A stretch of DNA of 64,000 nucleotides, from the NCBI GenBank assembly GCA_027532905.1, contig JAPZUA010000002.1:186001-250000 (forward strand), written 5' to 3'. Below the pieces are notes generated by a model, which saw only the letters and a list, made by a program, of their open reading frames with translations, had not been told where the DNA came from and did no database searches. Positions 1 to 64,000 of the stretch are shown piece by piece. Source of the stretch: Magnetospirillum sp. (GTDB taxonomy: Bacteria; Pseudomonadota; Alphaproteobacteria; CACIAM-22H2). The position numbers and the translations under genes are program-made. Every line of letters starts with the position of its first letter. Within the stretch, counting starts at the first letter, position 1.

Positions 1-371
1 GCAATTTCGTCGAAATCAAGAATGCGACGGTAGCGGCCGGGGCCAAGATCAACCATCTGAGCTATGTCGGCGACGCCAAGGTGGGGGCGGGCGCCAATAT
101 CGGTGCGGGGACGATCACCTGCAACTACGACGGCTTCGAGAAATTCACGACCGAGATCGGGGCCGGCGCGTTCGTCGGCTCCAACAGCGCATTGGTGGCC
201 CCGGTCAAGATCGGGGCGGGCGCCATCGTCGGCGCAGGTTCGGTCGTGACGGAAGATGTGGAAGACGACGCGCTCGTCGTGGCGCGCGGGGCGGCGCACG
301 CGCGCAGCGGTTGGGCCAAGAAATTCCGCGCGCGTCGCGCGGCCGAAAAAGCGGCGAAGAAAAAGGAATAG
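1..371 (+). CDS. glmU: GlmU, C-terminal part (partial)
   Basis: This is the end of the bifunctional N-acetylglucosamine-1-phosphate uridyltransferase / glucosamine-1-phosphate acetyltransferase that makes UDP-GlcNAc for peptidoglycan and LPS. The reading frame is open from base 3 with no start in the window. The visible part is the left-handed beta-helix acetyltransferase domain: hexapeptide repeats ([35 protein letters not shown]), including the usual [11 protein letters not shown] and CNYDG segments that bind acetyl-CoA and sugar phosphate. It ends in a basic, lysine-rich tail. glmS follows after 6 bases, so the two enzymes of the pathway are almost certainly co-transcribed. Confidence 0.95.
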
Positions 372-377
372 CAGTTC

Positions 378-2201
<1,824 letters not shown>

Positions 2202-2252
2202 CGGGCAGGTATAGTACGGCACAAACAAGCCGAATTTTCTGGGGAGAAAAAC

Positions 2253-3740
2253 ATGGCCGAACCTGCCCGCGCAGCCCGCTACAGCGGCGTTGCCCTCAAG
2301 GACCCGTCGCTGTTCCGCCAGCAAGCCTATATCGACGGCGCTTGGTGCGAAGCGGATTCAAAAAAGACGTTTGACGTCGACGATCCGGCCACGGGCACGA
2401 TGCTGGGACATGTGCCCGATATGGGCGCTGCCGAAACGCGCCGCGCCATTGAAGCTGCAGAGCGCGCCTTTGCCACGTGGCGAAAGGTGCCCGCCAAGCA
2501 GCGCGCTGCGGTCTTGCGCAAATGGCACGACCTCATGATGGCGAACGCCGACGATCTCGCCCTGCTGATGACGATGGAGCAGGGCAAGCCTTTGGCCGAA
2601 TCGAAGGGCGAAGTCGGCTACGCCGCCTCGTTCCTCGAATGGTTCGCCGAAGAAGCCAAACGCGCCTACGGCGACGTGATCCCGACGACCGCCAACGACC
2701 GCCGCTACGTCATCACGAAGGAGCCGATCGGCGTCGTTGCCGCGATCACGCCGTGGAACTTCCCGGCCGCGATGATCACGCGCAAGGCGGGCCCGGCGAT
2801 CGCGGCGGGCTGCACGGTCGTGCTGAAACCCTCCGAACTCACGCCGTTCTCGGCGTTGGCGCTGGCCGAGCTTGCCGAGCGCGCTGGCTTGCCCAAGGGC
2901 GTGTTCAATGTCGTGACGGGCGACGCACCGTCGATCGGCAAGGAGCTCACCGGCAACCCGGTCGTGCGCAAATTGGGATTCACGGGCTCGACCGAGATCG
3001 GCAAATTGCTGATGGCCCAGTGTGCGGGCACGGTCAAAAAAGTCTCGCTCGAACTGGGTGGCAACGCGCCCTTCATCGTGTTCGACGATGCCGATCTCGA
3101 CGCGGCCGTCGAGGGCGCACTTGCCTCCAAATACCGCAACACCGGGCAGACTTGCGTGTGCGCCAACCGATTCCTCGTGCAGGACGGCATTTACGATGCG
3201 TTCGCCGCGAAGTTTGCCGCCGCCGCCAAGAAGCTCAACCCGGCACCGGGCACGGAGGCGGGCGCGAGCCAGGGTCCGCTGATCGAGAACGCGGCCGTCG
3301 ATAAGGTCGAGCGCCACATCGCCGACGCGCTCGCCAAGGGGGCCACATTGCTCACCGGCGGCAAGCGCCATGCGCGCGGCGGGCGTTTCTTCGAACCCAC
3401 CGTGCTGGCGGGTGTCACCGCGCAGATGCTCGTCGCGCGCGAGGAAACATTCGGGCCGGTCGCACCCTTGTTCCGCTTCAAGACCGACGACGAGGCGGTC
3501 CGCATGGCCAACGACACCGAGTTCGGCTTGGCGGCGTATTTCTACAGCCGCGACATTGGCCGCGTGTGGCGTGTGTCCGAAGCGCTCGAATACGGCCTCA
3601 TCGGAGTCAATGCCGGCGTAATCGCAACGGCCGAAGTGCCGTTCGGCGGCATGAAGGAGTCGGGGATCGGCCGCGAAGGCTCCAAATACGGCCTCGAGGA
3701 GTTCATGGAGGTCAAATACGTCTGTATGGGCGGGCTTTGA
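2253..3740 (+). CDS. gabD: NAD(P)-dependent succinate-semialdehyde dehydrogenase
   Basis: This aldehyde dehydrogenase of 495 residues most likely oxidises succinate semialdehyde to succinate (GABA catabolism), possibly also glutarate semialdehyde. It shows the family motifs in order: the NAD-binding PWNFP and KPSE region, GFTGSTEIGK, the catalytic glutamate in LELGGNAPFIVFDDAD, and the catalytic cysteine in NTGQTCVCANR. The doubled cysteine (TCVC) is typical of GabD-type enzymes. The C-terminus GGMKESGIGREGSKYG is also GabD-like. The ATG is preceded by GGGGAG. A decayed copy of its 3' end lies at 5137-5225. Confidence 0.92.
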   Translation: MAEPARAARYSGVALKDPSLFRQQAYIDGAWCEADSKKTFDVDDPATGTMLGHVPDMGAAETRRAIEAAERAFATWRKVPAKQRAAVLRKWHDLMMANADDLALLMTMEQGKPLAESKGEVGYAASFLEWFAEEAKRAYGDVIPTTANDRRYVITKEPIGVVAAITPWNFPAAMITRKAGPAIAAGCTVVLKPSELTPFSALALAELAERAGLPKGVFNVVTGDAPSIGKELTGNPVVRKLGFTGSTEIGKLLMAQCAGTVKKVSLELGGNAPFIVFDDADLDAAVEGALASKYRNTGQTCVCANRFLVQDGIYDAFAAKFAAAAKKLNPAPGTEAGASQGPLIENAAVDKVERHIADALAKGATLLTGGKRHARGGRFFEPTVLAGVTAQMLVAREETFGPVAPLFRFKTDDEAVRMANDTEFGLAAYFYSRDIGRVWRVSEALEYGLIGVNAGVIATAEVPFGGMKESGIGREGSKYGLEEFMEVKYVCMGGL

Positions 3741-3788
3741 CTTTGTCCGATGCCGACACCCCCAGCCGCCGGAAACGTCCAATCAAAT

Positions 3789-3820
3789 AGTATATACTTA
3801 TGAATTAGTCAGTGCTAATT
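3789..3820 (+). promoter_or_regulatory. Candidate ArsR-family promoter/operator
   Basis: Just before the ArsR-type gene lies a perfect palindrome AGTATATACT (3789-3798) containing a TATACT -10 box. It is followed by a second inverted repeat, AATTAG (3803-3808), six bases, CTAATT (3815-3820). ArsR-family dimers bind AT-rich inverted repeats of this kind and often repress themselves, so this is the likely operator of the regulator/SRPBCC pair. No good -35 box is visible. Confidence 0.5.
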
Positions 3821-3827
3821 TGACGGT

Positions 3828-4157
3828 ATGCTCGATGCAAACACCGTCGGTACCGTCATGCGCGCACTCGCCGATCCGACGCGGCGGGCGGTTTTTGAAC
3901 GCGTGGTCCACGCAAACGAGATCAGCGTGATCGATCTCACGAAGGGCAGCGGCGTGACGCAAGGTGCGATCTCCCAGCACCTGAAGTCATTGAAGCAGGC
4001 CGGTCTGGTCGCCGAGCGTCCGGAGGGCCGCAACGTTTATTACCGTGCGAAACCCGAGGGGCTTGCGCCCCTCGTCGATTGGATGGGCCACTACGGCGCC
4101 TTCTGGCACGAAAAGCTCGCCAATCTCGGCGCTCTCTTGAAGGAAATCGATCCATGA
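3828..4157 (+). CDS. ArsR-family transcriptional regulator
   Basis: This is a 109-residue winged-helix repressor. It begins with the ALADPTRRAVFERV helix typical of the family and has the recognition helix GVTQGAISQHLKSLKQAGLVAERPEGRNVYYRAKPEGL. No metal-binding cysteine pair (CxC) is present, so it belongs to the metal-independent group that is commonly coupled to an SRPBCC gene. The stop overlaps the start of the next gene by four bases (ATGA at 4154-4157), so the two are translationally coupled. An AT-rich inverted repeat upstream is the likely autoregulatory site. Confidence 0.9.
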   Translation: MLDANTVGTVMRALADPTRRAVFERVVHANEISVIDLTKGSGVTQGAISQHLKSLKQAGLVAERPEGRNVYYRAKPEGLAPLVDWMGHYGAFWHEKLANLGALLKEIDP

Positions 4158-4636
4158 ACGACGTGACGTCGAAGCCGGCCACGCGGGAAATCGTCATCGA
4201 CAAAGTCTTTCCGCACGCGCCTGAGAAGATCTGGCGGGCGCTCACGGATGCCACGTTGATCGGCCGCTGGCTCATGGCGCCGACGGGTTTCGCCGCGACG
4301 AAGGGGACGGAATTCACGTTCCAGACGAAGGCGGCCGGTGCTTGGGACGGCGTGATTCGGTGCCAGGTGCTGGAGGTCGTAGCGAACGAGCGCCTTGTCT
4401 ATTCGTGGCAAAGCGGACATGCCGGAAATATCGGCTACGGCGCGCCGCTGGACACTGTCGTCACCTGGACCCTCTCCGCTGCCGCGAACGGCACGCGCGT
4501 GCGGATTATCCATTCGGGCTTCGTGCTGCCGAAGAACGACACGGCCTATTCGAATATGGGCGAGGGCTGGAAGAAGGTCGTGCGCAACCTCGATGCGCTT
4601 GTGGGCGAGCCGGCACTGTCTAAGCACCTGAATTGA
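4154..4636 (+). CDS. SRPBCC (AHSA1-like) domain protein
   Basis: This 160-residue protein has the START/Bet v1-like AHSA1 pattern: REIVIDKVFPHAPEKIWRALTD at the N-terminus, then WLMAPTGF, GWxxV, and a final helix GEGWKKVVRNLDALV. Such proteins form a hydrophobic cavity, but their ligands are mostly unknown. The start chosen overlaps the ArsR stop (ATGA). An in-frame start further upstream lies within the regulator gene and is less likely. ArsR-SRPBCC pairs are widespread; the regulator probably controls this gene in response to the same small molecule. Confidence 0.85.
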   Translation: MNDVTSKPATREIVIDKVFPHAPEKIWRALTDATLIGRWLMAPTGFAATKGTEFTFQTKAAGAWDGVIRCQVLEVVANERLVYSWQSGHAGNIGYGAPLDTVVTWTLSAAANGTRVRIIHSGFVLPKNDTAYSNMGEGWKKVVRNLDALVGEPALSKHLN

Positions 4637-4722
4637 ACGCGCCGGATGCCGAGGCACGTCGCACGCGTCGTACAAAATCAATCTAAAATAATGTTCTGTC
4701 CAACCGAATAAGGAGACGGCAC

Positions 4723-5136
4723 GTGCGTAAGGCCTATACCGGCGGATGCGCCTGCGGCGCGATCCGCTACGAAATATCCGGCGCGCCGATGTTTTCGAAC
4801 CACTGCCAGTGCCGCCACTGCCAGCAAAACAGCGGCACAGGCCACGGCTCCTATCTGACATTCGCTTCGCGCGCGGACGTGAAGCTAACCGGGGCCGCGA
4901 CGCATTGGGACATGCGCGGCGACAGCGGAAATGCAAAGTCCCGCGCGTTCTGTCCGACCTGCGGATCGCCCGTCTATCTGGTTTTTTCGGCGATGCCCGA
5001 CCTGTTCACAGTGCACGCGGCAAGTCTCGACGATCCCGCCCGGTTCGAGCCGCAGGCGGTGACCTACGGCAGCCGCGGCTACGCATGGGATTCGCTCGAT
5101 CCGGCACTCCCGAAATTCGACACGATGCCGACGTGA
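4723..5136 (+). CDS. GFA (CENP-V/GFA) family zinc protein
   Basis: This 137-residue protein has the GFA fold, named after glutathione-dependent formaldehyde-activating enzyme. The zinc ligands are visible: GGCACGAIRYE near the N-terminus, CQCRHCQQNSG, and FCPTCGSPVY. Most members are not proven formaldehyde enzymes, so the substrate is unknown. An AGGAG ribosome site precedes the GTG start. The gene is followed without a break by a fragment of a gabD copy. Confidence 0.88.
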   Translation: MRKAYTGGCACGAIRYEISGAPMFSNHCQCRHCQQNSGTGHGSYLTFASRADVKLTGAATHWDMRGDSGNAKSRAFCPTCGSPVYLVFSAMPDLFTVHAASLDDPARFEPQAVTYGSRGYAWDSLDPALPKFDTMPT

Positions 5137-5225
5137 GCGGCACGGCCGAAATGCCGCTCGGCGACATGAAGGGTGCTGGCATTGGGCACGAAGGCTCTAA
5201 ATACGTCTGTATGGGCGGGCTCTAG
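5137..5225 (+). pseudogene. Remnant of a second gabD 3' end
   Basis: Translated in frame, this piece reads SGTAEMPLGDMKGAGIGHEG then SKYVCMGGL and a stop. It matches the last residues of GabD (TAEVPFGGMKESGIGREGSKY...VCMGGL at 3628-3740) at both base and protein level. A 30-base segment encoding GLEEFMEVKY is missing. In gabD that segment is flanked by AAATAC direct repeats, and one AAATAC copy remains here, as expected from slippage or recombination between the repeats. There is no start codon of its own, so it is debris of a duplication and not a gene. Confidence 0.8.
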
Positions 5226-5306
5226 GCCAGCCGTTGGGTGCATTGGCTTGTTGGGGCGCGGCGCGCTAAACTGGTGTTCCATCAAGCCGTTCAGGCGAGT
5301 CGCCCC

Positions 5307-5675
5307 ATGCCGTCGGAGACCCGGTTCATCTTTTTCGAAACTGGCGAGCTTTTGCGCGCAAGTCTCGATTGGGCCGTCGCCAACGGCAAGAAGATCGGCA
5401 AGGCCAAACCTTCGCGTCTGCATGTCGATCTCGAAGCGTTGGCCGTCAGCGTGCATTTCGACGTGAAGGGTGCCGAGCAGCCGACCATCCCGCCGCTCGA
5501 ACTCAAAAGCGAACATCTGCAGACGGCCCTGCTGACCTTGTGCCGCAAGCAGAAGATCCCGCTGCCGATGAAATCCGCCAAAACGCTGATCGCACTCCAG
5601 AACCAGATCACCTTCATGATCACGCTGACGAACGAAAACGACGCGCCCAAGATCAAGATCGAATACGCCGATTGA
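5307..5675 (+). CDS. Hypothetical protein, 122 residues
   Basis: I do not recognise the family. The protein starts MPSETRFIFFETGELLRASL and is soluble, with alternating charged and hydrophobic segments and no signal peptide, cysteine cluster or membrane helix. Its C-terminal part (TFMITLTNENDAPKIKIEYAD) looks like a beta hairpin. An upstream in-frame ATG at 5238 exists, but its extra residues (WLVGARRAKLVFHQAVQ) look non-coding. It is followed after 9 bases by a membrane protein gene, probably in one transcript. Confidence 0.65.
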   Translation: MPSETRFIFFETGELLRASLDWAVANGKKIGKAKPSRLHVDLEALAVSVHFDVKGAEQPTIPPLELKSEHLQTALLTLCRKQKIPLPMKSAKTLIALQNQITFMITLTNENDAPKIKIEYAD

Positions 5676-5684
5676 GAGGCCGCC

Positions 5685-6119
5685 ATGTCCGCCGACGGCT
5701 CGGACCTCGCCGCAGCATTGTCATTCGCCGCCAAAGCCCTGTTCTATTTTGCCGCCATCCGCATCGTGACGACCGCGGTCGTCGCGGCCTCGCTGCCTGC
5801 GGGTGCTGCGCGCGAGTCTGAATTGCGCTGGCGGCTCTTGTATCTCGACCGTTGGCCTGCCTATGTCTTCACAGCCGCGTGGCTCGTCTATTTCGGGTAC
5901 GCGGCCCTTGGCGCTGAATCCGTGTGGACGCCGTCGGCGGCGGCTTTTCTTGCGGGGCTCACGCTGGTGCCGGTGCTGTGGAACAAGCGCTTCGGCCGCT
6001 ACGATTACGCGCCTTCGCTCGCCGTCTACGCCGACGTGCGGCGCGTCTATCGCCGCCAGATCGCGTGGCTGACCGTTGCGTCGATCGCTGGTATGGTCCT
6101 GCTGTTCGACGCCGTTTGA
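5685..6119 (+). CDS. Hypothetical membrane protein, 144 residues
   Basis: The family is not recognised. Four hydrophobic segments are visible: about 12-35 (ALSFAAKALFYFAAIRIVTTAVVAASL is split by one arginine), 60-76 (FTAAWLVYFGYAAL), 85-100 (AAAFLAGLTLVPVLW) and 125-143 (WLTVASIAGMVLLF). Charged loops rich in arginine separate them, fitting a small inner-membrane protein. The gene lies 13 bases before the glutathione reductase start and is likely co-transcribed with it. Confidence 0.65.
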   Translation: MSADGSDLAAALSFAAKALFYFAAIRIVTTAVVAASLPAGAARESELRWRLLYLDRWPAYVFTAAWLVYFGYAALGAESVWTPSAAAFLAGLTLVPVLWNKRFGRYDYAPSLAVYADVRRVYRRQIAWLTVASIAGMVLLFDAV

Positions 6120-6132
6120 GGAAAATCAGTTT

Positions 6133-7491
6133 ATGGACAGTTTCGACTTCGATCTCTTCACGATCGGCGCGGGCTCGGGCGGCGTTGCCGCCTCGCGCCG
6201 GGCGGCGAGCTACGGCGCGCGCGTGGGCATTGCCGAGAATTGGCGCGTGGGCGGCACTTGCGTACTGCGCGGCTGCGTGCCCAAGAAGCTGCTCGTCTAC
6301 GGCACGCATTTCGCGCACGAGATGGAAGACGCGCGCGGCTTCGGCTGGGACGTGTCGGGCGCGCTCGATTGGGGCAAGCTTGTCGCCGCTAAAAACGCCG
6401 AGACCAAGCGCCTGGAAGGCATCTACCAGACGATGCTCGACAACGCGAAGGTCGAGACGTTTCTGGGGGCGGCCAAGCTCGTCGACGCGCACACGGTCGT
6501 GATCGGCGACAAGCGCATTACGGCCAAATATATTCTGATCGCAACCGGCGGGCGGCCCGAACGGCCGGCCATTCCGGGCATCGCGCACAGCATCACCTCG
6601 AACGAAGCGCTCGACCTCACGTCGCTGCCGCGCCGTGTGACGATCGTCGGCGGCGGCTATATCGCGGTCGAGTTCGCGGGCATCTTCCGCGCGGCCGGCT
6701 CGGAAGTGACCCTCGTCGTGCGCGGCCCCAAAATCCTGCGCGGCTTCGACGAAGACGTGCGCGACCATCTGACGTCCGAACTCGTGCGCCAGGGGATCGA
6801 GATCCGCGCCAACTCTAAAGTGGCGCATATCGACAAGATCGGCTGGATCCTGCGTGCGGCCCTCGAAGACGGCAGCTCGCTTGACACCGAGCAGATCATG
6901 TACGCGACCGGCCGCGTGCCCAATGCCGACGGGCTCGGGCTCGAAGAGGTCGGCGTCGTGCGCGACAAGGCCGGTGCCGTCGCGGTCGACGAATGGCAGC
7001 AGACGAGCGTGCCCGGCATCTACGCAGTCGGCGACGTCACCAACCGCATCAATCTCACGCCCGTGGCGATCGCCGAAGGCCGCGGTTTGGCCGAGACCTT
7101 GTTCAACGCGAACCCGACAACCGTCGACCACAACGACATCGCCTCGGCCGTGTTCAGCCAGCCGCCCGTGGGCACCGTGGGCTTGAGCCAGACCGACGCC
7201 GAGCGGCTGCACGGTATCGACGGCGTGGACATCTATCGCGCGGTGTTCCGGCCGATGAAGCACACGCTGTCGGGCCGCCAGGAGAAGACGCTGATGAAGC
7301 TCGTCGTCGAAGCGGCGACGGGGCGCGTGCGCGGCTTGCACATGGTCGGCACCGATGCGCCCGAGATTGCGCAGGCGTTTGCCGTGGCCGTCAAAGCCGG
7401 GCTCACCAAAAAGGATTTCGACCGCACGATCGCCGTGCATCCGACGGCGGCCGAAGAATTCGTGCTGATGCGCGAGAAGGTGAAGCGCTGA
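6133..7491 (+). CDS. gor: Glutathione-disulfide reductase
   Basis: Gor reduces oxidised glutathione with NADPH, keeping the cytosol reduced. The 452-residue protein has the FAD motif GAGSGGVAASRRAA and the redox-active disulfide in GGTCVLRGCVPKKLL. It also has the NADPH motif GGGYIAVEFAGIF, where the following VRGPKILRGFD carries arginines typical of NADPH preference. The second FAD motif is TSVPGIYAVGDV, and the catalytic His-Glu pair is in VHPTAAEEFV at the C-terminus. The ATG at 6133 fits the usual start of the family. Its stop codon abuts the stop of the convergent next gene with no base between. Confidence 0.95.
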   Translation: MDSFDFDLFTIGAGSGGVAASRRAASYGARVGIAENWRVGGTCVLRGCVPKKLLVYGTHFAHEMEDARGFGWDVSGALDWGKLVAAKNAETKRLEGIYQTMLDNAKVETFLGAAKLVDAHTVVIGDKRITAKYILIATGGRPERPAIPGIAHSITSNEALDLTSLPRRVTIVGGGYIAVEFAGIFRAAGSEVTLVVRGPKILRGFDEDVRDHLTSELVRQGIEIRANSKVAHIDKIGWILRAALEDGSSLDTEQIMYATGRVPNADGLGLEEVGVVRDKAGAVAVDEWQQTSVPGIYAVGDVTNRINLTPVAIAEGRGLAETLFNANPTTVDHNDIASAVFSQPPVGTVGLSQTDAERLHGIDGVDIYRAVFRPMKHTLSGRQEKTLMKLVVEAATGRVRGLHMVGTDAPEIAQAFAVAVKAGLTKKDFDRTIAVHPTAAEEFVLMREKVKR

Positions 7492-8313
7492 CTAGAGCTT
7501 CGGCAGCCACGCATCCGTTCGGCCGAGCCAGTAGTAGGCGGTGAGCCCGACGAGCTCCGACAGCGCGCTGGCGAGGATCGGAAAGGGGCCGTCGAAATTG
7601 CGCGGCAGCGACCAATCGTCGGCATCCTGCGGCAGCGCGCGGTAGCCGACCGGGTAGGGGATCACATTCCAGCCCGCTTTGCGAAAACAGCCCAATGCGC
7701 GGGGCATGTGGAAGGCCGAGGTCACGAGGAGCCACGTTTCGCCTGGCTTGGGCTTGGCGAGGTCAAAGCTGTTGCGCGCGTTTTCGAACGTGTTGCGCGA
7801 CTGCTCTTCGAACTCGACGCGCGCTGGATCGAGCCCCAAAACGGGAAGCAGAATGCGCGCCCCGGCCGCATCTGTCGTGGCCGGGTCGAGCGGATTGCCC
7901 GAGCCACCGGAATAGACGATGCGCATCTGCGGATAGCGGCGCGCCAAATCGGCTGCCGCCACCTGGCGCATCGGCGGGCCGCCCGGCGAAAGTGGCCGGG
8001 CCTGCAGCAGAACATTGTTGGCGTCCCCGCCGAGCACGACGATGCCGTCGATATGCGCCGGCAATGCGGCGGGTGCTGGGATGCGCTCTTCGAGCCATAC
8101 GCTCAGGCTTTCGCCGAGGGGAAGTGTGCCGATCGCGATTTGGAGTGCAAGAATGCTCGTCAGAAGCGCGCGCGCCGCACCCCGCCACCGCGTCCACAGC
8201 AGTACGATACCCACAACGAGGCCGAAATAAAGCGGCAGCCGCAGATCGATCGCCAATCCGACGATTTTCGAAAGCCAAAACAGAAGCGTTTGCGTGTCCA
8301 TTTCGGGCGCCAT
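7492..8313 (-). CDS. YdcF/ElyC-like DUF218 membrane protein
   Basis: This protein of about 273 residues has two N-terminal hydrophobic helices (LYFGLVVGIVLLWTRW and a second after a short basic loop). They are followed by a DUF218 domain starting IDGIVVLGGDANNVLLQARPL and containing RIVYSGGSG, EEQSRNTFENARNS and TWLLVTSAFHMPRALGCFRKAG. Relatives such as E. coli ElyC and SanA act in envelope integrity, but the catalytic role is unknown. The ATG at 8313 has GAGG in front; another ATG lies at 8301. Longer upstream frames are unconvincing. Confidence 0.85.
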   Translation of the reverse strand: MAPEMDTQTLLFWLSKIVGLAIDLRLPLYFGLVVGIVLLWTRWRGAARALLTSILALQIAIGTLPLGESLSVWLEERIPAPAALPAHIDGIVVLGGDANNVLLQARPLSPGGPPMRQVAAADLARRYPQMRIVYSGGSGNPLDPATTDAAGARILLPVLGLDPARVEFEEQSRNTFENARNSFDLAKPKPGETWLLVTSAFHMPRALGCFRKAGWNVIPYPVGYRALPQDADDWSLPRNFDGPFPILASALSELVGLTAYYWLGRTDAWLPKL

Positions 8314-8510
8314 GTGGCCTCGCGCCCGCGATTCCGTCAAGAAGCTGCTGCAGATGCGGACATCTGCATATAAATTGGGCGGTGAAATCGTGTTGGCGTC
8401 GTGCATCGGCCCATGCGGCCATGGCACGGCAGTTGCTCCGCCGAGCACACATGTCGGTCGATGCAAGACGCAACGCCGGACAAACAACCTTAATCGAGGG
8501 GAGAGCGAGC

Positions 8511-9617
8511 ATGGATTTCGACAAACTGTCGCGCCGGACTGTTCTTAAATCGGCAGCTGCGACTGGGTTGGTGACGGCCTTGGGTGCGCGCGCGGCCAAT
8601 GCTCAAGCCCCGCTCGTGGTCGGAGCCATCTATGTCGGCCCGCGCGACGATTTCGGTTACAACCAGGCGCATGCGCTCGGCATTGCCGAGCTCAAGAAGG
8701 TGCGCGGCGTCAAGGTCGTCGAAGAAGAAAACGTGCCCGAGACGATCGCCGTCCAGAAGACCATGGAATCGATGATCCAGCTCGACGGCGCCAAGCTCAT
8801 CGTCGCCACGTCGTTCGGCTATTTCGATCCGCACATGCTGGCGATGGCCGCCAAGTTCCCGCAAGTCGAATTCCGCCACGCGGTCGGGTTGTGGGACGAG
8901 AAGAAGCACCCGAAGAATGCCGGCTCCTATTTCGGCTATCTCGACCAGGCCCACTATGTGAACGGCGTCGCCGCCGGTCTCGTGACCAAGACCAAGAAAA
9001 TCGGCTTCATCGCCGCCAAGCCCATTCCGTCGCTGTTGCGCAACATCAACGCCGTCCTGGTGGGTTTGCGCAAGAACGTGCCCGACGCGACCGTGACCGT
9101 TATCTTCACGGGCGACTGGTCGCTGCCGGTGCGCGAAGCGGAGGCCACCAACGCGCTGATCGATGCGGGCTGCGATGTGATCACCTGCCACGTGGACAGC
9201 CCCAAGGTCGTGGTGCAGACGGCCGAGCGACGCGGCGCGATGGTGCTCGGCCACAATGCGAGCCAGGCCTCGCTCGCTCCGCGCGGCTTCATCACCGGTG
9301 CGGAATACAAGTGGGAGACGATCTACCAAGGCTTTGCGGGCAACCTTGCCAAGGGCGAGAAGCTGCCGAACTGGGTGCGCGGCGGCTACGATCTCGACTT
9401 TGTGCGCAACACGGCCTACGGCGCGGCCGCGACAGAGCCTGCGCGCCGCGCGGCCGATGCCGCGATCGCCGACATGAAGGCCGGCAAGCCGATTTTCGTC
9501 GGCCCCTTCAAGGACAACAAGGGTGCGGTCGTCGGCACCAAGACCTACGACAACTACGCGCCCGAGCTTGAGGGCATGAACTATCTGATCGAAGGCGTGG
9601 TCGGCTCGACGAGCTGA
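8511..9617 (+). CDS. BMP-family ABC transporter substrate-binding protein
   Basis: This is a 368-residue periplasmic binding protein of the basic membrane protein (BMP/PnrA) family. The N-terminus carries a Tat-like signal, SRRTVLKSAAATG, with cleavage likely after about residue 32 (AANA). The mature part has the family pattern of VVGAIYVGPRDDFGYNQAH and KKIGFIAAKPIPSLLRNINA. The strong ribosome site GAGGGGAGAG fixes the start. It heads an operon with two permeases, a double ATPase and two cysteine hydrolases. Classical BMP proteins bind nucleosides, but the hydrolases suggest a small amide such as biuret here. Confidence 0.92.
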   Translation: MDFDKLSRRTVLKSAAATGLVTALGARAANAQAPLVVGAIYVGPRDDFGYNQAHALGIAELKKVRGVKVVEEENVPETIAVQKTMESMIQLDGAKLIVATSFGYFDPHMLAMAAKFPQVEFRHAVGLWDEKKHPKNAGSYFGYLDQAHYVNGVAAGLVTKTKKIGFIAAKPIPSLLRNINAVLVGLRKNVPDATVTVIFTGDWSLPVREAEATNALIDAGCDVITCHVDSPKVVVQTAERRGAMVLGHNASQASLAPRGFITGAEYKWETIYQGFAGNLAKGEKLPNWVRGGYDLDFVRNTAYGAAATEPARRAADAAIADMKAGKPIFVGPFKDNKGAVVGTKTYDNYAPELEGMNYLIEGVVGSTS

Positions 9618-9628
9618 CGGAAACGTTC

Positions 9629-10738
9629 GTGGACGCAAGCCCAGCCGCATCGCCTGCACCGGGGGGACTCGTTTCCGCCGGTGCGGGTGCGCGCCTGCGC
9701 CAAGCCGCCGAATACATCGCGATCCCGCTTTTTGCGCTCGCGGTTTCGGCCGTCTTGTTTTCGCTGTTTTTGCTCGCACTCGGCCATTCGCCGGACGAGT
9801 TCTTTTCGCTGCTGTGGCGCGGCGGTTTTGGTACCGCGTTTTCGTGGCGCAACACCCTGCAGCGCGCGGCACCCTTGGTGCTGACGGCTTTGGCGGTCGC
9901 GATCCCGGCGCGTATTGGCCTCACCATCATCGGCGGCGAAGGGGCCGTGGTGCTGGGCGGGCTTGCGGCCGCCGCTATCGCCATCCCGCTCGCAGGGACG
10001 GTACCCACGCTCGTGCTGCTCGGCTGCATGGCGATCCTCGCGGCGTCGGTGGGGGCAGGCTGGATCGGCCTTGCGGGCTATCTGCGCCATGCGCGCAACG
10101 TCAATGAGACGATCTCGAGCCTCTTGCTGGCCTATATCGCCATCGCGATTCTGAATTTCACGGTCGAAGGGCCGTTGCGTGATCCAGGCTCGCTCAACAA
10201 ACCTTCGACCCCGCCCATCGGGCGCGAAAACATGCTCGCACCCGTGCCGGGCCTCGAAGTGCCGTGGGCGCTGGTCGCGGGCATTGCGGTCGCGATCGCA
10301 CTCCATCTGCTCATGTCGCGCACGACGTTCGGCTTTGCCGCCCGCGTGACCGGCGGCAATCCGCGTGCGGCGCGTGCACAAGGTCTGCCGGTCGGCCGCC
10401 TAGTCGTGCTGTGCACGGCGATTGCGGGTGCCTGTGCAGGGCTCGCCGGTTTCTTCGAGGTCGCGGGTATTCACGGCAATGCCAATGCGGCGTTGGCCGC
10501 AGGCTACGGCTATACGGGTATCCTTGTGGCGTTTCTGGCACGCCACAACCCGATCGCGGTTGTCCCCGTCGCGATCCTGTTCGGCGGCATTGCGGCGGCG
10601 GGCGGCCTCATCCAGCGCCGCATGGGCCTGCCGGACGCAACCGTGCTGCTGCTGCAGGCAACCGTGTTCGTGGTGTTGCTTGCGAGCGAAACGCTCTACG
10701 GCCGCTTGCGCTTCTTCAAAGTGGGCGCGCGCGCATGA
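9629..10738 (+). CDS. ABC transporter permease (BMP/nucleoside type), subunit 1
   Basis: This 369-residue inner-membrane permease starts with GTG 11 bases after the binding-protein gene. About eight to ten hydrophobic helices are visible, e.g. ALAVSAVLFSLFLLAL, GLTIIGGEGAVVLGGLAAAAIA and LVAGIAVAIALHLLM. The pattern VTGGNPRAARAQGLPVGR is the cytoplasmic coupling loop of the branched-chain/ribose/BMP permease family. It pairs with the next permease, which it overlaps by four bases, to form the channel. Confidence 0.9.
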   Translation: MDASPAASPAPGGLVSAGAGARLRQAAEYIAIPLFALAVSAVLFSLFLLALGHSPDEFFSLLWRGGFGTAFSWRNTLQRAAPLVLTALAVAIPARIGLTIIGGEGAVVLGGLAAAAIAIPLAGTVPTLVLLGCMAILAASVGAGWIGLAGYLRHARNVNETISSLLLAYIAIAILNFTVEGPLRDPGSLNKPSTPPIGRENMLAPVPGLEVPWALVAGIAVAIALHLLMSRTTFGFAARVTGGNPRAARAQGLPVGRLVVLCTAIAGACAGLAGFFEVAGIHGNANAALAAGYGYTGILVAFLARHNPIAVVPVAILFGGIAAAGGLIQRRMGLPDATVLLLQATVFVVLLASETLYGRLRFFKVGARA

Positions 10739-11658
10739 GTGATCTCGCAACCCTTGCGACCGTCTTGTTCGCGATGATCGGCGGGGCGATCCGCGTCTCG
10801 ACGCCATTCCTGTTCGTGTCGCTGGGCGAGTGCGTGACCGAGAAAGCGGGCCGCATCAATCTCGGGCTCGAAGGCACGCTCGTGCTAGGGGCGATGGCCG
10901 CCTACATGGTCGCCTACGAGACCGGCGATCCGTGGCTCGGCGTGCTCGCGGCGGGGTGTGCGGGCCTGATCCTCGGCGTCATGCACGCAACCTTGTGCAG
11001 CCTGCCGCGCGTCAACGACGTTGCGATCGGCATCGCGCTGATGAGCTTCGGCACCGGCCTCGCGTTCTTCTTCGGCAAACCCTACATCCAGCCGCAAGCG
11101 CCGCGCCTGCCGTCGGTCGAACTGGGCGGCTGGATCGGCAATCCGCAATTGGCCGAAGCGCTGACGATCAATCCGCTGTTTTTCATCGGCGTGGCGCTGG
11201 CGTTTTTCCTGCGCTGGGCGTTCGACAATACGCGCTACGGCTTACTGTTGCGCATGGCGGGCGATTCGGTTGCGGCGTCGCGCGCGATGGGCGTGTCGGT
11301 CGATGGCGTGCGGCTCGCTGCAACGGCAGCCGGCGGTTTTCTCTCCGGCATCGGCGGTGCGTTTCTGTCGCTCTATTATCCGGGCAGCTGGAACGAAGCT
11401 TTGTCCTCGGGCCAGGGCTTGATGGCGGTCGCCCTCGTGATCTTTGCGCGCTGGGATCCGCAGCGCTGCTTTTACGCGGCGATGCTGTTCGGTGCGGCGG
11501 GTGCGCTCGGGCCGGCGTTGCAGTCCGTCGGCATCGTGAAGGGCTATTATTTCTTCAACGCGGCCCCCTACATTCTCACCTTGCTGATCATGATCGGCGC
11601 TGGGCGCAACGGCAAAGCCGCGCGCGCGATGCCGAGCGAATTGGGAGTCCAGCGATGA
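10735..11658 (+). CDS. ABC transporter permease (BMP/nucleoside type), subunit 2
   Basis: This is a 307-residue permease, the shorter partner of the pair. It starts at the ATGA overlap with the preceding gene. It has the family motif [24 protein letters not shown] near the N-terminus, where the N-L-G-L-EG pattern is conserved in YufQ-type permeases. The coupling loop is [20 protein letters not shown], and multiple helices follow to the C-terminus. The stop overlaps the start of the first hydrolase gene (ATGA), so transport and hydrolysis are translationally linked. Confidence 0.9.
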
Positions 11659-12347
11659 GCAGCGCACTGCGCCAAATCGTGTCGCGCCCCTATCCGTGGC
11701 CGTTCGACGGGCAGCTTTCGCGCGACAACACGGCGCTGATCGTGATCGATATGCAGATCGATTTCTGCGGCCCCGGCGGCTATGTCGACACGATGGGCTA
11801 CGATATTTCGCTCACGCGCGCACCCATCGAGCCGATCCAACGCGTGCTGGCGGCGTTTCGCGCACGCGGCATGCCGGTCTTGCACACGCGCGAAGGCCAT
11901 CGCCCCGATCTGGCAGACCTGCCCGCCAATAAGCGCTGGCGCTCGCAGCGCATCGGGGCGGGGATCGGCGATCCCGGCCCGTGCGGGCGCGTGCTGGTGC
12001 GCGGCGAGCCGGGTTGGGAGATCATCCCGGAGCTTTCCCCGCTGCCCGGCGAAACCGTGATCGACAAGCCCGGCAAGGGCTCGTTCTGCGCGACCGACCT
12101 CGATCTCATCTTGCGCCAGCGTGGCATTCGCAACATCGCCCTCGCAGGGATTACGACCGACGTGTGCGTGCACACGACGATGCGCGAAGCCAACGATCGC
12201 GGCTACGAATGCGTGCTGCTGGCCGATTGCTGCGGGGCGACCGATGCCGGCAATCATGCGGCCGCCCTCAAGATGGTCGAGATGCAAGGCGGGGTGTTCG
12301 GGGCAGTTGCCGACAGCCACGCTTTGATTGCGGGGCTGCCGTCATGA
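11655..12347 (+). CDS. Cysteine hydrolase, biuret hydrolase-like (isochorismatase family)
   Basis: This 230-residue amidase has the catalytic triad of the family: Asp32 (IVIDMQIDF), Lys138 (IDKPGKGSF) and Cys171 (TTDVCV). From memory of the characterised Rhizobium biuret hydrolase, the N-terminal PYPWP, the GYVDxMGYD segment and the stretch [19 protein letters not shown] are nearly the same. The triad and Gln211 fall at a constant four-residue offset. Biuret hydrolase makes allophanate and ammonia. The gene is embedded between permease and ATPase genes with ATGA overlaps on both sides. No allophanate hydrolase gene is in the window. A ureidoacrylate-type amidase is the alternative. Confidence 0.85.
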
Positions 12348-13864
12348 GCGGTGCGATCGGCCTTGCCACCGTCGGCATGACGAAGATCTTCGGCGACTTC
12401 ACGGCGCTGGAAGACGTATCGATCGACGTGCGTGCGGGCGATTTCCACGCGTTGCTCGGCGAGAACGGGGCCGGCAAATCGACGCTTGTCAAATGCATGA
12501 TGGGTTTCCAGCCGCCGACGCGCGGCCAGGTGCTGCTCGACGGCAAACCGGTTTCGATCGCCGATCCGCGCGCGGCGCGCGATCTCGGCATCGGCATGGT
12601 CTACCAGCATTTCACGCTCGTACCCTCGTTCACGGCTGCCGAAAATCTCGTGGCCGCGCGTGGCCATGTGCCGGCCGTAGTCGATTGGGGCAAGGAGCGC
12701 AAAGCCCTCGACAAGTTCCTCGAGACTACGCCGTTCCGCGTTCCTCTCGACCGGCCGGTGCGCGAGCTGGCGGCCGGCGAGAAGCAGAAGCTCGAAATCC
12801 TGAAGCTGCTTTATCTCGACCAGCACTTTTTGATCCTCGACGAGCCGACCTCGGTGCTCACGCCCGGCGAGGCCGACGAGATACTGGGGCTGCTGCGCGG
12901 CATGACCGATGCGGGGCTCGTGAGCGTGCTCATGATCACGCACAAATTCCGCGAGGTGAACGCATTTGCGCGGAACCTGTCGGTGCTGCGGCGCGGCCGC
13001 TTGGTCGGCACAGGGGCCGTGGGGGCCGTCACGACCGCCGAGATGACGCAAATGATGGTCGGCGATGCCGTCCCGCGCCCGCGCTCGGCGCGCGTGACGC
13101 ATGCACCGGCGGCCGAGGCAAAACGCGCGCTCGAGGTGATCGCCCTCTACGCGTCGGACGATGCCGGCACGCCGCGCGTGCGCGAGCTTGATCTGCATGT
13201 CGAGCCCGGCGAAATTCTGGGCATTGCGGGCGTATCGGGCAACGGCCAGAGCGAGTTCATCGAGGCTTTGACCGGCCAGCGGCCGATAGACGACGGGCGC
13301 GTGTTTGTGGCGGGCCAGCCTTTCTCGCCGACGCGTGCGGATTTCGCGCGCTTCAAGGTGTTCGGCCTGCCCGAAGAGCCCTTGCGCAACGCGGCTGTGC
13401 CGCGCATGTCGGTCGCCGAGAATATGGCGCTGCGCAGCTTCGACCGCGCCCCTATCGCGGGCGTGTTCGGTTGGCTGCGGCCGGCGACGATGCGCGCGCG
13501 CGCGCGCGATCTTGTGGCGCGCTATCGCGTGAAGACGACGTCGATCGATGCGGCCATCGAGACGCTTTCGGGCGGCAACGTGCAGCGCGCGATCCTGGCG
13601 CGCGAATTGTCCGAGGCAGTCGATCTGCTGATCGTCGTCAATCCGTGTTTCGGTCTCGATTTTTCGTCGGCCGCCGAGATCCGCAACCAAATCCTCGAAG
13701 CGCGCAACAAAGGCACGGCTGTGCTGCTCGTCTCCGAAGATCTCGACGAAATCCTCGAACTCGCCGACCGCGTCGCCGTAATGAGCCAAGGCCATATCGC
13801 GATGACCGCGCCCATCGGCGAGACCGACCGCAACGCGATCGGCCGCGCCATGGCGGGGCATTGA
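12344..13864 (+). CDS. ABC transporter ATPase with two nucleotide-binding modules
   Basis: This 506-residue ATPase of the YufO/sugar type energises the importer. Module 1 (about 5-240) has Walker [10 protein letters not shown], the loop [16 protein letters not shown], a signature LAAGEKQK and Walker [10 protein letters not shown]. Module 2 (about 260-500) has a degenerate P-loop ([14 protein letters not shown], no lysine), signature LSGGNVQR and a Walker B-like [13 protein letters not shown] degenerate second P-loop is usual in this family, but the PCFGLD in place of PTRGLD is less common. The start overlaps the hydrolase stop by four bases. Confidence 0.92.
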
Positions 13865-13870
13865 CCAGCC

Positions 13871-14539
13871 ATGGCGATCGCGATTCCCGCACAGCCTTAT
13901 GCGTTTGCGCTCGACGAAGCGTCGGTCGCCCTCGTGGTCATCGACATGCAGCGCGATTTCGTCGAGCCCGGCGGCTTCGGTGCTTCGCTCGGCAACGACG
14001 TGTCGCGGCTCGAAGCGATCGTGCCGACGGTCGCGCGCCTGTTGGCATTCGCGCGTCGGCGCGGGTGGCGCGTGCTGCATACGCGCGAGAGCCATCGCCC
14101 CGATCTTTCCGACTGCCCGCCCGCCAAGCGCCTGCGCGGCAGTGCGGCACTTCGCATCGGCGACGCAGGACCGATGGGCCGCATCCTCGTGCGAGGCGAG
14201 CCCGGCAATGCGATCCTCGAGGCGGTGGCGCCCATCACGGGCGAGACGGTCGTCGACAAGCCCGGCAAGGGCATGTTCTACGCGACGGACGTAGCCGACA
14301 TCCTCGCGAAGTGGGGTACCACGCAGCTGGTTTTTGCCGGTGTAACGACCGAAGTGTGCGTGCAAACCTCGATGCGCGAGGCCAACGATCGCGGCTTCGA
14401 ATGCCTGCTGGTCGAGGATGCGACGCAAAGCTATTTCGAGGAATTCAAGCAGGCAACGCTCGCCATGATCCGCGCGCAAGGTGCTATTGTCGGCTGGACG
14501 ACGCCTCTAGCTTCCCTCGAAGGCGCTCTAGAGGGCTGA
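13871..14539 (+). CDS. Second cysteine hydrolase (isochorismatase family)
   Basis: This 222-residue paralog of the first hydrolase has the triad Asp25 (VVIDMQRDF), Lys130 (VDKPGKGMF) and Cys163 (TTEVCVQT). It shares [10 protein letters not shown] and [12 protein letters not shown] with it, but lacks the N-terminal PYPWP and the QGGVFG end; here the corresponding stretch is RAQGAIVGW. It therefore probably acts on a related but different amide. Triuret hydrolase, a known relative of biuret hydrolase, is one possibility I cannot test. It lies 6 bases after the ATPase gene and closes the operon. Confidence 0.85.
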
Positions 14540-14589
14540 AACCAAAAGGAAAATCGTTTGGTTGCGGTTGCGAAGGCCGCCCTATAGTT

Positions 14590-14613
14590 TATCCCCAACC
14601 GAGTTTGGGGATA
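14590..14613 (+). promoter_or_regulatory. Hairpin covering the ribosome site of the DAHP synthase gene
   Basis: A perfect 9-base inverted repeat, TATCCCCAA (14590-14598), loop CCGAGT, TTGGGGATA (14605-14613), ends four bases before the ATG at 14618. The right arm includes the only Shine-Dalgarno-like sequence (GGGGA). In RNA, the hairpin would hide the ribosome site; in DNA, it could be an operator. No leader peptide or tryptophan-rich frame is seen. Confidence 0.6.
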
Positions 14614-14617
14614 GACC

Positions 14618-16006
14618 ATGCCTGCCAAATGGACGCCAGATAGCTGGCGTGCGCGCACCGCACGCCAAATGCCCGTTTACCCCGACGCCGCCGCTTTGGC
14701 GGGCGTGGAAAAGCGTTTGGCCGGATATCCGCCGCTGGTTTTTGCAGGCGAAGCGCGCGAACTCAAAGCCCAGCTCGCCAAGGCGGCCGAGGGCAAAGCC
14801 GTGCTGCTGCAGGGCGGCGATTGCGCGGAGAGCTTCGCCGAATTCTCGGCCAACAACATCCGCGATACGTTCAAGGTCATCCTGCAGATGACCGTCGTGC
14901 TGATGTATGCGGGCGGTCTGCCGGTCGTGAAAGTGGGCCGCATGGCCGGCCAGTTTGCCAAGCCGCGCTCGTCGGACGTTGAGACGGTCGGCGATACGAC
15001 CTTGCCCGCCTATCGCGGCGACATCATCAGCGGCATCGAATTCACCAAGGAAGCGCGCACGCCAGATCCCGAGCGCATGATCCAGGTCTATTCGCAGTCG
15101 GCCGCCACGCTCAATCTGCTGCGCGCCTTCGCGCGTGGCGGCTATGCGGACCTCCATCGCGTGCATGGCTGGACGCAGGGCTTCATCGACCGCAGCCCGG
15201 CGGGCGAGCGTTTCCGCGAGCTGGCCGACCGCATTTCGGACTCGCTGCAGTTCATGTCGGCCGTCGGCGTGACGGCCGAAGCAGCCCCGCAGATCCGCGA
15301 AGCCTCGTTCTTCACGAGCCACGAAGCGCTGCTGCTGCCCTACGAAGAAGCGCTCACCCGCGTCGACAGCACCACGGGCGATTGGTACGACTGCTCGGCC
15401 CACATGGTGTGGATCGGCGACCGCACGCGCCAGCTCGACGGGGCGCACGTGGAATTCTGCCGCGGCATCAAGAACCCGATCGGCCTCAAATGCGGGCCGA
15501 CGAGCGATCCCGACGAACTCATCCGCTTGATCGACGCGCTCAATCCCGAAAACGAGGCGGGGCGCCTCACGCTGATCGCGCGCATGGGCGACGACAAGGT
15601 CGCGGCCAAGCTGCCGCCCTTGCTGCGCCGCGTGGCGCGCGAGGGCCGCAAGGTCGTGTGGAGCTGCGATCCGATGCACGGCAACACGATCAAGTCGGCC
15701 TCGGGCTACAAGACGCGGCCCTTCGAGCGCATCCTTGCCGAGCTGCGCGGTTTCTTCGACGCGTGCGGTGCCGAGAGCGTGTTTGCGGGCGGCGTGCATT
15801 TCGAGATGACCGGCCAGAACGTGACCGAGTGCACGGGCGGGGCCGAGGCCATTCAGGATGCCGCCCTTGGCGACCGCTACCACACGCATTGCGACCCGCG
15901 TCTCAACGGCGCGCAGGCACTCGAACTCGCGTTCCTGCTCGCCGAAAAGCTGCGCGCCCAGACGAGTGCCCAGACGCGGCTGCGCGCGGTCGGCGAAGAC
16001 GACTAG
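14618..16006 (+). CDS. Class II 3-deoxy-7-phosphoheptulonate (DAHP) synthase
   Basis: This enzyme of 462 residues joins phosphoenolpyruvate and erythrose-4-phosphate, the first step of the shikimate pathway. It belongs to the plant-like class [21 protein letters not shown] at the start, [14 protein letters not shown] with the metal-binding cysteine, [36 protein letters not shown] and [12 protein letters not shown] with metal ligands. The length is normal. A hairpin overlaps its ribosome site. The next genes (NAD precursor salvage) follow 38 bases later. Confidence 0.94.
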
Positions 16007-16044
16007 CCGTCTCGACCCGTCTCTAGCTTCCGAAAGGCACCGCA

Positions 16045-17211
16045 ATGGCCGATGGCCGCGCGTCCGATGCATCCGCCGCTTCGTCGTTGATCCGCCGCCC
16101 GACGGCCGACGAAGTGTCGGCTTTGACCGACCATTATTTCAATCGCACGAAGGCCGCTGTTGCGCGCTTCGGCGACAAACGCGTGACCTATGCGGTGTTC
16201 ATGCGCCGCCCGGTCGTGTGCGCGCCGCGCCTCGCTATCGAATGGCTCGAGACGATCGCGACCGCGCGCAAGACCAAGTTCGACATCGATCTGCGCCACA
16301 AAGAAGGCGAATGGACGGGGGCGGGCGATCCGATCATGTACGTGTCGGGCTCGCTCTATGAACTCGTCGATCTCGAGACGATCTATCTGCAGAAGCTGGG
16401 CCCGGCTTGCGTTGCCGCCTACAACGCTTACACGATGTGCGTGGACCTACCGCGTACCGCCTTCCTCGCGATGGACGCGCGCCATTGCGCGGGCTCCGAA
16501 ATGGCCGAGATGATGGCTTATGCCGCATCCGTGGGCTCTGCTGCGGCCAAGGCGGAAGTTGGCGCCAAAGGGTTCGTTGGCAACGCCACGGACGCGACCG
16601 CGCATTATTTCGGCCAGACCGGCGGCTTCGGCACGATGCCGCACGCGCTGATCGGCTATGCGGGCTCGACCGTGCGCGCGGCCGAAATGCTGCTCGATCT
16701 TTTGGGCACGCAGAACGTGACCGTGCTCGTCGACTATTACGGCCAGGAAGTAACCGACGCGCTCGCGGTCTGCCGCCGCTTTCCCGACGTGGCCGCCTCG
16801 GGCCGCCTGTCGGTGCGGCTCGATACGCACGGCGGGCGCTATGTCGAAGGGCTCGATCTCGGCAAATCCTACGCGGTCCTCGAGCGCAACGCGCCGCTCA
16901 GCTTGCGCGGTTACCGCACCGAGCAGGAGCTGCGCTATCTGACCGGGACCGGCGTTTCGGCTGCAGCCATCTGGCACATGCGCGAAGAGCTCGACCGCGC
17001 CGGGTTCAGCAAAGTGCGCATCGTGGCTTCGTCCGGCTTCACGCCCGCCAAATGCAAGACAATGGCGGTCGCGAACGCGCCCATCGACACGGTGGGCACG
17101 GGTTCGTACCTGCCGGAAGTGTGGACCGAAACCTACGCGACGTCCGACATCGTCGAATATGACGGCCAGCCGTCGGTCAAGGTCGGGCGCGAGTTCTTGC
17201 TGCGCAAATGA
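16045..17211 (+). CDS. pncB: Nicotinate phosphoribosyltransferase
   Basis: PncB converts nicotinate and phosphoribosyl pyrophosphate to nicotinate mononucleotide in the NAD salvage (Preiss-Handler) route. The 388-residue protein shows LTDHYFNRTKAAV near the N-terminus, where the family histidine lies close to the phosphorylation region. It also has FVGNATDATAHYFGQTGGFGTMPHALIG, the SVRLDTHGGRYVEGLDLGKSY substrate-binding strand and VRIVASSGFTP near the end. nadE, the last step of NAD synthesis, lies in the same gene series. The stop overlaps the next start (ATGA at 17208-17211). Confidence 0.9.
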   Translation: MADGRASDASAASSLIRRPTADEVSALTDHYFNRTKAAVARFGDKRVTYAVFMRRPVVCAPRLAIEWLETIATARKTKFDIDLRHKEGEWTGAGDPIMYVSGSLYELVDLETIYLQKLGPACVAAYNAYTMCVDLPRTAFLAMDARHCAGSEMAEMMAYAASVGSAAAKAEVGAKGFVGNATDATAHYFGQTGGFGTMPHALIGYAGSTVRAAEMLLDLLGTQNVTVLVDYYGQEVTDALAVCRRFPDVAASGRLSVRLDTHGGRYVEGLDLGKSYAVLERNAPLSLRGYRTEQELRYLTGTGVSAAAIWHMREELDRAGFSKVRIVASSGFTPAKCKTMAVANAPIDTVGTGSYLPEVWTETYATSDIVEYDGQPSVKVGREFLLRK

Positions 17212-18287
17212 CGCTCGCCACGCGCTTCACAAAGGCCCTGGGCCTTCTCCATCCCATCGTGCAAGCGCCGATGGCGGGCGGCATGACCACGCCGGCTCTC
17301 GTTGCCGCTGTGTCGAACGCGGGCGGGCTCGGCTCGTTTGCGGCCGCGACCGTCGCCCCCGAGGCGATCCGCGCGCAGGTGGCCGCGATCCGAGCTGCGA
17401 CCGACAAGCCGTTTGCAGTCAACCTGTTCGTGCTGCCGCCGACGCAAGCGAAGGACTCTGAAGTCGCGTTTGCCAATGCGCTCTTGGCCAAATATCGGCT
17501 CGAAGTCGGCATCGACAATAACGGTGCCCAGCCCGCCAAATGGGCCGAAGATTTCGAAGCGCAGTTCGAAACCGTGCTCGATCTCGCTCCGCCGGTGTTC
17601 AGCAGCACCTTTGGGGCTATCGGCACGCGCAAGACCGCTGCCCTTAAGGCGCGCGGCGTCTATGTCGTGGGCACGGCAACCAACGTCGCGGAAGCCAAAT
17701 TGCTCGAAGAGCAGGGTGTGGACGCGATCCTCGCGCAAGGTGGGGAAGCGGGCGGCCATCGCGGCACGTTCCTCGGCCGCTTCGAGGATTCGCTGACCGG
17801 CACGCTTGTGCTGGTGCCGCAGATTGTCGATGCGGTGAAGGTGCCTGTGATCGCCGCAGGCGGCATCATGGATGGGCGCGGGCTTGCGGCCTGCCTCGCC
17901 TTGGGCGCTTCGGCCGCTGCCATGGGCACGGCCTTTCTCCTGGCCGAGCAGGCCGGCACGCATGCGCTGCACCGGGCCGCGATCGAAAGCGCCGACGACA
18001 CGAAGACGGCGGTCACGCGCGCTTTCTCAGGGCGGCCGGCGCGCGGGCTTCGCAACCGCTACATCGAAGAAATGGCGCCGCACGCCGCCGAGATGCCCGC
18101 GTATCCCGTCACCAATGCGCTCACGGGGCCTTTGCGCGCGGCGGCGGCCGAGCAGGGCAAGCCCGATCTCATGTCGATGTGGGCCGGCCAAGGCGCAGCC
18201 CTTGCGCGCAGCGGCGATGCGGGCGACCTTGTGCGCAAGACGGCAGCTGCCGCCCAGGAAATTCTCGAAAAACTCGGGGGCAATTGA
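17208..18287 (+). CDS. Nitronate monooxygenase-like FMN oxidoreductase
   Basis: This is a 359-residue TIM-barrel flavoprotein of the 2-nitropropane dioxygenase/NMO family. Motifs: PIVQAPMAGGMTTPALVAAVSNAGGLGSF (FMN phosphate site), VDAILAQGGEAGGHRGTF with the catalytic-type histidine, and VIAAGGIMDGRGLAACLALGASAAAMGTAFL. Family members oxidise nitronates or act as NAD(P)H:quinone reductases; the sequence alone does not decide. It is coupled to pncB by a four-base overlap and to the next gene by one base. Confidence 0.88.
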   Translation: MTLATRFTKALGLLHPIVQAPMAGGMTTPALVAAVSNAGGLGSFAAATVAPEAIRAQVAAIRAATDKPFAVNLFVLPPTQAKDSEVAFANALLAKYRLEVGIDNNGAQPAKWAEDFEAQFETVLDLAPPVFSSTFGAIGTRKTAALKARGVYVVGTATNVAEAKLLEEQGVDAILAQGGEAGGHRGTFLGRFEDSLTGTLVLVPQIVDAVKVPVIAAGGIMDGRGLAACLALGASAAAMGTAFLLAEQAGTHALHRAAIESADDTKTAVTRAFSGRPARGLRNRYIEEMAPHAAEMPAYPVTNALTGPLRAAAAEQGKPDLMSMWAGQGAALARSGDAGDLVRKTAAAAQEILEKLGGN

Positions 18288-18802
18288 TGCCGAAGCTCGA
18301 AAAAATGATCGAAGGCGCCATTTTCAGCAGCCGCTGGCTGCAGGTGCCGCTTTATTTGGGCCTCATCCTCGTGCTGCTGGTGCTGTGCGCCAAATTTTTC
18401 ATGGTGCTGTTCAAGCTCGTGGTCGGCATGGGCGAGATGGACGAAGCCAAGATCGTGCTGATGGTGCTCGAGCTTGTCGACGTCGTGATGGTCGCCAACC
18501 TCATCGTGATGGTCGTGATTTCCGGCTACGAGAATTTCGTGAGCCGTCTCGACATCGAGGGCCATGGCGAAAAACTGTCCTGGTTCGGCAAGCTCGATGC
18601 GGGCTCGCTGAAGATCAAGCTTGCGTCGTCGATCGTCGCGATCTCGTCGATCCATCTCCTGAAGGCGTTTCTCGACGCCGGCGAAATCTCCAACGACAAG
18701 CTCTTGATGCTGGTCGTGATCCACATGACCTTCATCGTTTCGGCGCTGATGCTGGCCTATCTTGACAAGATGCTCGGCCAAAAATCCGCCGGCGGCAGCT
18801 GA
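18287..18802 (+). CDS. YqhA/UPF0114-family membrane protein
   Basis: This 171-residue inner-membrane protein of the UPF0114 (TIGR00645) type starts MPKLEKMIEGAIFSSRWLQVPLYLGL. It has about four helices: 16-40, 55-75 (VLELVDVVMVANLIVMVVISGYENFVSR, a hallmark of the family), 110-130 and 140-160. The function of the family is unknown. The start shares one base with the preceding stop (TGATG). Three bases separate its stop from the nadE start. Confidence 0.88.
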   Translation: MPKLEKMIEGAIFSSRWLQVPLYLGLILVLLVLCAKFFMVLFKLVVGMGEMDEAKIVLMVLELVDVVMVANLIVMVVISGYENFVSRLDIEGHGEKLSWFGKLDAGSLKIKLASSIVAISSIHLLKAFLDAGEISNDKLLMLVVIHMTFIVSALMLAYLDKMLGQKSAGGS

Positions 18803-18805
18803 GCG

Positions 18806-20464
18806 ATGGCGGAAAGCTTCGTCCTGGCGCTGGCACAGGTCAATCCGCGCGTCGGCGACATCGCGGGCAATCTCGCGCTTGTGCGCGCGGCGCGCGCGCA
18901 AGCGGCTTCGGCGGGTGCGGATCTGGTGCTGCTGCCCGAACTCGTGCTGTCGGGCTATCCGCCCGAAGATCTCGTGCTGAAACCGGCGTTCCTGGCGGCC
19001 TGCCGCGAAGCGCTTGAGGCACTTGCCGCCGACACGGCCGACGGCGGGCCGGGCCTCGTGGTCGGCACGCCGTGGCTCGAAGACGGCAAACGCTACAACG
19101 CCATCTGCGTGCTCGACGGCGGCAAGATTGCGACCCAGCGCTTCAAGCACCATCTGCCGAACTACGGCGTGTTCGACGAAAAGCGCGTGTTCGACGCAGG
19201 CCCGCTGCCCGGCCCCGTGAATTTCCGCGGCGTGCGCTTGGGCCTCATGGTCTGCGAAGACATGTGGTTCGCAGACGTGGCCGAATGCCTCGTCGAAAGC
19301 GGCGCCGAGATCCTCGTTGTCCCTAATGGTTCGCCGTTCGAAACCGACAAGCTCGACCGGCGTTTGCAGCTTGCACTCGCGCGCAGCGCCGAAACCGAAT
19401 TGCCGCTCGTCTACGTGAACCAAATCGGCGGCCAGGACGAGCTTGTGTTCGACGGTGCATCGTTCGTGCTGAACGCCGACCGCTCGCTGCCCGTGCAACT
19501 GCCGCAATTTGCGCAAGCGATCGTGGCCACACACTGGACGCGCGATGCGGCCGGCAAGCTCGTGTGCGCCGCCGCCGCACAAGCCGCACCGCTTGAACCG
19601 CTGGGTGCGATCTACGGCGCATTGACGCTCGGCTTGCGCGACTACGTCGAGAAGAACCGCTTCAAGGGCGTGATCTTGGGGCTTTCGGGCGGCATCGATT
19701 CCGCGTTGACGGCAGCACTCGCGGTCGATGCGTTGGGACCGTCGCGCGTGCATGCGGTGATGATGCCCTCGCGCTACACGAGCAAGGACTCGCTCGAGGA
19801 TGCGGCCGCGTGCGCCACGTTGCTCGGCATCAAGCTCGACACTATCGCGATCGAGCCAGCCGTTGCCGCTTTCGGCGCCATGCTCGCACCGCATTTTGCC
19901 GGAACCCAACCCGACATCACGGAAGAGAACGTGCAGTCGCGCGTGCGCGGCCTCACGCTGATGGCGCTGTCGAACAAGTTCGGCCACATGGTCGTCTCGA
20001 CCGGCAACAAGAGCGAAATGAGTGCAGGCTACGCAACGCTCTACGGCGACATGTGCGGCGGCTTCGCCGTGCTCAAGGACGTCTACAAGACGACCGTGTT
20101 CGCCCTGTGCCGTTGGCGCAACGAATATCGGCTTGAGGGGGCGCTTGGCCCTTCGGGGTCGGTGATGCCTGCGCGCGTGATCGAAAAGCCGCCGACGGCC
20201 GAATTGCGCGACGGGCAGACGGACGAAGCCTCGCTCGGGCCCTATTCGGAGCTCGACGCGATTCTGGCCGAACTCGTCGAAGGCGAGGCGGACGTGGCCG
20301 CGATCGTCGCCAAGGGCCACAAAGAGGCCGACGTGCGGCGCATCTGGCGCATGCTCGATCTTTCGGAATACAAACGTCGCCAGGCGCCGCCCGGCGTCAA
20401 AATCACCAGCCGTGCCTTCGGACGCGAGCGGCGCTATCCGATCACCAACGGCTTCCGGGGTTGA
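18806..20464 (+). CDS. nadE: Glutamine-dependent NAD+ synthetase
   Basis: NadE amidates nicotinate adenine dinucleotide to NAD. The 552-residue protein carries both domains. The N-terminal nitrilase-like glutaminase (about 1-260) has the triad glutamate in [16 protein letters not shown], lysine in [14 protein letters not shown] and cysteine in [10 protein letters not shown]. The C-terminal synthetase (about 280-552) has the ATP-pyrophosphatase loop [11 protein letters not shown], the [18 protein letters not shown] segment and the [17 protein letters not shown] loop. pncB lies upstream in the same series, so two NAD biosynthetic steps are grouped. Confidence 0.95.
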
Positions 20465-20469
20465 ATTCT

Positions 20470-21801
20470 ATGGTTCGCACGCGCTTCGCACCCTCGCCCA
20501 CGGGGCGGCTGCATCTCGGCAATTTGCGCGCCGCTTTGCTGAACTGGCTCTTTGCGCGCCAGGCTGGCGGCAAATTTCTGCTGCGCCTCGACGACACCGA
20601 TCGCGAACGCTCGACGCCGGAATTCGCGGCCGGAATCGAAGAAGATCTGCGCTGGCTCGGCCTTCAGTGGGACGAGTTCGCGCGCCAGTCCGATAGGCTT
20701 TCGAACTACGCGGCTGCGGCCGAAAAGCTCAAAGCAAGCGGGCGGCTCTATGCCTGTTACGAGACCCCCGAAGAGCTGAAGCTGCGCCGCTTCGGCCAAG
20801 TATCGGACGGCGGCATCCAGGTCTACGACCGTGCAGCCTTGCGCTTGTCGGCCGCGCAGAAGGCCGCTTACGAAGCCGAAGGGCGCCGCCCGCATTGGCG
20901 CTTTCTGCTGAATTGGGAAGAGACCGCGTGGGACGATCTCATTCGCGGCCACTGCACCTATCACGGTTCGAAAGTGTCCGATCCCGTGCTGGTGCGCGAA
21001 GACGGTTCGCCGACTTACACGCTGGCTTCGGTCGTGGACGACATCGAACTCGGCGTCACGCATGTCGTGCGCGGCGAAGACCATGTGACGAATACCTCGG
21101 TGCAAATCCAGATTTTCGAAGCGCTGGGCCGTGCGGCAAGTGAAATTGCGTTTGCGCACTTCTCGCTGATCTCGGACGGCGGCGGGCATTCGCTGTCCAA
21201 GCGCCTCGGCTCGCTGTCGCTTGCCGACCTGCGCGCCGAGGGTCTTGAGCCCGTCGCGATCGCGTCGCTGATCGCGCGCCTGGGCACGTCCGATCCGGTC
21301 GAGCCGCGCAGCACGCTTGCCGAACTCGTGCCCGGTTTCGCGTTCGAGAAGTTCAGCCGCGCTTCGCCCAAGCTCGACCCCGAAGACATTCTGCGCCTCA
21401 ACGCCAAGATCGTGCACAAGCTCGAATTTGTCGACGTCGGCCATCGCCTGCCCGCGGGCGCCGACGCGCCCTTCTGGGAGACCGTGCGGCCCAATCTCGC
21501 CAAGGTGACCGAGGCGTCCGATTGGTGGGATCTTGCGCGCAATCCGGTCGCACCCGTCGTCGAAGACGCAGCCTTCCTGGCACAGGCGGCATCGCTGCTG
21601 CCGCCCGAGCCGTGGAGCGATGCCACCTGGAGTGCCTGGACCAAGGCGTTGGGCGAAGCCAGTGCGCGCAAGGGCAAGGCCTTGTTCATGCCGCTGCGCC
21701 TTGCGCTCACCGCGCGCGAGCACGGACCCGAGATGAAGGCGATGCTGCCGCTGCTCGGCCGCGCACGTACGCTTGCGCGCCTCGAGGGCAAGACCGCATG
21801 A
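20470..21801 (+). CDS. gltX: Glutamyl-tRNA synthetase (second-copy type)
   Basis: This class I synthetase charges tRNA with glutamate. The 443-residue protein has the HIGH motif as HLGN in [21 protein letters not shown], the [11 protein letters not shown] loop, [10 protein letters not shown], and a KMSKS variant LSKRLGSLS. It has an anticodon-binding half, so it is not the short queuosine-modifying Glu-Q-tRNA synthetase. Alphaproteobacteria often have two gltX genes, one being specific for tRNA-Gln; the SKR variant and short length suggest this is that second type, which I infer. The ATG at 20470 is preferred to the TTG at 20461. Confidence 0.92.
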
Positions 21802-23153
21802 CGGCCCTCCATGTCCACAACACGCTGACGCGGCGCAAAGAAAAGTTCGAGCCGCTCGATCCAGCACACGTGAAGATGTATGTGTGCGGCCCCACGGTCT
21901 ACGACGACGCGCATATCGGCAATGCGCGGCCGGTCGTGGTGTTCGACGTGCTGGCGCGCCTGCTGCGCCGCCTCTATCCGAAGGTTACGTACGCGCGCAA
22001 CATCACCGACATCGACGACAAGATCATCGTGCGCGCGGCCGAACGCGGCGTGCCTATCGACACGATCACCGCCGACACGATCGCCAACTACCATGCCGAC
22101 ATGGCCGCACTCGGCGCCTTGTCGCCCGACGTCGAGCCGCGCTGCACGCGCTCGATCCCCGGCATGCTCGCGATGATCGAAACGCTGATCGACAAGGGCC
22201 ACGCCTACGCGGCCGAAGGCCATGTGCTGTTCGCGGTCGCAAGCTATGCCGAATACGGCAAGCTGTCGGGCCGGTCGCGCGACGAGCAGATTGCGGGCGC
22301 CCGCGTCGAAGTCGCCCCCTTCAAGCGCGATCCGGCCGATTTCGTTTTGTGGAAGCCTTCCACGCCGGATCAGCCGGGCTGGGACAGCAAATGGGGCCGC
22401 GGCCGGCCGGGCTGGCATATCGAATGCTCGGCGATGGCCAAGGACGTGCTCGGCATCACGATCGACATCCATGGCGGCGGTCTCGATCTCACCTTTCCGC
22501 ACCACGAAAACGAAATTGCGCAGTCGCAATGCGCGCATGGCGGCGTGCAGTTTTCGAAATACTGGATGCACAACGGCTTCCTCGTCGTGAACGGCGAGAA
22601 AATGTCGAAGAGTCTCGGCAATTTCTTCACCGTGCGCGATCTGCGCGCGCGCGCACCCGGCGAGGCGATCCGGCTCTTGCTGCTGAAGACGCACTATCGA
22701 GCACCGCTCGATTTCACCGATGCCGGTTTGGCGGAAGCCAAAGCCGAACTCGATTACTTCTACAACGCGCTCAAGAATGCGGCCGATGTCGAAGCGGCAA
22801 CGACGGCGGCTGACACCGTTGTGGCTGCCCTGTGCGACGATCTCAACACCGCCAAGGCCATCGCCGAGATGCACGAGCTTGCGCGCACGCTCAACGCCAC
22901 GCGCAATGAGGCGGCCAAAGGCGCTTTGCTGGATGCCGGCCGTCTGATCGGCCTGTTGCAGGGCGATGCGCAAGCATGGTTCAAACAGGGAGCGGAAGAT
23001 GCGGGCTGGATCGAAGACGCGATCGCGGCCCGGCTTGCGGCGCGCAAAGCGAAGAATTTCGCCGAGGCCGACCGCATTCGCGACGAATTGAAGGCCAAGG
23101 GCATCGTCTTGGAAGACGGCCCCAAGGGTACGAGCTGGAAGCGGGACGGGTAA
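21798..23153 (+). CDS. cysS: Cysteinyl-tRNA synthetase
   Basis: CysS charges tRNA-Cys. The 451-residue protein has the zinc-site cysteine and HIGH motif together in [20 protein letters not shown], the second zinc ligand region [13 protein letters not shown], the [19 protein letters not shown] zinc/substrate segment and KMSKSLGN. The C-terminal helical domain ends [32 protein letters not shown], typical of the family. It overlaps gltX by four bases (ATGA) and is followed by cimA after one base. Confidence 0.96.
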
Positions 23154-23154
23154 C

Positions 23155-24765
23155 ATGGGCGAGCGCGTCTATCTCTACGATTCGACCTTGCGCGACGGTG
23201 CGCAGACGCAGGGTGTGGATTTCGGCGTCGCGGACAAGATCGCGATCGCCAAAGCGCTCGACCGGCTCGGCATCGACTATGTCGAAGGCGGCTGGCCGGG
23301 GGCCAACCCCACCGACGACGCGTTTTTCGCAGGCCTGCCGAAGCTCGGCCATGCGCGCATAACCGCGTTCGGCATGACGCGGCGTGCGGGCCGCTCGGCC
23401 GGCAACGATCCGGGGCTGGCGGCCGTGCTCGGCTCGGCTGCATCAGCGGCCTGCCTCGTGGGCAAGACGTGGGATTTCCATGTGGAGCTCGCCCTCGGCG
23501 TGTCGAAGACCGAGAACATCGACATGATCGCCGACAGCTTGGCGGAAGCGATCAAGCGCGGCAAAGAGACGATGTTCGACGCCGAGCATTTTTTCGACGG
23601 CTACAAGGCGAACCCGGGCTTCGCGCTCGATTGCCTGAAGGCGGCGGCGGCTTCGGGTGCGCGCTGGATCGTGCTGTGCGACACCAATGGCGGCACCTTG
23701 CCGCACGAGATCGAGCGCATCGTCGGCGAAGTCGCGAAGACGATCGCGGGCGACCGGCTCGGCATTCATTGCCACAACGACACCGAAAACGCCGTGGCGA
23801 ATTCGCTGGCAGCCGTACGCGCGGGGGCCCGCCAGATTCAGGGCACGCTCAATGGCCTTGGCGAGCGCTGCGGCAACGCCAATCTCGTGGCCTTGCTGCC
23901 GAGCCTCGTGCTGAAAATGGGCTACGAGACGGGCTGTGACGCCGAGCGGCTCACGCATCTCACGTCCGTGTCGCGCCTGCTCGACGAGCGCCTCAATCGC
24001 AGCCCGCAGCGCAACGCCGCCTATGTCGGCGAGAGCGCATTCGCCCACAAGGGCGGTCTGCACGTGTCTGCGGTCGAGAAGGATCCGAAGACCTACGAAC
24101 ATGTGCCGCCCGAGGCGGTCGGCAATCGCCGCCAGGTCGTGGTGTCCGACCAGGCCGGGCGTTCGAACATTCTGGCGCGCTTCAAGGATATCGGGCTCGA
24201 GATCGAGCCAAAGAACCCGGCGATCGGCCGCATCATCGAGGCGATCAAGGCGCGCGAACACGAAGGCTACACCTACGACGGGGCCGACGGTTCGTTCGAA
24301 CTGCTCGCCCGTCGCGAATTGCACGGCGTGCCGGACTATTTCCGCCTGATCTCGTTCCGTGTGATTTCCGAGCGCCGCTTCAACGCGCGCGGCGAGCTCG
24401 TGACGATGTCGGAAGCGACCGTGAAGCTCGACGTGGCATCCGACCGGCGCTTGACGGTGGGCGAGGGCAAGGGCCCGGTCGAAGCGCTCGACCGCGCGTT
24501 GCGCGCGGCCCTGCTGCCGTCTTATCCGGCTTTGGCCGAACTCAAACTCATCGACTACAAAGTGCGCATCTTGGCGCCTGAGCGCGCCACGGCCGCCGTC
24601 ACACGCGTGATGATCGAAAGTGCGGACGGGCATGCGCATGGCGACGTGCGCACGTGGGGCACTGTCGGCGTGTCCGAAAACGTGATCGAGGCGTCGTACG
24701 CCGCGTTGCACGATTCGATCACCTGGAAGCTCTATCGCGACGGCGCGCCGGCACCGGCCGAGTGA
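23155..24765 (+). CDS. cimA: (R)-citramalate synthase
   Basis: CimA condenses pyruvate and acetyl-CoA to citramalate, giving a threonine-independent route to 2-oxobutanoate and isoleucine. The 536-residue protein starts YLYDSTLRDGAQTQGVDFGVADKI, the DRE-TIM metal motif in the CimA form (homocitrate and isopropylmalate synthases differ here). It has LGIHCHNDTENAVANSLAAVRAGARQIQGTLNGLGERCGN with the metal-binding histidines. The C-terminal regulatory LeuA-type domain spans about 400-530. The stop shares one base with the trmJ start. Confidence 0.93.
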   Translation: MGERVYLYDSTLRDGAQTQGVDFGVADKIAIAKALDRLGIDYVEGGWPGANPTDDAFFAGLPKLGHARITAFGMTRRAGRSAGNDPGLAAVLGSAASAACLVGKTWDFHVELALGVSKTENIDMIADSLAEAIKRGKETMFDAEHFFDGYKANPGFALDCLKAAAASGARWIVLCDTNGGTLPHEIERIVGEVAKTIAGDRLGIHCHNDTENAVANSLAAVRAGARQIQGTLNGLGERCGNANLVALLPSLVLKMGYETGCDAERLTHLTSVSRLLDERLNRSPQRNAAYVGESAFAHKGGLHVSAVEKDPKTYEHVPPEAVGNRRQVVVSDQAGRSNILARFKDIGLEIEPKNPAIGRIIEAIKAREHEGYTYDGADGSFELLARRELHGVPDYFRLISFRVISERRFNARGELVTMSEATVKLDVASDRRLTVGEGKGPVEALDRALRAALLPSYPALAELKLIDYKVRILAPERATAAVTRVMIESADGHAHGDVRTWGTVGVSENVIEASYAALHDSITWKLYRDGAPAPAE

Positions 24766-25553
24766 TGCAACCGCAGGCGCAGCTGAGCCCGGCGATCGTG
24801 CTGGTGCGCCCGCAACTCGCCGAGAATATCGGTACGGCTGCGCGCGCCATGCTCAATTGCGGCTTGACCGATCTGCGCCTCGTGCGCCCGCGCTGCGACT
24901 TTCCGGACGAGCGGGCCGTACGCGCCTCGTCGGGGGCCGATCGCGTGCTTGAAGCGGCGCGCCTGTTCGACAGCGTCGAAGCGGCGGTCGCCGATCTTAC
25001 GCGCGTCTACGCCACATGCCCGCGCGACCGCGACATGGTCAAGCCCGTGCTGGGGCCGCAAGCCGCGATCGTGGCGGCACGCGACGCGATCGCGGGCGGC
25101 GGGCGCGCGGGCTTCCTGTTCGGCGCCGAGCGCACGGGGCTCGAGAACGACGAAGTCACACTCGCCGATGCAATGGTGCCGTTCCCGGTCAATCCGGAAT
25201 TCGACTCGCTGAACCTTGCGCAGGCCGTGCTGCTGGTCGGTTGGGAGTGGGTGCGCGGCGTCGAGCCGTCCAATCCGGGCCGCGTGCGCACCGGCAAAAG
25301 CGAGCCTGCGACCAAAGACGAAGTTTCGGGCTTTCTCCTGCGTCTCGAAGCCGAGCTCGATGCGTGCGGATTCTTGCGCAACGAAAAAATGCGGCCGACA
25401 ACGGTGCGGAATTTGCGCGCCTTTTTGCTGCGCGCGCGTCCGACGTCGCAGGAGATCCGCACCGCGCACGGGATGCTCACAGGTCTTGTGGAGCGTCCGC
25501 ATCTGCCCGCAGGCGATAGATCGAAACGCGCTCGGCCCGACCGCGAAGCGTGA
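24765..25553 (+). CDS. trmJ: tRNA (cytidine/uridine-2'-O-)-methyltransferase TrmJ-like
   Basis: This is a SPOUT-class ribose methyltransferase of 262 residues. It begins [35 protein letters not shown] with the conserved asparagine and arginine of the family. The knot motifs are [16 protein letters not shown] and [23 protein letters not shown], and the C-terminal helical extension is the one found in TrmJ, which methylates position 32 of tRNAs. The start overlaps the cimA stop by one base. The last 77 bases overlap the 3' end of the convergent cyclase gene. Confidence 0.9.
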
Positions 25554-27285
25554 ATTCGCCGGCAAGGTCGAAATCGTCGGGGGCTCCCGCCGCCGCATAG
25601 GTCGCTCCGCTGGCCAGCACCAAGGCCGTATCGCCGTCCACCATCAGCGTGTGTCCAAGCTCTTCGATGCGATGGGCGGCGTTCACCGTGTCGCCGAGGA
25701 TCGTGTAGTTGAGGCGCAAGGCGCTTCCGACATTGCCGGCCACGACAAGGCCCGTATGCAGGCCCAAGCGCAGCCGCACGTCGGCTTGGTCGGCCGAGGC
25801 TGCGATTGCGCGTGCGGCCGCAAGGGCCGCTTTGGCGTGGTTGGGCAAAGGCTCGGGCGCACCCCAAAACGCCATGATCCCGTCGCCCATGAATTTGTCG
25901 ACAGTACCTCCGCTCGCTTCGATCGCGGCAATTGCGAGGGCGAAGTGGTTGTTGAGCAGCGTGGCCGTTTCGGTCGGCGTCATGTTCTGCGAGCGCGTGG
26001 TGAAGCCCACGATGTCGGAGAACATCACCGTCACCTCGCGCGTCTGCGAGGCGATGCCCGTCCCGTCGCGGTCGCGTGCCAGCACGCGCACGAGCTTGCG
26101 CGGCACGTAGGCTTCGAACCAGCGCAAGGCCGCGATGAGGCGGTTGAAGGCTTCGGCTTGGTCGTCGAGTTCGCGAATGCTGCTGGCGGGCAGGGCTTGG
26201 GCGCGGTCGAAATCGAGTTCGGCCAATTGTGCAGCAGCCGCCGCCGAGCGCTGGGTCGGCTGCGCAAGGCGCCGGGCGAGCAGGAAGGCCGCGACCACTG
26301 CAAGTCCGAGCACGCCGAGGCCTGCGAACGCCGCCAAGGCAAGCGAGCGCAGATTGCCCGCAATGTCGCGCGCGGGGAAATGCGCGCCCACGGTCCAGGG
26401 CACGTCGCCGAAATCGGTGAGCCGACGGTACAAAAACAGATAGCGCTCGTTCTGGTGCTCGATCATGTGCGAATTTTCGCTGTCGCGCAGCAAGGGCGCG
26501 TCGTTTCGCTCCGTCCACATGTTTGCGAGCACCGGATCGCCGATCTCGGCGAGGCTCGGCAGCGGATGCTCGGGCGACAGGCTTGCAAGGGCTTGCGGCA
26601 TCCGCGCATGGGCCAGCACCGCCGCGTCGCCGTAGAGGATGAACGGCGTGCCGGCATATTCGGCCGCCGCCGAGCGCGCGACGATCGCGGTCATGTTGCC
26701 GAGCGGTATGATCGCGGCGAGCACGCCCACGAAGCGGTCGCCCGCCCACACCGACTGGCGGCGATTGACGGCGGGGCCCGCTTGGCGCGGCAGAAAAAGC
26801 AATTCGCCCCAGCGCCCGCCCTTGAAGCCCCGGCCCTCGGCGATGCCCGCAACGGCGGCGGGATCGCCGCGCACGTCGACGATGCGCCGTTCGGGCGCGG
26901 CCTCGCCGCGGTCGATAACGACGGCGCGATAGTCGGCCGAAATGAAAATCAGCCGTTCGATGCTGTCGGTCCCCGACAACGCACCCGTCAGCAGGTCGGC
27001 GATGCGGCCTTCGTCGTAGGCAGCATTGGGCTGGGCCAGCAATTCTGCCACGAACGCAAGCTGTGCCGCCGCCGGGTCGAGTTCGGCGCGCACGCGGTCG
27101 GCCATGCGCTCGACGAGCTGGTTGCCGTTGGCGCGGAAGAGGGCGGTTGCCGCCGAACCTGCCACGAAAAACTGGATCGCCAGCACGAGGGCAACCGCCA
27201 GCCCAACCAGCCCGACCATGGTCGAGGCAAGCACGGCGGCGATCCCGTAGCGTCGCCCTTTGCGCCCAAGCCCTTGCAATTCCAT
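25477..27285 (-). CDS. Membrane adenylate/guanylate cyclase with extracellular sensor domain
   Basis: This protein of about 602 residues has an N-terminal membrane helix (about 14-40) and a periplasmic sensor region of some 280 residues that looks like a Cache fold. A second helix follows ([27 protein letters not shown]), then a HAMP-like linker and a class III cyclase domain. Catalytic features are present: metal aspartates in [15 protein letters not shown] and [15 protein letters not shown], and the transition-state Asn/Arg in [19 protein letters not shown]. Substrate choice (ATP or GTP) is not settled, though ATP is usual. The ATG at 27285 is preferred to a frame extending to 27378. It is divergent from rpsD. 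Confidence 0.9.
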
Positions 27286-27298
27286 GGAGAACTCGCGT

Positions 27299-27326
27299 TT
27301 GACAGAACCGAGCGGATGACTATACT
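27299..27326 (+). promoter_or_regulatory. sigma-70 promoter of rpsD
   Basis: A consensus TTGACA (27299-27304) and TATACT (27321-27326) are separated by 16 bases, immediately upstream of the divergent cyclase start. Transcription would begin near 27333, leaving a leader of about 148 bases before rpsD. It is the clearest promoter in the window. Confidence 0.75.
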
Positions 27327-27332
27327 CCGCGA

Positions 27333-27480
27333 CCTTCGGACAAAGGCCGCCTGCCTGGCAAGGCTTTGCCCCGTTCACGCGAACGGGCCATTACCGGGCG
27401 ATCGTTTGTCCTCCTTTTTTCGGCGGCGCGTTACGGGGTTGCGCCAGGCTCCACGAGGCCGCCGAGGAGAATATGAGACC
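27333..27480 (+). promoter_or_regulatory. Structured 5' leader of rpsD
   Basis: The leader contains a hairpin CCCGTTC-ACGC-GAACGGG (27370-27387), enclosed by a longer-range pairing GGACAAA (27338-27344) with TTTGTCC (27405-27411). The latter is followed by TCC and a run of six T (27415-27420), which resembles an attenuator. Ribosomal protein S4 binds its own or an operon leader in several bacteria, so autogenous control is plausible. The specific fold here is not one I recognise. The ribosome site is GAGGAGA before the ATG. Confidence 0.5.
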
Positions 27481-28098
27481 ATGTCGAAGCGTCAAGAGTC
27501 CAAGTACAAAATCAATCGCCGCCTCGGGGAAAACCTCTGGGGCCGCGACAAGAGCCCGATCAACAAGCGCGAATACGGCCCCGGCCAGCACGGGCAGCGC
27601 CGCAAGAAGCCGACCGATTTCGGCACGCAGCTGCGCGCCAAGCAGAAGCTGAAGGGCTATTACGGCAACATCACCGAGCGCCAGTTCCGCAAGATCTACA
27701 CGGAGGCCATTCGCAAGAAGGGCGACACGTCGGAGAATCTGATCGGCCTGCTCGAGCGCCGCTTGGATGCGGTCGTCTACCGCCTCAAATTCGCGCCGAC
27801 CGTGTTTGCGGCACGCCAGCTCGTCAGCCACGGCCACGTGATGCTGAACGGCAAGCGCGCCGACATCTCGTCGATGTTCGTCAAGGAAGGCGACGAGATC
27901 AGCCTCAATCCGAAGATGCGCGAAAACGTCCAGGTGCTCGAAGGCGTGTCGAGCCAGGAACGCCAGGTGCCCGACTATCTCGAAGTCGTCGACCAGAAGG
28001 CGTTCAAGGGCAAGTTCGTGCGCACGCCGAAGCTGGCCGACGTGCCGTACCCGGTGCAGATGGAACCCAACCTCGTGATCGAATTCTATTCGCGCTGA
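27481..28098 (+). CDS. rpsD: 30S ribosomal protein S4
   Basis: S4 is a primary assembly protein of the small ribosomal subunit and binds the 5' domain of 16S rRNA. The 205-residue protein has the usual start [22 protein letters not shown]. The S4 domain (about 95-160) reads [37 protein letters not shown], and the C-terminal end is [18 protein letters not shown]. It carries no zinc-binding cysteines, which is common in alphaproteobacteria. It stands alone, with its own promoter and leader, and ends at a strong terminator. Confidence 0.97.
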
Positions 28099-28115
28099 GG
28101 TTTTTGGTTCGTCCC

Positions 28116-28159
28116 AAACGAACGAAGGCCGGTCCCTTGGGGCCGGCCTTTTTTCGTTT
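28116..28159. terminator. Bidirectional intrinsic terminator
   Basis: The GC stem AAGGCCGG (28125-28132) pairs with CCGGCCTT (28143-28150), with further pairs towards the loop, and six T follow (28149-28154). Flanking AAACGAA (28116-28122) and TTCGTTT (28153-28159) extend the stem and give U-runs in both directions. It therefore serves rpsD on the plus strand and the convergent HxlR gene on the minus strand. Confidence 0.85.
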
Positions 28160-28536
28160 CAGGCGGCTTTGCGTGCAGTCCCTTTGCTTTTGGCGGCCTT
28201 GGCGAGCCGCGCATCCTGCGCTTCCCAGCGCCGCGCGATCTCGTCCAGCGCCACGAACACGTCCGACAATTCGGCGCCGCGCGCAGTGAGCGCGTAGGTC
28301 ACCTGCGGCGGGATCGTGGCGGCGTATTCGCGCGAAACCACGCCGGCGTTTTCGAGCAGGCGCAAACGCTCGGTCAGCATCTTGGCCGACACGCCCGCGA
28401 CATGGCGCTTCAAGGCGCCGAAGCGCGTCGGCCCTTGGCTGCGCAGGACCCACAGGATGTAGGTCGTCCACGGCCCCATCAGCAGTCGCAGAAGAGAATC
28501 CATCGGGCAGCCGCTCGGGCTTTGGCGCTTGGTCAC
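28159..28536 (-). CDS. HxlR-family transcriptional regulator
   Basis: This 125-residue winged-helix regulator has the HxlR hallmarks: a conserved cysteine near the N-terminus (SGCPMDSLLRLLMGPWTTYILW), the helix-turn-helix RFGALKRHVAGVSAKMLTERLRLLENAGVVSRE and the wing with YALTARG. Many HxlR proteins sense quinones, aldehydes or diamide through that cysteine. It is divergent from a flavodoxin-like quinone reductase gene, which it probably controls. The stop lies within the bidirectional terminator. Confidence 0.9.
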   Translation of the reverse strand: MTKRQSPSGCPMDSLLRLLMGPWTTYILWVLRSQGPTRFGALKRHVAGVSAKMLTERLRLLENAGVVSREYAATIPPQVTYALTARGAELSDVFVALDEIARRWEAQDARLAKAAKSKGTARKAA

Positions 28537-28601
28537 GGGTACGGTCCTCGTCGAATTCGGTTTCGGATCGTCGATTTCGAAATGACCCTAAATCTTAACA
28601 T

Positions 28602-28672
28602 GGTTACTAAATCGTACCTACTTTACTTTCGATATCGGATCGCTGATATCTAGTCGGTAAATAAAAGTAACC
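28602..28672. promoter_or_regulatory. Divergent regulatory region between HxlR and flavodoxin genes
   Basis: In the 195-base gap between the divergent genes, an AT-rich core is bounded by the inverted repeat GGTTACT (28602-28608) and AGTAACC (28666-28672). Between them lie two GATATC copies. This is where an HxlR dimer would be expected to bind, with promoters for both genes. Clear -35/-10 pairs could not be assigned. Confidence 0.45.
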
Positions 28673-28731
28673 GAATTGGGCGGCTGCCGCAAGCGGCCCT
28701 GCCCGCGGTCCCATACCAGCAGGAGAGCCTT

Positions 28732-29289
28732 ATGGCCAAAGTAGCGATCGTTTATCACAGTGGTTTTGGACACACGAAGATCCTGGCCGAAGCCGTAGCG
28801 CGCGGGGCGGCCTCGGTCGCTGGTACGCATGTCGACCTCATTCCGGTCGCCGAAGCGGAAGCGAAGGTCGAAACCCTGAATGCGGCCGACGCAATCATTC
28901 TCGGCTCGCCCACCTACATGGGCAACGTCTCGGGCCCGTTCAAAAGCTGGATGGATTCGACCGGCAAGCTCTGGTACGGCCAACAGTGGAAAGACAAGGT
29001 CGCGGCCGGCTTCACCAACAGCGGCAACCCTTCGGGCGACAAGCTCAACACGCTGACCACCATGTGGGTGTTCGCCATGCAGCACTCAATGATCTGGGTG
29101 AGCCAGGGCGTGATGGCGGGCGAACAGGAAAACGGCGAAACCTTGAACCGCCTGTCGTCGTGGGGTGGTACGATGGCGACGTCGGCCAACGCCGAAGCCA
29201 CACCCGACAATCCCAGCAAGGCCGACCAGGCGACGGGTGCAAAGCTGGGTGCGCGCGTGGCGACATTCACCAAAAAGCTGAAGGGCTGA
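28732..29289 (+). CDS. Flavodoxin-family NAD(P)H:quinone oxidoreductase (WrbA-like)
   Basis: This 185-residue flavoprotein begins AKVAIVYHSGFGHTKILAEAVARGA, the FMN phosphate loop. It has ILGSPTYMGNVSGPFKSWMD and a loop GFTNSGNPSGDKLNTLTTM that contact the flavin in WrbA-like enzymes. It is shorter than WrbA but has the same layout. The role is probably two-electron reduction of quinones under control of the divergent HxlR regulator. It is followed after 33 bases by the dioxygenase-family gene. Confidence 0.88.
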   Translation: MAKVAIVYHSGFGHTKILAEAVARGAASVAGTHVDLIPVAEAEAKVETLNAADAIILGSPTYMGNVSGPFKSWMDSTGKLWYGQQWKDKVAAGFTNSGNPSGDKLNTLTTMWVFAMQHSMIWVSQGVMAGEQENGETLNRLSSWGGTMATSANAEATPDNPSKADQATGAKLGARVATFTKKLKG

Positions 29290-29322
29290 TTTCGGCCCTC
29301 TGAAGGAAGGGGCAAAGTTGCG

Positions 29323-30135
29323 ATGACAAACGAACTGCCGTCTCTGTTCGTGTCGCACGGTGCCCCGACCTTGAGCATCGAGGACGTGCCCGCGCGCGCG
29401 TTTCTGTCCGGGCTCGGTCAGACGATGCCGCGCCCGCGCGCGATTCTGGTGGCGTCCGCGCATTGGGAGACGGCGTCACCCGCCGTCTCGACCGCGACGA
29501 AGCCCGAAACGATCCATGATTTTTCGGGCTTCCCACGCGAACTCTACAGCATGCAATACGCAGCGCCCGGTGCGCCCGATGTAGCTGCACAGGCGATGGC
29601 CCTTCTCGACAAGGCCGGGCTCGACAAGGCCGGGCTCGACAAAGCCGGGCTCACGGCGACGGCCGATCCGCAGCAAGGGCTCGACCACGGGGCGTGGGTG
29701 CCGCTGCGCTTGATGTATCCGGCCGCCGACATTCCGGTCGCACAGATTTCGATCCAGCCGCATCTGGGGGCCGCGCACCATATCGCACTCGGTCGCGCAC
29801 TCGCGCCGTTGCGCCGCGAAGACGTGTTGATAATCGGCTCGGGCGGGGCCGTGCACAACCTTCGCACCATCCGTTACGGAAGCCACGACGCCATCCCGGA
29901 TTGGGCGCGGCATTTCGACGATTGGCTGGCCGTGCATCTCGAAACCGGCGACGATGCGGCGCTTGGCGATTATCGCCGCCTTGCCCCCAATGCCGCCCAA
30001 GCCCATCCGCGCGACGAGCATCTGATGCCGGTGTTCGTGGCCTACGGGGCGGGCGGGGCTGGGGCGAGGGGAACGCGCATCCACTCAAGCTTCACGCATG
30101 GCTCGCTGTCGATGGCGGCCTATTCGTTTGGCTGA
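29323..30135 (+). CDS. Class III extradiol dioxygenase family (DODA/YgiD-like)
   Basis: This 270-residue protein resembles 4,5-DOPA extradiol dioxygenase/YgiD. The metal-binding histidines are visible in LFVSHGAPTLSIED, LVASAHWETASP and IGSGGAVHNLR. YgiD-type proteins cleave catechols, and the metal may be zinc or iron. The native substrate is unknown. Near residues 96-110, a 5-residue unit DKAGL is repeated three times, within an otherwise conserved region. It may be co-transcribed with the quinone reductase gene, which would fit aromatic or quinone handling. Confidence 0.87.
   Translation: MTNELPSLFVSHGAPTLSIEDVPARAFLSGLGQTMPRPRAILVASAHWETASPAVSTATKPETIHDFSGFPRELYSMQYAAPGAPDVAAQAMALLDKAGLDKAGLDKAGLTATADPQQGLDHGAWVPLRLMYPAADIPVAQISIQPHLGAAHHIALGRALAPLRREDVLIIGSGGAVHNLRTIRYGSHDAIPDWARHFDDWLAVHLETGDDAALGDYRRLAPNAAQAHPRDEHLMPVFVAYGAGGAGARGTRIHSSFTHGSLSMAAYSFG
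29608..29652 (+). repeat. Triple 15-base in-frame tandem repeat
   Basis: The unit GACAAGGCCGGGCTC occurs three times (29608-29622, 29623-29637, 29638-29652), with one G-to-A change in the third copy. It encodes DKAGL three times within the dioxygenase gene. The near identity suggests recent slippage expansion. Copy number may vary between strains without frameshift. Confidence 0.9.
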
Positions 30136-30137
30136 AA

Positions 30138-30164
30138 CGAAAACGGCGGCCTTTTCGGGCCGCC
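30138..30164 (-). terminator. Intrinsic terminator after grxD
   Basis: A stem GGCGGCC (30145-30151) / GGCCGCC (30158-30164) with a six-base loop is followed on the minus strand by GTTTTCG. It lies just past the glutaredoxin stop and directly after the convergent dioxygenase gene. On the plus strand there is no T-run, so it mainly serves the pur-bolA-grxD transcript. Confidence 0.65.
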
Positions 30165-30192
30165 ATTCGTGGAAAATCCCATGCGTTGAAAC

Positions 30193-30525
30193 TCAGGCGA
30201 GTTTGACGTCCACGCCCTTGGTCTGCAGCATCTCGGCGAGTTCGCCCGTCTGGTACATCTCGCGCACGATGTCGCAGCCGCCGACGAATTCACCCTTCAC
30301 ATAGAGCTGCGGGATCGTCGGCCAGTTGGCGTATTCCTTGATGCCGTTGCGGATCTCGGGGTCCTCGAGCACGTTGATGCCCTTGAACTTCACGCCCATG
30401 TGGGTCAGCACCTGCACCACGGCCGAGGAAAAGCCGCATTGCGGGAACACCGGCGTGCCCTTCATGTAGAGCACGACGTCGTTCGACTTGATGTCCGTTT
30501 CGATGCGGTCTTTGACGTTGTCCAT
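30193..30525 (-). CDS. grxD: Monothiol glutaredoxin, Grx4/GrxD type
   Basis: This 110-residue protein has the CGFS active site in [20 protein letters not shown], followed by [41 protein letters not shown]. Such proteins bind a [2Fe-2S] cluster with glutathione and work with BolA proteins in cluster trafficking and iron sensing. The bolA gene lies 27 bases upstream, the typical pair. A terminator follows. Confidence 0.95.
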
Positions 30526-30552
30526 GGCGAATTCCTCGCTTGGGGGAAGGGG

Positions 30553-30792
30553 TCAGGCGCTGGCCGGGATCTCGGTCTGCAGCGCCATGGCGTGAAGTTC
30601 GTTGCCCATGCGCCCTTTGAGGGCGGCATAGACCATTTGGTGCTGCTGCACGCGGCTCTTGCCCTTGAAGAGGGCCGAGACCACGTGGCAGGCATAGTGG
30701 TCGCCGTCGCCGCGCAGATCGTCGATGCGCACGGAAGCGTCCGGCAGGGCCGTGCGGATCAGCGTTTCGATATCGGCGGCTTCCATCGGCAT
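30553..30792 (-). CDS. BolA-family protein
   Basis: This protein of about 79 residues starts MPMEAADIETLIRTALPDASVRIDDLRGDGDHYACHVVS. It has the BolA fold and the C-terminal helix QHQMVYAALKGRMGNELHALAL-like segment (here NELHAMALQT) with the invariant histidine that binds the shared cluster with Grx4. It lies 11 bases after purL and before grxD. The start at 30792 has AGGG in front; ATG 30786 is possible. A frame extending to 30837 would enter purL. Confidence 0.9.
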   Translation of the reverse strand: MPMEAADIETLIRTALPDASVRIDDLRGDGDHYACHVVSALFKGKSRVQQHQMVYAALKGRMGNELHAMALQTEIPASA

Positions 30793-30803
30793 TTCGAATA
30801 ACC

Positions 30804-32983
<2,180 letters not shown>

Positions 32984-32987
<4 letters not shown>

Positions 32988-33667
32988 TTCGCGAGTGCGT
33001 CCACAATGCCGTCGAAAAGCTTGAGGCCGTCGGTCGAGCCGCCGAGTGCTCCCGCCGTCGCCGGATTGGTCGCGTTCTCGGGATGCGGCATCAGGCCCAG
33101 CACGTTTTTGGTTGCGTTGAACACGCCTGCAATGTCGTTGGCCGAGCCGTTCGGATTATCGGCATAGCGGAACGCGACTTGGCCGCGATCTTCGATGCGC
33201 TTCAGCGTTTCGGCATCGGCAAAATAGTTGCCGTCGTGGTGGGCGACGGGGAAGACCACGTCTTCGCCGGTTTCGTAGCGATGCGTGAACAGGCTCTGGC
33301 TCGTCGCGACTTTGAGCGCTACGTCGCGGCACACGAATTTGAGGCCCGCGTTCGACAGTAGCACGCCCGGCAGCAAGCCGCTTTCGCACAGGATCTGGAA
33401 GCCGTTGCACACGCCGAGCACGGCGGTACCCTTCTCGGCGTGGCGCACCACTTCGCGCATGATCGGGCTGCGCGCAGCCATCGCGCCGCAGCGCAGATAG
33501 TCGCCGTGCGAGAACCCGCCCGGCAGCACGATCAGATCGAGCTTGTCGGGCAAGGCGGCTTCGCTGTGCCACACGAGTTTGGGCTTCTTGCCCGAAGCGC
33601 GCTGCAACGCGTCGGCAACGTCGCCTTCGCGATTGGAGCCCGGAAATACGACGACCGCCGCCTTCAT
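32984..33667 (-). CDS. purQ: Phosphoribosylformylglycinamidine synthase, glutaminase subunit
   Basis: PurQ hydrolyses glutamine and passes ammonia to PurL. The 227-residue class I amidotransferase starts [17 protein letters not shown]. It has the oxyanion region [17 protein letters not shown], the nucleophile cysteine in [17 protein letters not shown] and the catalytic His/Glu in LMPHPENAT. The ATG at 33667 lies 13 bases after purS; an in-frame extension upstream would run through purS and is rejected. Confidence 0.96.
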
Positions 33668-33680
33668 CGGCAAGGCTCCC

Positions 33681-33923
33681 TTACTCGACGATTTCGATGC
33701 GGTAGTTTTCGATGACCGTGTTGGCGAGCAATTTCTCGCACATTTCTTTGGCGGTCTTCTCGGCGGCGGCACGCGACGAAGCCGCAAGTTCGACTTCCAC
33801 GTAGCGACCGACGCGCACGTCGCCGATCCCGCCGAAGCCGAGGCCCGCGAGGCCGGCCGCAACTGCTTTGCCCTGTACGTCGAGTACGCCGTTTTTGAGC
33901 GTTACGTGAATCTTGGCCTTCAT
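33681..33923 (-). CDS. purS: Phosphoribosylformylglycinamidine synthase subunit PurS
   Basis: PurS is the 80-residue adaptor of the three-part FGAM synthase. It forms a dimer that docks PurQ on PurL. The sequence [30 protein letters not shown] and the C-terminal [19 protein letters not shown] is typical. The start overlaps the purC stop by four bases. Gene order purC-purS-purQ-purL is standard in alphaproteobacteria. Confidence 0.96.
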
Positions 33924-34687
33924 TGGATCGTTCCCGAACCTTTGAGGTCGCGCGGACCGCCTTCGGGCAGAATGCCCAAGCGGCGTGCCACTTCCTGATA
34001 GGCTTCCTCGACATTGCCGAGGTCGCGGCGGAAGCGGTCCTTGTCCATCTTCTCGTTCGTCTTGAGATCCCACAGGCGGCAGCAATCGGGGCTGATCTCG
34101 TCGGCGAGGATCAGGCGCATCTCTTCGTGTTCGTTCCAATGGCGGCCGAACTCGAGTTTGAAATCGACGAGTTTGATGCCCACGCCGAGAAACAGACCCG
34201 ACAGATAGTCGTTGACGCGCAGCGCCATCGACATGATGTCGTCGAGGTCGCGCGTGTCGGCCCAGCCGAATGCGGTGATGTGCTCTTCGGAGACCATCGG
34301 ATCGCCGAGCTCGTCGTTTTTGTAGTAGTACTCGACGATCGAACGCGGCAGAACCTGGCCTTCGGCAAGGCCGAAGCGCGTGGCAAGCGAGCCTGCGACG
34401 ACGTTGCGCACGACGACTTCGAGCGGCACGATTTCGACCTCGCGCACGAGCTGTTCGCGCATGTTGAGGCGGCGGATGAAATGCGTCTGGATGCCCATCT
34501 CTTCCAGCCGCATCATCAGGAATTCCGAGATGCGGTTGTTGAGAACGCCCTTGCCGGTGATGATGCCCTTTTTCTTGTTGTTGAATGCGGTCGCGTCGTC
34601 CTTGAAATACTGGACGATCGTGCCGGGCTCGGGGCCTTCGAACAGGATCTTGGCCTTGCCTTCATAAAGCTGTTTGCGGCGGGACAC
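33920..34687 (-). CDS. purC: Phosphoribosylaminoimidazole-succinocarboxamide synthase
   Basis: PurC joins aspartate to CAIR to give SAICAR in purine synthesis. The 255-residue protein reads [22 protein letters not shown] at the start, then [38 protein letters not shown] and [11 protein letters not shown] with [14 protein letters not shown] chose the GTG at 34687: it gives the family length and lies downstream of a good promoter. The ATG at 34768 would fall in the -35 box. It is first in the purCSQL operon. Confidence 0.95.
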
Positions 34688-34739
34688 TGGCAGATCGCCC
34701 CCTGGCGTCGCTGGATCGCGGATGCGGGAAAGAAGGGTC

Positions 34740-34768
34740 TGTATAGCCCTTGGCCCCGCGCGCCGCAA
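34740..34768 (-). promoter_or_regulatory. sigma-70 promoter of the purCSQL operon
   Basis: On the minus strand, TTGCGG (34768-34763) and TATACA (34745-34740) are separated by 17 bases. The start point would be near 34733, giving a leader of about 45 bases before the purC GTG. No PurR-like box or purine riboswitch is evident. Confidence 0.6.
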
Positions 34769-34788
34769 TCGGGCGCTAATGCCTTGCT

Positions 34789-35535
34789 TTAGCGCAGCTT
34801 AACGGGCTCGAAGGACGGCGAATCGGCGCCAGCGGCGGCAAATCGCCAAATCGGCTTCAGCGCATGCGACCGCTGCGTGGTCGGCAGGCCGATCAGGCTG
34901 TGCGACGATGTGCCGAAGCCGGAAGGCAAATCGGCCCGCATGAAGGCGGCAGGGGTCGGGCCGTCGCGGCTTGCCAGCAGCGTTTCCCAGTTTTGCCACT
35001 GTCCGCGCTCGGGATCGGGGACGGTGGCCGCCTCGAAGCGCGGAAGGTTGAAAGCGATGCGGGGGCTGGCAAGATCGTTGCGATCGTCGGCCGTGATCAT
35101 CGACAGGCCAACGGGTAGGGGCTCGACCACAATGCGGCTGGTGCCCGTCGATTTGAGCCAGAACGCGTCGCGATCGTCTGCCAGCAGCATGTTGAAGGGC
35201 CGGTAAGCGGCCGGATCGAGGCCTGCAAACGCGCGGGCCGCCTCGTTTGCGTCCGGGTAGTCGAGCGCGTCGAGCACCAATTCGCCACGGCTGCGTTTTC
35301 CGGCTGCCGGGCCCAAAGTGCCGTGGCGGTTGAGGATGCTCGCCACCACGCCCGTATCGTTGAGGCCAAGCCAGGAACCGCCTGCCAGCAGATCTTGCCC
35401 CGCCACGATATCGGGCCGGTCCGGCCAATGGCGGCCGGGCTTTTCCCAAGGGCGGTCGCGCATTTCGTCGCGATTGGCGGCGATCAGGACCGGCCATTCA
35501 GCATTCGGGCGCCGCAGAATTACGATCGTGCACAT
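34789..35535 (-). CDS. NRDE-family protein (TANGO2-like)
   Basis: This 248-residue protein has the N-terminal [37 protein letters not shown] with the NRDE motif and the conserved Cys2 of the family. It continues with [21 protein letters not shown] and [10 protein letters not shown]. Bacterial and human TANGO2 relatives are implicated in heme handling or in lipid/CoA metabolism, but a biochemical activity is not certain. Cys2 suggests an N-terminal nucleophile fold. The gene ends 20 bases before the purC promoter and is probably separately transcribed. Confidence 0.88.
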
Positions 35536-35552
35536 CAGCCAAACGCCTGAGA

Positions 35553-35581
35553 TTGAACCGGATGCGGCAGCCCGCTATATA
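35553..35581 (+). promoter_or_regulatory. sigma-70 promoter of the zeta subunit gene
   Basis: TTGAAC (35553-35558) and TATATA (35576-35581) lie 17 bases apart, 45 bases before the ATG of the DUF1476 gene. A GAGAGGA ribosome site follows. The promoter occupies the gap next to the divergent NRDE gene. Confidence 0.6.
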
Positions 35582-35625
35582 GCCGGTGGGTTGCAGTTGC
35601 CCGAGCCAGTTCGAGAGGACGTGCC

Positions 35626-35949
35626 ATGAGCGGATTCGACGATCGTCAAAAGGGTTTCGAGAACAAGTTCAAGCACGACCAGGACCTTCAGTTCAAGGTA
35701 ACGGCGCGGCGCAACAAGCTGGTCGGCCAATGGGTCGCCGCGAAATTCGGCCTCGCGGGCGAGGCTGCCGACGCCTATGCCAAGGAAGTGGTTGCGGCCG
35801 ACTTCGACAAGCCGGGCGACGACGACGTGATCGAGAAGATCCAGAAAGATGCGGGCCTGCGCGGCGTGGCGCTGTCGAGCGCCGACATCAAGGCGCAGCT
35901 CGAGCATTTCATGCCGATCGCCAAGCAGCAGATTATGGAACAGCTGTAA
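35626..35949 (+). CDS. DUF1476 protein, F1-ATPase zeta subunit (inhibitor)
   Basis: This 107-residue protein reads MSGFDDRQKGFENKFKHDQDLQFKVTARRNKLVGQW, the signature of the alphaproteobacterial zeta subunit. In Paracoccus, zeta binds the F1 part of ATP synthase through its N-terminal helix and blocks ATP hydrolysis. The rest is a helical bundle (GLAGEAADAYAKEVV, VIEKIQKDAGLRG, ADIKAQLEHFMPIAKQQIMEQL). The family is restricted to alphaproteobacteria, so it supports the taxonomic assignment. It has its own promoter. Confidence 0.93.
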   Translation: MSGFDDRQKGFENKFKHDQDLQFKVTARRNKLVGQWVAAKFGLAGEAADAYAKEVVAADFDKPGDDDVIEKIQKDAGLRGVALSSADIKAQLEHFMPIAKQQIMEQL

Positions 35950-35959
35950 GGCTGTTTCT

Positions 35960-36439
35960 TCAGCAAGGGCCTGCGGCGACCACGATTCCGGTAAGGCGCA
36001 GGCCGAAACTCGCGCGCAGCGGCACGAACGCCAGCGCGTAGCCGCCCACGTCGTCGCGCGGCGGCACTTCCAAAAACAACGGCCGGCCGACGCGCGCGCG
36101 TTCGCACACGCCTTGCGTCAAGGCCGAGGCGTCGGCGCCTAAGACGGGCTCGAGCGCTTGTTCGAGCGGACAGCCAGGTTTGATGTCGTCGAGCACGTCG
36201 CGCTGTTCGGATCCTGCGCGGTCGATGATCGGCATGCCGGTGGGGCCGATCGCGGCGTCGAACGTGCGCGCGCGCAGATCGCCGACGATGACGTTGGCGG
36301 CCCATTCGTCCCAATCGGGCGGCTGGTTTTCGTGCGGACGCATGCCCCAGCGCACCAGCAGACGCCGGACAACGCAAGGTGTCGTCGATGCAGAATTGGC
36401 AGCGCCAATGCGCGGCGTTGCCTTGTGGCCTTCGGGCAT
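35960..36439 (-). CDS. Hypothetical protein, about 159 residues
   Basis: The product is not recognised with confidence. The core, RPHENQPPDWDEWAANVIVGDLRARTFDAAIGPTGMPIIDRAG, followed by DDIKPGCPLEQAL and RARVGRPLFLEVPPRDDVGGYALAFVPLRAS, has the alternating pattern of a PAS-like domain. No catalytic residues stand out. The start is uncertain: ATG 36439 has a G-rich ribosome site, ATG 36343 would give only the conserved-looking core, and TTG 36490 is also open. It follows purB at a distance on the same strand. Confidence 0.6.
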   Translation of the reverse strand: MPEGHKATPRIGAANSASTTPCVVRRLLVRWGMRPHENQPPDWDEWAANVIVGDLRARTFDAAIGPTGMPIIDRAGSEQRDVLDDIKPGCPLEQALEPVLGADASALTQGVCERARVGRPLFLEVPPRDDVGGYALAFVPLRASFGLRLTGIVVAAGPC

Positions 36440-36517
36440 AGGAATGGCCCCCCTTGGCCAAGCCGATCCGGAAAGCCCCCCTTCCGACAATCGACCTTAT
36501 CCACAATCTAGCACAAA

Positions 36518-37834
36518 TCAGCGCTGCTTGCGCTTTGTATTTGCACCGAAAACACGCTTGAACACGGTATCGACATGCTTGGTGTGGTAACCGAGGTCGA
36601 ACAGCGCGTCGATTTGCTTGTGCGACAATTTAGCGGCCACGCGCGAGTCGGCTTTCAGCGACGCGGCGAAGTCGCCGCCGGCACGCCATATCGCCATCGC
36701 GGTCGCCTGCACAATTTGGTACGCGTCTTCGCGCGCCACACCGGCTTGCGTGAGGGCCAGCATCACGCGCTGCGAATGCACGAGGCCGCCGAGCGCGTCG
36801 AGATTGGCCTTCATGCGCTCGGGATAGATCGTCCATTTCTCGACGAGGCCGGCCGCGCGATGCAGCGCGAAATCGAGCGCGATCGTCGCGTCGGGTCCGA
36901 ACACGCGCTCGACCGCCGAATGGGAGATGTCGCGCTCGTGCCACAGCGCCACGTTCTCGAGGGCGGGGGCCACGGCCGCGCGCACGATGCGCGACAGGCC
37001 CGTGAGATTTTCCGACAGCACCGGATTGCGCTTGTGCGGCATGGCCGACGAGCCCTTCTGGCCGGGGCTGAAAAACTCCTCGGCCTCGCGCACTTCGGTG
37101 CGCTGCAGATGGCGCACTTCGATCGCCAAACGCTCGATGGAAGCCGCGACGACGCCGAGCACGGCGAAAAACATCGCGTGCCGGTCGCGCGGGATCACCT
37201 GCGTCGAGACGGTCTCGGGCGTCAGCCCCATCTTCTTCGCGACATAGGCTTCGACGAACGGGTCGATGTTGGCGTAGGTGCCGACGGCCCCCGAAATGGC
37301 GCAGGTCGCGATTTCCGCGCGCGCCTGCACGAGGCGGCTGCGCGCGCGCGCGAACTCCGCATAGAAGCCCGCAAGCTTGAGCCCGAAGGTCGTGGGCTCG
37401 GCGTGGATCGCGTGGCTGCGGCCGATGGTCGGCGTGTATTTGTGCTCGAGTGCCCGCTTCTTGAGGGCCGCAAGCAGCCGGTCGAGCCCTTCGAGCAGCA
37501 GGTCGCTCGCGCGCGCGAGCTGCACGGCGAGCGTGGTGTCGAGCACATCGGACGATGTCATGCCCTGGTGCACGAACCGTGCGGAAGGGCCGACATGCTC
37601 CGCGAGGTTCGTCAGAAACGCGATGACGTCGTGTTTGGTTTCGCGCTCGATCTCGTCGATGCGCGCGATTTCCCATTTGCCCTTCTTCCAGATTTCTTTG
37701 GCCGCCTTCTTGGGCACGATGCCGAGTTCGGCCTGCGCGTCGCACGCATGGGCTTCGATTTCGAACCAGATGCGAAAGCGCGCTTCGGGCTCCCAGATGG
37801 CGGTCATTTGCGGGCGGGAATAGCGCGGAATCAT
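36518..37834 (-). CDS. purB: Adenylosuccinate lyase
   Basis: PurB splits SAICAR and adenylosuccinate, releasing fumarate, in purine synthesis. The 438-residue protein starts MIPRYSRPQMTAIWEPEARF. It has RFVHQGMTSSDVLDTTLAVQL, IGRSHAIHAEPTTFGLKLAGF with the catalytic histidine, and the fumarase-superfamily signature GSSAMPHKRNPVLSENL with the mobile-loop serine. The ATG at 37834 has GAGG in front; the frame runs on upstream without support. It ends in a basic tail (TKRKQR). Confidence 0.96.
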   Translation of the reverse strand: MIPRYSRPQMTAIWEPEARFRIWFEIEAHACDAQAELGIVPKKAAKEIWKKGKWEIARIDEIERETKHDVIAFLTNLAEHVGPSARFVHQGMTSSDVLDTTLAVQLARASDLLLEGLDRLLAALKKRALEHKYTPTIGRSHAIHAEPTTFGLKLAGFYAEFARARSRLVQARAEIATCAISGAVGTYANIDPFVEAYVAKKMGLTPETVSTQVIPRDRHAMFFAVLGVVAASIERLAIEVRHLQRTEVREAEEFFSPGQKGSSAMPHKRNPVLSENLTGLSRIVRAAVAPALENVALWHERDISHSAVERVFGPDATIALDFALHRAAGLVEKWTIYPERMKANLDALGGLVHSQRVMLALTQAGVAREDAYQIVQATAMAIWRAGGDFAASLKADSRVAAKLSHKQIDALFDLGYHTKHVDTVFKRVFGANTKRKQR

Positions 37835-37919
37835 GGGGCCTCGTGTCGGTCGGATGCAAAGAAGACAGAGGTTTAGGCGAGGTGCAGGTCTGCGGCAAGG
37901 GGCAGATGTGCGACCTGAT

Positions 37920-38714
37920 TCAGCCGCCGATCCAGTCGACGATCGCGGCGATTGTCTGGGCCTCGATGCCGTTGAAACCGTGATAGGCAAAAGCTTCGCA
38001 CGGATCGCCCTGCGTTATCCCGCCGTCCATCGCCATCAGCGCTTTGCGCGGGGCGGACGACACGCGCGCGAGCGTGGATTCGGCCGCGGCGAAATCGCAG
38101 ATGCGGCACGCATCGCGACGATGGTGCACAAACAAAGTCGGCACGTCGATCCGATCGAGCGCCATCGCCGGTACGGCACGCGAGCGGTCGTCGCTGAAGA
38201 TCGTCGATGTGAGCACGATGCCGTCGGCTCCGCCTTCCGTGCGGCGCATTTGCGTTGCGACATAGGCGACCGACTGCGTGCCGCGGCTTGTCCCCACCAG
38301 CCAGACTGGCAGGTTGGGGGCACGCGCGCGCAGCCACGCCATCGTGGCTTTGATGTCGGCGACATGCGCGTCCGTCTGCCGCACGCCGCCCAAATATGGA
38401 GCTGTCTGGCGATCCGAGGGGGCGTCGAACGCGACGGTCCAAAAGCCAGCCTTGGCGAATGCGGCACGTGTGCGGATCAGGAAATTGCCTCTGCCGCTCG
38501 TCAGGCTGCCGTCCGGTGCGATCGCCAAAATGCCGTTGCCGCCCGCGAACAGCAACAATATGCCGCGCGCGTCGCCCGGCGGCGGCGTGATCTCGACGCG
38601 GACATGCACGCCCGGGCGCGTCGGAATATCGGCGATGTTGGGAAGGGCCGATTGGGCGAAGGCGGGGGCTACCGCGAGCAGCGCCCAGATCGACAAAGCG
38701 AGGCGTTTGAGCAT
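37920..38714 (-). CDS. Secreted alpha/beta hydrolase-like protein
   Basis: This 264-residue protein has a clear signal peptide (MLKRLALSIWALLAVAPAFA, cleavage after residue 20). The fold is alpha/beta hydrolase: GILLLFAGGNGILAIA near the start and the nucleophile elbow LVGTSRGTQSVAYVA. The acid region is IDVPTLFVHHRRDACRICDF, with a histidine near the end (AFAYHGFNGIEAQ). The substrate is unknown. It lies 23 bases behind the nitrile hydratase alpha-like gene on the same strand, so it may belong to that transcript, but it does not look like a known activator of such enzymes. Confidence 0.78.
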   Translation of the reverse strand: MLKRLALSIWALLAVAPAFAQSALPNIADIPTRPGVHVRVEITPPPGDARGILLLFAGGNGILAIAPDGSLTSGRGNFLIRTRAAFAKAGFWTVAFDAPSDRQTAPYLGGVRQTDAHVADIKATMAWLRARAPNLPVWLVGTSRGTQSVAYVATQMRRTEGGADGIVLTSTIFSDDRSRAVPAMALDRIDVPTLFVHHRRDACRICDFAAAESTLARVSSAPRKALMAMDGGITQGDPCEAFAYHGFNGIEAQTIAAIVDWIGG

Positions 38715-38737
38715 GGCACGCCTCGCGTTGGGCCGCG

Positions 38738-39385
38738 TCAGACGGTCGGCACGGTCGTGCCGATCAGGCTGTCGCGGCCCACGATTGCGGCAAGCTGTTC
38801 TTCGCTCCACCCGTCGGTGCCCGCCGGGCGTTTGGGCAGAACGAGATAGCGCATGTCGGCCGTCGAATCGACGACGCGGATTTCCACATTGTCGGGCAGA
38901 TGCGTGCCAAATTCGGCCAGCACCTTGCGCGGCTCGAGCACGGCGCGCGCACGGTAGGCGCTCGATTTGTACCAAGCCGGCGGCACGCCGATGATCGCTT
39001 TGGGATAGCAGCTGCACAAGGTGCACACGACCATATGATGGAGCGTGTCGGTGTTCTCGAGGGCCACGACGATGGCCGTGTTCGACGTATCCACGCCGAA
39101 CTCTTCGGCCGCCTTGCGCGCATCGGCAAGCAGGCGTGCTTTGAAAGCGGGATCGGTCCAGGCGCGCGCGACGATCTTGGCGCCGATGGCCGGCGAGCGG
39201 CTGTCCATCAGTTCGATCTGCGCGCGGATTTCGTCGGCCGTCAGCACGCCCTTGGCGATCAGCAATTCGCGCACCGCACGCTCGAGGCGGCGATATTCGG
39301 GCCGCGGCTCGTGCGCATGCACCGCATCGTGCGCATGGTCGTGATCGTGCCCGACATGGATATGGTCGTGATGGTCGCCGCTCAT
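38738..39385 (-). CDS. Nitrile hydratase alpha / thiocyanate hydrolase gamma (ScnC)-like subunit
   Basis: This 215-residue metal-binding subunit carries the claw motif CTLCSC (Cys121-Cys124-Cys126), whose threonine marks the cobalt type. It is followed by YPKAIIGVPPAWYKS and RYLVLPKRPAGTDGWSEEQLAAIV. In this family two of the cysteines are oxidised after translation to make the active site. The first 26 residues are remarkably rich in histidine and aspartate (HH, HIHVGHDHDHAHD), suggesting metal capture. It overlaps the preceding subunit gene by four bases. Substrate could be a nitrile or thiocyanate; the three-gene layout favours the latter type. Confidence 0.9.
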   Translation of the reverse strand: MSGDHHDHIHVGHDHDHAHDAVHAHEPRPEYRRLERAVRELLIAKGVLTADEIRAQIELMDSRSPAIGAKIVARAWTDPAFKARLLADARKAAEEFGVDTSNTAIVVALENTDTLHHMVVCTLCSCYPKAIIGVPPAWYKSSAYRARAVLEPRKVLAEFGTHLPDNVEIRVVDSTADMRYLVLPKRPAGTDGWSEEQLAAIVGRDSLIGTTVPTV

Positions 39386-39675
39386 GGGGCCCCCTCGAGC
39401 CAGGATTCGTAGATGTCGGCGGTCAGGGTTTCGCGGCCCTGCACCGTGCCCGGAAACAGTTCCGCGCGCTCGAACCGCACCATGTAGAGGGCGAGTTTCG
39501 GCTGCCCGTCGCCGCCGGTCGCAAGCGTCTCGGGATTGCCGAAGCTGCCGAGCGCGCGCTCGACAGTCCCCACGGCCCCGCGCACGAAATGCGGCGTGCG
39601 CACATGCACTTTGCGGCCGGCAGCTTCGGGCCAGTCGTTGCGCACGCGCACGCGGGCACCCGGCGCGAAGCTCAT
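39382..39675 (-). CDS. Nitrile hydratase beta C-terminal part / ScnA-like SH3-fold subunit
   Basis: This 97-residue protein corresponds to the C-terminal SH3-like barrel of nitrile hydratase beta: FAPGARVRVRNDWPEAAGRKVHVRTPHFVRGAVGTVERALGSFGNPE, then YMVRFERAELFPG and ADIYESWLEGAP. Normal nitrile hydratases have this fused to the N-terminal part; here it is a separate gene with four-base overlaps on both sides. The same split is known from thiocyanate hydrolase (ScnA) and from toyocamycin nitrile hydratase. Confidence 0.9.
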   Translation of the reverse strand: MSFAPGARVRVRNDWPEAAGRKVHVRTPHFVRGAVGTVERALGSFGNPETLATGGDGQPKLALYMVRFERAELFPGTVQGRETLTADIYESWLEGAP

Positions 39676-40004
39676 TGTTCTTCGTCCGCCTGCTTGAGTT
39701 CGGCGAGCTTCAGCACGAGTTCTTCTTCGCCGATCACGTCTTTTTCGACCATCACGTTGGCGACCGCCTGGATCCATTTTTCGTAGTAGGCGAGATCGTC
39801 GTAGATGTCGGCAGGCAGGGACTCGATCGCGTTGCGCAGTTCGTCCGTGCGCATGAGGCGGCGGCTCGGATGGTTCAGGAGATTGACGAGCGCGTCGACC
39901 TGCTTGTCGAACTGCGACAATTCATGGTCGGTGCGGTCGATGGGCTGCGTCGCAAACGGTGCGACGCCGCCCATGTCGTGGTGCGATCGCGAAGGATGAT
40001 TCAT
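39672..40004 (-). CDS. Nitrile hydratase beta N-terminal part / ScnB-like subunit
   Basis: This 110-residue protein has HHDMGGVAPFATQPI at its start, the usual beginning of nitrile hydratase beta. Helical segments follow (ELSQFDKQVDALVNLLN, RRLMRTDELRNAIESLP, YYEKWIQAVANVMVEKDVIGEEEL). It stops at the point where the SH3-fold part begins in other enzymes. It starts 10 bases after the histidine kinase gene. Gene order (N-part, C-part, alpha) equals scnB-scnA-scnC. No strong ribosome site is visible, so coupling to the kinase gene is possible. Confidence 0.88.
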   Translation of the reverse strand: MNHPSRSHHDMGGVAPFATQPIDRTDHELSQFDKQVDALVNLLNHPSRRLMRTDELRNAIESLPADIYDDLAYYEKWIQAVANVMVEKDVIGEEELVLKLAELKQADEEQ

Positions 40005-40014
40005 GAAAGAGAGT

Positions 40015-41850
40015 TTAGCGCCGCGCGTTTGCCAAGCCAAGAGCGGGTTGGAGCGGCGCCGCGTCCGTGGACGGGCCTGGACCAAAACGTGCGCAGGCGC
40101 GCAAGCCGCCTTGCGCGCGGTTCGCGACGACGAGGTCGCCGCCATGGGCGCGCGCAATTTCGCGCGAGATGGAAAGACCCAGACCCGTCCCAACGGGCCG
40201 CGCAGTGGCGATGTTCGGATCGCCGAACGGCTCCATCATCGTTTCGAGCTGATCGGCGGCAATGCCCGGACCTCGGTCGGCGACGCAAAGCTCGATCGCG
40301 CCTTCGAGGCTTCTCAGATGTACGTCGATCGTGCCGCCAGTCGGGCTGTGACGCACGGCATTGCTGAGTAGGTTGACGGCGACCTGAACAAACCGCATGC
40401 GGTCGAATTGTCCCACGAGCGGTTCGTTCGGCAGATCGCATGCGACGACGAGTTCCTTGCGGTCGGTCGCGTCGCGCACGATGGCGAGTGCGTCCCCAAG
40501 GGCTGCGTTCGCGTCGGCTTCGGCGATTTCCAGAGCCGCTGGATCGAGTTCGATGCGCGACATGTCGAGCAGGGTTGCGACGAGGCGGTCGAGATGCTTG
40601 GCCGAGCGCAAGACGAGATCGAGGCTTTCTTTGGAATCGTCCGAGACCGTTCCCTTGTAGCCGAGGCGCACCATTTCGGTGAAACCGATCATGGCATTGA
40701 GCGGCGTGCGCAGCTCGTGGCTGAGATTGGCCAGAAGTTTGGTTTTGCTGCGGTTCGCGCGTTCGGACTGGCGCATGGCGGTTTGGGCACGTTCGACCGA
40801 GGCTCGGAGTTCGCGAATAAGGCCGAGCCGCATGCGGTTTTCGCGTTCCACGAGGTAGCCGGTCGTCGCAAGAAGCGCCAGGGCGAGCCCGGCCGCGCCG
40901 ATGGCCAAATACGCGTGCATGCGCGCCTCTTCGAGCAACGGACTGCGGTTTGCGCCAGCGGACACGAACACTGGAAATGCAGGATTGTTGCGCCACGCCC
41001 CGATCCTGGTCTCGCCATCGAAGGGCGAGACGGCCTTGAATGTGCCGCTCTCGCGCGCCGGATCGCGCTGCCTGATCGGCGGCAGCGCATCGTAGCGGAC
41101 GCCGATCCGCACGTTGTCGTCTGTCGATGCCGCCAGCAGAACCCCGTCGTTGCGCCACAGACGCGCCGTGGCGCCGAGCGTGGCGAGCCGAGGGGCGAGC
41201 GCTTGCTTTAGTAGCGGCAGCGGAACGCCGACGGCGACGACGGCGATACGATTGCCGTCGATATCGAAGATCGATCGCGCGACCGGGATCAGGGTCGTCT
41301 TGAAAACCGCCGATTCGAATGGCGTACCGAGAACGTAGTCGGGCGCGTCGGGTTCACCCAGACGCCGAAAATAGTCGAGCGCGCTCAAATCACGCCCCAG
41401 CCCCTGGCGCGAGCCGCCGGTGAATTCGACGATGCCCCAGTTGTTCTGCACGACGACGCCCAAGACGACCGGATTGCGCAAAAGTGCTCTGTCGATCGTC
41501 GCATTGAGCGCGCGGTCGGCGTCCGCGCGCATTTCGCTGCCGCCCAATCTCACTTCCGTTTGCACGGCGATCGTGTCGAGCGTCTGCCGGGCACCCTCGA
41601 GCACGATTTGGATCTGGCGGTTGACGTGCAGGGCTTCGAGTTCGACTTGCTGGACGCTGAGGCTCTCGGCTTCGCCGAATTTGTTGCGCACATTCCAGTA
41701 GGTCCCGAGCACGATCAGCAACGCCAGAAGCGCGCGCATTGCGAAAGTTCCCCACCGCGTTTTGGGGCGGCCTATGCGGCCGAATTCGCTCTCGCTTCGC
41801 TGCTTGTCTGCGCTTCTGTCGTTCTGTCGAACCGGATTCTCTGTGCGCAT
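40015..41850 (-). CDS. Membrane sensor histidine kinase with Cache-like input domain
   Basis: This 611-residue protein has a first membrane helix at about 37-52 (MRALLALLIVLGTYW) and an extracellular sensor of about 250 residues with the double-Cache look (RALNATIDRALLRNPVVLGVVVQNN, LSALDYFRRLGEPDAPDYVLG, ARSIFDIDGNRIAVVAVG). A second helix (AYLAIGAAGLALALLATTGYLV) and a coiled coil follow. The kinase core is next: H-box NLSHELRTPLNAMIGF, N-box VNLLSNAVRHSPTGG, G1 DRGPGIAADQL and G2 GTGLGLSI. No response regulator is adjacent. The next gene starts 10 bases later, which suggests co-transcription with the three-subunit hydratase. Confidence 0.9.
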   Translation of the reverse strand: MRTENPVRQNDRSADKQRSESEFGRIGRPKTRWGTFAMRALLALLIVLGTYWNVRNKFGEAESLSVQQVELEALHVNRQIQIVLEGARQTLDTIAVQTEVRLGGSEMRADADRALNATIDRALLRNPVVLGVVVQNNWGIVEFTGGSRQGLGRDLSALDYFRRLGEPDAPDYVLGTPFESAVFKTTLIPVARSIFDIDGNRIAVVAVGVPLPLLKQALAPRLATLGATARLWRNDGVLLAASTDDNVRIGVRYDALPPIRQRDPARESGTFKAVSPFDGETRIGAWRNNPAFPVFVSAGANRSPLLEEARMHAYLAIGAAGLALALLATTGYLVERENRMRLGLIRELRASVERAQTAMRQSERANRSKTKLLANLSHELRTPLNAMIGFTEMVRLGYKGTVSDDSKESLDLVLRSAKHLDRLVATLLDMSRIELDPAALEIAEADANAALGDALAIVRDATDRKELVVACDLPNEPLVGQFDRMRFVQVAVNLLSNAVRHSPTGGTIDVHLRSLEGAIELCVADRGPGIAADQLETMMEPFGDPNIATARPVGTGLGLSISREIARAHGGDLVVANRAQGGLRACARFGPGPSTDAAPLQPALGLANARR

Positions 41851-41917
41851 TTTTTCTCGTTTTGGGCGGGCACGATGCAAGGACACGGTGCGGCGTTCTC
41901 CCCTTATATGCGCAGTA

Positions 41918-41938
41918 TTGTTATTATGTTTATAACAA
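41918..41938. promoter_or_regulatory. AT-rich inverted repeat upstream of the kinase gene
   Basis: TTGTTAT (41918-41924) and ATAACAA (41932-41938) form a perfect 7-base inverted repeat with a 7-base spacer. It lies between the radC stop and the kinase start, in the most AT-rich stretch of this part of the window. A TATAAG box on the minus strand lies just downstream (about 41904-41909). It could be an operator or part of the kinase promoter; no T-run marks it as a terminator. Confidence 0.4.
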
Positions 41939-41954
41939 ATTATTAACCGCGCAG

Positions 41955-42665
41955 TCAGATCAGCCCCAGGCTTTTGAAGCTGCTGTGACCGTTGCGGCCG
42001 ATCACGAGATGGTCGTGGACCGCCACGCCGATCGCGGCGAGCGCTTTGGCGATGTCCTTCGTTATCGCAATGTCGGCCGGACTAGGCTTGGGATCGCCCG
42101 ACGGGTGGTTGTGGACCAGGATGACGGCACTCGCCGACAGCTCGAGGCAGCGTTTGGCGACCTCGCGCGGATAGACGGGTGCGTGGTCGATCGTGCCGAC
42201 TTGGTGCACCTCGTCGTGCACGAGCTGGTTTTTGCGGTCGAGGAACAGCAGCCGGAAGTGCTCTTTCTTGGCGCGCGCCATGTCGGCGCGGCAATAGTCG
42301 ATGAGCTTGTTCCAGCTCGACAGGACGGGCTCTTCCATCGCCTCCTGGCGCGCCAAGCGTACGGCGGCCTCGCGCACAGCCAGCAGCGTGTCGATCGCGA
42401 CCTCGCCGAGGCCGTCGATGCGCGTTAGCGCCGCGCGCTCGGCCGAAAGCACGTCGGCATAGCCGCCGAAGCGGTCGATCAGCGTTTTGGCGAGCGGCTT
42501 CACGTCGCGGCGCGGGATTGCGGCGAACAGCAGCAGTTCGAGGAGTTCATAGTCGTTGAGCGAAGCGGCCCCAGCGCGCCGGAAACGCTCGCGCAGGCGC
42601 TGGCGATGGCCGTGATAATGTGGCGCCCGGTCGTCGTCGTCCGGTTCGGCCTGCTCGCCCGGCAC
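41955..42665 (-). CDS. radC: RadC-family JAMM protein
   Basis: This protein of about 236 residues has the helix-hairpin-helix part (LNDYELLELLLFAAIPRRDVKPLAKTLIDRFGGYADVLSA, IDGLGEVAIDTLLAV). The JAMM metalloprotease-like domain follows, with EHFRLLFLDRKNQLVHDEVHQVGT and the zinc site VHNHPSGDPKPSPADIAIT. Despite the name, a role in DNA repair has been questioned. The GTG at 42665 lies two bases after the map stop and gives a normal length. Confidence 0.9.
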   Translation of the reverse strand: MPGEQAEPDDDDRAPHYHGHRQRLRERFRRAGAASLNDYELLELLLFAAIPRRDVKPLAKTLIDRFGGYADVLSAERAALTRIDGLGEVAIDTLLAVREAAVRLARQEAMEEPVLSSWNKLIDYCRADMARAKKEHFRLLFLDRKNQLVHDEVHQVGTIDHAPVYPREVAKRCLELSASAVILVHNHPSGDPKPSPADIAITKDIAKALAAIGVAVHDHLVIGRNGHSSFKSLGLI

Positions 42666-42667
42666 GC

Positions 42668-43513
42668 TCAGATCGCGTAGGGCGGCTTGTCGAGGCCGCG
42701 CGGCGAGGTGGTGAAAATCTCGTAGCCGGTTTGCGTCACGCCGATCGAGTGTTCGAACTGCGCCGACAGCGAGCGGTCTTTGGTCACGGCCGTCCAGCCG
42801 TCGGACAGCACCTTCACGCGCCAGTCGCCGGCATTGATCATCGGTTCGATCGTGAAGAACATGCCGGACACAAGCTTGAGCCCGGTTCCGGCCTTGCCGT
42901 AATGCAAGACCGAGGGCGCGTCGTGGAACACGCGGCCGAGCCCGTGGCCGCAGAAATCGCGCACGACCGAGAAGCGCTGGGCTTCGGCGTGGCGCTGGAT
43001 CGCCGCTCCGATGTCGCCAAGCGTCGCACCTGGGCGCACGACGGCAATGCCCGCCATCATCGCCTCGTAGGTCGTGTCGATGAGTTTGCGCGCCTTGATG
43101 CCGACCTCGCCCACCAGAAACATGCGGCTCGTGTCGCCGTACCAGCCGTCGAGGATCGTCGTCACGTCGAGATTGACGATGTCGCCGTCTTCGAGCTGCT
43201 TGTCGCCTGGAATGCCGTGGCATACGACATGGTTCACCGACGTGCAGATCGATTTAGGGAAGCCCTTGTAGCCGAGCGGCGCGCAGATCGCACCGTGGCC
43301 GACGATGAATTCGTGGCACAGACGGTCGAGCTCGCCCGTGGTGATGCCCGGCTTTACGAAGGGCGCGATGTAGTCGAGCGTTTCGGCCGCCAAGCGGCCG
43401 GCCTTGCGCATGCCCTCGAAATCGGCAGCTGTGTGGCGCTTCACCGCACGGCCCTCGGAATCGATCAGCGGGGCGGCATCGACCAGCGATGCGGTATCTG
43501 AAATCTCGTCCAT
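42668..43513 (-). CDS. map: Methionine aminopeptidase, type I
   Basis: Map removes the initiator methionine from new proteins. The 281-residue enzyme has the N-terminal substrate region and the five metal ligands in their usual contexts: NLDVTTILDGWYGDTSRMF (two aspartates), FCGHGLGRVFHDAPSVLHY (histidine), FFTIEPMINAG (glutamate) and LSAQFEHSIGV (glutamate). The N-terminal 30 residues (DEISDTASLVDAAPLIDSEG) are an acidic extension beyond the E. coli length. ATG 43513 is the best start. Confidence 0.96.
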   Translation of the reverse strand: MDEISDTASLVDAAPLIDSEGRAVKRHTAADFEGMRKAGRLAAETLDYIAPFVKPGITTGELDRLCHEFIVGHGAICAPLGYKGFPKSICTSVNHVVCHGIPGDKQLEDGDIVNLDVTTILDGWYGDTSRMFLVGEVGIKARKLIDTTYEAMMAGIAVVRPGATLGDIGAAIQRHAEAQRFSVVRDFCGHGLGRVFHDAPSVLHYGKAGTGLKLVSGMFFTIEPMINAGDWRVKVLSDGWTAVTKDRSLSAQFEHSIGVTQTGYEIFTTSPRGLDKPPYAI

Positions 43514-43523
43514 ATTCGGCAAT

Positions 43524-44219
43524 TTAGACTTTCGCCCCAGGCTGCACAAGCCGGGCTGCCGCAAAGGGGTCGCCGCCGGCGGCATAGTCGGCGGCGGCGT
43601 CCGGGTTTTCCTGCAGGATTGCGAGCGCCAACAGCAATTCGAGCGTTTCGGCGCTCATTCCGTGCGCGTTGAGCGCCTGGCCTAGACCCGCCAAGGTCGC
43701 ATCGCCGAGCGACACGGGCTCGATCGGGATCGGCCGGTTCGGATCGACCGGCTCGTCGCGCACGCCCTCGTAGCGGCGCTGGCAGTAGGCGGCGTCGCGC
43801 GAATAGACGGCGCGGCAGCGATTGGGGCGCACTTCGTAGATGGCGCAGCCCGAAGCTTCCAGAAACGGGCAGGGCGTGCGCGCGGCCCGGCGCGCCTCGG
43901 CATCGAGCCCGAGCAGATCTGGAAGCAGGGCACGCAACCGCGTTTCGAGGGCGGTTCCGGCGATGAATTCTTGGACCGCGAGCGCTTCGGCCCCGAGGAT
44001 CGCCACGTGTTGATGGCAGCACCAGTTGCAGCCGGCTTTGCAGGCGATGGCCCCCTCGGCCTCCACGTCGGCGCGCTCGTTGGCCCACGCACGGTCGAAC
44101 ATCGTGTGTGCCGCACGCGCGGCCGCAGCCGCGGCGGTGGGCGTATGGTTGCCCGCCAATGCGTCTTCCGCGCGGAACCGGGCGGCGAGGAGGGCTGCTT
44201 GCATCGTGCTTTGTGCCAT
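43524..44219 (-). CDS. YkgJ-family cysteine cluster protein
   Basis: This 231-residue protein has a cysteine-rich core, ACKAGCNWCCHQHVAILGAEA, then ARTPCPFLEASGCAIYEVRPNRCRAVYSRDAAYCQRRY. This fits the CxxxCxxC-type cluster (Fe-S or zinc) of the YkgJ/UPF0153 family. The function is unknown. The N-terminal third is alanine-rich and helical. It lies 10 bases upstream of map on the same strand and is divergent from the CinA-like gene. Confidence 0.85.
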   Translation of the reverse strand: MAQSTMQAALLAARFRAEDALAGNHTPTAAAAAARAAHTMFDRAWANERADVEAEGAIACKAGCNWCCHQHVAILGAEALAVQEFIAGTALETRLRALLPDLLGLDAEARRAARTPCPFLEASGCAIYEVRPNRCRAVYSRDAAYCQRRYEGVRDEPVDPNRPIPIEPVSLGDATLAGLGQALNAHGMSAETLELLLALAILQENPDAAADYAAGGDPFAAARLVQPGAKV

Positions 44220-44286
44220 GGCGGTCCTCGTTCTATTGTCCGCTCGCCGCCTTTTGGCAAGCAGGATTCGCGAAAGCAGCCCCGAT

Positions 44287-45051
44287 ATGGACCAACCGAG
44301 CCCCACCGCCTGCATCCTCGTCGTCGGCAACGAGATACTCTCGGGCCGCACGAAGGACACCAATTCGGGCTGGCTCGCCGAGCGCCTGACCACGCTCGGC
44401 ATCCGCCTGCGCGAGATCCGCACGATCCCGGACGTGGCGGAAACGATCGTCGCGGTCGTCAACGAGGTACGCGCCAAATACACCTACGTGTTCACGAGCG
44501 GCGGTATCGGTCCGACGCACGACGACATTACGGCCGAATGCATCGCCAAAGCCTTCGGCGTGCCGTGGGAGCTGAATCTGGAGGCGCGCGCCATTCTGCG
44601 CAGCAACTACGCGTCGGACGACGACCTCACGCCCGCCCGCCTGCGCATGGCGACGTTGCCGCGCGGGGCCGCATTGATCGCCAACCCCGTCAGCAAGGCG
44701 CCGGGCTTCCGCATGGAAAACGTCTACACGATGGCGGGCGTGCCGCGCGTGCTGCATGCGATGTTCGACGGTATCGCGGGCGAACTCGTCGGCGGGCCCG
44801 TGCTGCTCGCCCACAGCGTGGTCGGCAACGTCGCCGAGGGGCGCATCGCCGACGGTCTTGCGGCCCTGCAGGCGCGCCATCCCGATCTCGATATCGGCTC
44901 CTATCCCAACGTTCGGCCCGACGGCAGTTTCCGCAACGCCGTTGTGCTGCGCGGCCCCGACCGTGCAAGATTGGCGACGGTCGCGCGCGAAGTCGTATCC
45001 CTCATCGAAGGGCTCGGCGGTACGGCCAGCGACGAGCCGCCGCTGTTATGA
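44287..45051 (+). CDS. CinA-like molybdopterin-binding-fold protein
   Basis: This 254-residue protein has the MoaB/MogA fold of the CinA N-terminal domain: ACILVVGNEILSGRTKDTNSGWLAERLTTLGIRL, VFTSGGIGPTHDDITAECIAKAFG and NPVSKAPGFRMENVYTMAGVPRVLHAMF. It lacks the C-terminal nicotinamide-nucleotide amidase domain of full CinA. Relatives with both parts act as ADP-ribose pyrophosphatase/NMN amidase. The ATG at 44287 is the conserved-looking start. The tRNA-Leu gene follows 14 bases after the stop. Confidence 0.88.
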   Translation: MDQPSPTACILVVGNEILSGRTKDTNSGWLAERLTTLGIRLREIRTIPDVAETIVAVVNEVRAKYTYVFTSGGIGPTHDDITAECIAKAFGVPWELNLEARAILRSNYASDDDLTPARLRMATLPRGAALIANPVSKAPGFRMENVYTMAGVPRVLHAMFDGIAGELVGGPVLLAHSVVGNVAEGRIADGLAALQARHPDLDIGSYPNVRPDGSFRNAVVLRGPDRARLATVAREVVSLIEGLGGTASDEPPLL

Positions 45052-45065
45052 CCTTGTCGCTCCGT

Positions 45066-45152
45066 CCCGGCTTGGCGGAATTGGTAGACGCAACGGACTT
45101 AAAATCCGTGGATCTTTCGATCGTACCGGTTCAAGTCCGGTAGCCGGGACCA
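45066..45152 (+). tRNA. tRNA-Leu (anticodon UAA)
   Basis: An 87-base class II tRNA with acceptor stem CCCGGCT (45066-45072) / AGCCGGG (45142-45148), discriminator A and encoded CCA (45150-45152). The D-arm GGCGGAATTGGTAGACGC is typical of leucine tRNAs. The anticodon loop CTTAAAA has TAA at 45100-45102. A long variable arm and GGTTCAAGTCC follow. The first base pair C1-G72 is less common than G-C. Confidence 0.95.
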
Positions 45153-45272
45153 ACTTATCGCGGTGCACCGGCGTTCTTTGCGAATCTGGCTCGTGTGCTA
45201 GCGTAGTTTATCGGATTCGCGGGATGGCGCGCTCGGCGCTGCGGCAGGCAAAACGGATTTGGGCACACGAAG

Positions 45273-45644
45273 ATGGGCTATCAGGGCTTCAATATGGCTT
45301 ACGTACCGATGCTGAGCGAAGTCGCCTACGACTATCGCCCGCCCGACGCAGGCTGTTTCGTCTACGGTGCGGACACACCGTGGGGCCGGCTCGAGGTTGA
45401 AGTGACGGTGACCGACAGCGGCATCTACGCGGTCGAAGTGTTCCACACGCAAGACGGCGCTGCGCGCGCGCCGTTCCGCCCGGCCCTCGACGATGCTTAC
45501 CATTGGTCCACGCTACATCCCGAGCAGGCGGCCTTGTTCGCCGCGACCGTGGCGGCGCGCTATCTCGAACAGCGCGCGACCGGCGAGGCGACGATGGATT
45601 TGGGCCAGCTGCAGCAATTGCTCGCCAAAATCGTCGGGCGCTAG
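45273..45644 (+). CDS. Hypothetical protein, 123 residues
   Basis: The family is not recognised. The protein is acidic and aromatic-rich at the start ([31 protein letters not shown]), with a predicted beta segment ([25 protein letters not shown]). The C-terminal part is helical ([23 protein letters not shown] and [14 protein letters not shown]). The C-terminal repeat of leucines could mediate dimerisation. A second ATG at 45294 is an alternative start. Its stop overlaps the stop of the convergent rimO by four bases. Confidence 0.65.
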
Positions 45645-47005
45645 ACGGTCCGTCTTCCGGTCAAATCGTAGGCGTCGGCCGAGGCGATCGCGACTTTGAC
45701 GATCTCGCCCACGCGCACGTCTTTGGCACCGCGGATCGTGACTTTGCCGTCGATCTCGGGCGCGTCGGCCTTCGAGCGGCCGATCGCGTTCTTGCCGTCG
45801 ATGCTGTCGACCAGCACGTCGATCGTGCGCCCGACATAGCGCTTGAGGCGCTTGGCGCTGATCTTCTGCTGGGCGGCCATCAGGCGATGCCAGCGCTCTT
45901 CTTTGACCGCCTCGGGCACGGGGTTCGCAAGTTCGTTGGCGGCGGCACCGGCAACGGGCTCGTATTTGAAGCAGCCCACGCGGTCGAGTTCGGCTTCTTC
46001 GAGCCAGTCGAGCAGGAATTCGAAATCGGCCTCGGTCTCGCCGGGGAAACCCACGATGAAGGTCGAGCGAACGGTCATGTCGGGCACTTGGCGGCGCCAA
46101 TCCTGGATGCGCTCGAGCACGCGTTCCTGGTTGGCGGGTCGGCGCATTGCTTTGAGCACGTTCGGTGCCGCGTGTTGGAACGGAATGTCGAGATAGGGCA
46201 GGATTTTGCCTGCCGCCATCAGCGGGATCACGTCGTCCACATGCGGATAGGGATAGACGTAGTGCAGGCGCACCCACACGCCGAGTTCGCCCAAGGCCTC
46301 GCAAAGATCGGTCATGTGCGCGCGCACCGGGCGTTTGCGCCACGGGCTCGTCGCGTGTTTGATGTCAACGCCGTAGGCCGACGTGTCTTGGCTGATCACG
46401 AGGAGCTCGCGCACGCCCGCAAGTGCGAGACGCTCGGCCTCGATCATCACGTCGCCTGCAGGCCGGCTCGCGAGTTTGCCGCGCATCGACGGGATGATGC
46501 AGAAGCTGCAGCTGTGGTTGCAGCCTTCCGAGATTTTGAGATAGGCGAAATGGCGCGGCGTGAGTTTGATGCCGTGTACGGGCACGAGATCGACATACGG
46601 GTTGTGACGCGGCGGTACCGCTTCGTGTACGGCGTTCACGACCGCTTCGTACTGGTGCGGGCCGCTCACCGACAGCACCTTGGGGTGCGTCTTGCGGATG
46701 AGGTCGCTTTCCGCACCCAGGCACCCAGTCACGATCACGCGGCCGTTTTCGGCCAGAGCTTCGCCGATCGCGTCGAGCGACTCCTGGCGGGCTGAATCGA
46801 GAAAGCCGCAGGTATTGACGATCACCGCGTCGGCGCCGTCGTAGGTCGGGGCGATTTCGTAGCCCTCGGCGCGCAGCTTGGTCAAAATGCGTTCGGAATC
46901 GACCAAGGCTTTCGGGCAGCCGAGGCTGACGATGCCAATGCGCGGGGCCGCGTTCGCGGATGCCTTTTTGGCGGAGGAGCGGGCGGGAGCGGAGGTTGGG
47001 GCCAT
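45641..47005 (-). CDS. rimO: Ribosomal protein S12 methylthiotransferase
   Basis: RimO is a radical-SAM enzyme that methylthiolates Asp88 of ribosomal protein S12. The 454-residue protein has the N-terminal UPF0004 cluster domain ([48 protein letters not shown]), the radical-SAM motif [21 protein letters not shown] and a C-terminal TRAM domain. The [12 protein letters not shown] form marks RimO and not MiaB. The N-terminal 18 residues are a basic, alanine-rich extension. ATG 47005 is the start that leaves this extension shortest. Confidence 0.95.
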
Positions 47006-47064
47006 TGCGGCGCCGTTATAGGGTGTTGCGCGCGCTTGCGCCAGTGCTGCCCTCAAGCGGCGCT

Positions 47065-47643
47065 TTAGCCGCTCGCTTCGGCGCGCGCGGGCGGCCGGTT
47101 GGCTTCTTCGTCGGTCGGCATTGCCGGCGGCGGGGCTTCTTCTTCCGACACGAAGTCTTTGCCGATGATCGCGCGCTCGGTCGGCGCGTTGCGCAGGCGC
47201 GTTTCGGTCCAGATCTCGACCAGTTCGGCGCGCCGCCGGTCGAACTGGATCGCGGTCAGTTTCTGGCGCGCCACGGCAATGCGCTCGCCAAGCCACGGGC
47301 ACATCACGGCGATCGCGTAGCCGCCGAAGCTTGCCCCCAATGCGATCGCCCAGGACCTGAGTTCGGTGTGCACCGGGCGCTGCGGGTCGAACAGGCCGCC
47401 CGTGACGATGGGGGCGATCGCCGCGACCGTCACGGTCGCCGCCGCCCAGCTCAAAAACAGCCGTTCGGGATGGCGGATCGCAAACGGGATCGCAGCCGGC
47501 AGCAGGGCGCCGCCGATGAAGATCAACAGGGCCGGATGCACGAGCACGATCGCGAGCAGGATCATGCCGACGATGCCGGCGATCGCGGCGATCAGCGCCC
47601 ACAGCAGCAAGCGGCGGGTCAGCGGGGTCTTGGGCTCGTTCAT
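47065..47643 (-). CDS. Hypothetical membrane protein next to the pseudokinase
   Basis: The family of this 192-residue protein is not recognised. Three or four hydrophobic helices are visible: [67 protein letters not shown] and [20 protein letters not shown] cytoplasmic tail rich in arginine and glutamate follows ([37 protein letters not shown]). The start overlaps the stop of the pseudokinase gene by four bases, so the two are made together and probably interact at the membrane. Confidence 0.75.
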
Positions 47644-49649
47644 CGGGCGCTTAGTTCGACGAACATCATGACGATGAGCCCGCCCATGCACGCGATCGAC
47701 AACAGCCCGTACGCCGCCTCGAGGCCGCGGTCGCGGCCCATGCGCTTGGCGCGCGCAAGCAGGCCTTCGCGGTCGGACAAGGCGGCGTCGAGCGCATCGA
47801 ACTCCTGCTTGGCCTCGGCGAAGGCGCGCGCGTCGGCGGCGCGGATGTCTTCGTCCATCACGAGATCGAACATCTCCGACACGTCGCCGCTGCTGGCCTT
47901 CTGCACGATCTGCGCGCGCAGCTTCTCGCGCGTCTCGGGATGGTGGATGTCCTCGATGACCGTGTCGGCCATGCGCAGGCACACTTTGGCGAGATTGGGG
48001 AAGGCCTTGCCGTCGCAATCCTGCTGGAAGCGGCCCGCAACGCGCAGCACCGAGGGTGCGGCGGTCTTGGTCGGTTGGTTGAGCTTGTGCCAATGCTGGA
48101 TGGCGCGGTCGGAGATCGCGGCGCGCGCGCCGAAAAAGCCGACCATGTGGCGGTCGAGCTTCGGCGCTTCGGGATCGCTGCAGGCTTTTTCGATGGGTTC
48201 GGCGAGATCGATATGGGTGCGCGCCCATTTTCCGGCCACGGCCGGCGACAGGCACGGCGCATCTGGGTTGAGCTTGTAGAGGGCGGCTTCCAGCGTGTCG
48301 CCGAAGCGCTCGTAGCTCTTTTCGATTTCCTGCAGGCGCTTGGTTTCGATGTCGACGAGGCCGAAGACGGCGGCCGTGCGCATCCACAGCGACACGAGCT
48401 TCGCGCCCAGCAATTCGCAGAATTCCTGGCGCCGCGGCGGATCGTTGATGATCTGCTGAAGCAAATGGCCGGCACCGGCCGGGAAAAAGGACAGCGACTT
48501 GTAGCGAATGGGGCCCGACGGATCGAGACGCATGATCGCTTTCGACAGTTCGACAGCCGCATCCGGCGCATCGTCGCTGCTCGATCGGCGCAACGCTGTG
48601 GCGGCGGTCGGTGCGGTGGGGACGGTCCCGACCGTCGAATTGTCCGCGATCCATTTGTCGATCGCGCCTTCGCGCACCAGCCGCATGCCTTCGGTCTGGT
48701 TGCTGAAAAGGGCCTGGGCAATTTCGCGCGCCGTGTCGCACTCGACGCTGCCGACCATGAAGGTCATGCGGCGGCGGCCGAGATTGGGGCGCTGGGTCTG
48801 GTCGGGGCGCCGACCGCTTGCCCATTCGCTGAGTTTCTGCAGGTCCCAGCGCAGGCGCACGTCGTCTTCGGTGAGGCCTGTGATCATGTCGATCATGTCG
48901 CGCGGGATCGAGGCAGTGTCGAGGAGGGCGGCTTGCGAACTGTAGCGCAGTCGACGCTGGATGATTTCGGCGTCCTCAGCACCTTCGCCCGGCATCTTGC
49001 CCGAGGCGAGCGCATAGATCGTGAGCCCAAGTGCGAACAGATCGTCGGCCGGGCCGGGCGAACCTTTGGACTCGCGCTTGGCAAGCGCCCGTTCGATCGT
49101 CTCGAATACGGACGGCTGGTCGTAGCCGGGCGGGCACAAGGTCGCAGGCCCAAGCGTGAACAGGGTCTGCTTCGTGTCCATCGAGAAGATGTTGTCGGGC
49201 CGGATGCTGCCATGCGCCTGGCCTGCGTCGAACAACGCCCCCAACGCCGCGATCGCGGGCCGGATCAAATTGGTGGTCAGGAGCTTGGCATTGTACGCGC
49301 CCCACATTCGGCGCGGCGGCGCGGGCGCTATCGGCTGTTCGTAGACGAAGCCGTAATGGTCGGGCTTGCCCGGCAGCGGCAAAGCATCGTGGTGGAGCAG
49401 CTTGAGCAGCCCCGCCCGGTCGATGGATTGCGAGCGGCGCGCCGCCTCGATGCGCACGCCCGGTGCCGGCGCGCAAATATAGGCCATCAGCGGCATGTCG
49501 GGATGGTCGACATGGCGTGCAGCAAAGCACGGCGCCCAAGCGCGCGAATAGTCGAGCAGCGGTTGGTCGAGCCGGATTTGGTAGTCGCTGCCGAAAGGCA
49601 GCAACATGTTCAGCGTCGAGCGCGGCGTGCTGGCAAAAACATCGGTCAC
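47640..49649 (-). CDS. Membrane-anchored protein kinase-like protein (probable pseudokinase)
   Basis: This 669-residue protein has an N-terminal kinase-like region (about 30-290). The catalytic loop reads HGSIRPDN (His146 to Asn153) where active kinases have HRDLKPEN, so the catalytic aspartate is replaced by serine. The DFG position reads [24 protein letters not shown] matches the DxxxLG segment of subdomain IX. The middle part is helical and unrecognised. A C-terminal coil ([26 protein letters not shown]) leads to one membrane helix ([20 protein letters not shown]). It is coupled to a small membrane protein. Phosphotransfer is unlikely; a scaffold or other nucleotide-dependent role is inferred. 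Confidence 0.75.
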
Positions 49650-49841
49650 TTAAACGGAAACCCTCTGGTCAGGGCGACGCCAATCTCTATGTTAGCTTTC
49701 TTGCTCGCACTATCAAGCCGGTCTTGCAAGAGATCGCCGTACCGCACACGCGTGTATGACGATTTTTCGGCTATGCGTGTGATTTTCGCTTCGTTTTTCG
49801 CGAAATGGAAATGGATTAGACAAGGCACGCGTGTGGTTGTT

Positions 49842-50741
49842 TTAGGGATTGCTGCCTGGAACAGTACCGGGCGGCAACGAAGCTGCGTGTTCGGCGATGG
49901 CGCCGGCTGTTGCGATCCAGATATCGGCCCGGTGCTTGGCGATATGCGCAAGTGCCCGGCGCAGATGGCGCAGGCGGTAGGGCTGGCCCACCAGATAGGG
50001 GTGCAAGGCGATCCCCATGACGAGCGGCATGGCCTTCGCCTGGGCCAGCATTTCGTCGAAATTGTCGATAATCATGTCAGCGAAGGCGTCGCCGCCGATT
50101 TTGCGCCCGACGATCATCGGTATGTCGTTGAGTTCCTGCGGGTAGGGCAGGGCCAAGATGCGGCCTTTGCGCGTACGCATCCACACCGGCTGGTCGTCCA
50201 TGCACCAATCGAGCAGATAGCGGTAGCCTGCCTCCTGCAGCAGGTCGGGCGTGTGCGGGCTTTCGCTGATCCAGGGGCCAAGCCAGCCTGCGGGCGATTT
50301 GCCCGTCTGGCGGGCGAGGATTTCGGTTGCCTCGGCGATCAGGGCCGCCTCGGCTTCCGGCGCCAATGTGCCTTGGCGTTCGGCATTGCTGCGCCCGTGG
50401 CCGACGATTTCGTCGCCGCGAGCTGCAAAAGCGCGCATCAAGTCGGGTGCGTAGTCGTACATCGTGCTGTTGGCGAGCACCGAACAGGGCAGCGACAATT
50501 CGTCGAAAAGTTCGCGCATGCGCCAGGCGCCGACCCTGTTGCCGTAGTCGCGCCAGGCGAAATTCAGGATATCCGGCTGCGGGCCGCCGGGAGCAAGCTC
50601 GGCCCCGAGCCCCTCGCCGAACGCAAAATGTTCGAGATTGAGACCGAGATAGACGGCAAGGCGCGTGCCGTTGGGCCAATCGTAGACCGGGCGGCCGACG
50701 ATGGGCTGGTAGTCGTAGCGCCCGTGTGTGGCGAGTTTCAT
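49842..50741 (-). CDS. Polysaccharide deacetylase-family protein (PuuE-like)
   Basis: This 299-residue protein belongs to the NodB-like carbohydrate esterase fold. It starts KLATHGRYDYQPIVGRPVYDWPNGTRLAVYLGLNLEHFAFGEG, and contains WRDYGNRVGAWRMRELFDEL, GDEIVGHGRSNAERQGTL and MGIALHPYLVGQPYRLRHL. This pattern (DWPNG..LAVY, EHF, DYGNRVG) is that of the cofactor-free allantoinase PuuE branch and of uncharacterised relatives, so the substrate may be a small amide and not a polysaccharide. The ATG at 50741 is supported by the conserved start. Confidence 0.83.
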   Translation of the reverse strand: MKLATHGRYDYQPIVGRPVYDWPNGTRLAVYLGLNLEHFAFGEGLGAELAPGGPQPDILNFAWRDYGNRVGAWRMRELFDELSLPCSVLANSTMYDYAPDLMRAFAARGDEIVGHGRSNAERQGTLAPEAEAALIAEATEILARQTGKSPAGWLGPWISESPHTPDLLQEAGYRYLLDWCMDDQPVWMRTRKGRILALPYPQELNDIPMIVGRKIGGDAFADMIIDNFDEMLAQAKAMPLVMGIALHPYLVGQPYRLRHLRRALAHIAKHRADIWIATAGAIAEHAASLPPGTVPGSNP

Positions 50742-50803
50742 GGGCCGCACAATAGGCAAAGCGAGTGTCCGCCGCCAAGCGTCCTGCGGCGTTTCAGGCC
50801 GGG

Positions 50804-50845
50804 AAAATGAAAAGGCCCCGACGCAGGGGGGGGTGCGTCGGGGCC
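50804..50845 (-). terminator. Intrinsic terminator with 12-base stem and eight-C loop
   Basis: The stem arms are 50834-50845 and 50814-50825, perfectly paired; the loop is eight C on the minus strand (50826-50833). The downstream sequence TTTTCATTTT (50813-50804) completes a Rho-independent terminator. It ends transcription from the gene at 50995-52014 or from the candidate small RNA. Confidence 0.75.
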
Positions 50846-50905
50846 GAAGGCTATCCGACCCAGGGGGGGGAGGGGCGGATACCAATGGCGAGCGGGGGGG
50901 TGCTC
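50804..50905 (-). ncRNA. Candidate small RNA with three C-run-capped hairpins
   Basis: On the minus strand, three hairpins follow one another, each presenting a run of 7-8 cytosines in the loop. They are GAGC/GCTC at 50890-50905, TATCCG/CGGATA at 50852-50881, and a perfect 12-base stem GGCCCCGACGCA/TGCGTCGGGGCC at 50814-50845 with an eight-C loop. The last is followed by TTTTCATTTT, a terminator. C-rich loops are typical of alphaproteobacterial small RNAs that pair with ribosome sites. Transcription start is not resolved. Alternatively, it is just the 3' untranslated end of the gene at 50995-52014. Confidence 0.5.
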
Positions 50906-50994
50906 AACCATGAGCTAGCAAATGGGGTCGGTCCTCGAAATCGCAAGAGGGAGCCGCAACAAATTTTGAAAAAAGATAGCTAATATACATAGAC

Positions 50995-52014
50995 TCAGTG
51001 TGATTCATAGATAGCCCAGCCAGGTGCGGCCGCATCGCTCGATAGCCGTTTGAGGTGTCGGGCAACGCCATAGAGGTCCCAGACGGCTTGGCATGCCTCG
51101 AAGCTCATTGAGCCGTCGCCTCCCCAAACCATGTAGTGGCTGCCGGCCGGCAGATGGCGCAATGCGGCGTCGACCCGCCGTGTCCAGAACGCGAGCGGCG
51201 TCTCCGGGGTTTGCGACAGCGGCTGCCAGCGATTGGCCATCAGCGAATGCACGAGCTGGTCGTCGATCGTATATTCGTCGAGACCGCGCGTCGGCGGATT
51301 GACGGCGGCGAAAAGCGGGGCATTGAACTTGATCCGGGGGGCGACGTCTTTCATGTCGGCGCAGAACAGTTTGGCCTTTGCCGGCCCGATCGCGTCGATG
51401 GCGGCGTTGAGATCGCGGACAAGCTGGCCGACCACCGCGGCCGGGCGGCGCGCGCGTGCCAGGTAAGGCCGCCAATCGGGATCGCGCAGCTTTTTGAGCT
51501 GGGCCGCATCGTGGCTGTAGAGGATCTCGAACCCGTCCTCGACCGAGCGCGCAAACCCGAGAGCCCAGCGCACGGCGAGATATTGCAGCCCGGCGCGTTC
51601 GGCAGCGGGGACCCGTGCGTGGTAGAGCCGGTCGAAGACGGCGCAAACCGGTTCGATCAGATAGTCGCAAGCGAAATGGAAAGTCGGCACGTGCGGGTGG
51701 AGGGCGGGACGCGCCGCCGCCAGCAGGGCTGCAACGCGGGCCGGATCGATCCGGCGCCCGCCGAACAGGAACTGCGCGGCCAGATGCGAGCGCGGCGCAA
51801 AATCGTTGACCGCCAAGCGGCGCACACCGCGTGCGGCAAACACCGTCGGCATCAGGCACGAGCCGGCCGTGAAATCGACCATGGCGAGGTCTTTCCACCG
51901 TGCTTGCGGCAATATGCGGGCATAGGCATCGACGATTTCGGGCACCCAATCGGCGATGGTGCCGTCGAGCGGCAGCATGGCGCGGCGCAGGATGGCGAGC
52001 GTTTTGGCGTTCAT
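50995..52014 (-). CDS. Unknown protein with DNA-methyltransferase-like motifs
   Basis: This 339-residue protein is not assigned to a named family. Near residues 46-80 it reads MVDFTAGSCLMPTVFAARGVRRLAVNDFAPRSHLAAQ, which resembles the SAM-binding motif of adenine methylases (DxFxGxG followed by a strand ending ND). Around residue 255, FAAVNPPTRGLDEYTIDDQ resembles the NPPY/DPPY catalytic motif, with threonine in place of tyrosine. A separate region FCADMKDVAPRIKF sits between. No target-recognition domain or restriction partner is evident. It overlaps the rhomboid gene by four bases. Confidence 0.7.
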   Translation of the reverse strand: MNAKTLAILRRAMLPLDGTIADWVPEIVDAYARILPQARWKDLAMVDFTAGSCLMPTVFAARGVRRLAVNDFAPRSHLAAQFLFGGRRIDPARVAALLAAARPALHPHVPTFHFACDYLIEPVCAVFDRLYHARVPAAERAGLQYLAVRWALGFARSVEDGFEILYSHDAAQLKKLRDPDWRPYLARARRPAAVVGQLVRDLNAAIDAIGPAKAKLFCADMKDVAPRIKFNAPLFAAVNPPTRGLDEYTIDDQLVHSLMANRWQPLSQTPETPLAFWTRRVDAALRHLPAGSHYMVWGGDGSMSFEACQAVWDLYGVARHLKRLSSDAAAPGWAIYESH

Positions 52015-52646
52015 GGTTGGCGTTGCGACCCTGCAAGGAGAATGGCGGCAAGGGCAATGCCGCCGAAGAAACCGCCCAGATGCGCGACCCAGGCAATGGA
52101 ACTGCCGTCCGTGCCGGGAAAGCCGAGAATGCCGAACAGCACCGTCGGGATCGCCCACATGGCGGCGGCCCCCAACAGCCAGCCGGGGCTGCCGCCATTG
52201 CCCTGGCGCATTGCCACGAGCACGCATCCGACTAGCCCCGAAATACCGCCCGACGCCCCGATCATCGGCTCGATGCTGTCGGCGTAGATCGCGAAATGGG
52301 CACCCGCCGCGATGGCGCCGCTCAACAGATAGAGCGACAGCATCGACGCCACCCCGAAGCGGCGCTCCACGCCCGACCCGAAGGCCGCCAGCATGACCAT
52401 GTTGATCGCCAGATGCACCCAGTCGCCGTGCAGGAACATGTAGCTGAGCGGCGAGACGATTCCCGACAGTCCGAGAGCTGCATCGCCGGAGAATCGTGCC
52501 GGCGTGAAGCCGAAGGCGTCGTTTGCAAGCCACACTGTGCGCGATTCGAACAGGCGCAAGGCCCCGAAGATGCCGACATTGACCACGATCAATGCAAGCG
52601 TGAGCGGCGGCAGGTTAATTGCTGGTTCGCGTTGGCTGGTGGGCAT
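52011..52646 (-). CDS. Rhomboid-family intramembrane serine protease
   Basis: This 211-residue membrane protein has six hydrophobic helices. The active-site serine lies in IGASGGISGLVGCVL (GxSG), the catalytic histidine in IAWVAHLGGFFGGIAL, and the conserved LSYMFLHGDWVHLAINMVMLAAFGSGVERRFG covers the loop-1 and helix-2 asparagine/histidine region. All catalytic residues are present. The ATG at 52646 gives a short cytoplasmic N-terminus. A TATATA box on the minus strand at 52682-52687 could be its -10. Confidence 0.92.
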   Translation of the reverse strand: MPTSQREPAINLPPLTLALIVVNVGIFGALRLFESRTVWLANDAFGFTPARFSGDAALGLSGIVSPLSYMFLHGDWVHLAINMVMLAAFGSGVERRFGVASMLSLYLLSGAIAAGAHFAIYADSIEPMIGASGGISGLVGCVLVAMRQGNGGSPGWLLGAAAMWAIPTVLFGILGFPGTDGSSIAWVAHLGGFFGGIALAAILLAGSQRQP

Positions 52647-52791
52647 TCGACCCGTTCGGAAGCAAGACTCGTAAGCCACGTTATATAGAGGGTTCCGTGC
52701 GCCCGGTCTTGCGCGTCGTGCGACGGGGCCTAGCGCTTCGACGGCAAAATAGGGCAATGTCGCGCCGGGCAAGGGGGCCCCGTACAAGGTT

Positions 52792-54684
52792 ATGAGCAGC
52801 ACTTCAAACGGCGCCGACTCACCCGACAAGCGCATTCTGGCTTTGGCCGTCGGCGCCATCGGCGTGGTGTTCGGCGATATTGGCACCTCGCCCCTCTACA
52901 CGATGCGCGAGGCGTTCACCGGGCCGCATCCGATGACGCCGACATTGCCGCATGTGCTGGGCGTGCTGTCGCTGATCTTCTGGGCGCAGGTGATCGTCGT
53001 GACGATCAAATACGTCCTATACATCCTGCGCGCCGACAATCGCGGCGAGGGCGGCATGTTTGCGCTGATGGCGCTGGCCAGCAAGGCCGCCCCTGCGGGC
53101 GTGCATCGCGGCATCCCGATCGTGGCGGCGGGCCTGTTCGGGGCGGCCCTGTTCTTCGGCGATGCGATCATTACGCCGGCGATCTCGGTTCTGTCGGCGG
53201 TCGAGGGCCTCAAGGTTGCGGCACCTGAGTTCGGAAAATACGTCGTGCCGATCGCTTGCGTCATTCTGCTGGCGCTGTTCATGGTGCAAAGCAGCGGGAC
53301 CGCGCGCATCGGCGCGTTTTTCGGGCCGGTCACGATCGTGTGGTTTGCGGTGCTGGCAATTCTGGGCGTCGTGTCGCTGGTGCAAACGCCCGGCGTGCTG
53401 GCAGCGCTCAATCCCTATTACGGGCTGGCGTTTTTGTGGAGCGACGGGTGGCGCGGCTTTCTGGTGCTGGGCGCCGTGTTTCTGGCGCTGACGGGGGCCG
53501 AGGCGCTTTATGCCGATATCGGGCATTTCGGCAAGCGGCCGATCCGGTTGGCGTGGTTGGGCTTTGTGCAGCCGGCCTTGGTGCTGAATTATTTCGGCCA
53601 GGGCGCTTTGCTCATGCGCAATCCTGCGGCTGCCGAAAATCCGTTCTATCTGATGGTGCCCGATTGGATGCTGCTGCCGACCGTGCTGCTGGCGACTGCG
53701 GCAACCGTGATTGCGTCGCAGGCCGTCATTACGGGGGCGTTTTCGCTGGCGCGCCAGGCGGTGCAGCTGGGCTATCTGCCGCGCATGGAGATCCGCCACA
53801 CATCCGAAACCGAGATCGGCCAGATCTACATTCCGCGCGTCAACTGGATCTTGTGCGTTTGCGTGCTGGCGCTGGTGGTCACGTTCCAGTCGTCGAGCAA
53901 TCTTGCCGCCGCCTACGGCGTGTCGGTGTCGGGCGAGATGTGCGTGGCGACGCTGATCGCCTATGTCGTGGCGCGCCATGTGTGGGGCTGGTCGCGGCTG
54001 CGGGCAGGGACGGTGACGGTGATCCTGCTGACGATCGATCTGTCGTTTTTCTTGGCCAATGTCGTCAAGATCGCCGACGGCGGCTGGCTGCCGCTGGTGG
54101 TCGGGGCTTGCCTCTATGCGATCTTCACGACCTGGAAGCGCGGCCGACGCATCCTGGTCGAGCGTCTGCACGAAAGCACCGTGCCGCTGGAGCCGTTCAT
54201 TGCGCGCCTCAAAGACGGCAATCCGCCGCGCGTGGCGGGTACAGCCGTGTTCATGACCGGCACGCGCGACGGCGTGCCGTATGCGCTTTTGCACAATCTC
54301 AAACACAACAAAGTGCTGCACGACCGTGTGGTGCTGTTGACGGTCGTAACCGAACCCATCCCGCGGGTGGCCGAAAAAGACCGCATCCGTCTGGAGCCGC
54401 TTGAAAAGAATTTCTGGCGCCTGGTACTGCGCTACGGCTTCATGGAAATGCCCAACATCCCGCGCGTGCTGCGCCAGGCCGGTGCGACCGGGTTCAAGAT
54501 CGAGATGATGGAAACCTCGTTCTTCTTCGGACGCGAGAACCTCGTGTCAAAAAGCAAGCCGCTGATGCCGCGCTGGCGCGAAAAGCTGTTTATAGCGCTG
54601 TCGAAGAATGCCTACAGTGCGACCGCGTTCTTCCGCATCCCGTCCAACCGAGTCGTCGAACTGGGCACGCAAGTGGAGATCTAG
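52792..54684 (+). CDS. kup: Low-affinity potassium transporter Kup
   Basis: Kup takes up potassium with protons. The 630-residue protein has the family signature LAVGAIGVVFGDIGTSPLYTMREAF in the first helix. It has twelve membrane helices over about 1-430 (e.g. IISPAISVLSAVEGL-type segment here as IITPAISVLSAVEGLKV), and the conserved LADIGHFG region (here LYADIGHFGKRPIRLAW). A cytoplasmic C-terminal domain spans about 450-630. The ATG at 52792 fits the family. A TATA-like region upstream is shared with the divergent rhomboid gene. Confidence 0.95.
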   Translation: MSSTSNGADSPDKRILALAVGAIGVVFGDIGTSPLYTMREAFTGPHPMTPTLPHVLGVLSLIFWAQVIVVTIKYVLYILRADNRGEGGMFALMALASKAAPAGVHRGIPIVAAGLFGAALFFGDAIITPAISVLSAVEGLKVAAPEFGKYVVPIACVILLALFMVQSSGTARIGAFFGPVTIVWFAVLAILGVVSLVQTPGVLAALNPYYGLAFLWSDGWRGFLVLGAVFLALTGAEALYADIGHFGKRPIRLAWLGFVQPALVLNYFGQGALLMRNPAAAENPFYLMVPDWMLLPTVLLATAATVIASQAVITGAFSLARQAVQLGYLPRMEIRHTSETEIGQIYIPRVNWILCVCVLALVVTFQSSSNLAAAYGVSVSGEMCVATLIAYVVARHVWGWSRLRAGTVTVILLTIDLSFFLANVVKIADGGWLPLVVGACLYAIFTTWKRGRRILVERLHESTVPLEPFIARLKDGNPPRVAGTAVFMTGTRDGVPYALLHNLKHNKVLHDRVVLLTVVTEPIPRVAEKDRIRLEPLEKNFWRLVLRYGFMEMPNIPRVLRQAGATGFKIEMMETSFFFGRENLVSKSKPLMPRWREKLFIALSKNAYSATAFFRIPSNRVVELGTQVEI

Positions 54685-54687
54685 GCT

Positions 54688-55356
54688 ATGGACCATCCTG
54701 CGACGGTCGATCCCAAGCAGCTGTTCCCGTTCGGCCATTCCCAGCGCCACACGGTGTTCCTGAAGCCGCTGCTCGACGAAATCGACCCGCCGCGTGCCAA
54801 CATCTCGGTCGGCGACTATAGCTACTATTCGGATTTCGACGACGCGACGCAGTTTTTCCTGCGCAATGTGCGCTACGACTTCGCGCGCAGCAAAGCGCGC
54901 CTGGACATCGGCAAGTTCTGCGCTTTTGCGCACGACACCACCTTCGTGATGTCCGACGCCAACCACGCGATCGTAGGGCCGTCCACCTTTCCGTTCCCGA
55001 TCTTCGGCGGGACGTGGGCTAAAGCCCTGTCGCCGGACGAAACGCCGTGGGCCAACAAGGGCAATACCAAGATCGGCAACGACGTGTGGTGCGGCTACAA
55101 GAGTACGATCATGCCGGGGGTAACGGTCGGCAGTGGGGCCATCGTGGCCGCCAACGCCGTCGTCAGCCGCGACGTGCCGGCTTACGCAATGGTGGCCGGC
55201 AACCCGGCTCGGGTCGTCAAGATGCGCTTCGACGATGCCACGGTGGCGAAGCTCCTTGCGCTCGCCTGGTGGGACTGGCCGGCGGCCAAAATCGCTGCCG
55301 CTGTGCCCGTTCTCGTCAAAGGCGATGTCGCCGCACTGGCGGCTTTGGCACCCTAA
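54688..55356 (+). CDS. CatB-like hexapeptide acetyltransferase
   Basis: This 222-residue protein belongs to the xenobiotic acyltransferase branch of left-handed beta-helix enzymes. Features: SVGDYSYYSDFDDATQFF, ARLDIGKFCAFAHDTTFVMSDANHAI with the catalytic-type histidine, and GNTKIGNDVWCGYKSTIMPGVTVGSGAIVAANAVVSRDVPAYAMVAGNPARVVKMRFD. Relatives include chloramphenicol and streptogramin acetyltransferases as well as housekeeping sugar acetyltransferases; resistance should not be assumed. It follows kup after three bases. Confidence 0.88.
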   Translation: MDHPATVDPKQLFPFGHSQRHTVFLKPLLDEIDPPRANISVGDYSYYSDFDDATQFFLRNVRYDFARSKARLDIGKFCAFAHDTTFVMSDANHAIVGPSTFPFPIFGGTWAKALSPDETPWANKGNTKIGNDVWCGYKSTIMPGVTVGSGAIVAANAVVSRDVPAYAMVAGNPARVVKMRFDDATVAKLLALAWWDWPAAKIAAAVPVLVKGDVAALAALAP

Positions 55357-55512
55357 AGAGTTGCCGAATGCGCTGATGCCTGCTTGCCACGAGTCCACAA
55401 AAGCCGCCGGTTTTTCGGGCAATGGTGGAAAGTGACAAAAAAACGGGCGAAGTATCAGAATCAATTATCCATATAACCCATTGATTCAAAACGACCGTTA
55501 AAAATTCGATAA

Positions 55513-55538
55513 GTTTTTCGGGGGGGGTGAAGAAAAAC
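55513..55538 (-). promoter_or_regulatory. Hairpin with eight-C loop in the acetyltransferase-hydrolase gap
   Basis: GTTTTTC (55513-55519) pairs with GAAAAAC (55532-55538). The loop holds eight G on the plus strand (55520-55527), i.e. eight C on the minus strand. It lies in a 240-base gap (55357-55596) that holds no gene. The gap also has a perfect 8-base inverted repeat GAATCAAT/ATTGATTC at about 55462-55491. The resemblance to the hairpins at 50804-50905 suggests a shared type of RNA element. Confidence 0.4.
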
Positions 55539-55596
55539 GACTCCCACCCGCCGACGGCCTATGTTATCCCCAAACCGACTGCAATAAACCGAAACA

Positions 55597-56670
55597 ATGA
55601 TTCCGGCGGATTGGCAAAAGATGATCGAACTTCTTGTTGCCGTGGCAGTGGCCTCGCAAAGCCCCGATATGGGCCAGCGGGCGGACTCGCAAACGACGTC
55701 GTTCGCGGTTTCCGCCGAGACCGCTGCCGAAAACATCGTTGTTCTCGACAGCAACTTCCTGCTCGATCCGTCGTTGCCGTTCGTCTTCCTGCCAAACGCG
55801 CCGACGGCGGCGCCTGCGGCATCTGCCGGTGCCACGACCGGCCCCGAAGACGATCTCGAATTGCTGGCCGCGCGCGAGGCCGACAGTGCGAACCAAGCAC
55901 CGCAATGGCAGAGCCGTCCCAAGGCGGCAACAAGCTTTGGGGCTGGCGCCAATCTGCGCAATGTGGCCGTCAATATCGCGCGCGCCAACACGCGCCTCAA
56001 GGTCGGCCAGCGCCAGATGACTCTCGAAATCTACCGCCCCGACACGGCCGGTGCACGGCCGGCGGTGCTGCTGCTGCACGGGGCCTCGGGCATGGGCAAC
56101 GGCGCTTTCTACCGGGGGGCCGCCGAAGCTTTCGCCGAAGCGGGCTACGTCGTTTATCTCCCGCACTATCTGGGCGACCGCAACCGCAACCGGCCGCGCG
56201 GCCGCGCTCTGATCGCCGAGTTCGAACAGCAGCACGACGCGGTGCGCGCGACGCTCGATGCGATGGCTAAGGATCCGCGCGTCGACGAGGCGCGCTTGGC
56301 GGCTTTCGGTTTCTCGCTGGGCGGGTTCCAGGCATTGGGCCTGTCGAGCCGCGATGCGCGTGTGGCCGCCGTCGTCAATATGGGCGGCGGCATGCCCGGC
56401 AACGTCGCGGGTACCACCACGCGTCTGGCGCCGACATTGGTCATCCACGGCCAACGCGACCGCACGGTCCCGGTTGCCCGCGCCCTCCAGACGCGCGACA
56501 TGCTGAAGCGCCTGTCGGTGCCGCACGAGATGGCGCTGTTTGCCGACCAGCAGCATTTCTTCCAAGGCGCGGCAAGCCGCACGGCCATCGAACGGTCGAT
56601 CGCGTTCTTCGATCGCCAGATGCGCCCGGCCGTCTCGATCGGCACGGCCGACCTTCTCCAGGGGCGTTAA
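55597..56670 (+). CDS. Dienelactone hydrolase-like alpha/beta hydrolase
   Basis: This 357-residue protein has a long N-terminal region (about 1-120) that is low in complexity (NAPTAAPAASAGATTGPEDD). The catalytic domain follows: RPAVLLLHGASGMGNGAFYRGAAEAFAEAGYVVYLPHYLG, the nucleophile elbow AAFGFSLGGFQALGLSS with serine, the acid in LVIHGQRDRTVPVARAL, and histidine in ADQQHFFQG. The start may be the second ATG at 55621, which would give a weak hydrophobic leader (IELLVAVAVASQS). The substrate is unknown; dienelactones are only one class for this fold. Confidence 0.82.
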   Translation: MIPADWQKMIELLVAVAVASQSPDMGQRADSQTTSFAVSAETAAENIVVLDSNFLLDPSLPFVFLPNAPTAAPAASAGATTGPEDDLELLAAREADSANQAPQWQSRPKAATSFGAGANLRNVAVNIARANTRLKVGQRQMTLEIYRPDTAGARPAVLLLHGASGMGNGAFYRGAAEAFAEAGYVVYLPHYLGDRNRNRPRGRALIAEFEQQHDAVRATLDAMAKDPRVDEARLAAFGFSLGGFQALGLSSRDARVAAVVNMGGGMPGNVAGTTTRLAPTLVIHGQRDRTVPVARALQTRDMLKRLSVPHEMALFADQQHFFQGAASRTAIERSIAFFDRQMRPAVSIGTADLLQGR

Positions 56671-56755
56671 TCCCCCCTGTTGCCGAAGCGCTAGCCTTCC
56701 CGAAAATCGCGCGGGCCCGCCTTTTTCTTTAACCGGACCATGCTAGATTGACGGC

Positions 56756-58438
56756 ATGGGGATGTTCCGACTGGGTTTTATCGGCATTGCGGCCGGTCTT
56801 TTGTGGACGCTGCCGGGGGCCGCCGCCGTCCAAGGCGATCTGCGCCCAGTGCTGCGCGCGACCCTTGCCGCCTACGCCCCCACCGCGACCGAGACCGCTT
56901 CGATCGCCGAACGCCAGCGCCAAAGCCTGCTGGGGTTCTACGATGCGCGCGGCTTCGCCCCCATTTGGCTTGCCGACAATGCGCCTGCTGCCCGCGTCGG
57001 CCGCCTGATCGAACTGCTCAAAAGCGCGGACCGCCACGGCCTGTCGGCGATCGACTACAATGTCGCGGAACTCGAGCTGCTGCTGCACGCGGCCGACGCG
57101 CAGACCCTGGCACGGCTCGAATTCGCGCTGAGCCAGGCGGCCTTGCGCTACGCGGCCGATCTCTTGGGCGCGCGCGTGGCGTCGGTCGAATTGCCGGCCG
57201 ACGTCAAGATCGCGCCGCGCCCGCTCGACGCCGAGCGGATCTTGCGCGAGCTTGCCCGCAGCGACGATCCGGCTGGCCCGCTCGAGGCGCTCGCCCCCGC
57301 CGATCCGGCTTACGTCCAACTGCGCGACTGGCTGGCCCAATACCGCGCCATCAAAGCGCGCGGCGGCTGGCGCAACATCGCGAGCGGCCCCACGCTCGAC
57401 CCCGGCATGAGCGATCCGAGGGTTCCGGCCTTGCGCCGACGCCTGGCAATCACCGACGCAGCACCCGCAGAGCCGGCCGACGCGGATGCTGGCGAAATTT
57501 TCGACATCGATCTGGTTGCGGCCCTGATGCGCTTCCAGGCCCGCCACGGCCTGGCGCCGGACGGGCGGTTGGGGCGCCGCACGCTTGCCGCCCTCAACCG
57601 CTCGGTCGATGCGCGCATCGTGCAGATCGTCGCCAATCTCGACCGGCTGCGCGCCCGGCCCGCGGCCGAGGCGAATTTCATCGAGGTCAACGTGCCGGGC
57701 TTCAGCTTGCGCGCCGTCGAAGCGGGCGAGACCCGCCTCGAGATGCCCGTCGTCGTGGGCCGCGAAGCGCGCGCAACGCCGATCTTCTCGAGCCGCGTGA
57801 CCGAGGTGATCTTCAACCCGAGCTGGACCGTGCCCGTCAAGCTCGTGCGCGAAGATCTGCTGCCGCGCCTGCGCGCCAATCCGCAGGCCTTGGTCGATCT
57901 CGGCTTCCGCTTCTATCGCGGTTCGGGCGACGAGCGCGTCGAGGTCGATCCGCGCAAGGTCGATTGGCGCAAGGTGAGCCCGCGCGCCGTGCCCTATTGG
58001 GTGCGCCAAGATCCGGGGCCCAAAAACGCGCTGGGCCAGGTCCGCCTGACTCTGCCCAACATCTACGACGTGTTCCTGCACGATACGCCCGATCGCCATT
58101 ATTTCGCCCGCGCCGAACGCGCTTTGTCGTCGGGTTGCGTGCGGCTCGAGCGCCCCATCGACCTTGCCGAATGGGTTTTGCGCAACACGCCGGGCTGGAC
58201 GCGCGAGGCGATCGAGGCGGCGGATGCCGACGCCGTCACCAAAAACGTTCAAGTGCGCCGGCCGATCCCGCTGCACTTCGTGTATTTCACGGCCTTCGTG
58301 CAGGATGGCGAGCTGCATCTGCGCGAAGACATCTACGGCGTGGATGCGCGCTTTGTGGCCGGCATCGAGCGGCGCCCGGTCGCCGACCTGCGCCTGCCGC
58401 GCGAAGGGGCGGCACCGCCCGCCACCCTCGCCCCGTGA
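56756..58438 (+). CDS. L,D-transpeptidase of the YcbB/LdtD type
   Basis: This 560-residue periplasmic enzyme forms 3-3 peptidoglycan cross-links or attaches proteins. A signal peptide is visible (MGMFRLGFIGIAAGLLWTLPGAAA). Then come a scaffold domain (from about 55: SLLGFYDARGFAPIWL), a peptidoglycan-binding domain near 245-285 (LVAALMRFQARHGLAPDGRLGRRTLAALN) and the YkuD catalytic domain (about 320-480). The active-site cysteine is Cys461 in ALSSGCVRLERP, with the upstream histidine in HDTPDRHYFARAERA. The domain order matches E. coli YcbB. Confidence 0.93.
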   Translation: MGMFRLGFIGIAAGLLWTLPGAAAVQGDLRPVLRATLAAYAPTATETASIAERQRQSLLGFYDARGFAPIWLADNAPAARVGRLIELLKSADRHGLSAIDYNVAELELLLHAADAQTLARLEFALSQAALRYAADLLGARVASVELPADVKIAPRPLDAERILRELARSDDPAGPLEALAPADPAYVQLRDWLAQYRAIKARGGWRNIASGPTLDPGMSDPRVPALRRRLAITDAAPAEPADADAGEIFDIDLVAALMRFQARHGLAPDGRLGRRTLAALNRSVDARIVQIVANLDRLRARPAAEANFIEVNVPGFSLRAVEAGETRLEMPVVVGREARATPIFSSRVTEVIFNPSWTVPVKLVREDLLPRLRANPQALVDLGFRFYRGSGDERVEVDPRKVDWRKVSPRAVPYWVRQDPGPKNALGQVRLTLPNIYDVFLHDTPDRHYFARAERALSSGCVRLERPIDLAEWVLRNTPGWTREAIEAADADAVTKNVQVRRPIPLHFVYFTAFVQDGELHLREDIYGVDARFVAGIERRPVADLRLPREGAAPPATLAP

Positions 58439-58444
58439 CGCCTT

Positions 58445-58464
58445 GCCCCTAAAACGGGCTTTTT
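58445..58464 (+). terminator. Weak intrinsic terminator after the L,D-transpeptidase
   Basis: GCCC (58445-58448), a seven-base loop and GGGC (58456-58459) are followed by five T. The stem is only four pairs, so termination may be partial, letting some transcripts reach the DUF882 gene. Confidence 0.4.
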
Positions 58465-58586
58465 GTCAGCCTCTTAAGCAGTTGTTTCAGATTGTTTCTT
58501 TGGGCTTGCCTTCGGCGGCTTGGCTGTGCATTCTGCGCATAACAGCTATGTGACGAACTCAATTACCAGGGAAGCAAGCCCCCCGC

Positions 58587-59225
58587 ATGACCGATCCGAA
58601 GACCGTTCCGACGCGCCGGGGCTTTTTGCTTTTTGCCGGCGTTGCCGCCGCCAGCACGCTGCTGCCGCCTTCCCCGAGCTGGGCCAACGCAAAAACGGCA
58701 AGCGTCCCGCCGCCGCCGCGCCCGGCCCCGCGTCCGGCCACCTCGGCCGCCGGTCCTGCCGTCGGCACACGGCCCGCCGGAACACGCAGCCTGCGCATCC
58801 AGGTCGTCAATACGGGTGAACGCTGGGAAGGTGTTTACTGGCGCGACGGCGTTTATGTGCCCGAGGCTACACGCCGTCTCGATGCGTTGCTGCGCGACTT
58901 TCGCGCCGGCAAGGTCGCCCAGATGGATCCCAAGCTCTACGACCAATTGTGGGAACTGCACACGCGGTTGGGCTCGAGCGAGCCGTGGCGCGTGATCTCG
59001 GCCTACCGCTCGCCGCAGACCAATGCGGCCGCGCGCCGCACCCATCGCGGGGTGGCGCGCAACTCGTTCCACATCCAAGCCAAGGCTTTGGACGTGGATC
59101 TCACCGACCGCTCGGTCCGCGCCATCCGCGAGGCCGCGATCGGCCTGCAGGCGGGCGGGGTGGGGCAGTATCCGCGCAGCGACTTCGTCCATATCGACAC
59201 CGGCCCCGTGCGCAGCTGGGGCTGA
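58587..59225 (+). CDS. DUF882/YcbK-like M15 peptidase-fold protein
   Basis: This 212-residue exported protein has a Tat-like signal, TRRGFLLFAGVAAASTLLP, then a proline-rich linker (PPPPRPAPRPATS). The DUF882 domain follows: LRIQVVNTGERWEGVYWRDGVY, SSEPWRVISAYRSPQTNAAARRT, and the zinc site RNSFHIQAKALDVDL with the final histidine in DFVHIDTGPVRSWG. E. coli YcbK lies next to the L,D-transpeptidase gene ycbB, and the same neighbourhood is kept here. It probably acts in cell-wall remodelling. Confidence 0.92.
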   Translation: MTDPKTVPTRRGFLLFAGVAAASTLLPPSPSWANAKTASVPPPPRPAPRPATSAAGPAVGTRPAGTRSLRIQVVNTGERWEGVYWRDGVYVPEATRRLDALLRDFRAGKVAQMDPKLYDQLWELHTRLGSSEPWRVISAYRSPQTNAAARRTHRGVARNSFHIQAKALDVDLTDRSVRAIREAAIGLQAGGVGQYPRSDFVHIDTGPVRSWG

Positions 59226-59632
59226 GTCTCCTCGACCGCCAACGCCGACGTTACGCAACATCCGCGCGACATAAGCGCGACATCGATGCGCCACTCGCGC
59301 GACATGTACGCAACATTTTCCGACTATTCGACTTTAGCTTTACGACTTAACTTATTGAATTTAAATGACAGTAATTTTCGTACGCAACCGAATCGCACGG
59401 AAAATCCCGTGTGCGCCGGGGCCGCGCCGGCGGTCGTTTCTCTTTTCACCATGTCAAACAGCGCCAAGCCCATTCTCATGAATGGTCTTATGAAGATAAT
59501 ATAACCTATAAAGAACTTAATTGGAACAATCTCTGGAGCGATCTCTGCGTGGCGTTTCGAAAGCGCCGCCGGAGCCGACGGTTTCGGCGTCCGTTTTGTC
59601 GAAGCTCGGCAATTGACGGCGGGGGCGCAGCT
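59226..59632. other. 407-base stretch without a convincing gene
   Basis: The stretch lies between two convergent genes, so it needs to hold no promoter for either. The first 90 bases carry three GCGCGACAT repeats and two TACGCAACAT repeats. The middle (about 59320-59530) is unusually AT-rich for this chromosome. Short open frames exist, but none has a ribosome site or a protein-like sequence. It may hold an RNA gene, a protein-binding array or scar sequence. Confidence 0.6.
59252..59316 (+). repeat. Phased GCGCGACAT repeats framed by TACGCAACAT
   Basis: GCGCGACAT occurs at 59264-59272, 59275-59283 and 59297-59305, i.e. spaced 11 and 22 bases start to start, one and two helical turns. The group is framed by direct repeats TACGCAACAT at 59252-59261 and 59307-59316. 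Exact helical phasing suggests binding sites for a protein on one face of the DNA. Confidence 0.65.
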
Positions 59633-60139
59633 TCAGGCGGCGGGTTCGACCTTCAGCGACGCGGGCTCCACGGTCTTGAAGAAGCCCGACACGGTGGTGC
59701 CGTCGGCGGCGAGCGGCAGGATCAGGCGCGTATAGCCGTGGCGGTTGCCGTCGATCGTCACGTAGTCGCGGCGCGCGAGGCTCGGCTGCTTGGCGTCGGC
59801 GATGCGCACGAGGCTGTCGTAGACGATCGCGGCGTCGGTTTCGTTGAAGAAACCGCGCAAGCCGCGCCCGCTGTCCTTGAAGGTCGAGTGTTCGCCCACA
59901 TAGAGGCCGGCCATGCGCACGCGCACGTCGCGAGCCGCCGGCAGATAGTCGAGCATCATCGTGTAGGGCAGCGTTTCGGCCGGGACGAGCCCGATATCGA
60001 GCGAGGCCGGCAGCCGGTCGCCCGCGCACGCCGCTTGCCAAACCCGGTAGCAGGCGGCGAGCACCGGATAGGCGTCGATCTCCGCCAGCGGCAATTCGAC
60101 GTAACGCCCCAATTCGCGGATGGGCATCTGTTCACTCAT
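59633..60139 (-). CDS. PAS-fold protein (alphaproteobacterial PAS_5-like)
   Basis: This 168-residue protein resembles the PAS_5 family found mostly in alphaproteobacteria. Segments are PVLAACYRVWQAACAGDRLPASLDIGLVPAETLPYTMMLDYLPAARDVRVRMAGLYVGEHST, then GRGLRGFFNETDAAIVYDSLVRIA and RHGYTRLILPLAADGTTVSGFFKTVEP. The order fits a ligand-sensing PAS domain with no output domain. It overlaps the upstream gene by four bases (ATGA at 60136-60139) and so works with it. Confidence 0.78.
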   Translation of the reverse strand: MSEQMPIRELGRYVELPLAEIDAYPVLAACYRVWQAACAGDRLPASLDIGLVPAETLPYTMMLDYLPAARDVRVRMAGLYVGEHSTFKDSGRGLRGFFNETDAAIVYDSLVRIADAKQPSLARRDYVTIDGNRHGYTRLILPLAADGTTVSGFFKTVEPASLKVEPAA

Positions 60140-61134
60140 TTCTCGGTACTCCCCAGCAACCGCCGACTTGCCAACAAACGCCTGGTCGAACTCAAACGCG
60201 GCCTGTCCATGAAGTCGGACAGGTCGCTCTTGCGCCACGCGAACCGGCCTGCGTCGAACGGCAGACGCACGGCCAAAAGACGCTGCATTTCGTCGAGCTC
60301 CTGGTCGTTCGGTCCGTTCGTCTGGCCGCGCGCTTCTTCCAGGCGCTCGCGCAGCGGTTCGAAATCGAGCAGGAAAGTGCGCAAGGCCGCCATTTTCGGC
60401 CACAGGCGCGCATGAAAATCGCCGATATTGCCGAATGCCCGCAGCGGATCGGCCGCGACCGCGTCGAGCTCGATCGCGATGGCCGACGACCATACCAGCG
60501 CTTCGCGCAAGCCCAACGCGATGGCGCGCGCACGCTCGCTGCGCCAGGCGTTTTGGCGCGCGGCGGCGATCTTGGCGATCGCACCCACATCCTGCTGCAG
60601 ATCGACGATGCTGCGGCACAGCCGCTCGACGCGCGCGATATCGACCGCGACCGCAACGATGTCGTCGGCGACAAGGCCGAGCTTGCGCGGATTGGCGTAG
60701 GCGCCGACCCAATCGACCAAGGCTTCGAGCGCTTCATCCATCGAGTCCGCAGCCGACTGCAGCGCGCTGTCGGCCGGCAGGCCTCGAAACGGCAGCGGCG
60801 GGCCGCCGACGGCCGTCCCGATGCGCCGCACGGCGCGCACCACAAGATGCGGCTTGGGGTCCCACGAGGGCCGCCCGTCCACGGCTTCGCTCGGCAGTTT
60901 CTGGCCCGCTTTGAGCGTGCGGCAATAGCGCAGGGCCGTGGGCACAAGCGTGAGCAGCCGCGCGTCGCGCGAGCGGGCGGGCACTTCGAACAAGGCCGCA
61001 ACATGGCCGAGATCGACGCTGGTTTTGGCCTCGCCGAGATCGATGCGGAACACGATTTTGCGGTAGTCGTCGACCGCAAAAAACGCATCGCCGCGCGCAA
61101 GGGCAGGCATTTCGAAACCGAAGATCAAGGACAC
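60136..61134 (-). CDS. Hypothetical protein coupled to the PAS gene, 332 residues
   Basis: I do not recognise this family. The start is GTG. The N-terminal part (SLIFGFEMPALARGDAFFAVDDYRKIVFRIDLGEAKT) looks like a beta-rich domain. The rest is mainly helical, with heptad-like stretches (SIVDLQQDVGAIAKIAAARQ, MAALRTFLLDFEPLRERLEEARGQ). No membrane helix, cysteine cluster or enzyme motif stands out. Translational coupling to the PAS-like protein suggests a shared signalling role. Confidence 0.65.
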   Translation of the reverse strand: MSLIFGFEMPALARGDAFFAVDDYRKIVFRIDLGEAKTSVDLGHVAALFEVPARSRDARLLTLVPTALRYCRTLKAGQKLPSEAVDGRPSWDPKPHLVVRAVRRIGTAVGGPPLPFRGLPADSALQSAADSMDEALEALVDWVGAYANPRKLGLVADDIVAVAVDIARVERLCRSIVDLQQDVGAIAKIAAARQNAWRSERARAIALGLREALVWSSAIAIELDAVAADPLRAFGNIGDFHARLWPKMAALRTFLLDFEPLRERLEEARGQTNGPNDQELDEMQRLLAVRLPFDAGRFAWRKSDLSDFMDRPRLSSTRRLLASRRLLGSTEK

Positions 61135-61274
61135 GGAGCTATCTCTGCCTAGGGTTCGCCGGACGCGGGCACGAAAAGCAACCCGCGCGGAGAATTAGGA
61201 CGCTGGTGCGCCGCCGTCCAGGGGGCGGGCGCGAAATTGCGACGCAAAATGGGAGGGGGCGGTGGCTTGCCCAG

Positions 61275-61457
61275 TTATGTCGATGCGGCAAACGGGTCGA
61301 TTAGTTGGAGGACGAGCCCGTCGAAGTCCCTCGCGTTGCGGGTCGCGATCGGCATCCCGTGGACCATCGCAATGGCGGGGATGTAGCCATCATTGCTTGA
61401 GATTGGCTTGCGAAGCGTGCGGCGCGTAGAACTCTTCAGAGGCTTGATACGCGTAGC
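61275..61457 (-). pseudogene. Remnant of a PIN-domain (VapC-like) toxin gene
   Basis: The minus strand is open from 61457 to a TAA at 61275 and has no start codon. It reads in order RKPISSNDGYIPAIAMVHGM, PIATRNARDFDGL and LVLQLIDPFAAST. This matches the C-terminal third of PIN-domain toxins of the VapC/FitB kind: the DGYIAAIA helix with its catalytic aspartate, ATRNxxDF with another, and the closing NPF/DPF. The N-terminal two thirds and any antitoxin gene are missing. It begins 5 bases after the stop of the CHAT gene, which suggests that arrival of that gene truncated it. Confidence 0.72.
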
Positions 61458-61461
61458 TCAG

Positions 61462-63735
61462 TCATTCAAGCATTTGCTGCGTGCGAATTGGATCGTCGAT
61501 CAAGATTGTCTCTGGGCGTCCAACATGAAGATAGCTGATGACACTTGAAACAGCGATCGCCGACTCCAAATCCTTCAAAATACTCACGCGATCTAAGCCA
61601 GTGTTCGCCAGTGTGTCCACCACAACAGCGAAGGGATCTGAGACTCCACTATTGATCGCCATATTTCCGTCATTGTGAACGCTTATATAAGTAGCGTGTG
61701 TTATTTTTTCTTGCTTCTCAAGTAGGCGCAAAAAGTCGGTAAGTAACTGCATACGAATCATGCCAGACACAATCTCTAGCCATGTCAGCGCACGATCGAA
61801 AAACTTGATAGCAGGAGCGATGAAATCCGCGAGACGGTAAATCAGGCGTGCAGCAAACACTGCCGCGTCGTTTGCATGCAGCGGAAACACTGATGCAAGA
61901 ACTGCGCGGGCCCCAATAGCAAGAAAACCATTAGCAATTGTAGCGTGATTTCGGTCGGCTGCATGAGTATCACATGCGCTTAAGATAACGATTGGAGGCA
62001 TACGGGCGATTCTGCCTCGCAGGGTCCATACATTGATGGGCTCCTCTTGGAGATACAGTACTGCGGAAGAATCTTCGGCATGAGCTCCGTGGCCGTCGAA
62101 CATGACAACTTGGCCATCGAACGCATTTATGGCGGCAACAAACTCCATTTCATTGGCCACTTCGACGAAATCTATACGTATCGTGTCTCTCCATGCCTGA
62201 CTGAAAGACTCGAGTGCGACCTCGAACACTCGCTTAATTGGATCGTCACGTTTAAGGGCGCCTATAATCAAGATGTGATGGAGGTCGGCGGGTGTGAGTC
62301 TTAAGTGAGCGCGCGGCCCAACTGTTTCGATAAAAAGATTTCCTGGCGTTACAGGGATGCGGCAGACGTCTTTACGAATCAGGAGTGGCAGGCCGTCGAC
62401 ATCAAGCCATTCGAGGTGAGCATCGGCTACGATCCGCACTCCAGTTTCGGATCGGCGGACAAGATCGACAAATTCAGGTGGAACAGCATCGGCGAGTCGC
62501 TTCTGCACTGCGCGGAAGCCCAGCAACCGCTTACGGGACCTTGCTTCGCGCGCGCGATGCTGCTGCGCGAAGCTGCGAACCTGACCAGCACTCCGGTTGA
62601 TATCGTTAGGTAGGCGAACGACCGCCGAAAAGTCCGACACTGCAAGAGCGCTAACTGCTTCGGTTCCAAGCTGAAGCTCTTGCGAGCGGATCAGCAGTAG
62701 CGGATGCGGGCGCGGCGGCACCTTAGGTCCATCTTCCTTGTCTTGCGGGCCTAAACTAAATACTGCTTTGATTTGCGATTTGTTCTTGAATTCAAAGCCG
62801 TAACCCTCCTGCCGGCGCAATGCCTCGAGTGTTTGTTCGAAGCCTTTTCTTTCGACCTGGTTGAGCTTTGCAGGCAGGGGCATTTGGAAGATGTGCGGGT
62901 AGATCGACGGCGCAAAAAGGTTCAGGTCGATCGTTTGTCGGAACGTTCGGAAGATGTCGCGGTTGCCAACCGCTCGGCGTTCTTCAAGGACGCTGTTTGC
63001 GGTTTGAACGATTTGATCTATGTAGGGTTGTTTGCCTCGGTTGATATTCTCGAATGGGCCGTAGACCAATTCGCAATATCCTGCCGAAGCGAGGACCGAA
63101 ACGTTTGGAGCAACGCTGTTATGTCCGCCAACTTGGTACCCAATCTTGCGGTCCGTGGGTTCAATCCACGAACTCAACATTGCTTTTACAGTCTCAATAT
63201 CTTTCGGAGTGATGGTTTCGGGAAGCTTATCGCAGCGGGTTAAGAATACTTTTCGCAATGTTTCCGGGTTTAGATCCTTCATACAAATCTCGCCGTCCCG
63301 CTCGGCAACTATGACCGGAGGGACTCTGCACGACGCGGACCACTCGAAGTATTCTTTTGCATCTTCTTCGGGGCTTACTAGGATCACGTTGAATGGCACC
63401 ATCGGAGGCGGTTGCAACGAGCGAACTGCCCGGGGCGACTGACAGTACCAATTCACAGGATTGATCCCTGCGATTCGTCGGGTTCGCAGTGTTTTTTGAC
63501 CATTCTTTGTGAGATCATAAATCGTAGAAGGAAGCATCGAAGCAACGCGTAACCTCCCGTTATGACGACAAAGACTTGGCGCAAAACCTTGAGTAACCGA
63601 TGCTTCCTCGGGTGCGCTATCGGATACAGTGATGACAAAATAAATTCGAAGATCAAGCAGATATGTTTCGCCGTCAGGCGGCACGACATCTGCTTTCAGG
63701 CCCGGTGGCACGAATGCGGTTTGTTTTTCGGTCAT
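61462..63735 (-). CDS. CHAT-domain caspase-like protease
   Basis: This 757-residue protein has a C-terminal CHAT (caspase HetF-associated with TPRs) domain at about 490-640. The catalytic His549 lies in VVMFDGHGAHAED and Cys588 in PIVILSACDTHAADR, followed by the typical GFLAIGARAVLASVFPLHANDA strand. The N-terminal 480 residues are unrecognised, without obvious TPRs; a basic helical stretch (RSFAQQHRAREARSRKRLLGFRAVQKRL) lies near 385-415. Known CHAT proteases act in bacterial immunity by cleaving gasdermins or other partners. The gene is more AT-rich than its surroundings. ATG 63735 is chosen; a TTG at 63753 would add six residues. Confidence 0.82.
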   Translation of the reverse strand: MTEKQTAFVPPGLKADVVPPDGETYLLDLRIYFVITVSDSAPEEASVTQGFAPSLCRHNGRLRVASMLPSTIYDLTKNGQKTLRTRRIAGINPVNWYCQSPRAVRSLQPPPMVPFNVILVSPEEDAKEYFEWSASCRVPPVIVAERDGEICMKDLNPETLRKVFLTRCDKLPETITPKDIETVKAMLSSWIEPTDRKIGYQVGGHNSVAPNVSVLASAGYCELVYGPFENINRGKQPYIDQIVQTANSVLEERRAVGNRDIFRTFRQTIDLNLFAPSIYPHIFQMPLPAKLNQVERKGFEQTLEALRRQEGYGFEFKNKSQIKAVFSLGPQDKEDGPKVPPRPHPLLLIRSQELQLGTEAVSALAVSDFSAVVRLPNDINRSAGQVRSFAQQHRAREARSRKRLLGFRAVQKRLADAVPPEFVDLVRRSETGVRIVADAHLEWLDVDGLPLLIRKDVCRIPVTPGNLFIETVGPRAHLRLTPADLHHILIIGALKRDDPIKRVFEVALESFSQAWRDTIRIDFVEVANEMEFVAAINAFDGQVVMFDGHGAHAEDSSAVLYLQEEPINVWTLRGRIARMPPIVILSACDTHAADRNHATIANGFLAIGARAVLASVFPLHANDAAVFAARLIYRLADFIAPAIKFFDRALTWLEIVSGMIRMQLLTDFLRLLEKQEKITHATYISVHNDGNMAINSGVSDPFAVVVDTLANTGLDRVSILKDLESAIAVSSVISYLHVGRPETILIDDPIRTQQMLE

Positions 63736-63754
63736 TGACTTTGAACTGGCCAAA

Positions 63755-63783
63755 ATATTTGTCTATAAACTTTAGGTTATCAA
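63755..63783 (-). promoter_or_regulatory. Candidate promoter of the CHAT gene
   Basis: On the minus strand, TTGATA (63783-63778) and AAATAT (63760-63755) are 17 bases apart. Transcription would start about a dozen bases before the ATG at 63735, leaving almost no leader. No Shine-Dalgarno sequence is visible, so translation may be leaderless or nearly so. Confidence 0.4.
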
Positions 63784-63896
63784 CTTTCTTGAAACACTGC
63801 ACGTAGTTTCTGACAAGCTGCCGCAGGCGGGATATTTGAGCTCTCGGAACAGAATATTGGATTACATTAGTTCGGCCTTATTTGTGTCAGCCGCCC

Positions 63897-64000
63897 TCAC
63901 GGTGCAGCCAACACCGCCGCACATTGTGCCGGGAGTTTCGGGCGCGGCGGGGCGGACTGGCGCGGGCGGGGCGTTGCCGGGGCCGCCGTCGCCGCCTTAC
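63897..64000 (-). CDS. Possible C-terminal end of an unknown gene (partial)
   Basis: On the minus strand, a frame is open from the window edge to a TGA at 63897. It encodes 33 residues rich in alanine, proline and basic residues (TPRPRQSAPPRPKLPAQC). Composition returns here to the GC-rich chromosomal type, in contrast to the AT-rich stretch at 63754-63890. It could be the tail of the gene upstream of the CHAT gene or chance. No family can be named. Confidence 0.3.
   Translation of the reverse strand, partial: KAATAAPATPRPRQSAPPRPKLPAQCAAVLAAP

Follow-up and report, generated by a model that had tools for sequence, protein, structure and literature searches.

A pair of overlapping genes in an alphaproteobacterial genome probably specifies an obligate two-protein module of the inner membrane, in which a pseudokinase would act on a four-helix partner protein as its scaffold or switch. 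The pair lies in a 64,000-nt stretch of Magnetospirillum sp. DNA (hereafter the window; GCA_027532905.1, contig JAPZUA010000002.1, positions 186,001-250,000 of the forward strand; GTDB lineage Bacteria; Pseudomonadota; Alphaproteobacteria; CACIAM-22H2). The product of the first gene would be a pseudokinase in the cytoplasm, fixed to the membrane by a single C-terminal helix (a tail anchor), and that of the second a four-helix membrane protein with its N- and C-termini inside, as predicted by the positive-inside rule, and its last helix extending into the cytoplasm. The two proteins would bind each other, probably via a stalk helix of the pseudokinase (residues 600-668) and helix 95-163 of the partner, and the pseudokinase would act without phosphorylation, as a scaffold or conformational switch.

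Table 1. Features of the pseudokinase-partner locus, in window coordinates.
Feature	Position	Strand	Basis
Gene for predicted tail-anchored pseudokinase, 669 aa, GTG start	47640..49649	-	ORF and ortholog family
Gene for membrane partner, 192 aa, four predicted helices, the last running to residue 163	47065..47643	-	ORF, hydropathy, model
Kinase-like domain, about residues 13-280	48810..49613	-	AlphaFold2, Foldseek, VIA-align
Degenerate catalytic loop HGSIRPDN, residues 146-153	49191..49214	-	Sequence, 64-member alignment
LGP at DFG position, residues 166-168	49146..49154	-	Profile alignment to MK2
C-terminal domain, mostly helical, predicted cytoplasmic, residues 290-600	47850..48782	-	AlphaFold2, profile searches
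Predicted C-terminal transmembrane helix, about residues 642-668	47646..47726	-	Hydropathy, AlphaFold2
rimO-like radical-SAM/TRAM gene, directly downstream of partner, outside the module	45641..47005	-	Pfam

Inspection of the sequence confirmed the coordinates given in the first-pass annotation, as well as its remarks that HGSIRPDN stands in place of HRDLKPEN and that DFG is absent (LGP being found instead). The four-base overlap that it had described between the pseudokinase gene and a small multi-pass gene is the ATGA at 47640-47643, common to the 669-aa and 192-aa ORFs. The Pkinase model of Pfam scores the window protein at 18.5 bits, under its cut-off of 31.7, and is matched at E<=0.01 by 52 of 64 family members; a profile of the family finds PDB kinases at 1.6e-12. 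An AlphaFold2 model obtained from a 64-sequence input (pLDDT 88.9, pTM 0.84) gave 1869 matches to PDB entries at E<=0.001 in Foldseek, the best 50 of the 1869 being all kinases or pseudokinases (top TMt 0.82, to 8edh_C). In VIA-align, whose rows cover mainly residues 13-280, a Z of 24.6 was reached with WNK3 (5o21_A; 251 residues, 2.5 A, 14% identity). A two-lobed protein-kinase fold is thus confidently predicted for the 669-aa protein. A structure prediction lacking such a fold had been named beforehand as a possible refutation of the annotation; since the model and its structural matches are kinases, that refutation fails. WNK kinases are the nearest solved structures by Z, but Z falls by small steps below WNK3, and no special WNK kinship is therefore claimed. 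WNKs, too, are without the usual beta-3 Lys; they are active eukaryotic kinases with the HRD Asp.

Residues E183 and D203 are invariant in the family (64/64, and 25/25 in a more divergent alignment, A1), and R267 is kept in 62 members of the 64-member alignment (A3) and in 25/25 of A1. By a profile alignment to MK2 and general kinase anatomy, we take these to be the Glu of the APE motif, the Asp of helix alphaF and the Arg with which that Glu pairs. Registration of the catalytic columns was by the alignment to MK2 as well, with 64 family members aligned. At the position of the HRD Asp these members have Ala (44), Ser (9, including the window protein), Gly (5), Asn (4), Glu (1) or Cys (1), and never Asp; the motif reads HR[ASG]IRP[DT]N in most of them, with His in 63/64 and Arg in 61/64. 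The catalytic-loop Lys is replaced by Arg throughout (64/64, and 21/25 of A1). The beta-3 Lys column is occupied by Val (33), Ile (27, as in the window protein), Leu (2), Ala (1) or Met (1), in surroundings that read A-L-[VI]; Lys is found there in 1/25 of A1. Strings resembling a glycine loop were picked up by a regular-expression search in 8/64 members, none of them aligned with the beta1-beta2 turn, whose columns are proline-rich in place of the glycine loop. Judging from these alignments, the structural residues of a kinase are retained while its catalytic chemistry is lost across the family, and pseudokinase status is a family-wide trait, not one of local decay. From this pattern we infer a non-phosphorylating role for the protein.

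The region that follows the kinase domain (residues 290-600) is mostly helical in the AlphaFold2 model, with high confidence across most blocks. No non-kinase Pfam family was matched at E<=0.01 by any of the 64 members, and comparison of the domain with PDB sequences returned chance-like matches only (best 0.013 over 22 positions). A search of 26 genomes at E<=0.001 found the domain only in full-length-family genes or their fragments, and the 20 of 397 genomes matched in a phylum sample were all marked as the same class. Within the genomes and libraries searched, these comparisons place the domain in the pseudokinase family exclusively. Six of its polar residues, E454, Y458, C466, S468, D499 and H501, are identical in 64/64 and 25/25 sequences and therefore mark a putative functional site, which might recognise a ligand or client protein. 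An internal duplication (290-375 versus 376-460) seemed plausible from the secondary structure, but was unsupported by profile comparison (E 0.19). Beyond the domain, the predicted helix 600-668 ends in a hydrophobic stretch, 642-668 of 669 by hydropathy, which is the sole segment above the cut-off and agrees with the membrane helix that had been placed at the end of the kinase-like chain; a C-terminal hydrophobic helix is present in 127/127 distinct pairs. More tentatively, it seems conceivable that the kinase domain holds shape only and that the six invariant residues constitute the working site, be it a metal site, a ligand site or a new catalytic centre; the state of this site would be passed via the tail anchor to the four-helix partner as effector or channel. 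The pair would then represent an ancient, hitherto unrecognised alphaproteobacterial membrane switch, and the four forms in the genus of the window would each respond to inputs of their own.

The column of the DFG Asp (168) is less uniform than the others, with Asp in 27 members, Pro in 19, Glu in 17 and Gln in 1, and Asn153 is identical in 64/64; nucleotide or metal binding is therefore possible in some relatives. The same two counts would fit an active enzyme in disguise, some members of the family still binding ATP and transferring phosphate, AMP or glutamyl groups through non-canonical chemistry in the manner of SelO and SidJ, which are described as pseudokinases with new activities (PMC12599244). 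Such an enzyme is unlikely, given that the glycine loop and the beta-3 Lys are absent in the 64 aligned members and that the window branch has LGP, without Asp, at the DFG position.

The second protein of the module reads as a membrane protein with four membrane segments, to judge from predicted helices (7-35, 37-46, 48-55, 59-85 and 95-163; pLDDT 86.3) and hydropathy, consistent with its earlier description as multi-pass. Its model had no Foldseek match at E<=0.001 and 41 at E<=10 (best E 2.0). In a Pfam search over 59 partner members, 12 families were each hit in 1/59, and no family shared among the 59 was found. An HMM built from the partners at 50 named loci, with the window partner left out, finds the window partner at 6.3e-10 among 9652 ORFs plus the window partner itself. 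The acidic-basic tail noted earlier fails as a family feature: past the conserved EWG helix, tail length among relatives ranges between a few and some 40 residues (30 of 59 rows). Three extra partner genes without an adjoining pseudokinase occur in each of two genomes, G036 (L164, L165, L166) and G157 (L171, L172, L173), and the partner may therefore also function on its own; one of these extra genes follows an ABC transporter operon of the iron/B12 type.

No Pfam or NCBIfam model recognises the pseudokinase or the partner above cut-off. A 2025 review of bacterial Ser/Thr kinases distinguishes 42 families, five consisting of pseudokinases throughout and two rich in them, and describes bacterial pseudokinases as largely unexplored by experiment (PMC12599244). 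Literature searches on pseudokinases, including those of Alphaproteobacteria and Rhodospirillales, found no paper on the family of this pair. As far as searched, then, the description of the module as undescribed is supported: its family differs from those reviewed pseudokinase families whose described motifs could be compared (GLW, DLHK, DYD and ActPs3; PMC12599244), and may exist under another name in the underlying 42-family study. Thus, the proteobacterial GLW family is described as having GLW in place of HRD and poly-Leu in place of the beta-3 Lys motif (PMC12599244), in contrast to the His and Arg (63/64 and 61/64) and the A-L-[VI] found here. The actinobacterial ActPs3/MviN pseudokinases resemble the present protein in being linked to a membrane segment; however, the ActPs3 catalytic region is given as Lsidhpsr, with a hallmark deletion in the activation loop (PMC12599244), whereas here that region is aligned and conserved, and the host group differs. 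DLHK and DYD proteins are characterized by retention of HRD and/or DFG (PMC12599244), unlike the present family (HRD Asp in 0/64, no DFG in the window protein), and active Ser/Thr kinases possess the HRD Asp, beta-3 Lys and glycine-rich loop that are absent here. The LanL model (class IV lanthionine synthetase, NF038150) scores 36.8 bits over residues 178-294 only, versus a cut-off of 650 bits. Matches to the anti-phage kinases PD-T4-6, MkoA and MAD6 reach 1.2e-5 at best for the window protein, PADLOC matches being weak and nearly all within the kinase domain.

By working principle, the nearest analogue appears to be EssB/YukC of type VIIb secretion, a membrane pseudokinase that acts as a scaffold. 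In the description available (PMC12599244), it likewise has a pseudokinase domain in the cytoplasm, devoid of every catalytic motif, and a single membrane helix, and works with other membrane proteins. This precedent of a transmembrane pseudokinase scaffold (PMC12599244), together with the coupling to a polytopic membrane protein, would fit a subunit of a secretion or assembly machine, with the pseudokinase docking parts of a larger membrane apparatus. Unlike EssB/YukC, however, the present protein has a 310-residue helical domain after the kinase domain, its membrane helix (642-668 of 669) is the last element at the very C-terminus, its hosts belong to a different bacterial class, and no secretion genes were found adjoining. 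In EssB the pseudokinase domain is followed by a membrane helix and then by an extracytoplasmic domain, and the protein is not known to be tail-anchored. Furthermore, the pair has no constant third companion: its neighbours are housekeeping genes and change where the pair has been relocated or split. A machine of this kind is thus improbable.

The second outcome named beforehand as a possible refutation was a failure of the two genes to co-occur in relatives. Among 387 genomes of the class, 130 (about a third) have both genes, none has the pseudokinase only, one has the partner only and 256 have neither; this refutation fails as well. The figures leave out the pseudokinase rows with E above 1e-60 (15 of 145): 14 fall in the E range from 1e-4 to 1e-7 and resemble ordinary kinases, and G376 (7.3e-26) is an intermediate pseudokinase row without a partner match, which, if counted, makes one pseudokinase-only genome. 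The sole partner-only genome (G026) has a weak match (E 3.2e-4). Fisher's test gives 1.6e-104 for the co-occurrence, a value that ignores phylogeny and, because co-occurrence follows phylogeny, is not a probability. At the level of loci, the partner HMM finds a match at 93 of 100 (L034-L133), 50 of these partners being the training set; in the untrained loci L034-L053 it does so in 19/20. The seven loci without a match are L047, L055, L070, L074, L082, L121 and L125, of which L055 and L121 stop shortly after the pseudokinase at a sequence end. A genome-wide search located the partner elsewhere in all seven genomes: in that of L055 it adjoins another pseudokinase copy, and in the other six the two genes are on different contigs. 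The class scan contributes two further cases, G287 and G217, which makes eight genomes in which the genes are apart and both are kept. In three of the eight (L197, L199 and L201) the partner is oriented towards rpoH, past which comes rluD (both named in L197, homologs of them in the other two), and the pseudokinase is on another contig; from this arrangement, the locus has been split with both parts kept. The neighbourhoods of unlinked or extra partners had only rpoH-rluD (the three loci) and pairwise matches in common.

Over the 45 loci in which purA immediately precedes the pair, the pairwise divergence seen in the pseudokinase correlates with that of the partner at r 0.937 and with that of purA at 0.792; the partial correlation is 0.834, a value that would also arise from any shared change of rate. 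A looser control of 48 loci gave r 0.269 for pseudokinase and purA because purA is sometimes non-adjacent, and the stricter set was used. Pseudokinase-partner units are also found in tandem (pseudokinase-partner-pseudokinase-partner; L181, L182, L183).

The clusters commonest near the pair in the 100 loci are purA-, hisZ-, rluD- and rpoH-like, and genes resembling serA and serC lie beyond them on the upstream side; purA is near the pair in 68 loci and rpoH in 40. The two genes are usually adjacent, often between purA and rpoH, as in Azospirillum thermophilum (serC, hisZ, purA, pseudokinase, partner, rpoH), where they are labelled "serine/threonine protein kinase" and "hypothetical protein"; the annotated records examined label the pseudokinase as a Ser/Thr kinase. 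Since the order purA-pseudokinase-partner-rpoH is often conserved, the adjacency could be inherited, and the genes might be mere neighbours that share transcription at the purA locus through common descent and perform independent jobs. This is made quite improbable by the eight genomes that keep both genes apart, by relocated paralogs that move as a pair, and by the count of 0/387 genomes with a pseudokinase (E<1e-60) and no partner.

The obligate membrane module is favoured by these same observations, and its distribution marks the pair as an old alphaproteobacterial family rather than a local oddity. It would add to the libraries searched two protein families and one C-terminal domain absent from them. 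Its partner is defined and its hosts include named isolates (Magnetospirillum, Azospirillum, Roseospira), so that deleting both genes and testing for binding would be straightforward. Family members were also seen on contigs titled Asaia, Stygiobacter, Rhizobium, Paceibacterota and Marinimicrobia (L068, L071, L084, L099, L119 and others); these MAG titles are probably wrong, all other sightings of the family being in Rhodospirillales-like Alphaproteobacteria.

The window genome has four paralogous pairs, the window copy being one of them. The other three (L034-L036, each with a partner) are at G000 C2:721083-723017, C1:433226-435073 and C1:780355-782328, and ten genomes of the same genus have four matches each. 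The L035 paralog has the purA/hisZ context. The window copy lies between rimO and a PuuE-like gene, likewise in near orthologs, with rimO as neighbour in 3/4 of them and the fourth (L006) at a contig end. Gene order thus identifies the window pair as a relocated duplicate of a class-wide, mostly single-copy module. A 51-protein tree groups the window copies with the second paralog (100/100) at the end of a long stem, a type of branch that, as the tree tool warns, may be joined falsely. Compared with the closest orthologous pair (95% and 94% identity), the pseudokinase has a dN/dS of 0.065 and the partner one of 0.109, more distant comparisons being near saturation and left out; both window frames are under purifying selection. 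That the window copy, as one of four on a long shared branch, is a decaying functionless paralog is hardly credible and was rejected, given this selection, the intact frames and the conserved context in near orthologs.

Another relocated copy, in Azospirillum ramasamyi (L195, NZ_CP029830.1 736280-738325), has phaC and a sensor histidine kinase gene beside it in place of purA. The gene that immediately precedes the fourth paralog (L036:4893-6242) encodes a 449-aa protein without Pfam or NCBIfam match, homologs of which lie near the pair in four other loci. Elsewhere in the window, a 397-aa ORF (50995-52188) is without NCBIfam match, and a longer ORF (50995-52533) without Pfam match at 1e-5. A tRNA gene (Rfam RF00005, 58.3 bits) is found at 45066-45149, close downstream of an ORF that encodes a CinA-like, molybdopterin-binding domain.

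Follow-up and report, generated by a model that had tools for sequence, protein, structure and literature searches.

We report here a predicted trans-acting sRNA of about 105 nt (50807..50911, minus strand) in a 64,000-nt stretch of Magnetospirillum sp. DNA (contig JAPZUA010000002.1), which is called the window in the following. The RNA folds into three consecutive hairpins with pure C loops, and BLAST, synteny and a covariance model place an orthologue in 10 of the 11 genus genomes. Judged from sequence comparison, it is very probably a real regulatory RNA gene. We further consider it likely that this is a stand-alone gene with a promoter of its own, whose C loops would act as seeds for pairing with G runs in mRNAs.

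Fold and sequence of the three hairpins

The original prediction had named three successive minus-strand hairpins that all present a run of C in their loops, and both the sequence and the predicted fold bear this out, with loops of 7, 8 and 8 C. Hairpin 1 (50885..50911) reads AUGGUUGAGC-A-CCCCCCC-GCUCGCCAU and carries its C7 loop at 50894-50900. Hairpin 2 (50849..50883, GGUAUCCGCCC ... GGGUCGGAUAGCC) exposes a C8 loop at 50863-50870, and hairpin 3 (50810..50845, GGCCCCGACGCA-CCCCCCCC-UGCGUCGGGGCC-UUUU) another one at 50826-50833. The latter was also correctly recognised as a perfect intrinsic terminator: its 12-bp stem occupies 50814-50845 on the minus strand and is followed by the U tract. 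In the source genome, hairpins 1 and 2 each have a mismatch or bulge in the stem, with hairpin 2 being unbroken in most relatives. The three hairpins together occupy 50911-50814. For the minus-strand sequence from 50911 to 50810, the minimum free energy is -54 kcal/mol (z = -6.4), and none of 200 dinucleotide shuffles was equally stable. Each C run forms the apical loop of its own hairpin in the predicted fold, with a mean unpaired probability of 1.00 for all three. The length of approximately 105 nt follows from placing the RNA start near 50911, which is probably the 5' end.

Markov-shuffled sequences contain about six homopolymer C or G runs of at least 7 nt per 64 kb. The real window has four, three of which lie in the sRNA. 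A triple of such runs inside 110 nt occurred in none of 60 Markov-shuffled windows, and a lone stem of at least 8 bp with a C5 loop is unremarkable (0-4 per shuffled window). The weight of the evidence lies in the loop triple and its conservation, and not in any single C-loop hairpin.

Conservation across the genus and beyond

In 10 of the 11 genus genomes the sRNA is located behind the same 339-aa gene. BLAST matched it in four genomes besides the source genome, and five more copies, too diverged for BLAST, were reached via the upstream gene. The eleventh genome (G008, 86% complete) is without the sRNA and also without a match to the upstream gene. A three-hairpin covariance search, which had been put forward together with the prediction, was run and finds the model conserved throughout the genus: a model built on five of the sequences recovers the remaining five with E-values of 4e-10 or better, and a model from all ten yields one strong copy per genome. 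Among the counterparts of the locus are MAGs deposited under the names Tagaea sp. CACIAM 22H2, Telmatospirillum sp. and Azospirillum sp. At two loci (L029 and L032), another hairpin of similar, GGCCCCGGCGCC-type sequence comes after the sRNA terminator, perhaps a local duplication.

Among the ten orthologues, compensatory changes are found in 17 of the 32 base pairs (8 of 11 in hairpin 2), and standard pairs fill 93.7% of the alignment cells compared to 32-43% in a control with the partners slid; as the alignment was fitted to the covariance model, these counts lean towards the model. Several exchanges can be read directly from the sequences, e.g., GACC/GGUC to GAUC/GAUC in hairpin 2 and GACGC/GCGUC to GGCGC/GCGCC in hairpin 3, while the hairpin 1 stem AUGG.../...CCAU is exchanged for UGCUCG.../...CGAGCGCA in relatives. 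The stem of hairpin 3 is kept in all ten. A C run of at least 5 is retained in 28 of the 30 loops, with a length drifting from 5 to 11: hairpin 1 keeps at least 5 C and hairpin 2 at least 6 in nine of ten orthologues each, and hairpin 3 has its loop run in all ten. The exceptions are hairpin 2 of G006 and hairpin 1 of G007. In three genomes the C run of hairpin 3 abuts the stem and places four of five C inside the loop. Otherwise at most a single A interrupts the run, or U flanks it. Stems that turn over with compensation beneath such constant loops support the selection on the loops that had been proposed. The pattern of like loops on unrelated stems is a design already known from ar14, CcsR, sX13 and 6C. 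Taken together, the comparative evidence is strong that a stand-alone sRNA appears here under selection on stems and C loops alike.

One more hairpin of the window (55513..55538, minus strand), with an A/U stem and a C8 loop, had been listed as a similar element. The hairpin exists, but it is not a relative of the sRNA. Its C8 run at 55520-55527 is absent from the orthologous spacer in all eight relatives, two of which are 87-89% identical over the region, and it was therefore rejected as a second copy. This isolated C8 is a built-in control for the loop conservation of the sRNA. The spacer itself (55500-55600), ahead of a dienelactone-hydrolase-like gene, contains genus-conserved blocks such as GACTCCC and GTTATCC, which could be promoter or operator.

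Outside the genus, no such RNA was found behind the upstream-gene homologues of sister genera (L068-L071). Weak model matches at L047 and L050 were rejected, as all they have in common with the sRNA is a C6-loop terminator, and so were those at L054 and L055, which read as coding sequence. Five further weak matches (L049 and L051 from sister genera, L074, L075 and L076) resemble C-loop hairpin arrays of their own, for which we make no claim of homology. Such weak matches elsewhere suggest that the C-loop design is common in the class. The central 150 bases of L049 and L051, near LolA genes, are mutually alike and show several hairpins whose loops are rich in C, the terminator loop being C6 or C9. 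L074 (1480-1680, minus strand; genome G277 from another family of the class) comprises three hairpins with C9, C5 and C6 loops plus a terminator, and this RNA has no BLAST match in six relatives. In the central 200 bases of L073 (genome G057), what looks by eye like a small DUF1127-like protein is followed by hairpins with C-rich loops and a terminator, an arrangement like that of CcsR/CIN1. A literature search retrieved no paper on a C-loop sRNA of Rhodospirillales.

Promoter-like element and upstream gene

A promoter-like element that is conserved in the alignments precedes the RNA (50912..50947, minus strand). It comprises CTTG at 50947-50944, a spacing of about 17-18 nt and a -10-like hexamer. 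The CTTG, approximately 35 nt upstream of hairpin 1, is invariant in all ten genomes and keeps a nearly fixed distance, while the surrounding spacer diverges. The hexamer is of the TATNT type in divergent relatives and poor in the source genome; G006 and G007 read CTTG-N17/18-CCTATCT, and the other genomes are weaker. The CTTG element fits an alphaproteobacterial sigma70 promoter and also an RpoH promoter. A signature-based search for heat-shock genes, covering 0.86 Mb of the source genome and meant for a comparison with RpoH, found none, and inspection of the sRNA upstream sequences by eye revealed no EcfG-type GGAAC element. We infer that the RNA would be transcribed from its own CTTG-type promoter by housekeeping sigma70 or RpoH.

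The upstream gene (50995..52014, minus strand) codes for a protein of 339 aa without a Pfam or NCBIfam match and marks the sRNA locus as its syntenic anchor in each of the ten genomes. Its product is conserved family-wide (45-95% identity) and carries a strongly conserved DFTAGSCLMP ... VND motif. The sRNA begins 84 nt past the stop codon of this gene and always adjoins it. Such a position would also fit the 3' end of the upstream mRNA, i.e., an RNA processed from the 3' UTR or an elaborate terminator without a promoter of its own, and Rhodobacter offers a precedent in the CcsR RNAs, which are processed from an mRNA (PMC10253847). We regard this origin as unlikely. A bare terminator needs one hairpin only, yet hairpins 1 and 2 covary too, and a CTTG held invariant at near-constant distance amid a diverging spacer speaks against it as well. 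Even so, an RNA derived from the 3' UTR could still work through the same C loops.

Candidate targets and mode of action

By analogy, the stand-alone sRNA most likely acts like sX13, 6C, GsrN and ar14/CcsR, with loops that would pair with G runs near start codons. Each C loop may seed a kissing or pairing contact with stretches of five or six G that lie near the ribosome site or at the 5' end of several mRNAs. With its three loops, the RNA would carry three equivalent seeds, and their high G/C content may make a chaperone dispensable. Translation would be blocked where a loop pairs within the ribosome site, a repression as for sX13, while pairing elsewhere could stabilise or activate the mRNA, as for 6C and GsrN.

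Duplex energies of the C8 loop range from -15 to -19 kcal/mol with G runs, compared to -5.9 kcal/mol with a canonical GGAGG ribosome site; for the CCUCCUCCC loop, pairing with the canonical site is stronger (-10.0 kcal/mol). Because the C8 loop favours G runs over GGAGG, the targets to be expected are genes with five or six G near the start. The original prediction had proposed pairing with G-rich ribosome sites. Its G-rich part is retained as the best-supported mechanism, in analogy with sX13, 6C and GsrN, but the canonical GGAGG site is not favoured at the above energy.

In the source genome (G000), six G occur 2-14 nt before an ATG 110 times and in the mirror arrangement 70 times. Of 30 cases inspected in detail, about a dozen resemble true gene starts, including two substrate-binding proteins, and substrate-binding-protein genes with five or six G in their ribosome sites would be candidate targets. 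At the ribosome site of a peptide-binding-protein gene (leader sequence GGGGGGUUCGGGAAAUG), the G run measures 6, 6, 5 and 5 nt in the source genome and the three closest orthologues, and the most distant one has GGAGG. Five or six G are present in four of the five orthologues, for a gene that was picked for carrying six. The G-run sites at the candidate genes are no more than compatible with targeting by the sRNA, since the genes were chosen for their G6 and ribosome sites are G-rich in any case.

A bolder proposal is that the RNA is a lineage-wide regulator of genes using ribosome sites with five or six G, or that it acts as a sponge of some C-binding protein, and that its target logic differs from the anti-Shine-Dalgarno logic of the CCUCCUCCC RNAs of other alphaproteobacteria. 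We put this forward tentatively, as possible but rather doubtful. As to the sponge alone, Rho and cold-shock proteins favour pyrimidine- or C-rich single strands, and C loops that bind such a protein would turn the RNA into a decoy for it. The original prediction had also suggested a C-run-binding protein, but nothing in favour of one was found. Constrained loops of 7-8 nt are short for Rho, and the characterised C-loop sRNAs cited here work by base pairing. We consider protein binding very unlikely.

Pairing in trans, which we prefer, also has to be set against a role in cis. The downstream gene (49842..50741, minus strand), polysaccharide-deacetylase/PuuE-like, begins 66 nt downstream of the sRNA in the source genome and follows it in G002, G003 and G004 as well, as would be expected if the sRNA were its 5' leader, either attenuator or riboswitch. 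This is highly improbable and largely ruled out by synteny, since the gene is adjacent to the sRNA in a part of the genus only. The sRNA is kept where the deacetylase gene is not nearby (G005, G009 and G010) or more than 1 kb away (G006 and G007), and its last hairpin is an unconditional terminator for which no anti-terminator partner is visible. A small peptide has practically no chance: the ATG at the predicted 5' end (50911) opens a 57-aa ORF, but this frame is not kept, because C-run lengths drift by non-multiples of three among the orthologues and the ATG is GTG in G010.

Comparison with known C-loop sRNAs

At its curated cut-offs, Rfam gives no match for the window copy. In permissive mode, ar14 ranks best, followed by 6C and then by CcsR1 and sX13. 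The match to ar14 (RF02344) is a full-length covariance match with 42.4 bits (E = 4e-7) for the window copy and 44.9 bits for the best orthologue, so neither the former nor any of the orthologues reaches the gathering cut-off of 58.8 bits. Like our sRNA, ar14 exhibits three hairpins with a C-rich loop on each, the last one being the terminator. By the shared loop motif, we take RF02344 to be the SmelA075/A099 sRNA group of Rhizobiales (PMC3927594). The CCUCCUCCC RNAs of that group presumably use exposed C-containing loops as seeds (PMC3927594). The CCUCCUCCC motif in the loops of these Rhizobiales sRNAs is absent from our sRNA. Its loops are pure C runs instead, and the fit to the canonical anti-Shine-Dalgarno function is therefore lost.

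The sRNA sX13 of Xanthomonas is a 115-nt, Hfq-independent RNA with three stable stems and three apical C-rich loops that acts on mRNAs with G runs (PMC3771888). The three-stem layout and the C-rich apical loops are shared, but sX13 is gammaproteobacterial and has loops of 4-5 C, whereas our sRNA is alphaproteobacterial and has loops of 7-8 C. With the sX13 model (RF02232), the window copy scores 22.1 and the best orthologue 37.5, both below the cut-off of 50. The 6C/B11 RNA of actinobacteria (RF01066) is likewise a tandem of stem-loops presenting at least six C, but has two hairpins instead of three and belongs to another phylum. According to PMC8628891 and the work cited there, the C loops of 6C serve multiple targets. 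The window copy reaches 39.6 with this model, hairpins 2-3 of one orthologue (L002) 47.5, which exceeds the cut-off of 47, and two other orthologues 41.3 and 45.7.

Closer in taxonomic terms, the CcsR1-4/CIN1 locus of Rhodobacter (RF02791) is alphaproteobacterial, has C-rich loops and is transcribed from an RpoHI/RpoHII promoter, and the CTTG promoter of our sRNA could be RpoH-like. The CcsR units, however, comprise two hairpins each with CCUCCUCCC, in four copies that are processed from a DUF1127 mRNA, an arrangement lacking at the sRNA locus. No DUF1127 gene lies beside the sRNA, its upstream neighbour being the gene without Pfam match and its downstream neighbour the deacetylase gene. GsrN of Caulobacter, also alphaproteobacterial and about 106 nt long, exposes a C6 loop for G-rich mRNA, which pairs with the katG leader as shown by compensatory mutation (PMC5869019). 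In contrast to the three C loops found here, GsrN has a single one; it has an EcfG promoter and usually lies beside the stress-response locus (phyR/nepR/ecfG). At our locus, no EcfG-type site was seen upstream by eye, and the genes identified beside the sRNA are not stress-response regulators.

Since all matched families are C-loop sRNAs, the likeness to ar14, 6C, CcsR1 and sX13 is one of shared design rather than a claim of descent. As the sRNA stays below the ar14 score and lacks the ar14 motif, the DUF1127 neighbour and the EcfG setting, it is placed outside the ar14, CcsR and GsrN families, as a lineage-specific C-loop RNA of a kind that is itself already known. It is a clean, strongly covarying addition to the scattered set of sX13, 6C, GsrN, ar14 and CcsR, and comes from a Rhodospirillales-related lineage whose C-loop RNA had no earlier catalogue entry. 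From a biological point of view, its pure C loops and the CCUCCUCCC loops form a natural contrast for asking in what way the sequence of a loop decides whether G runs or Shine-Dalgarno sites are targeted.
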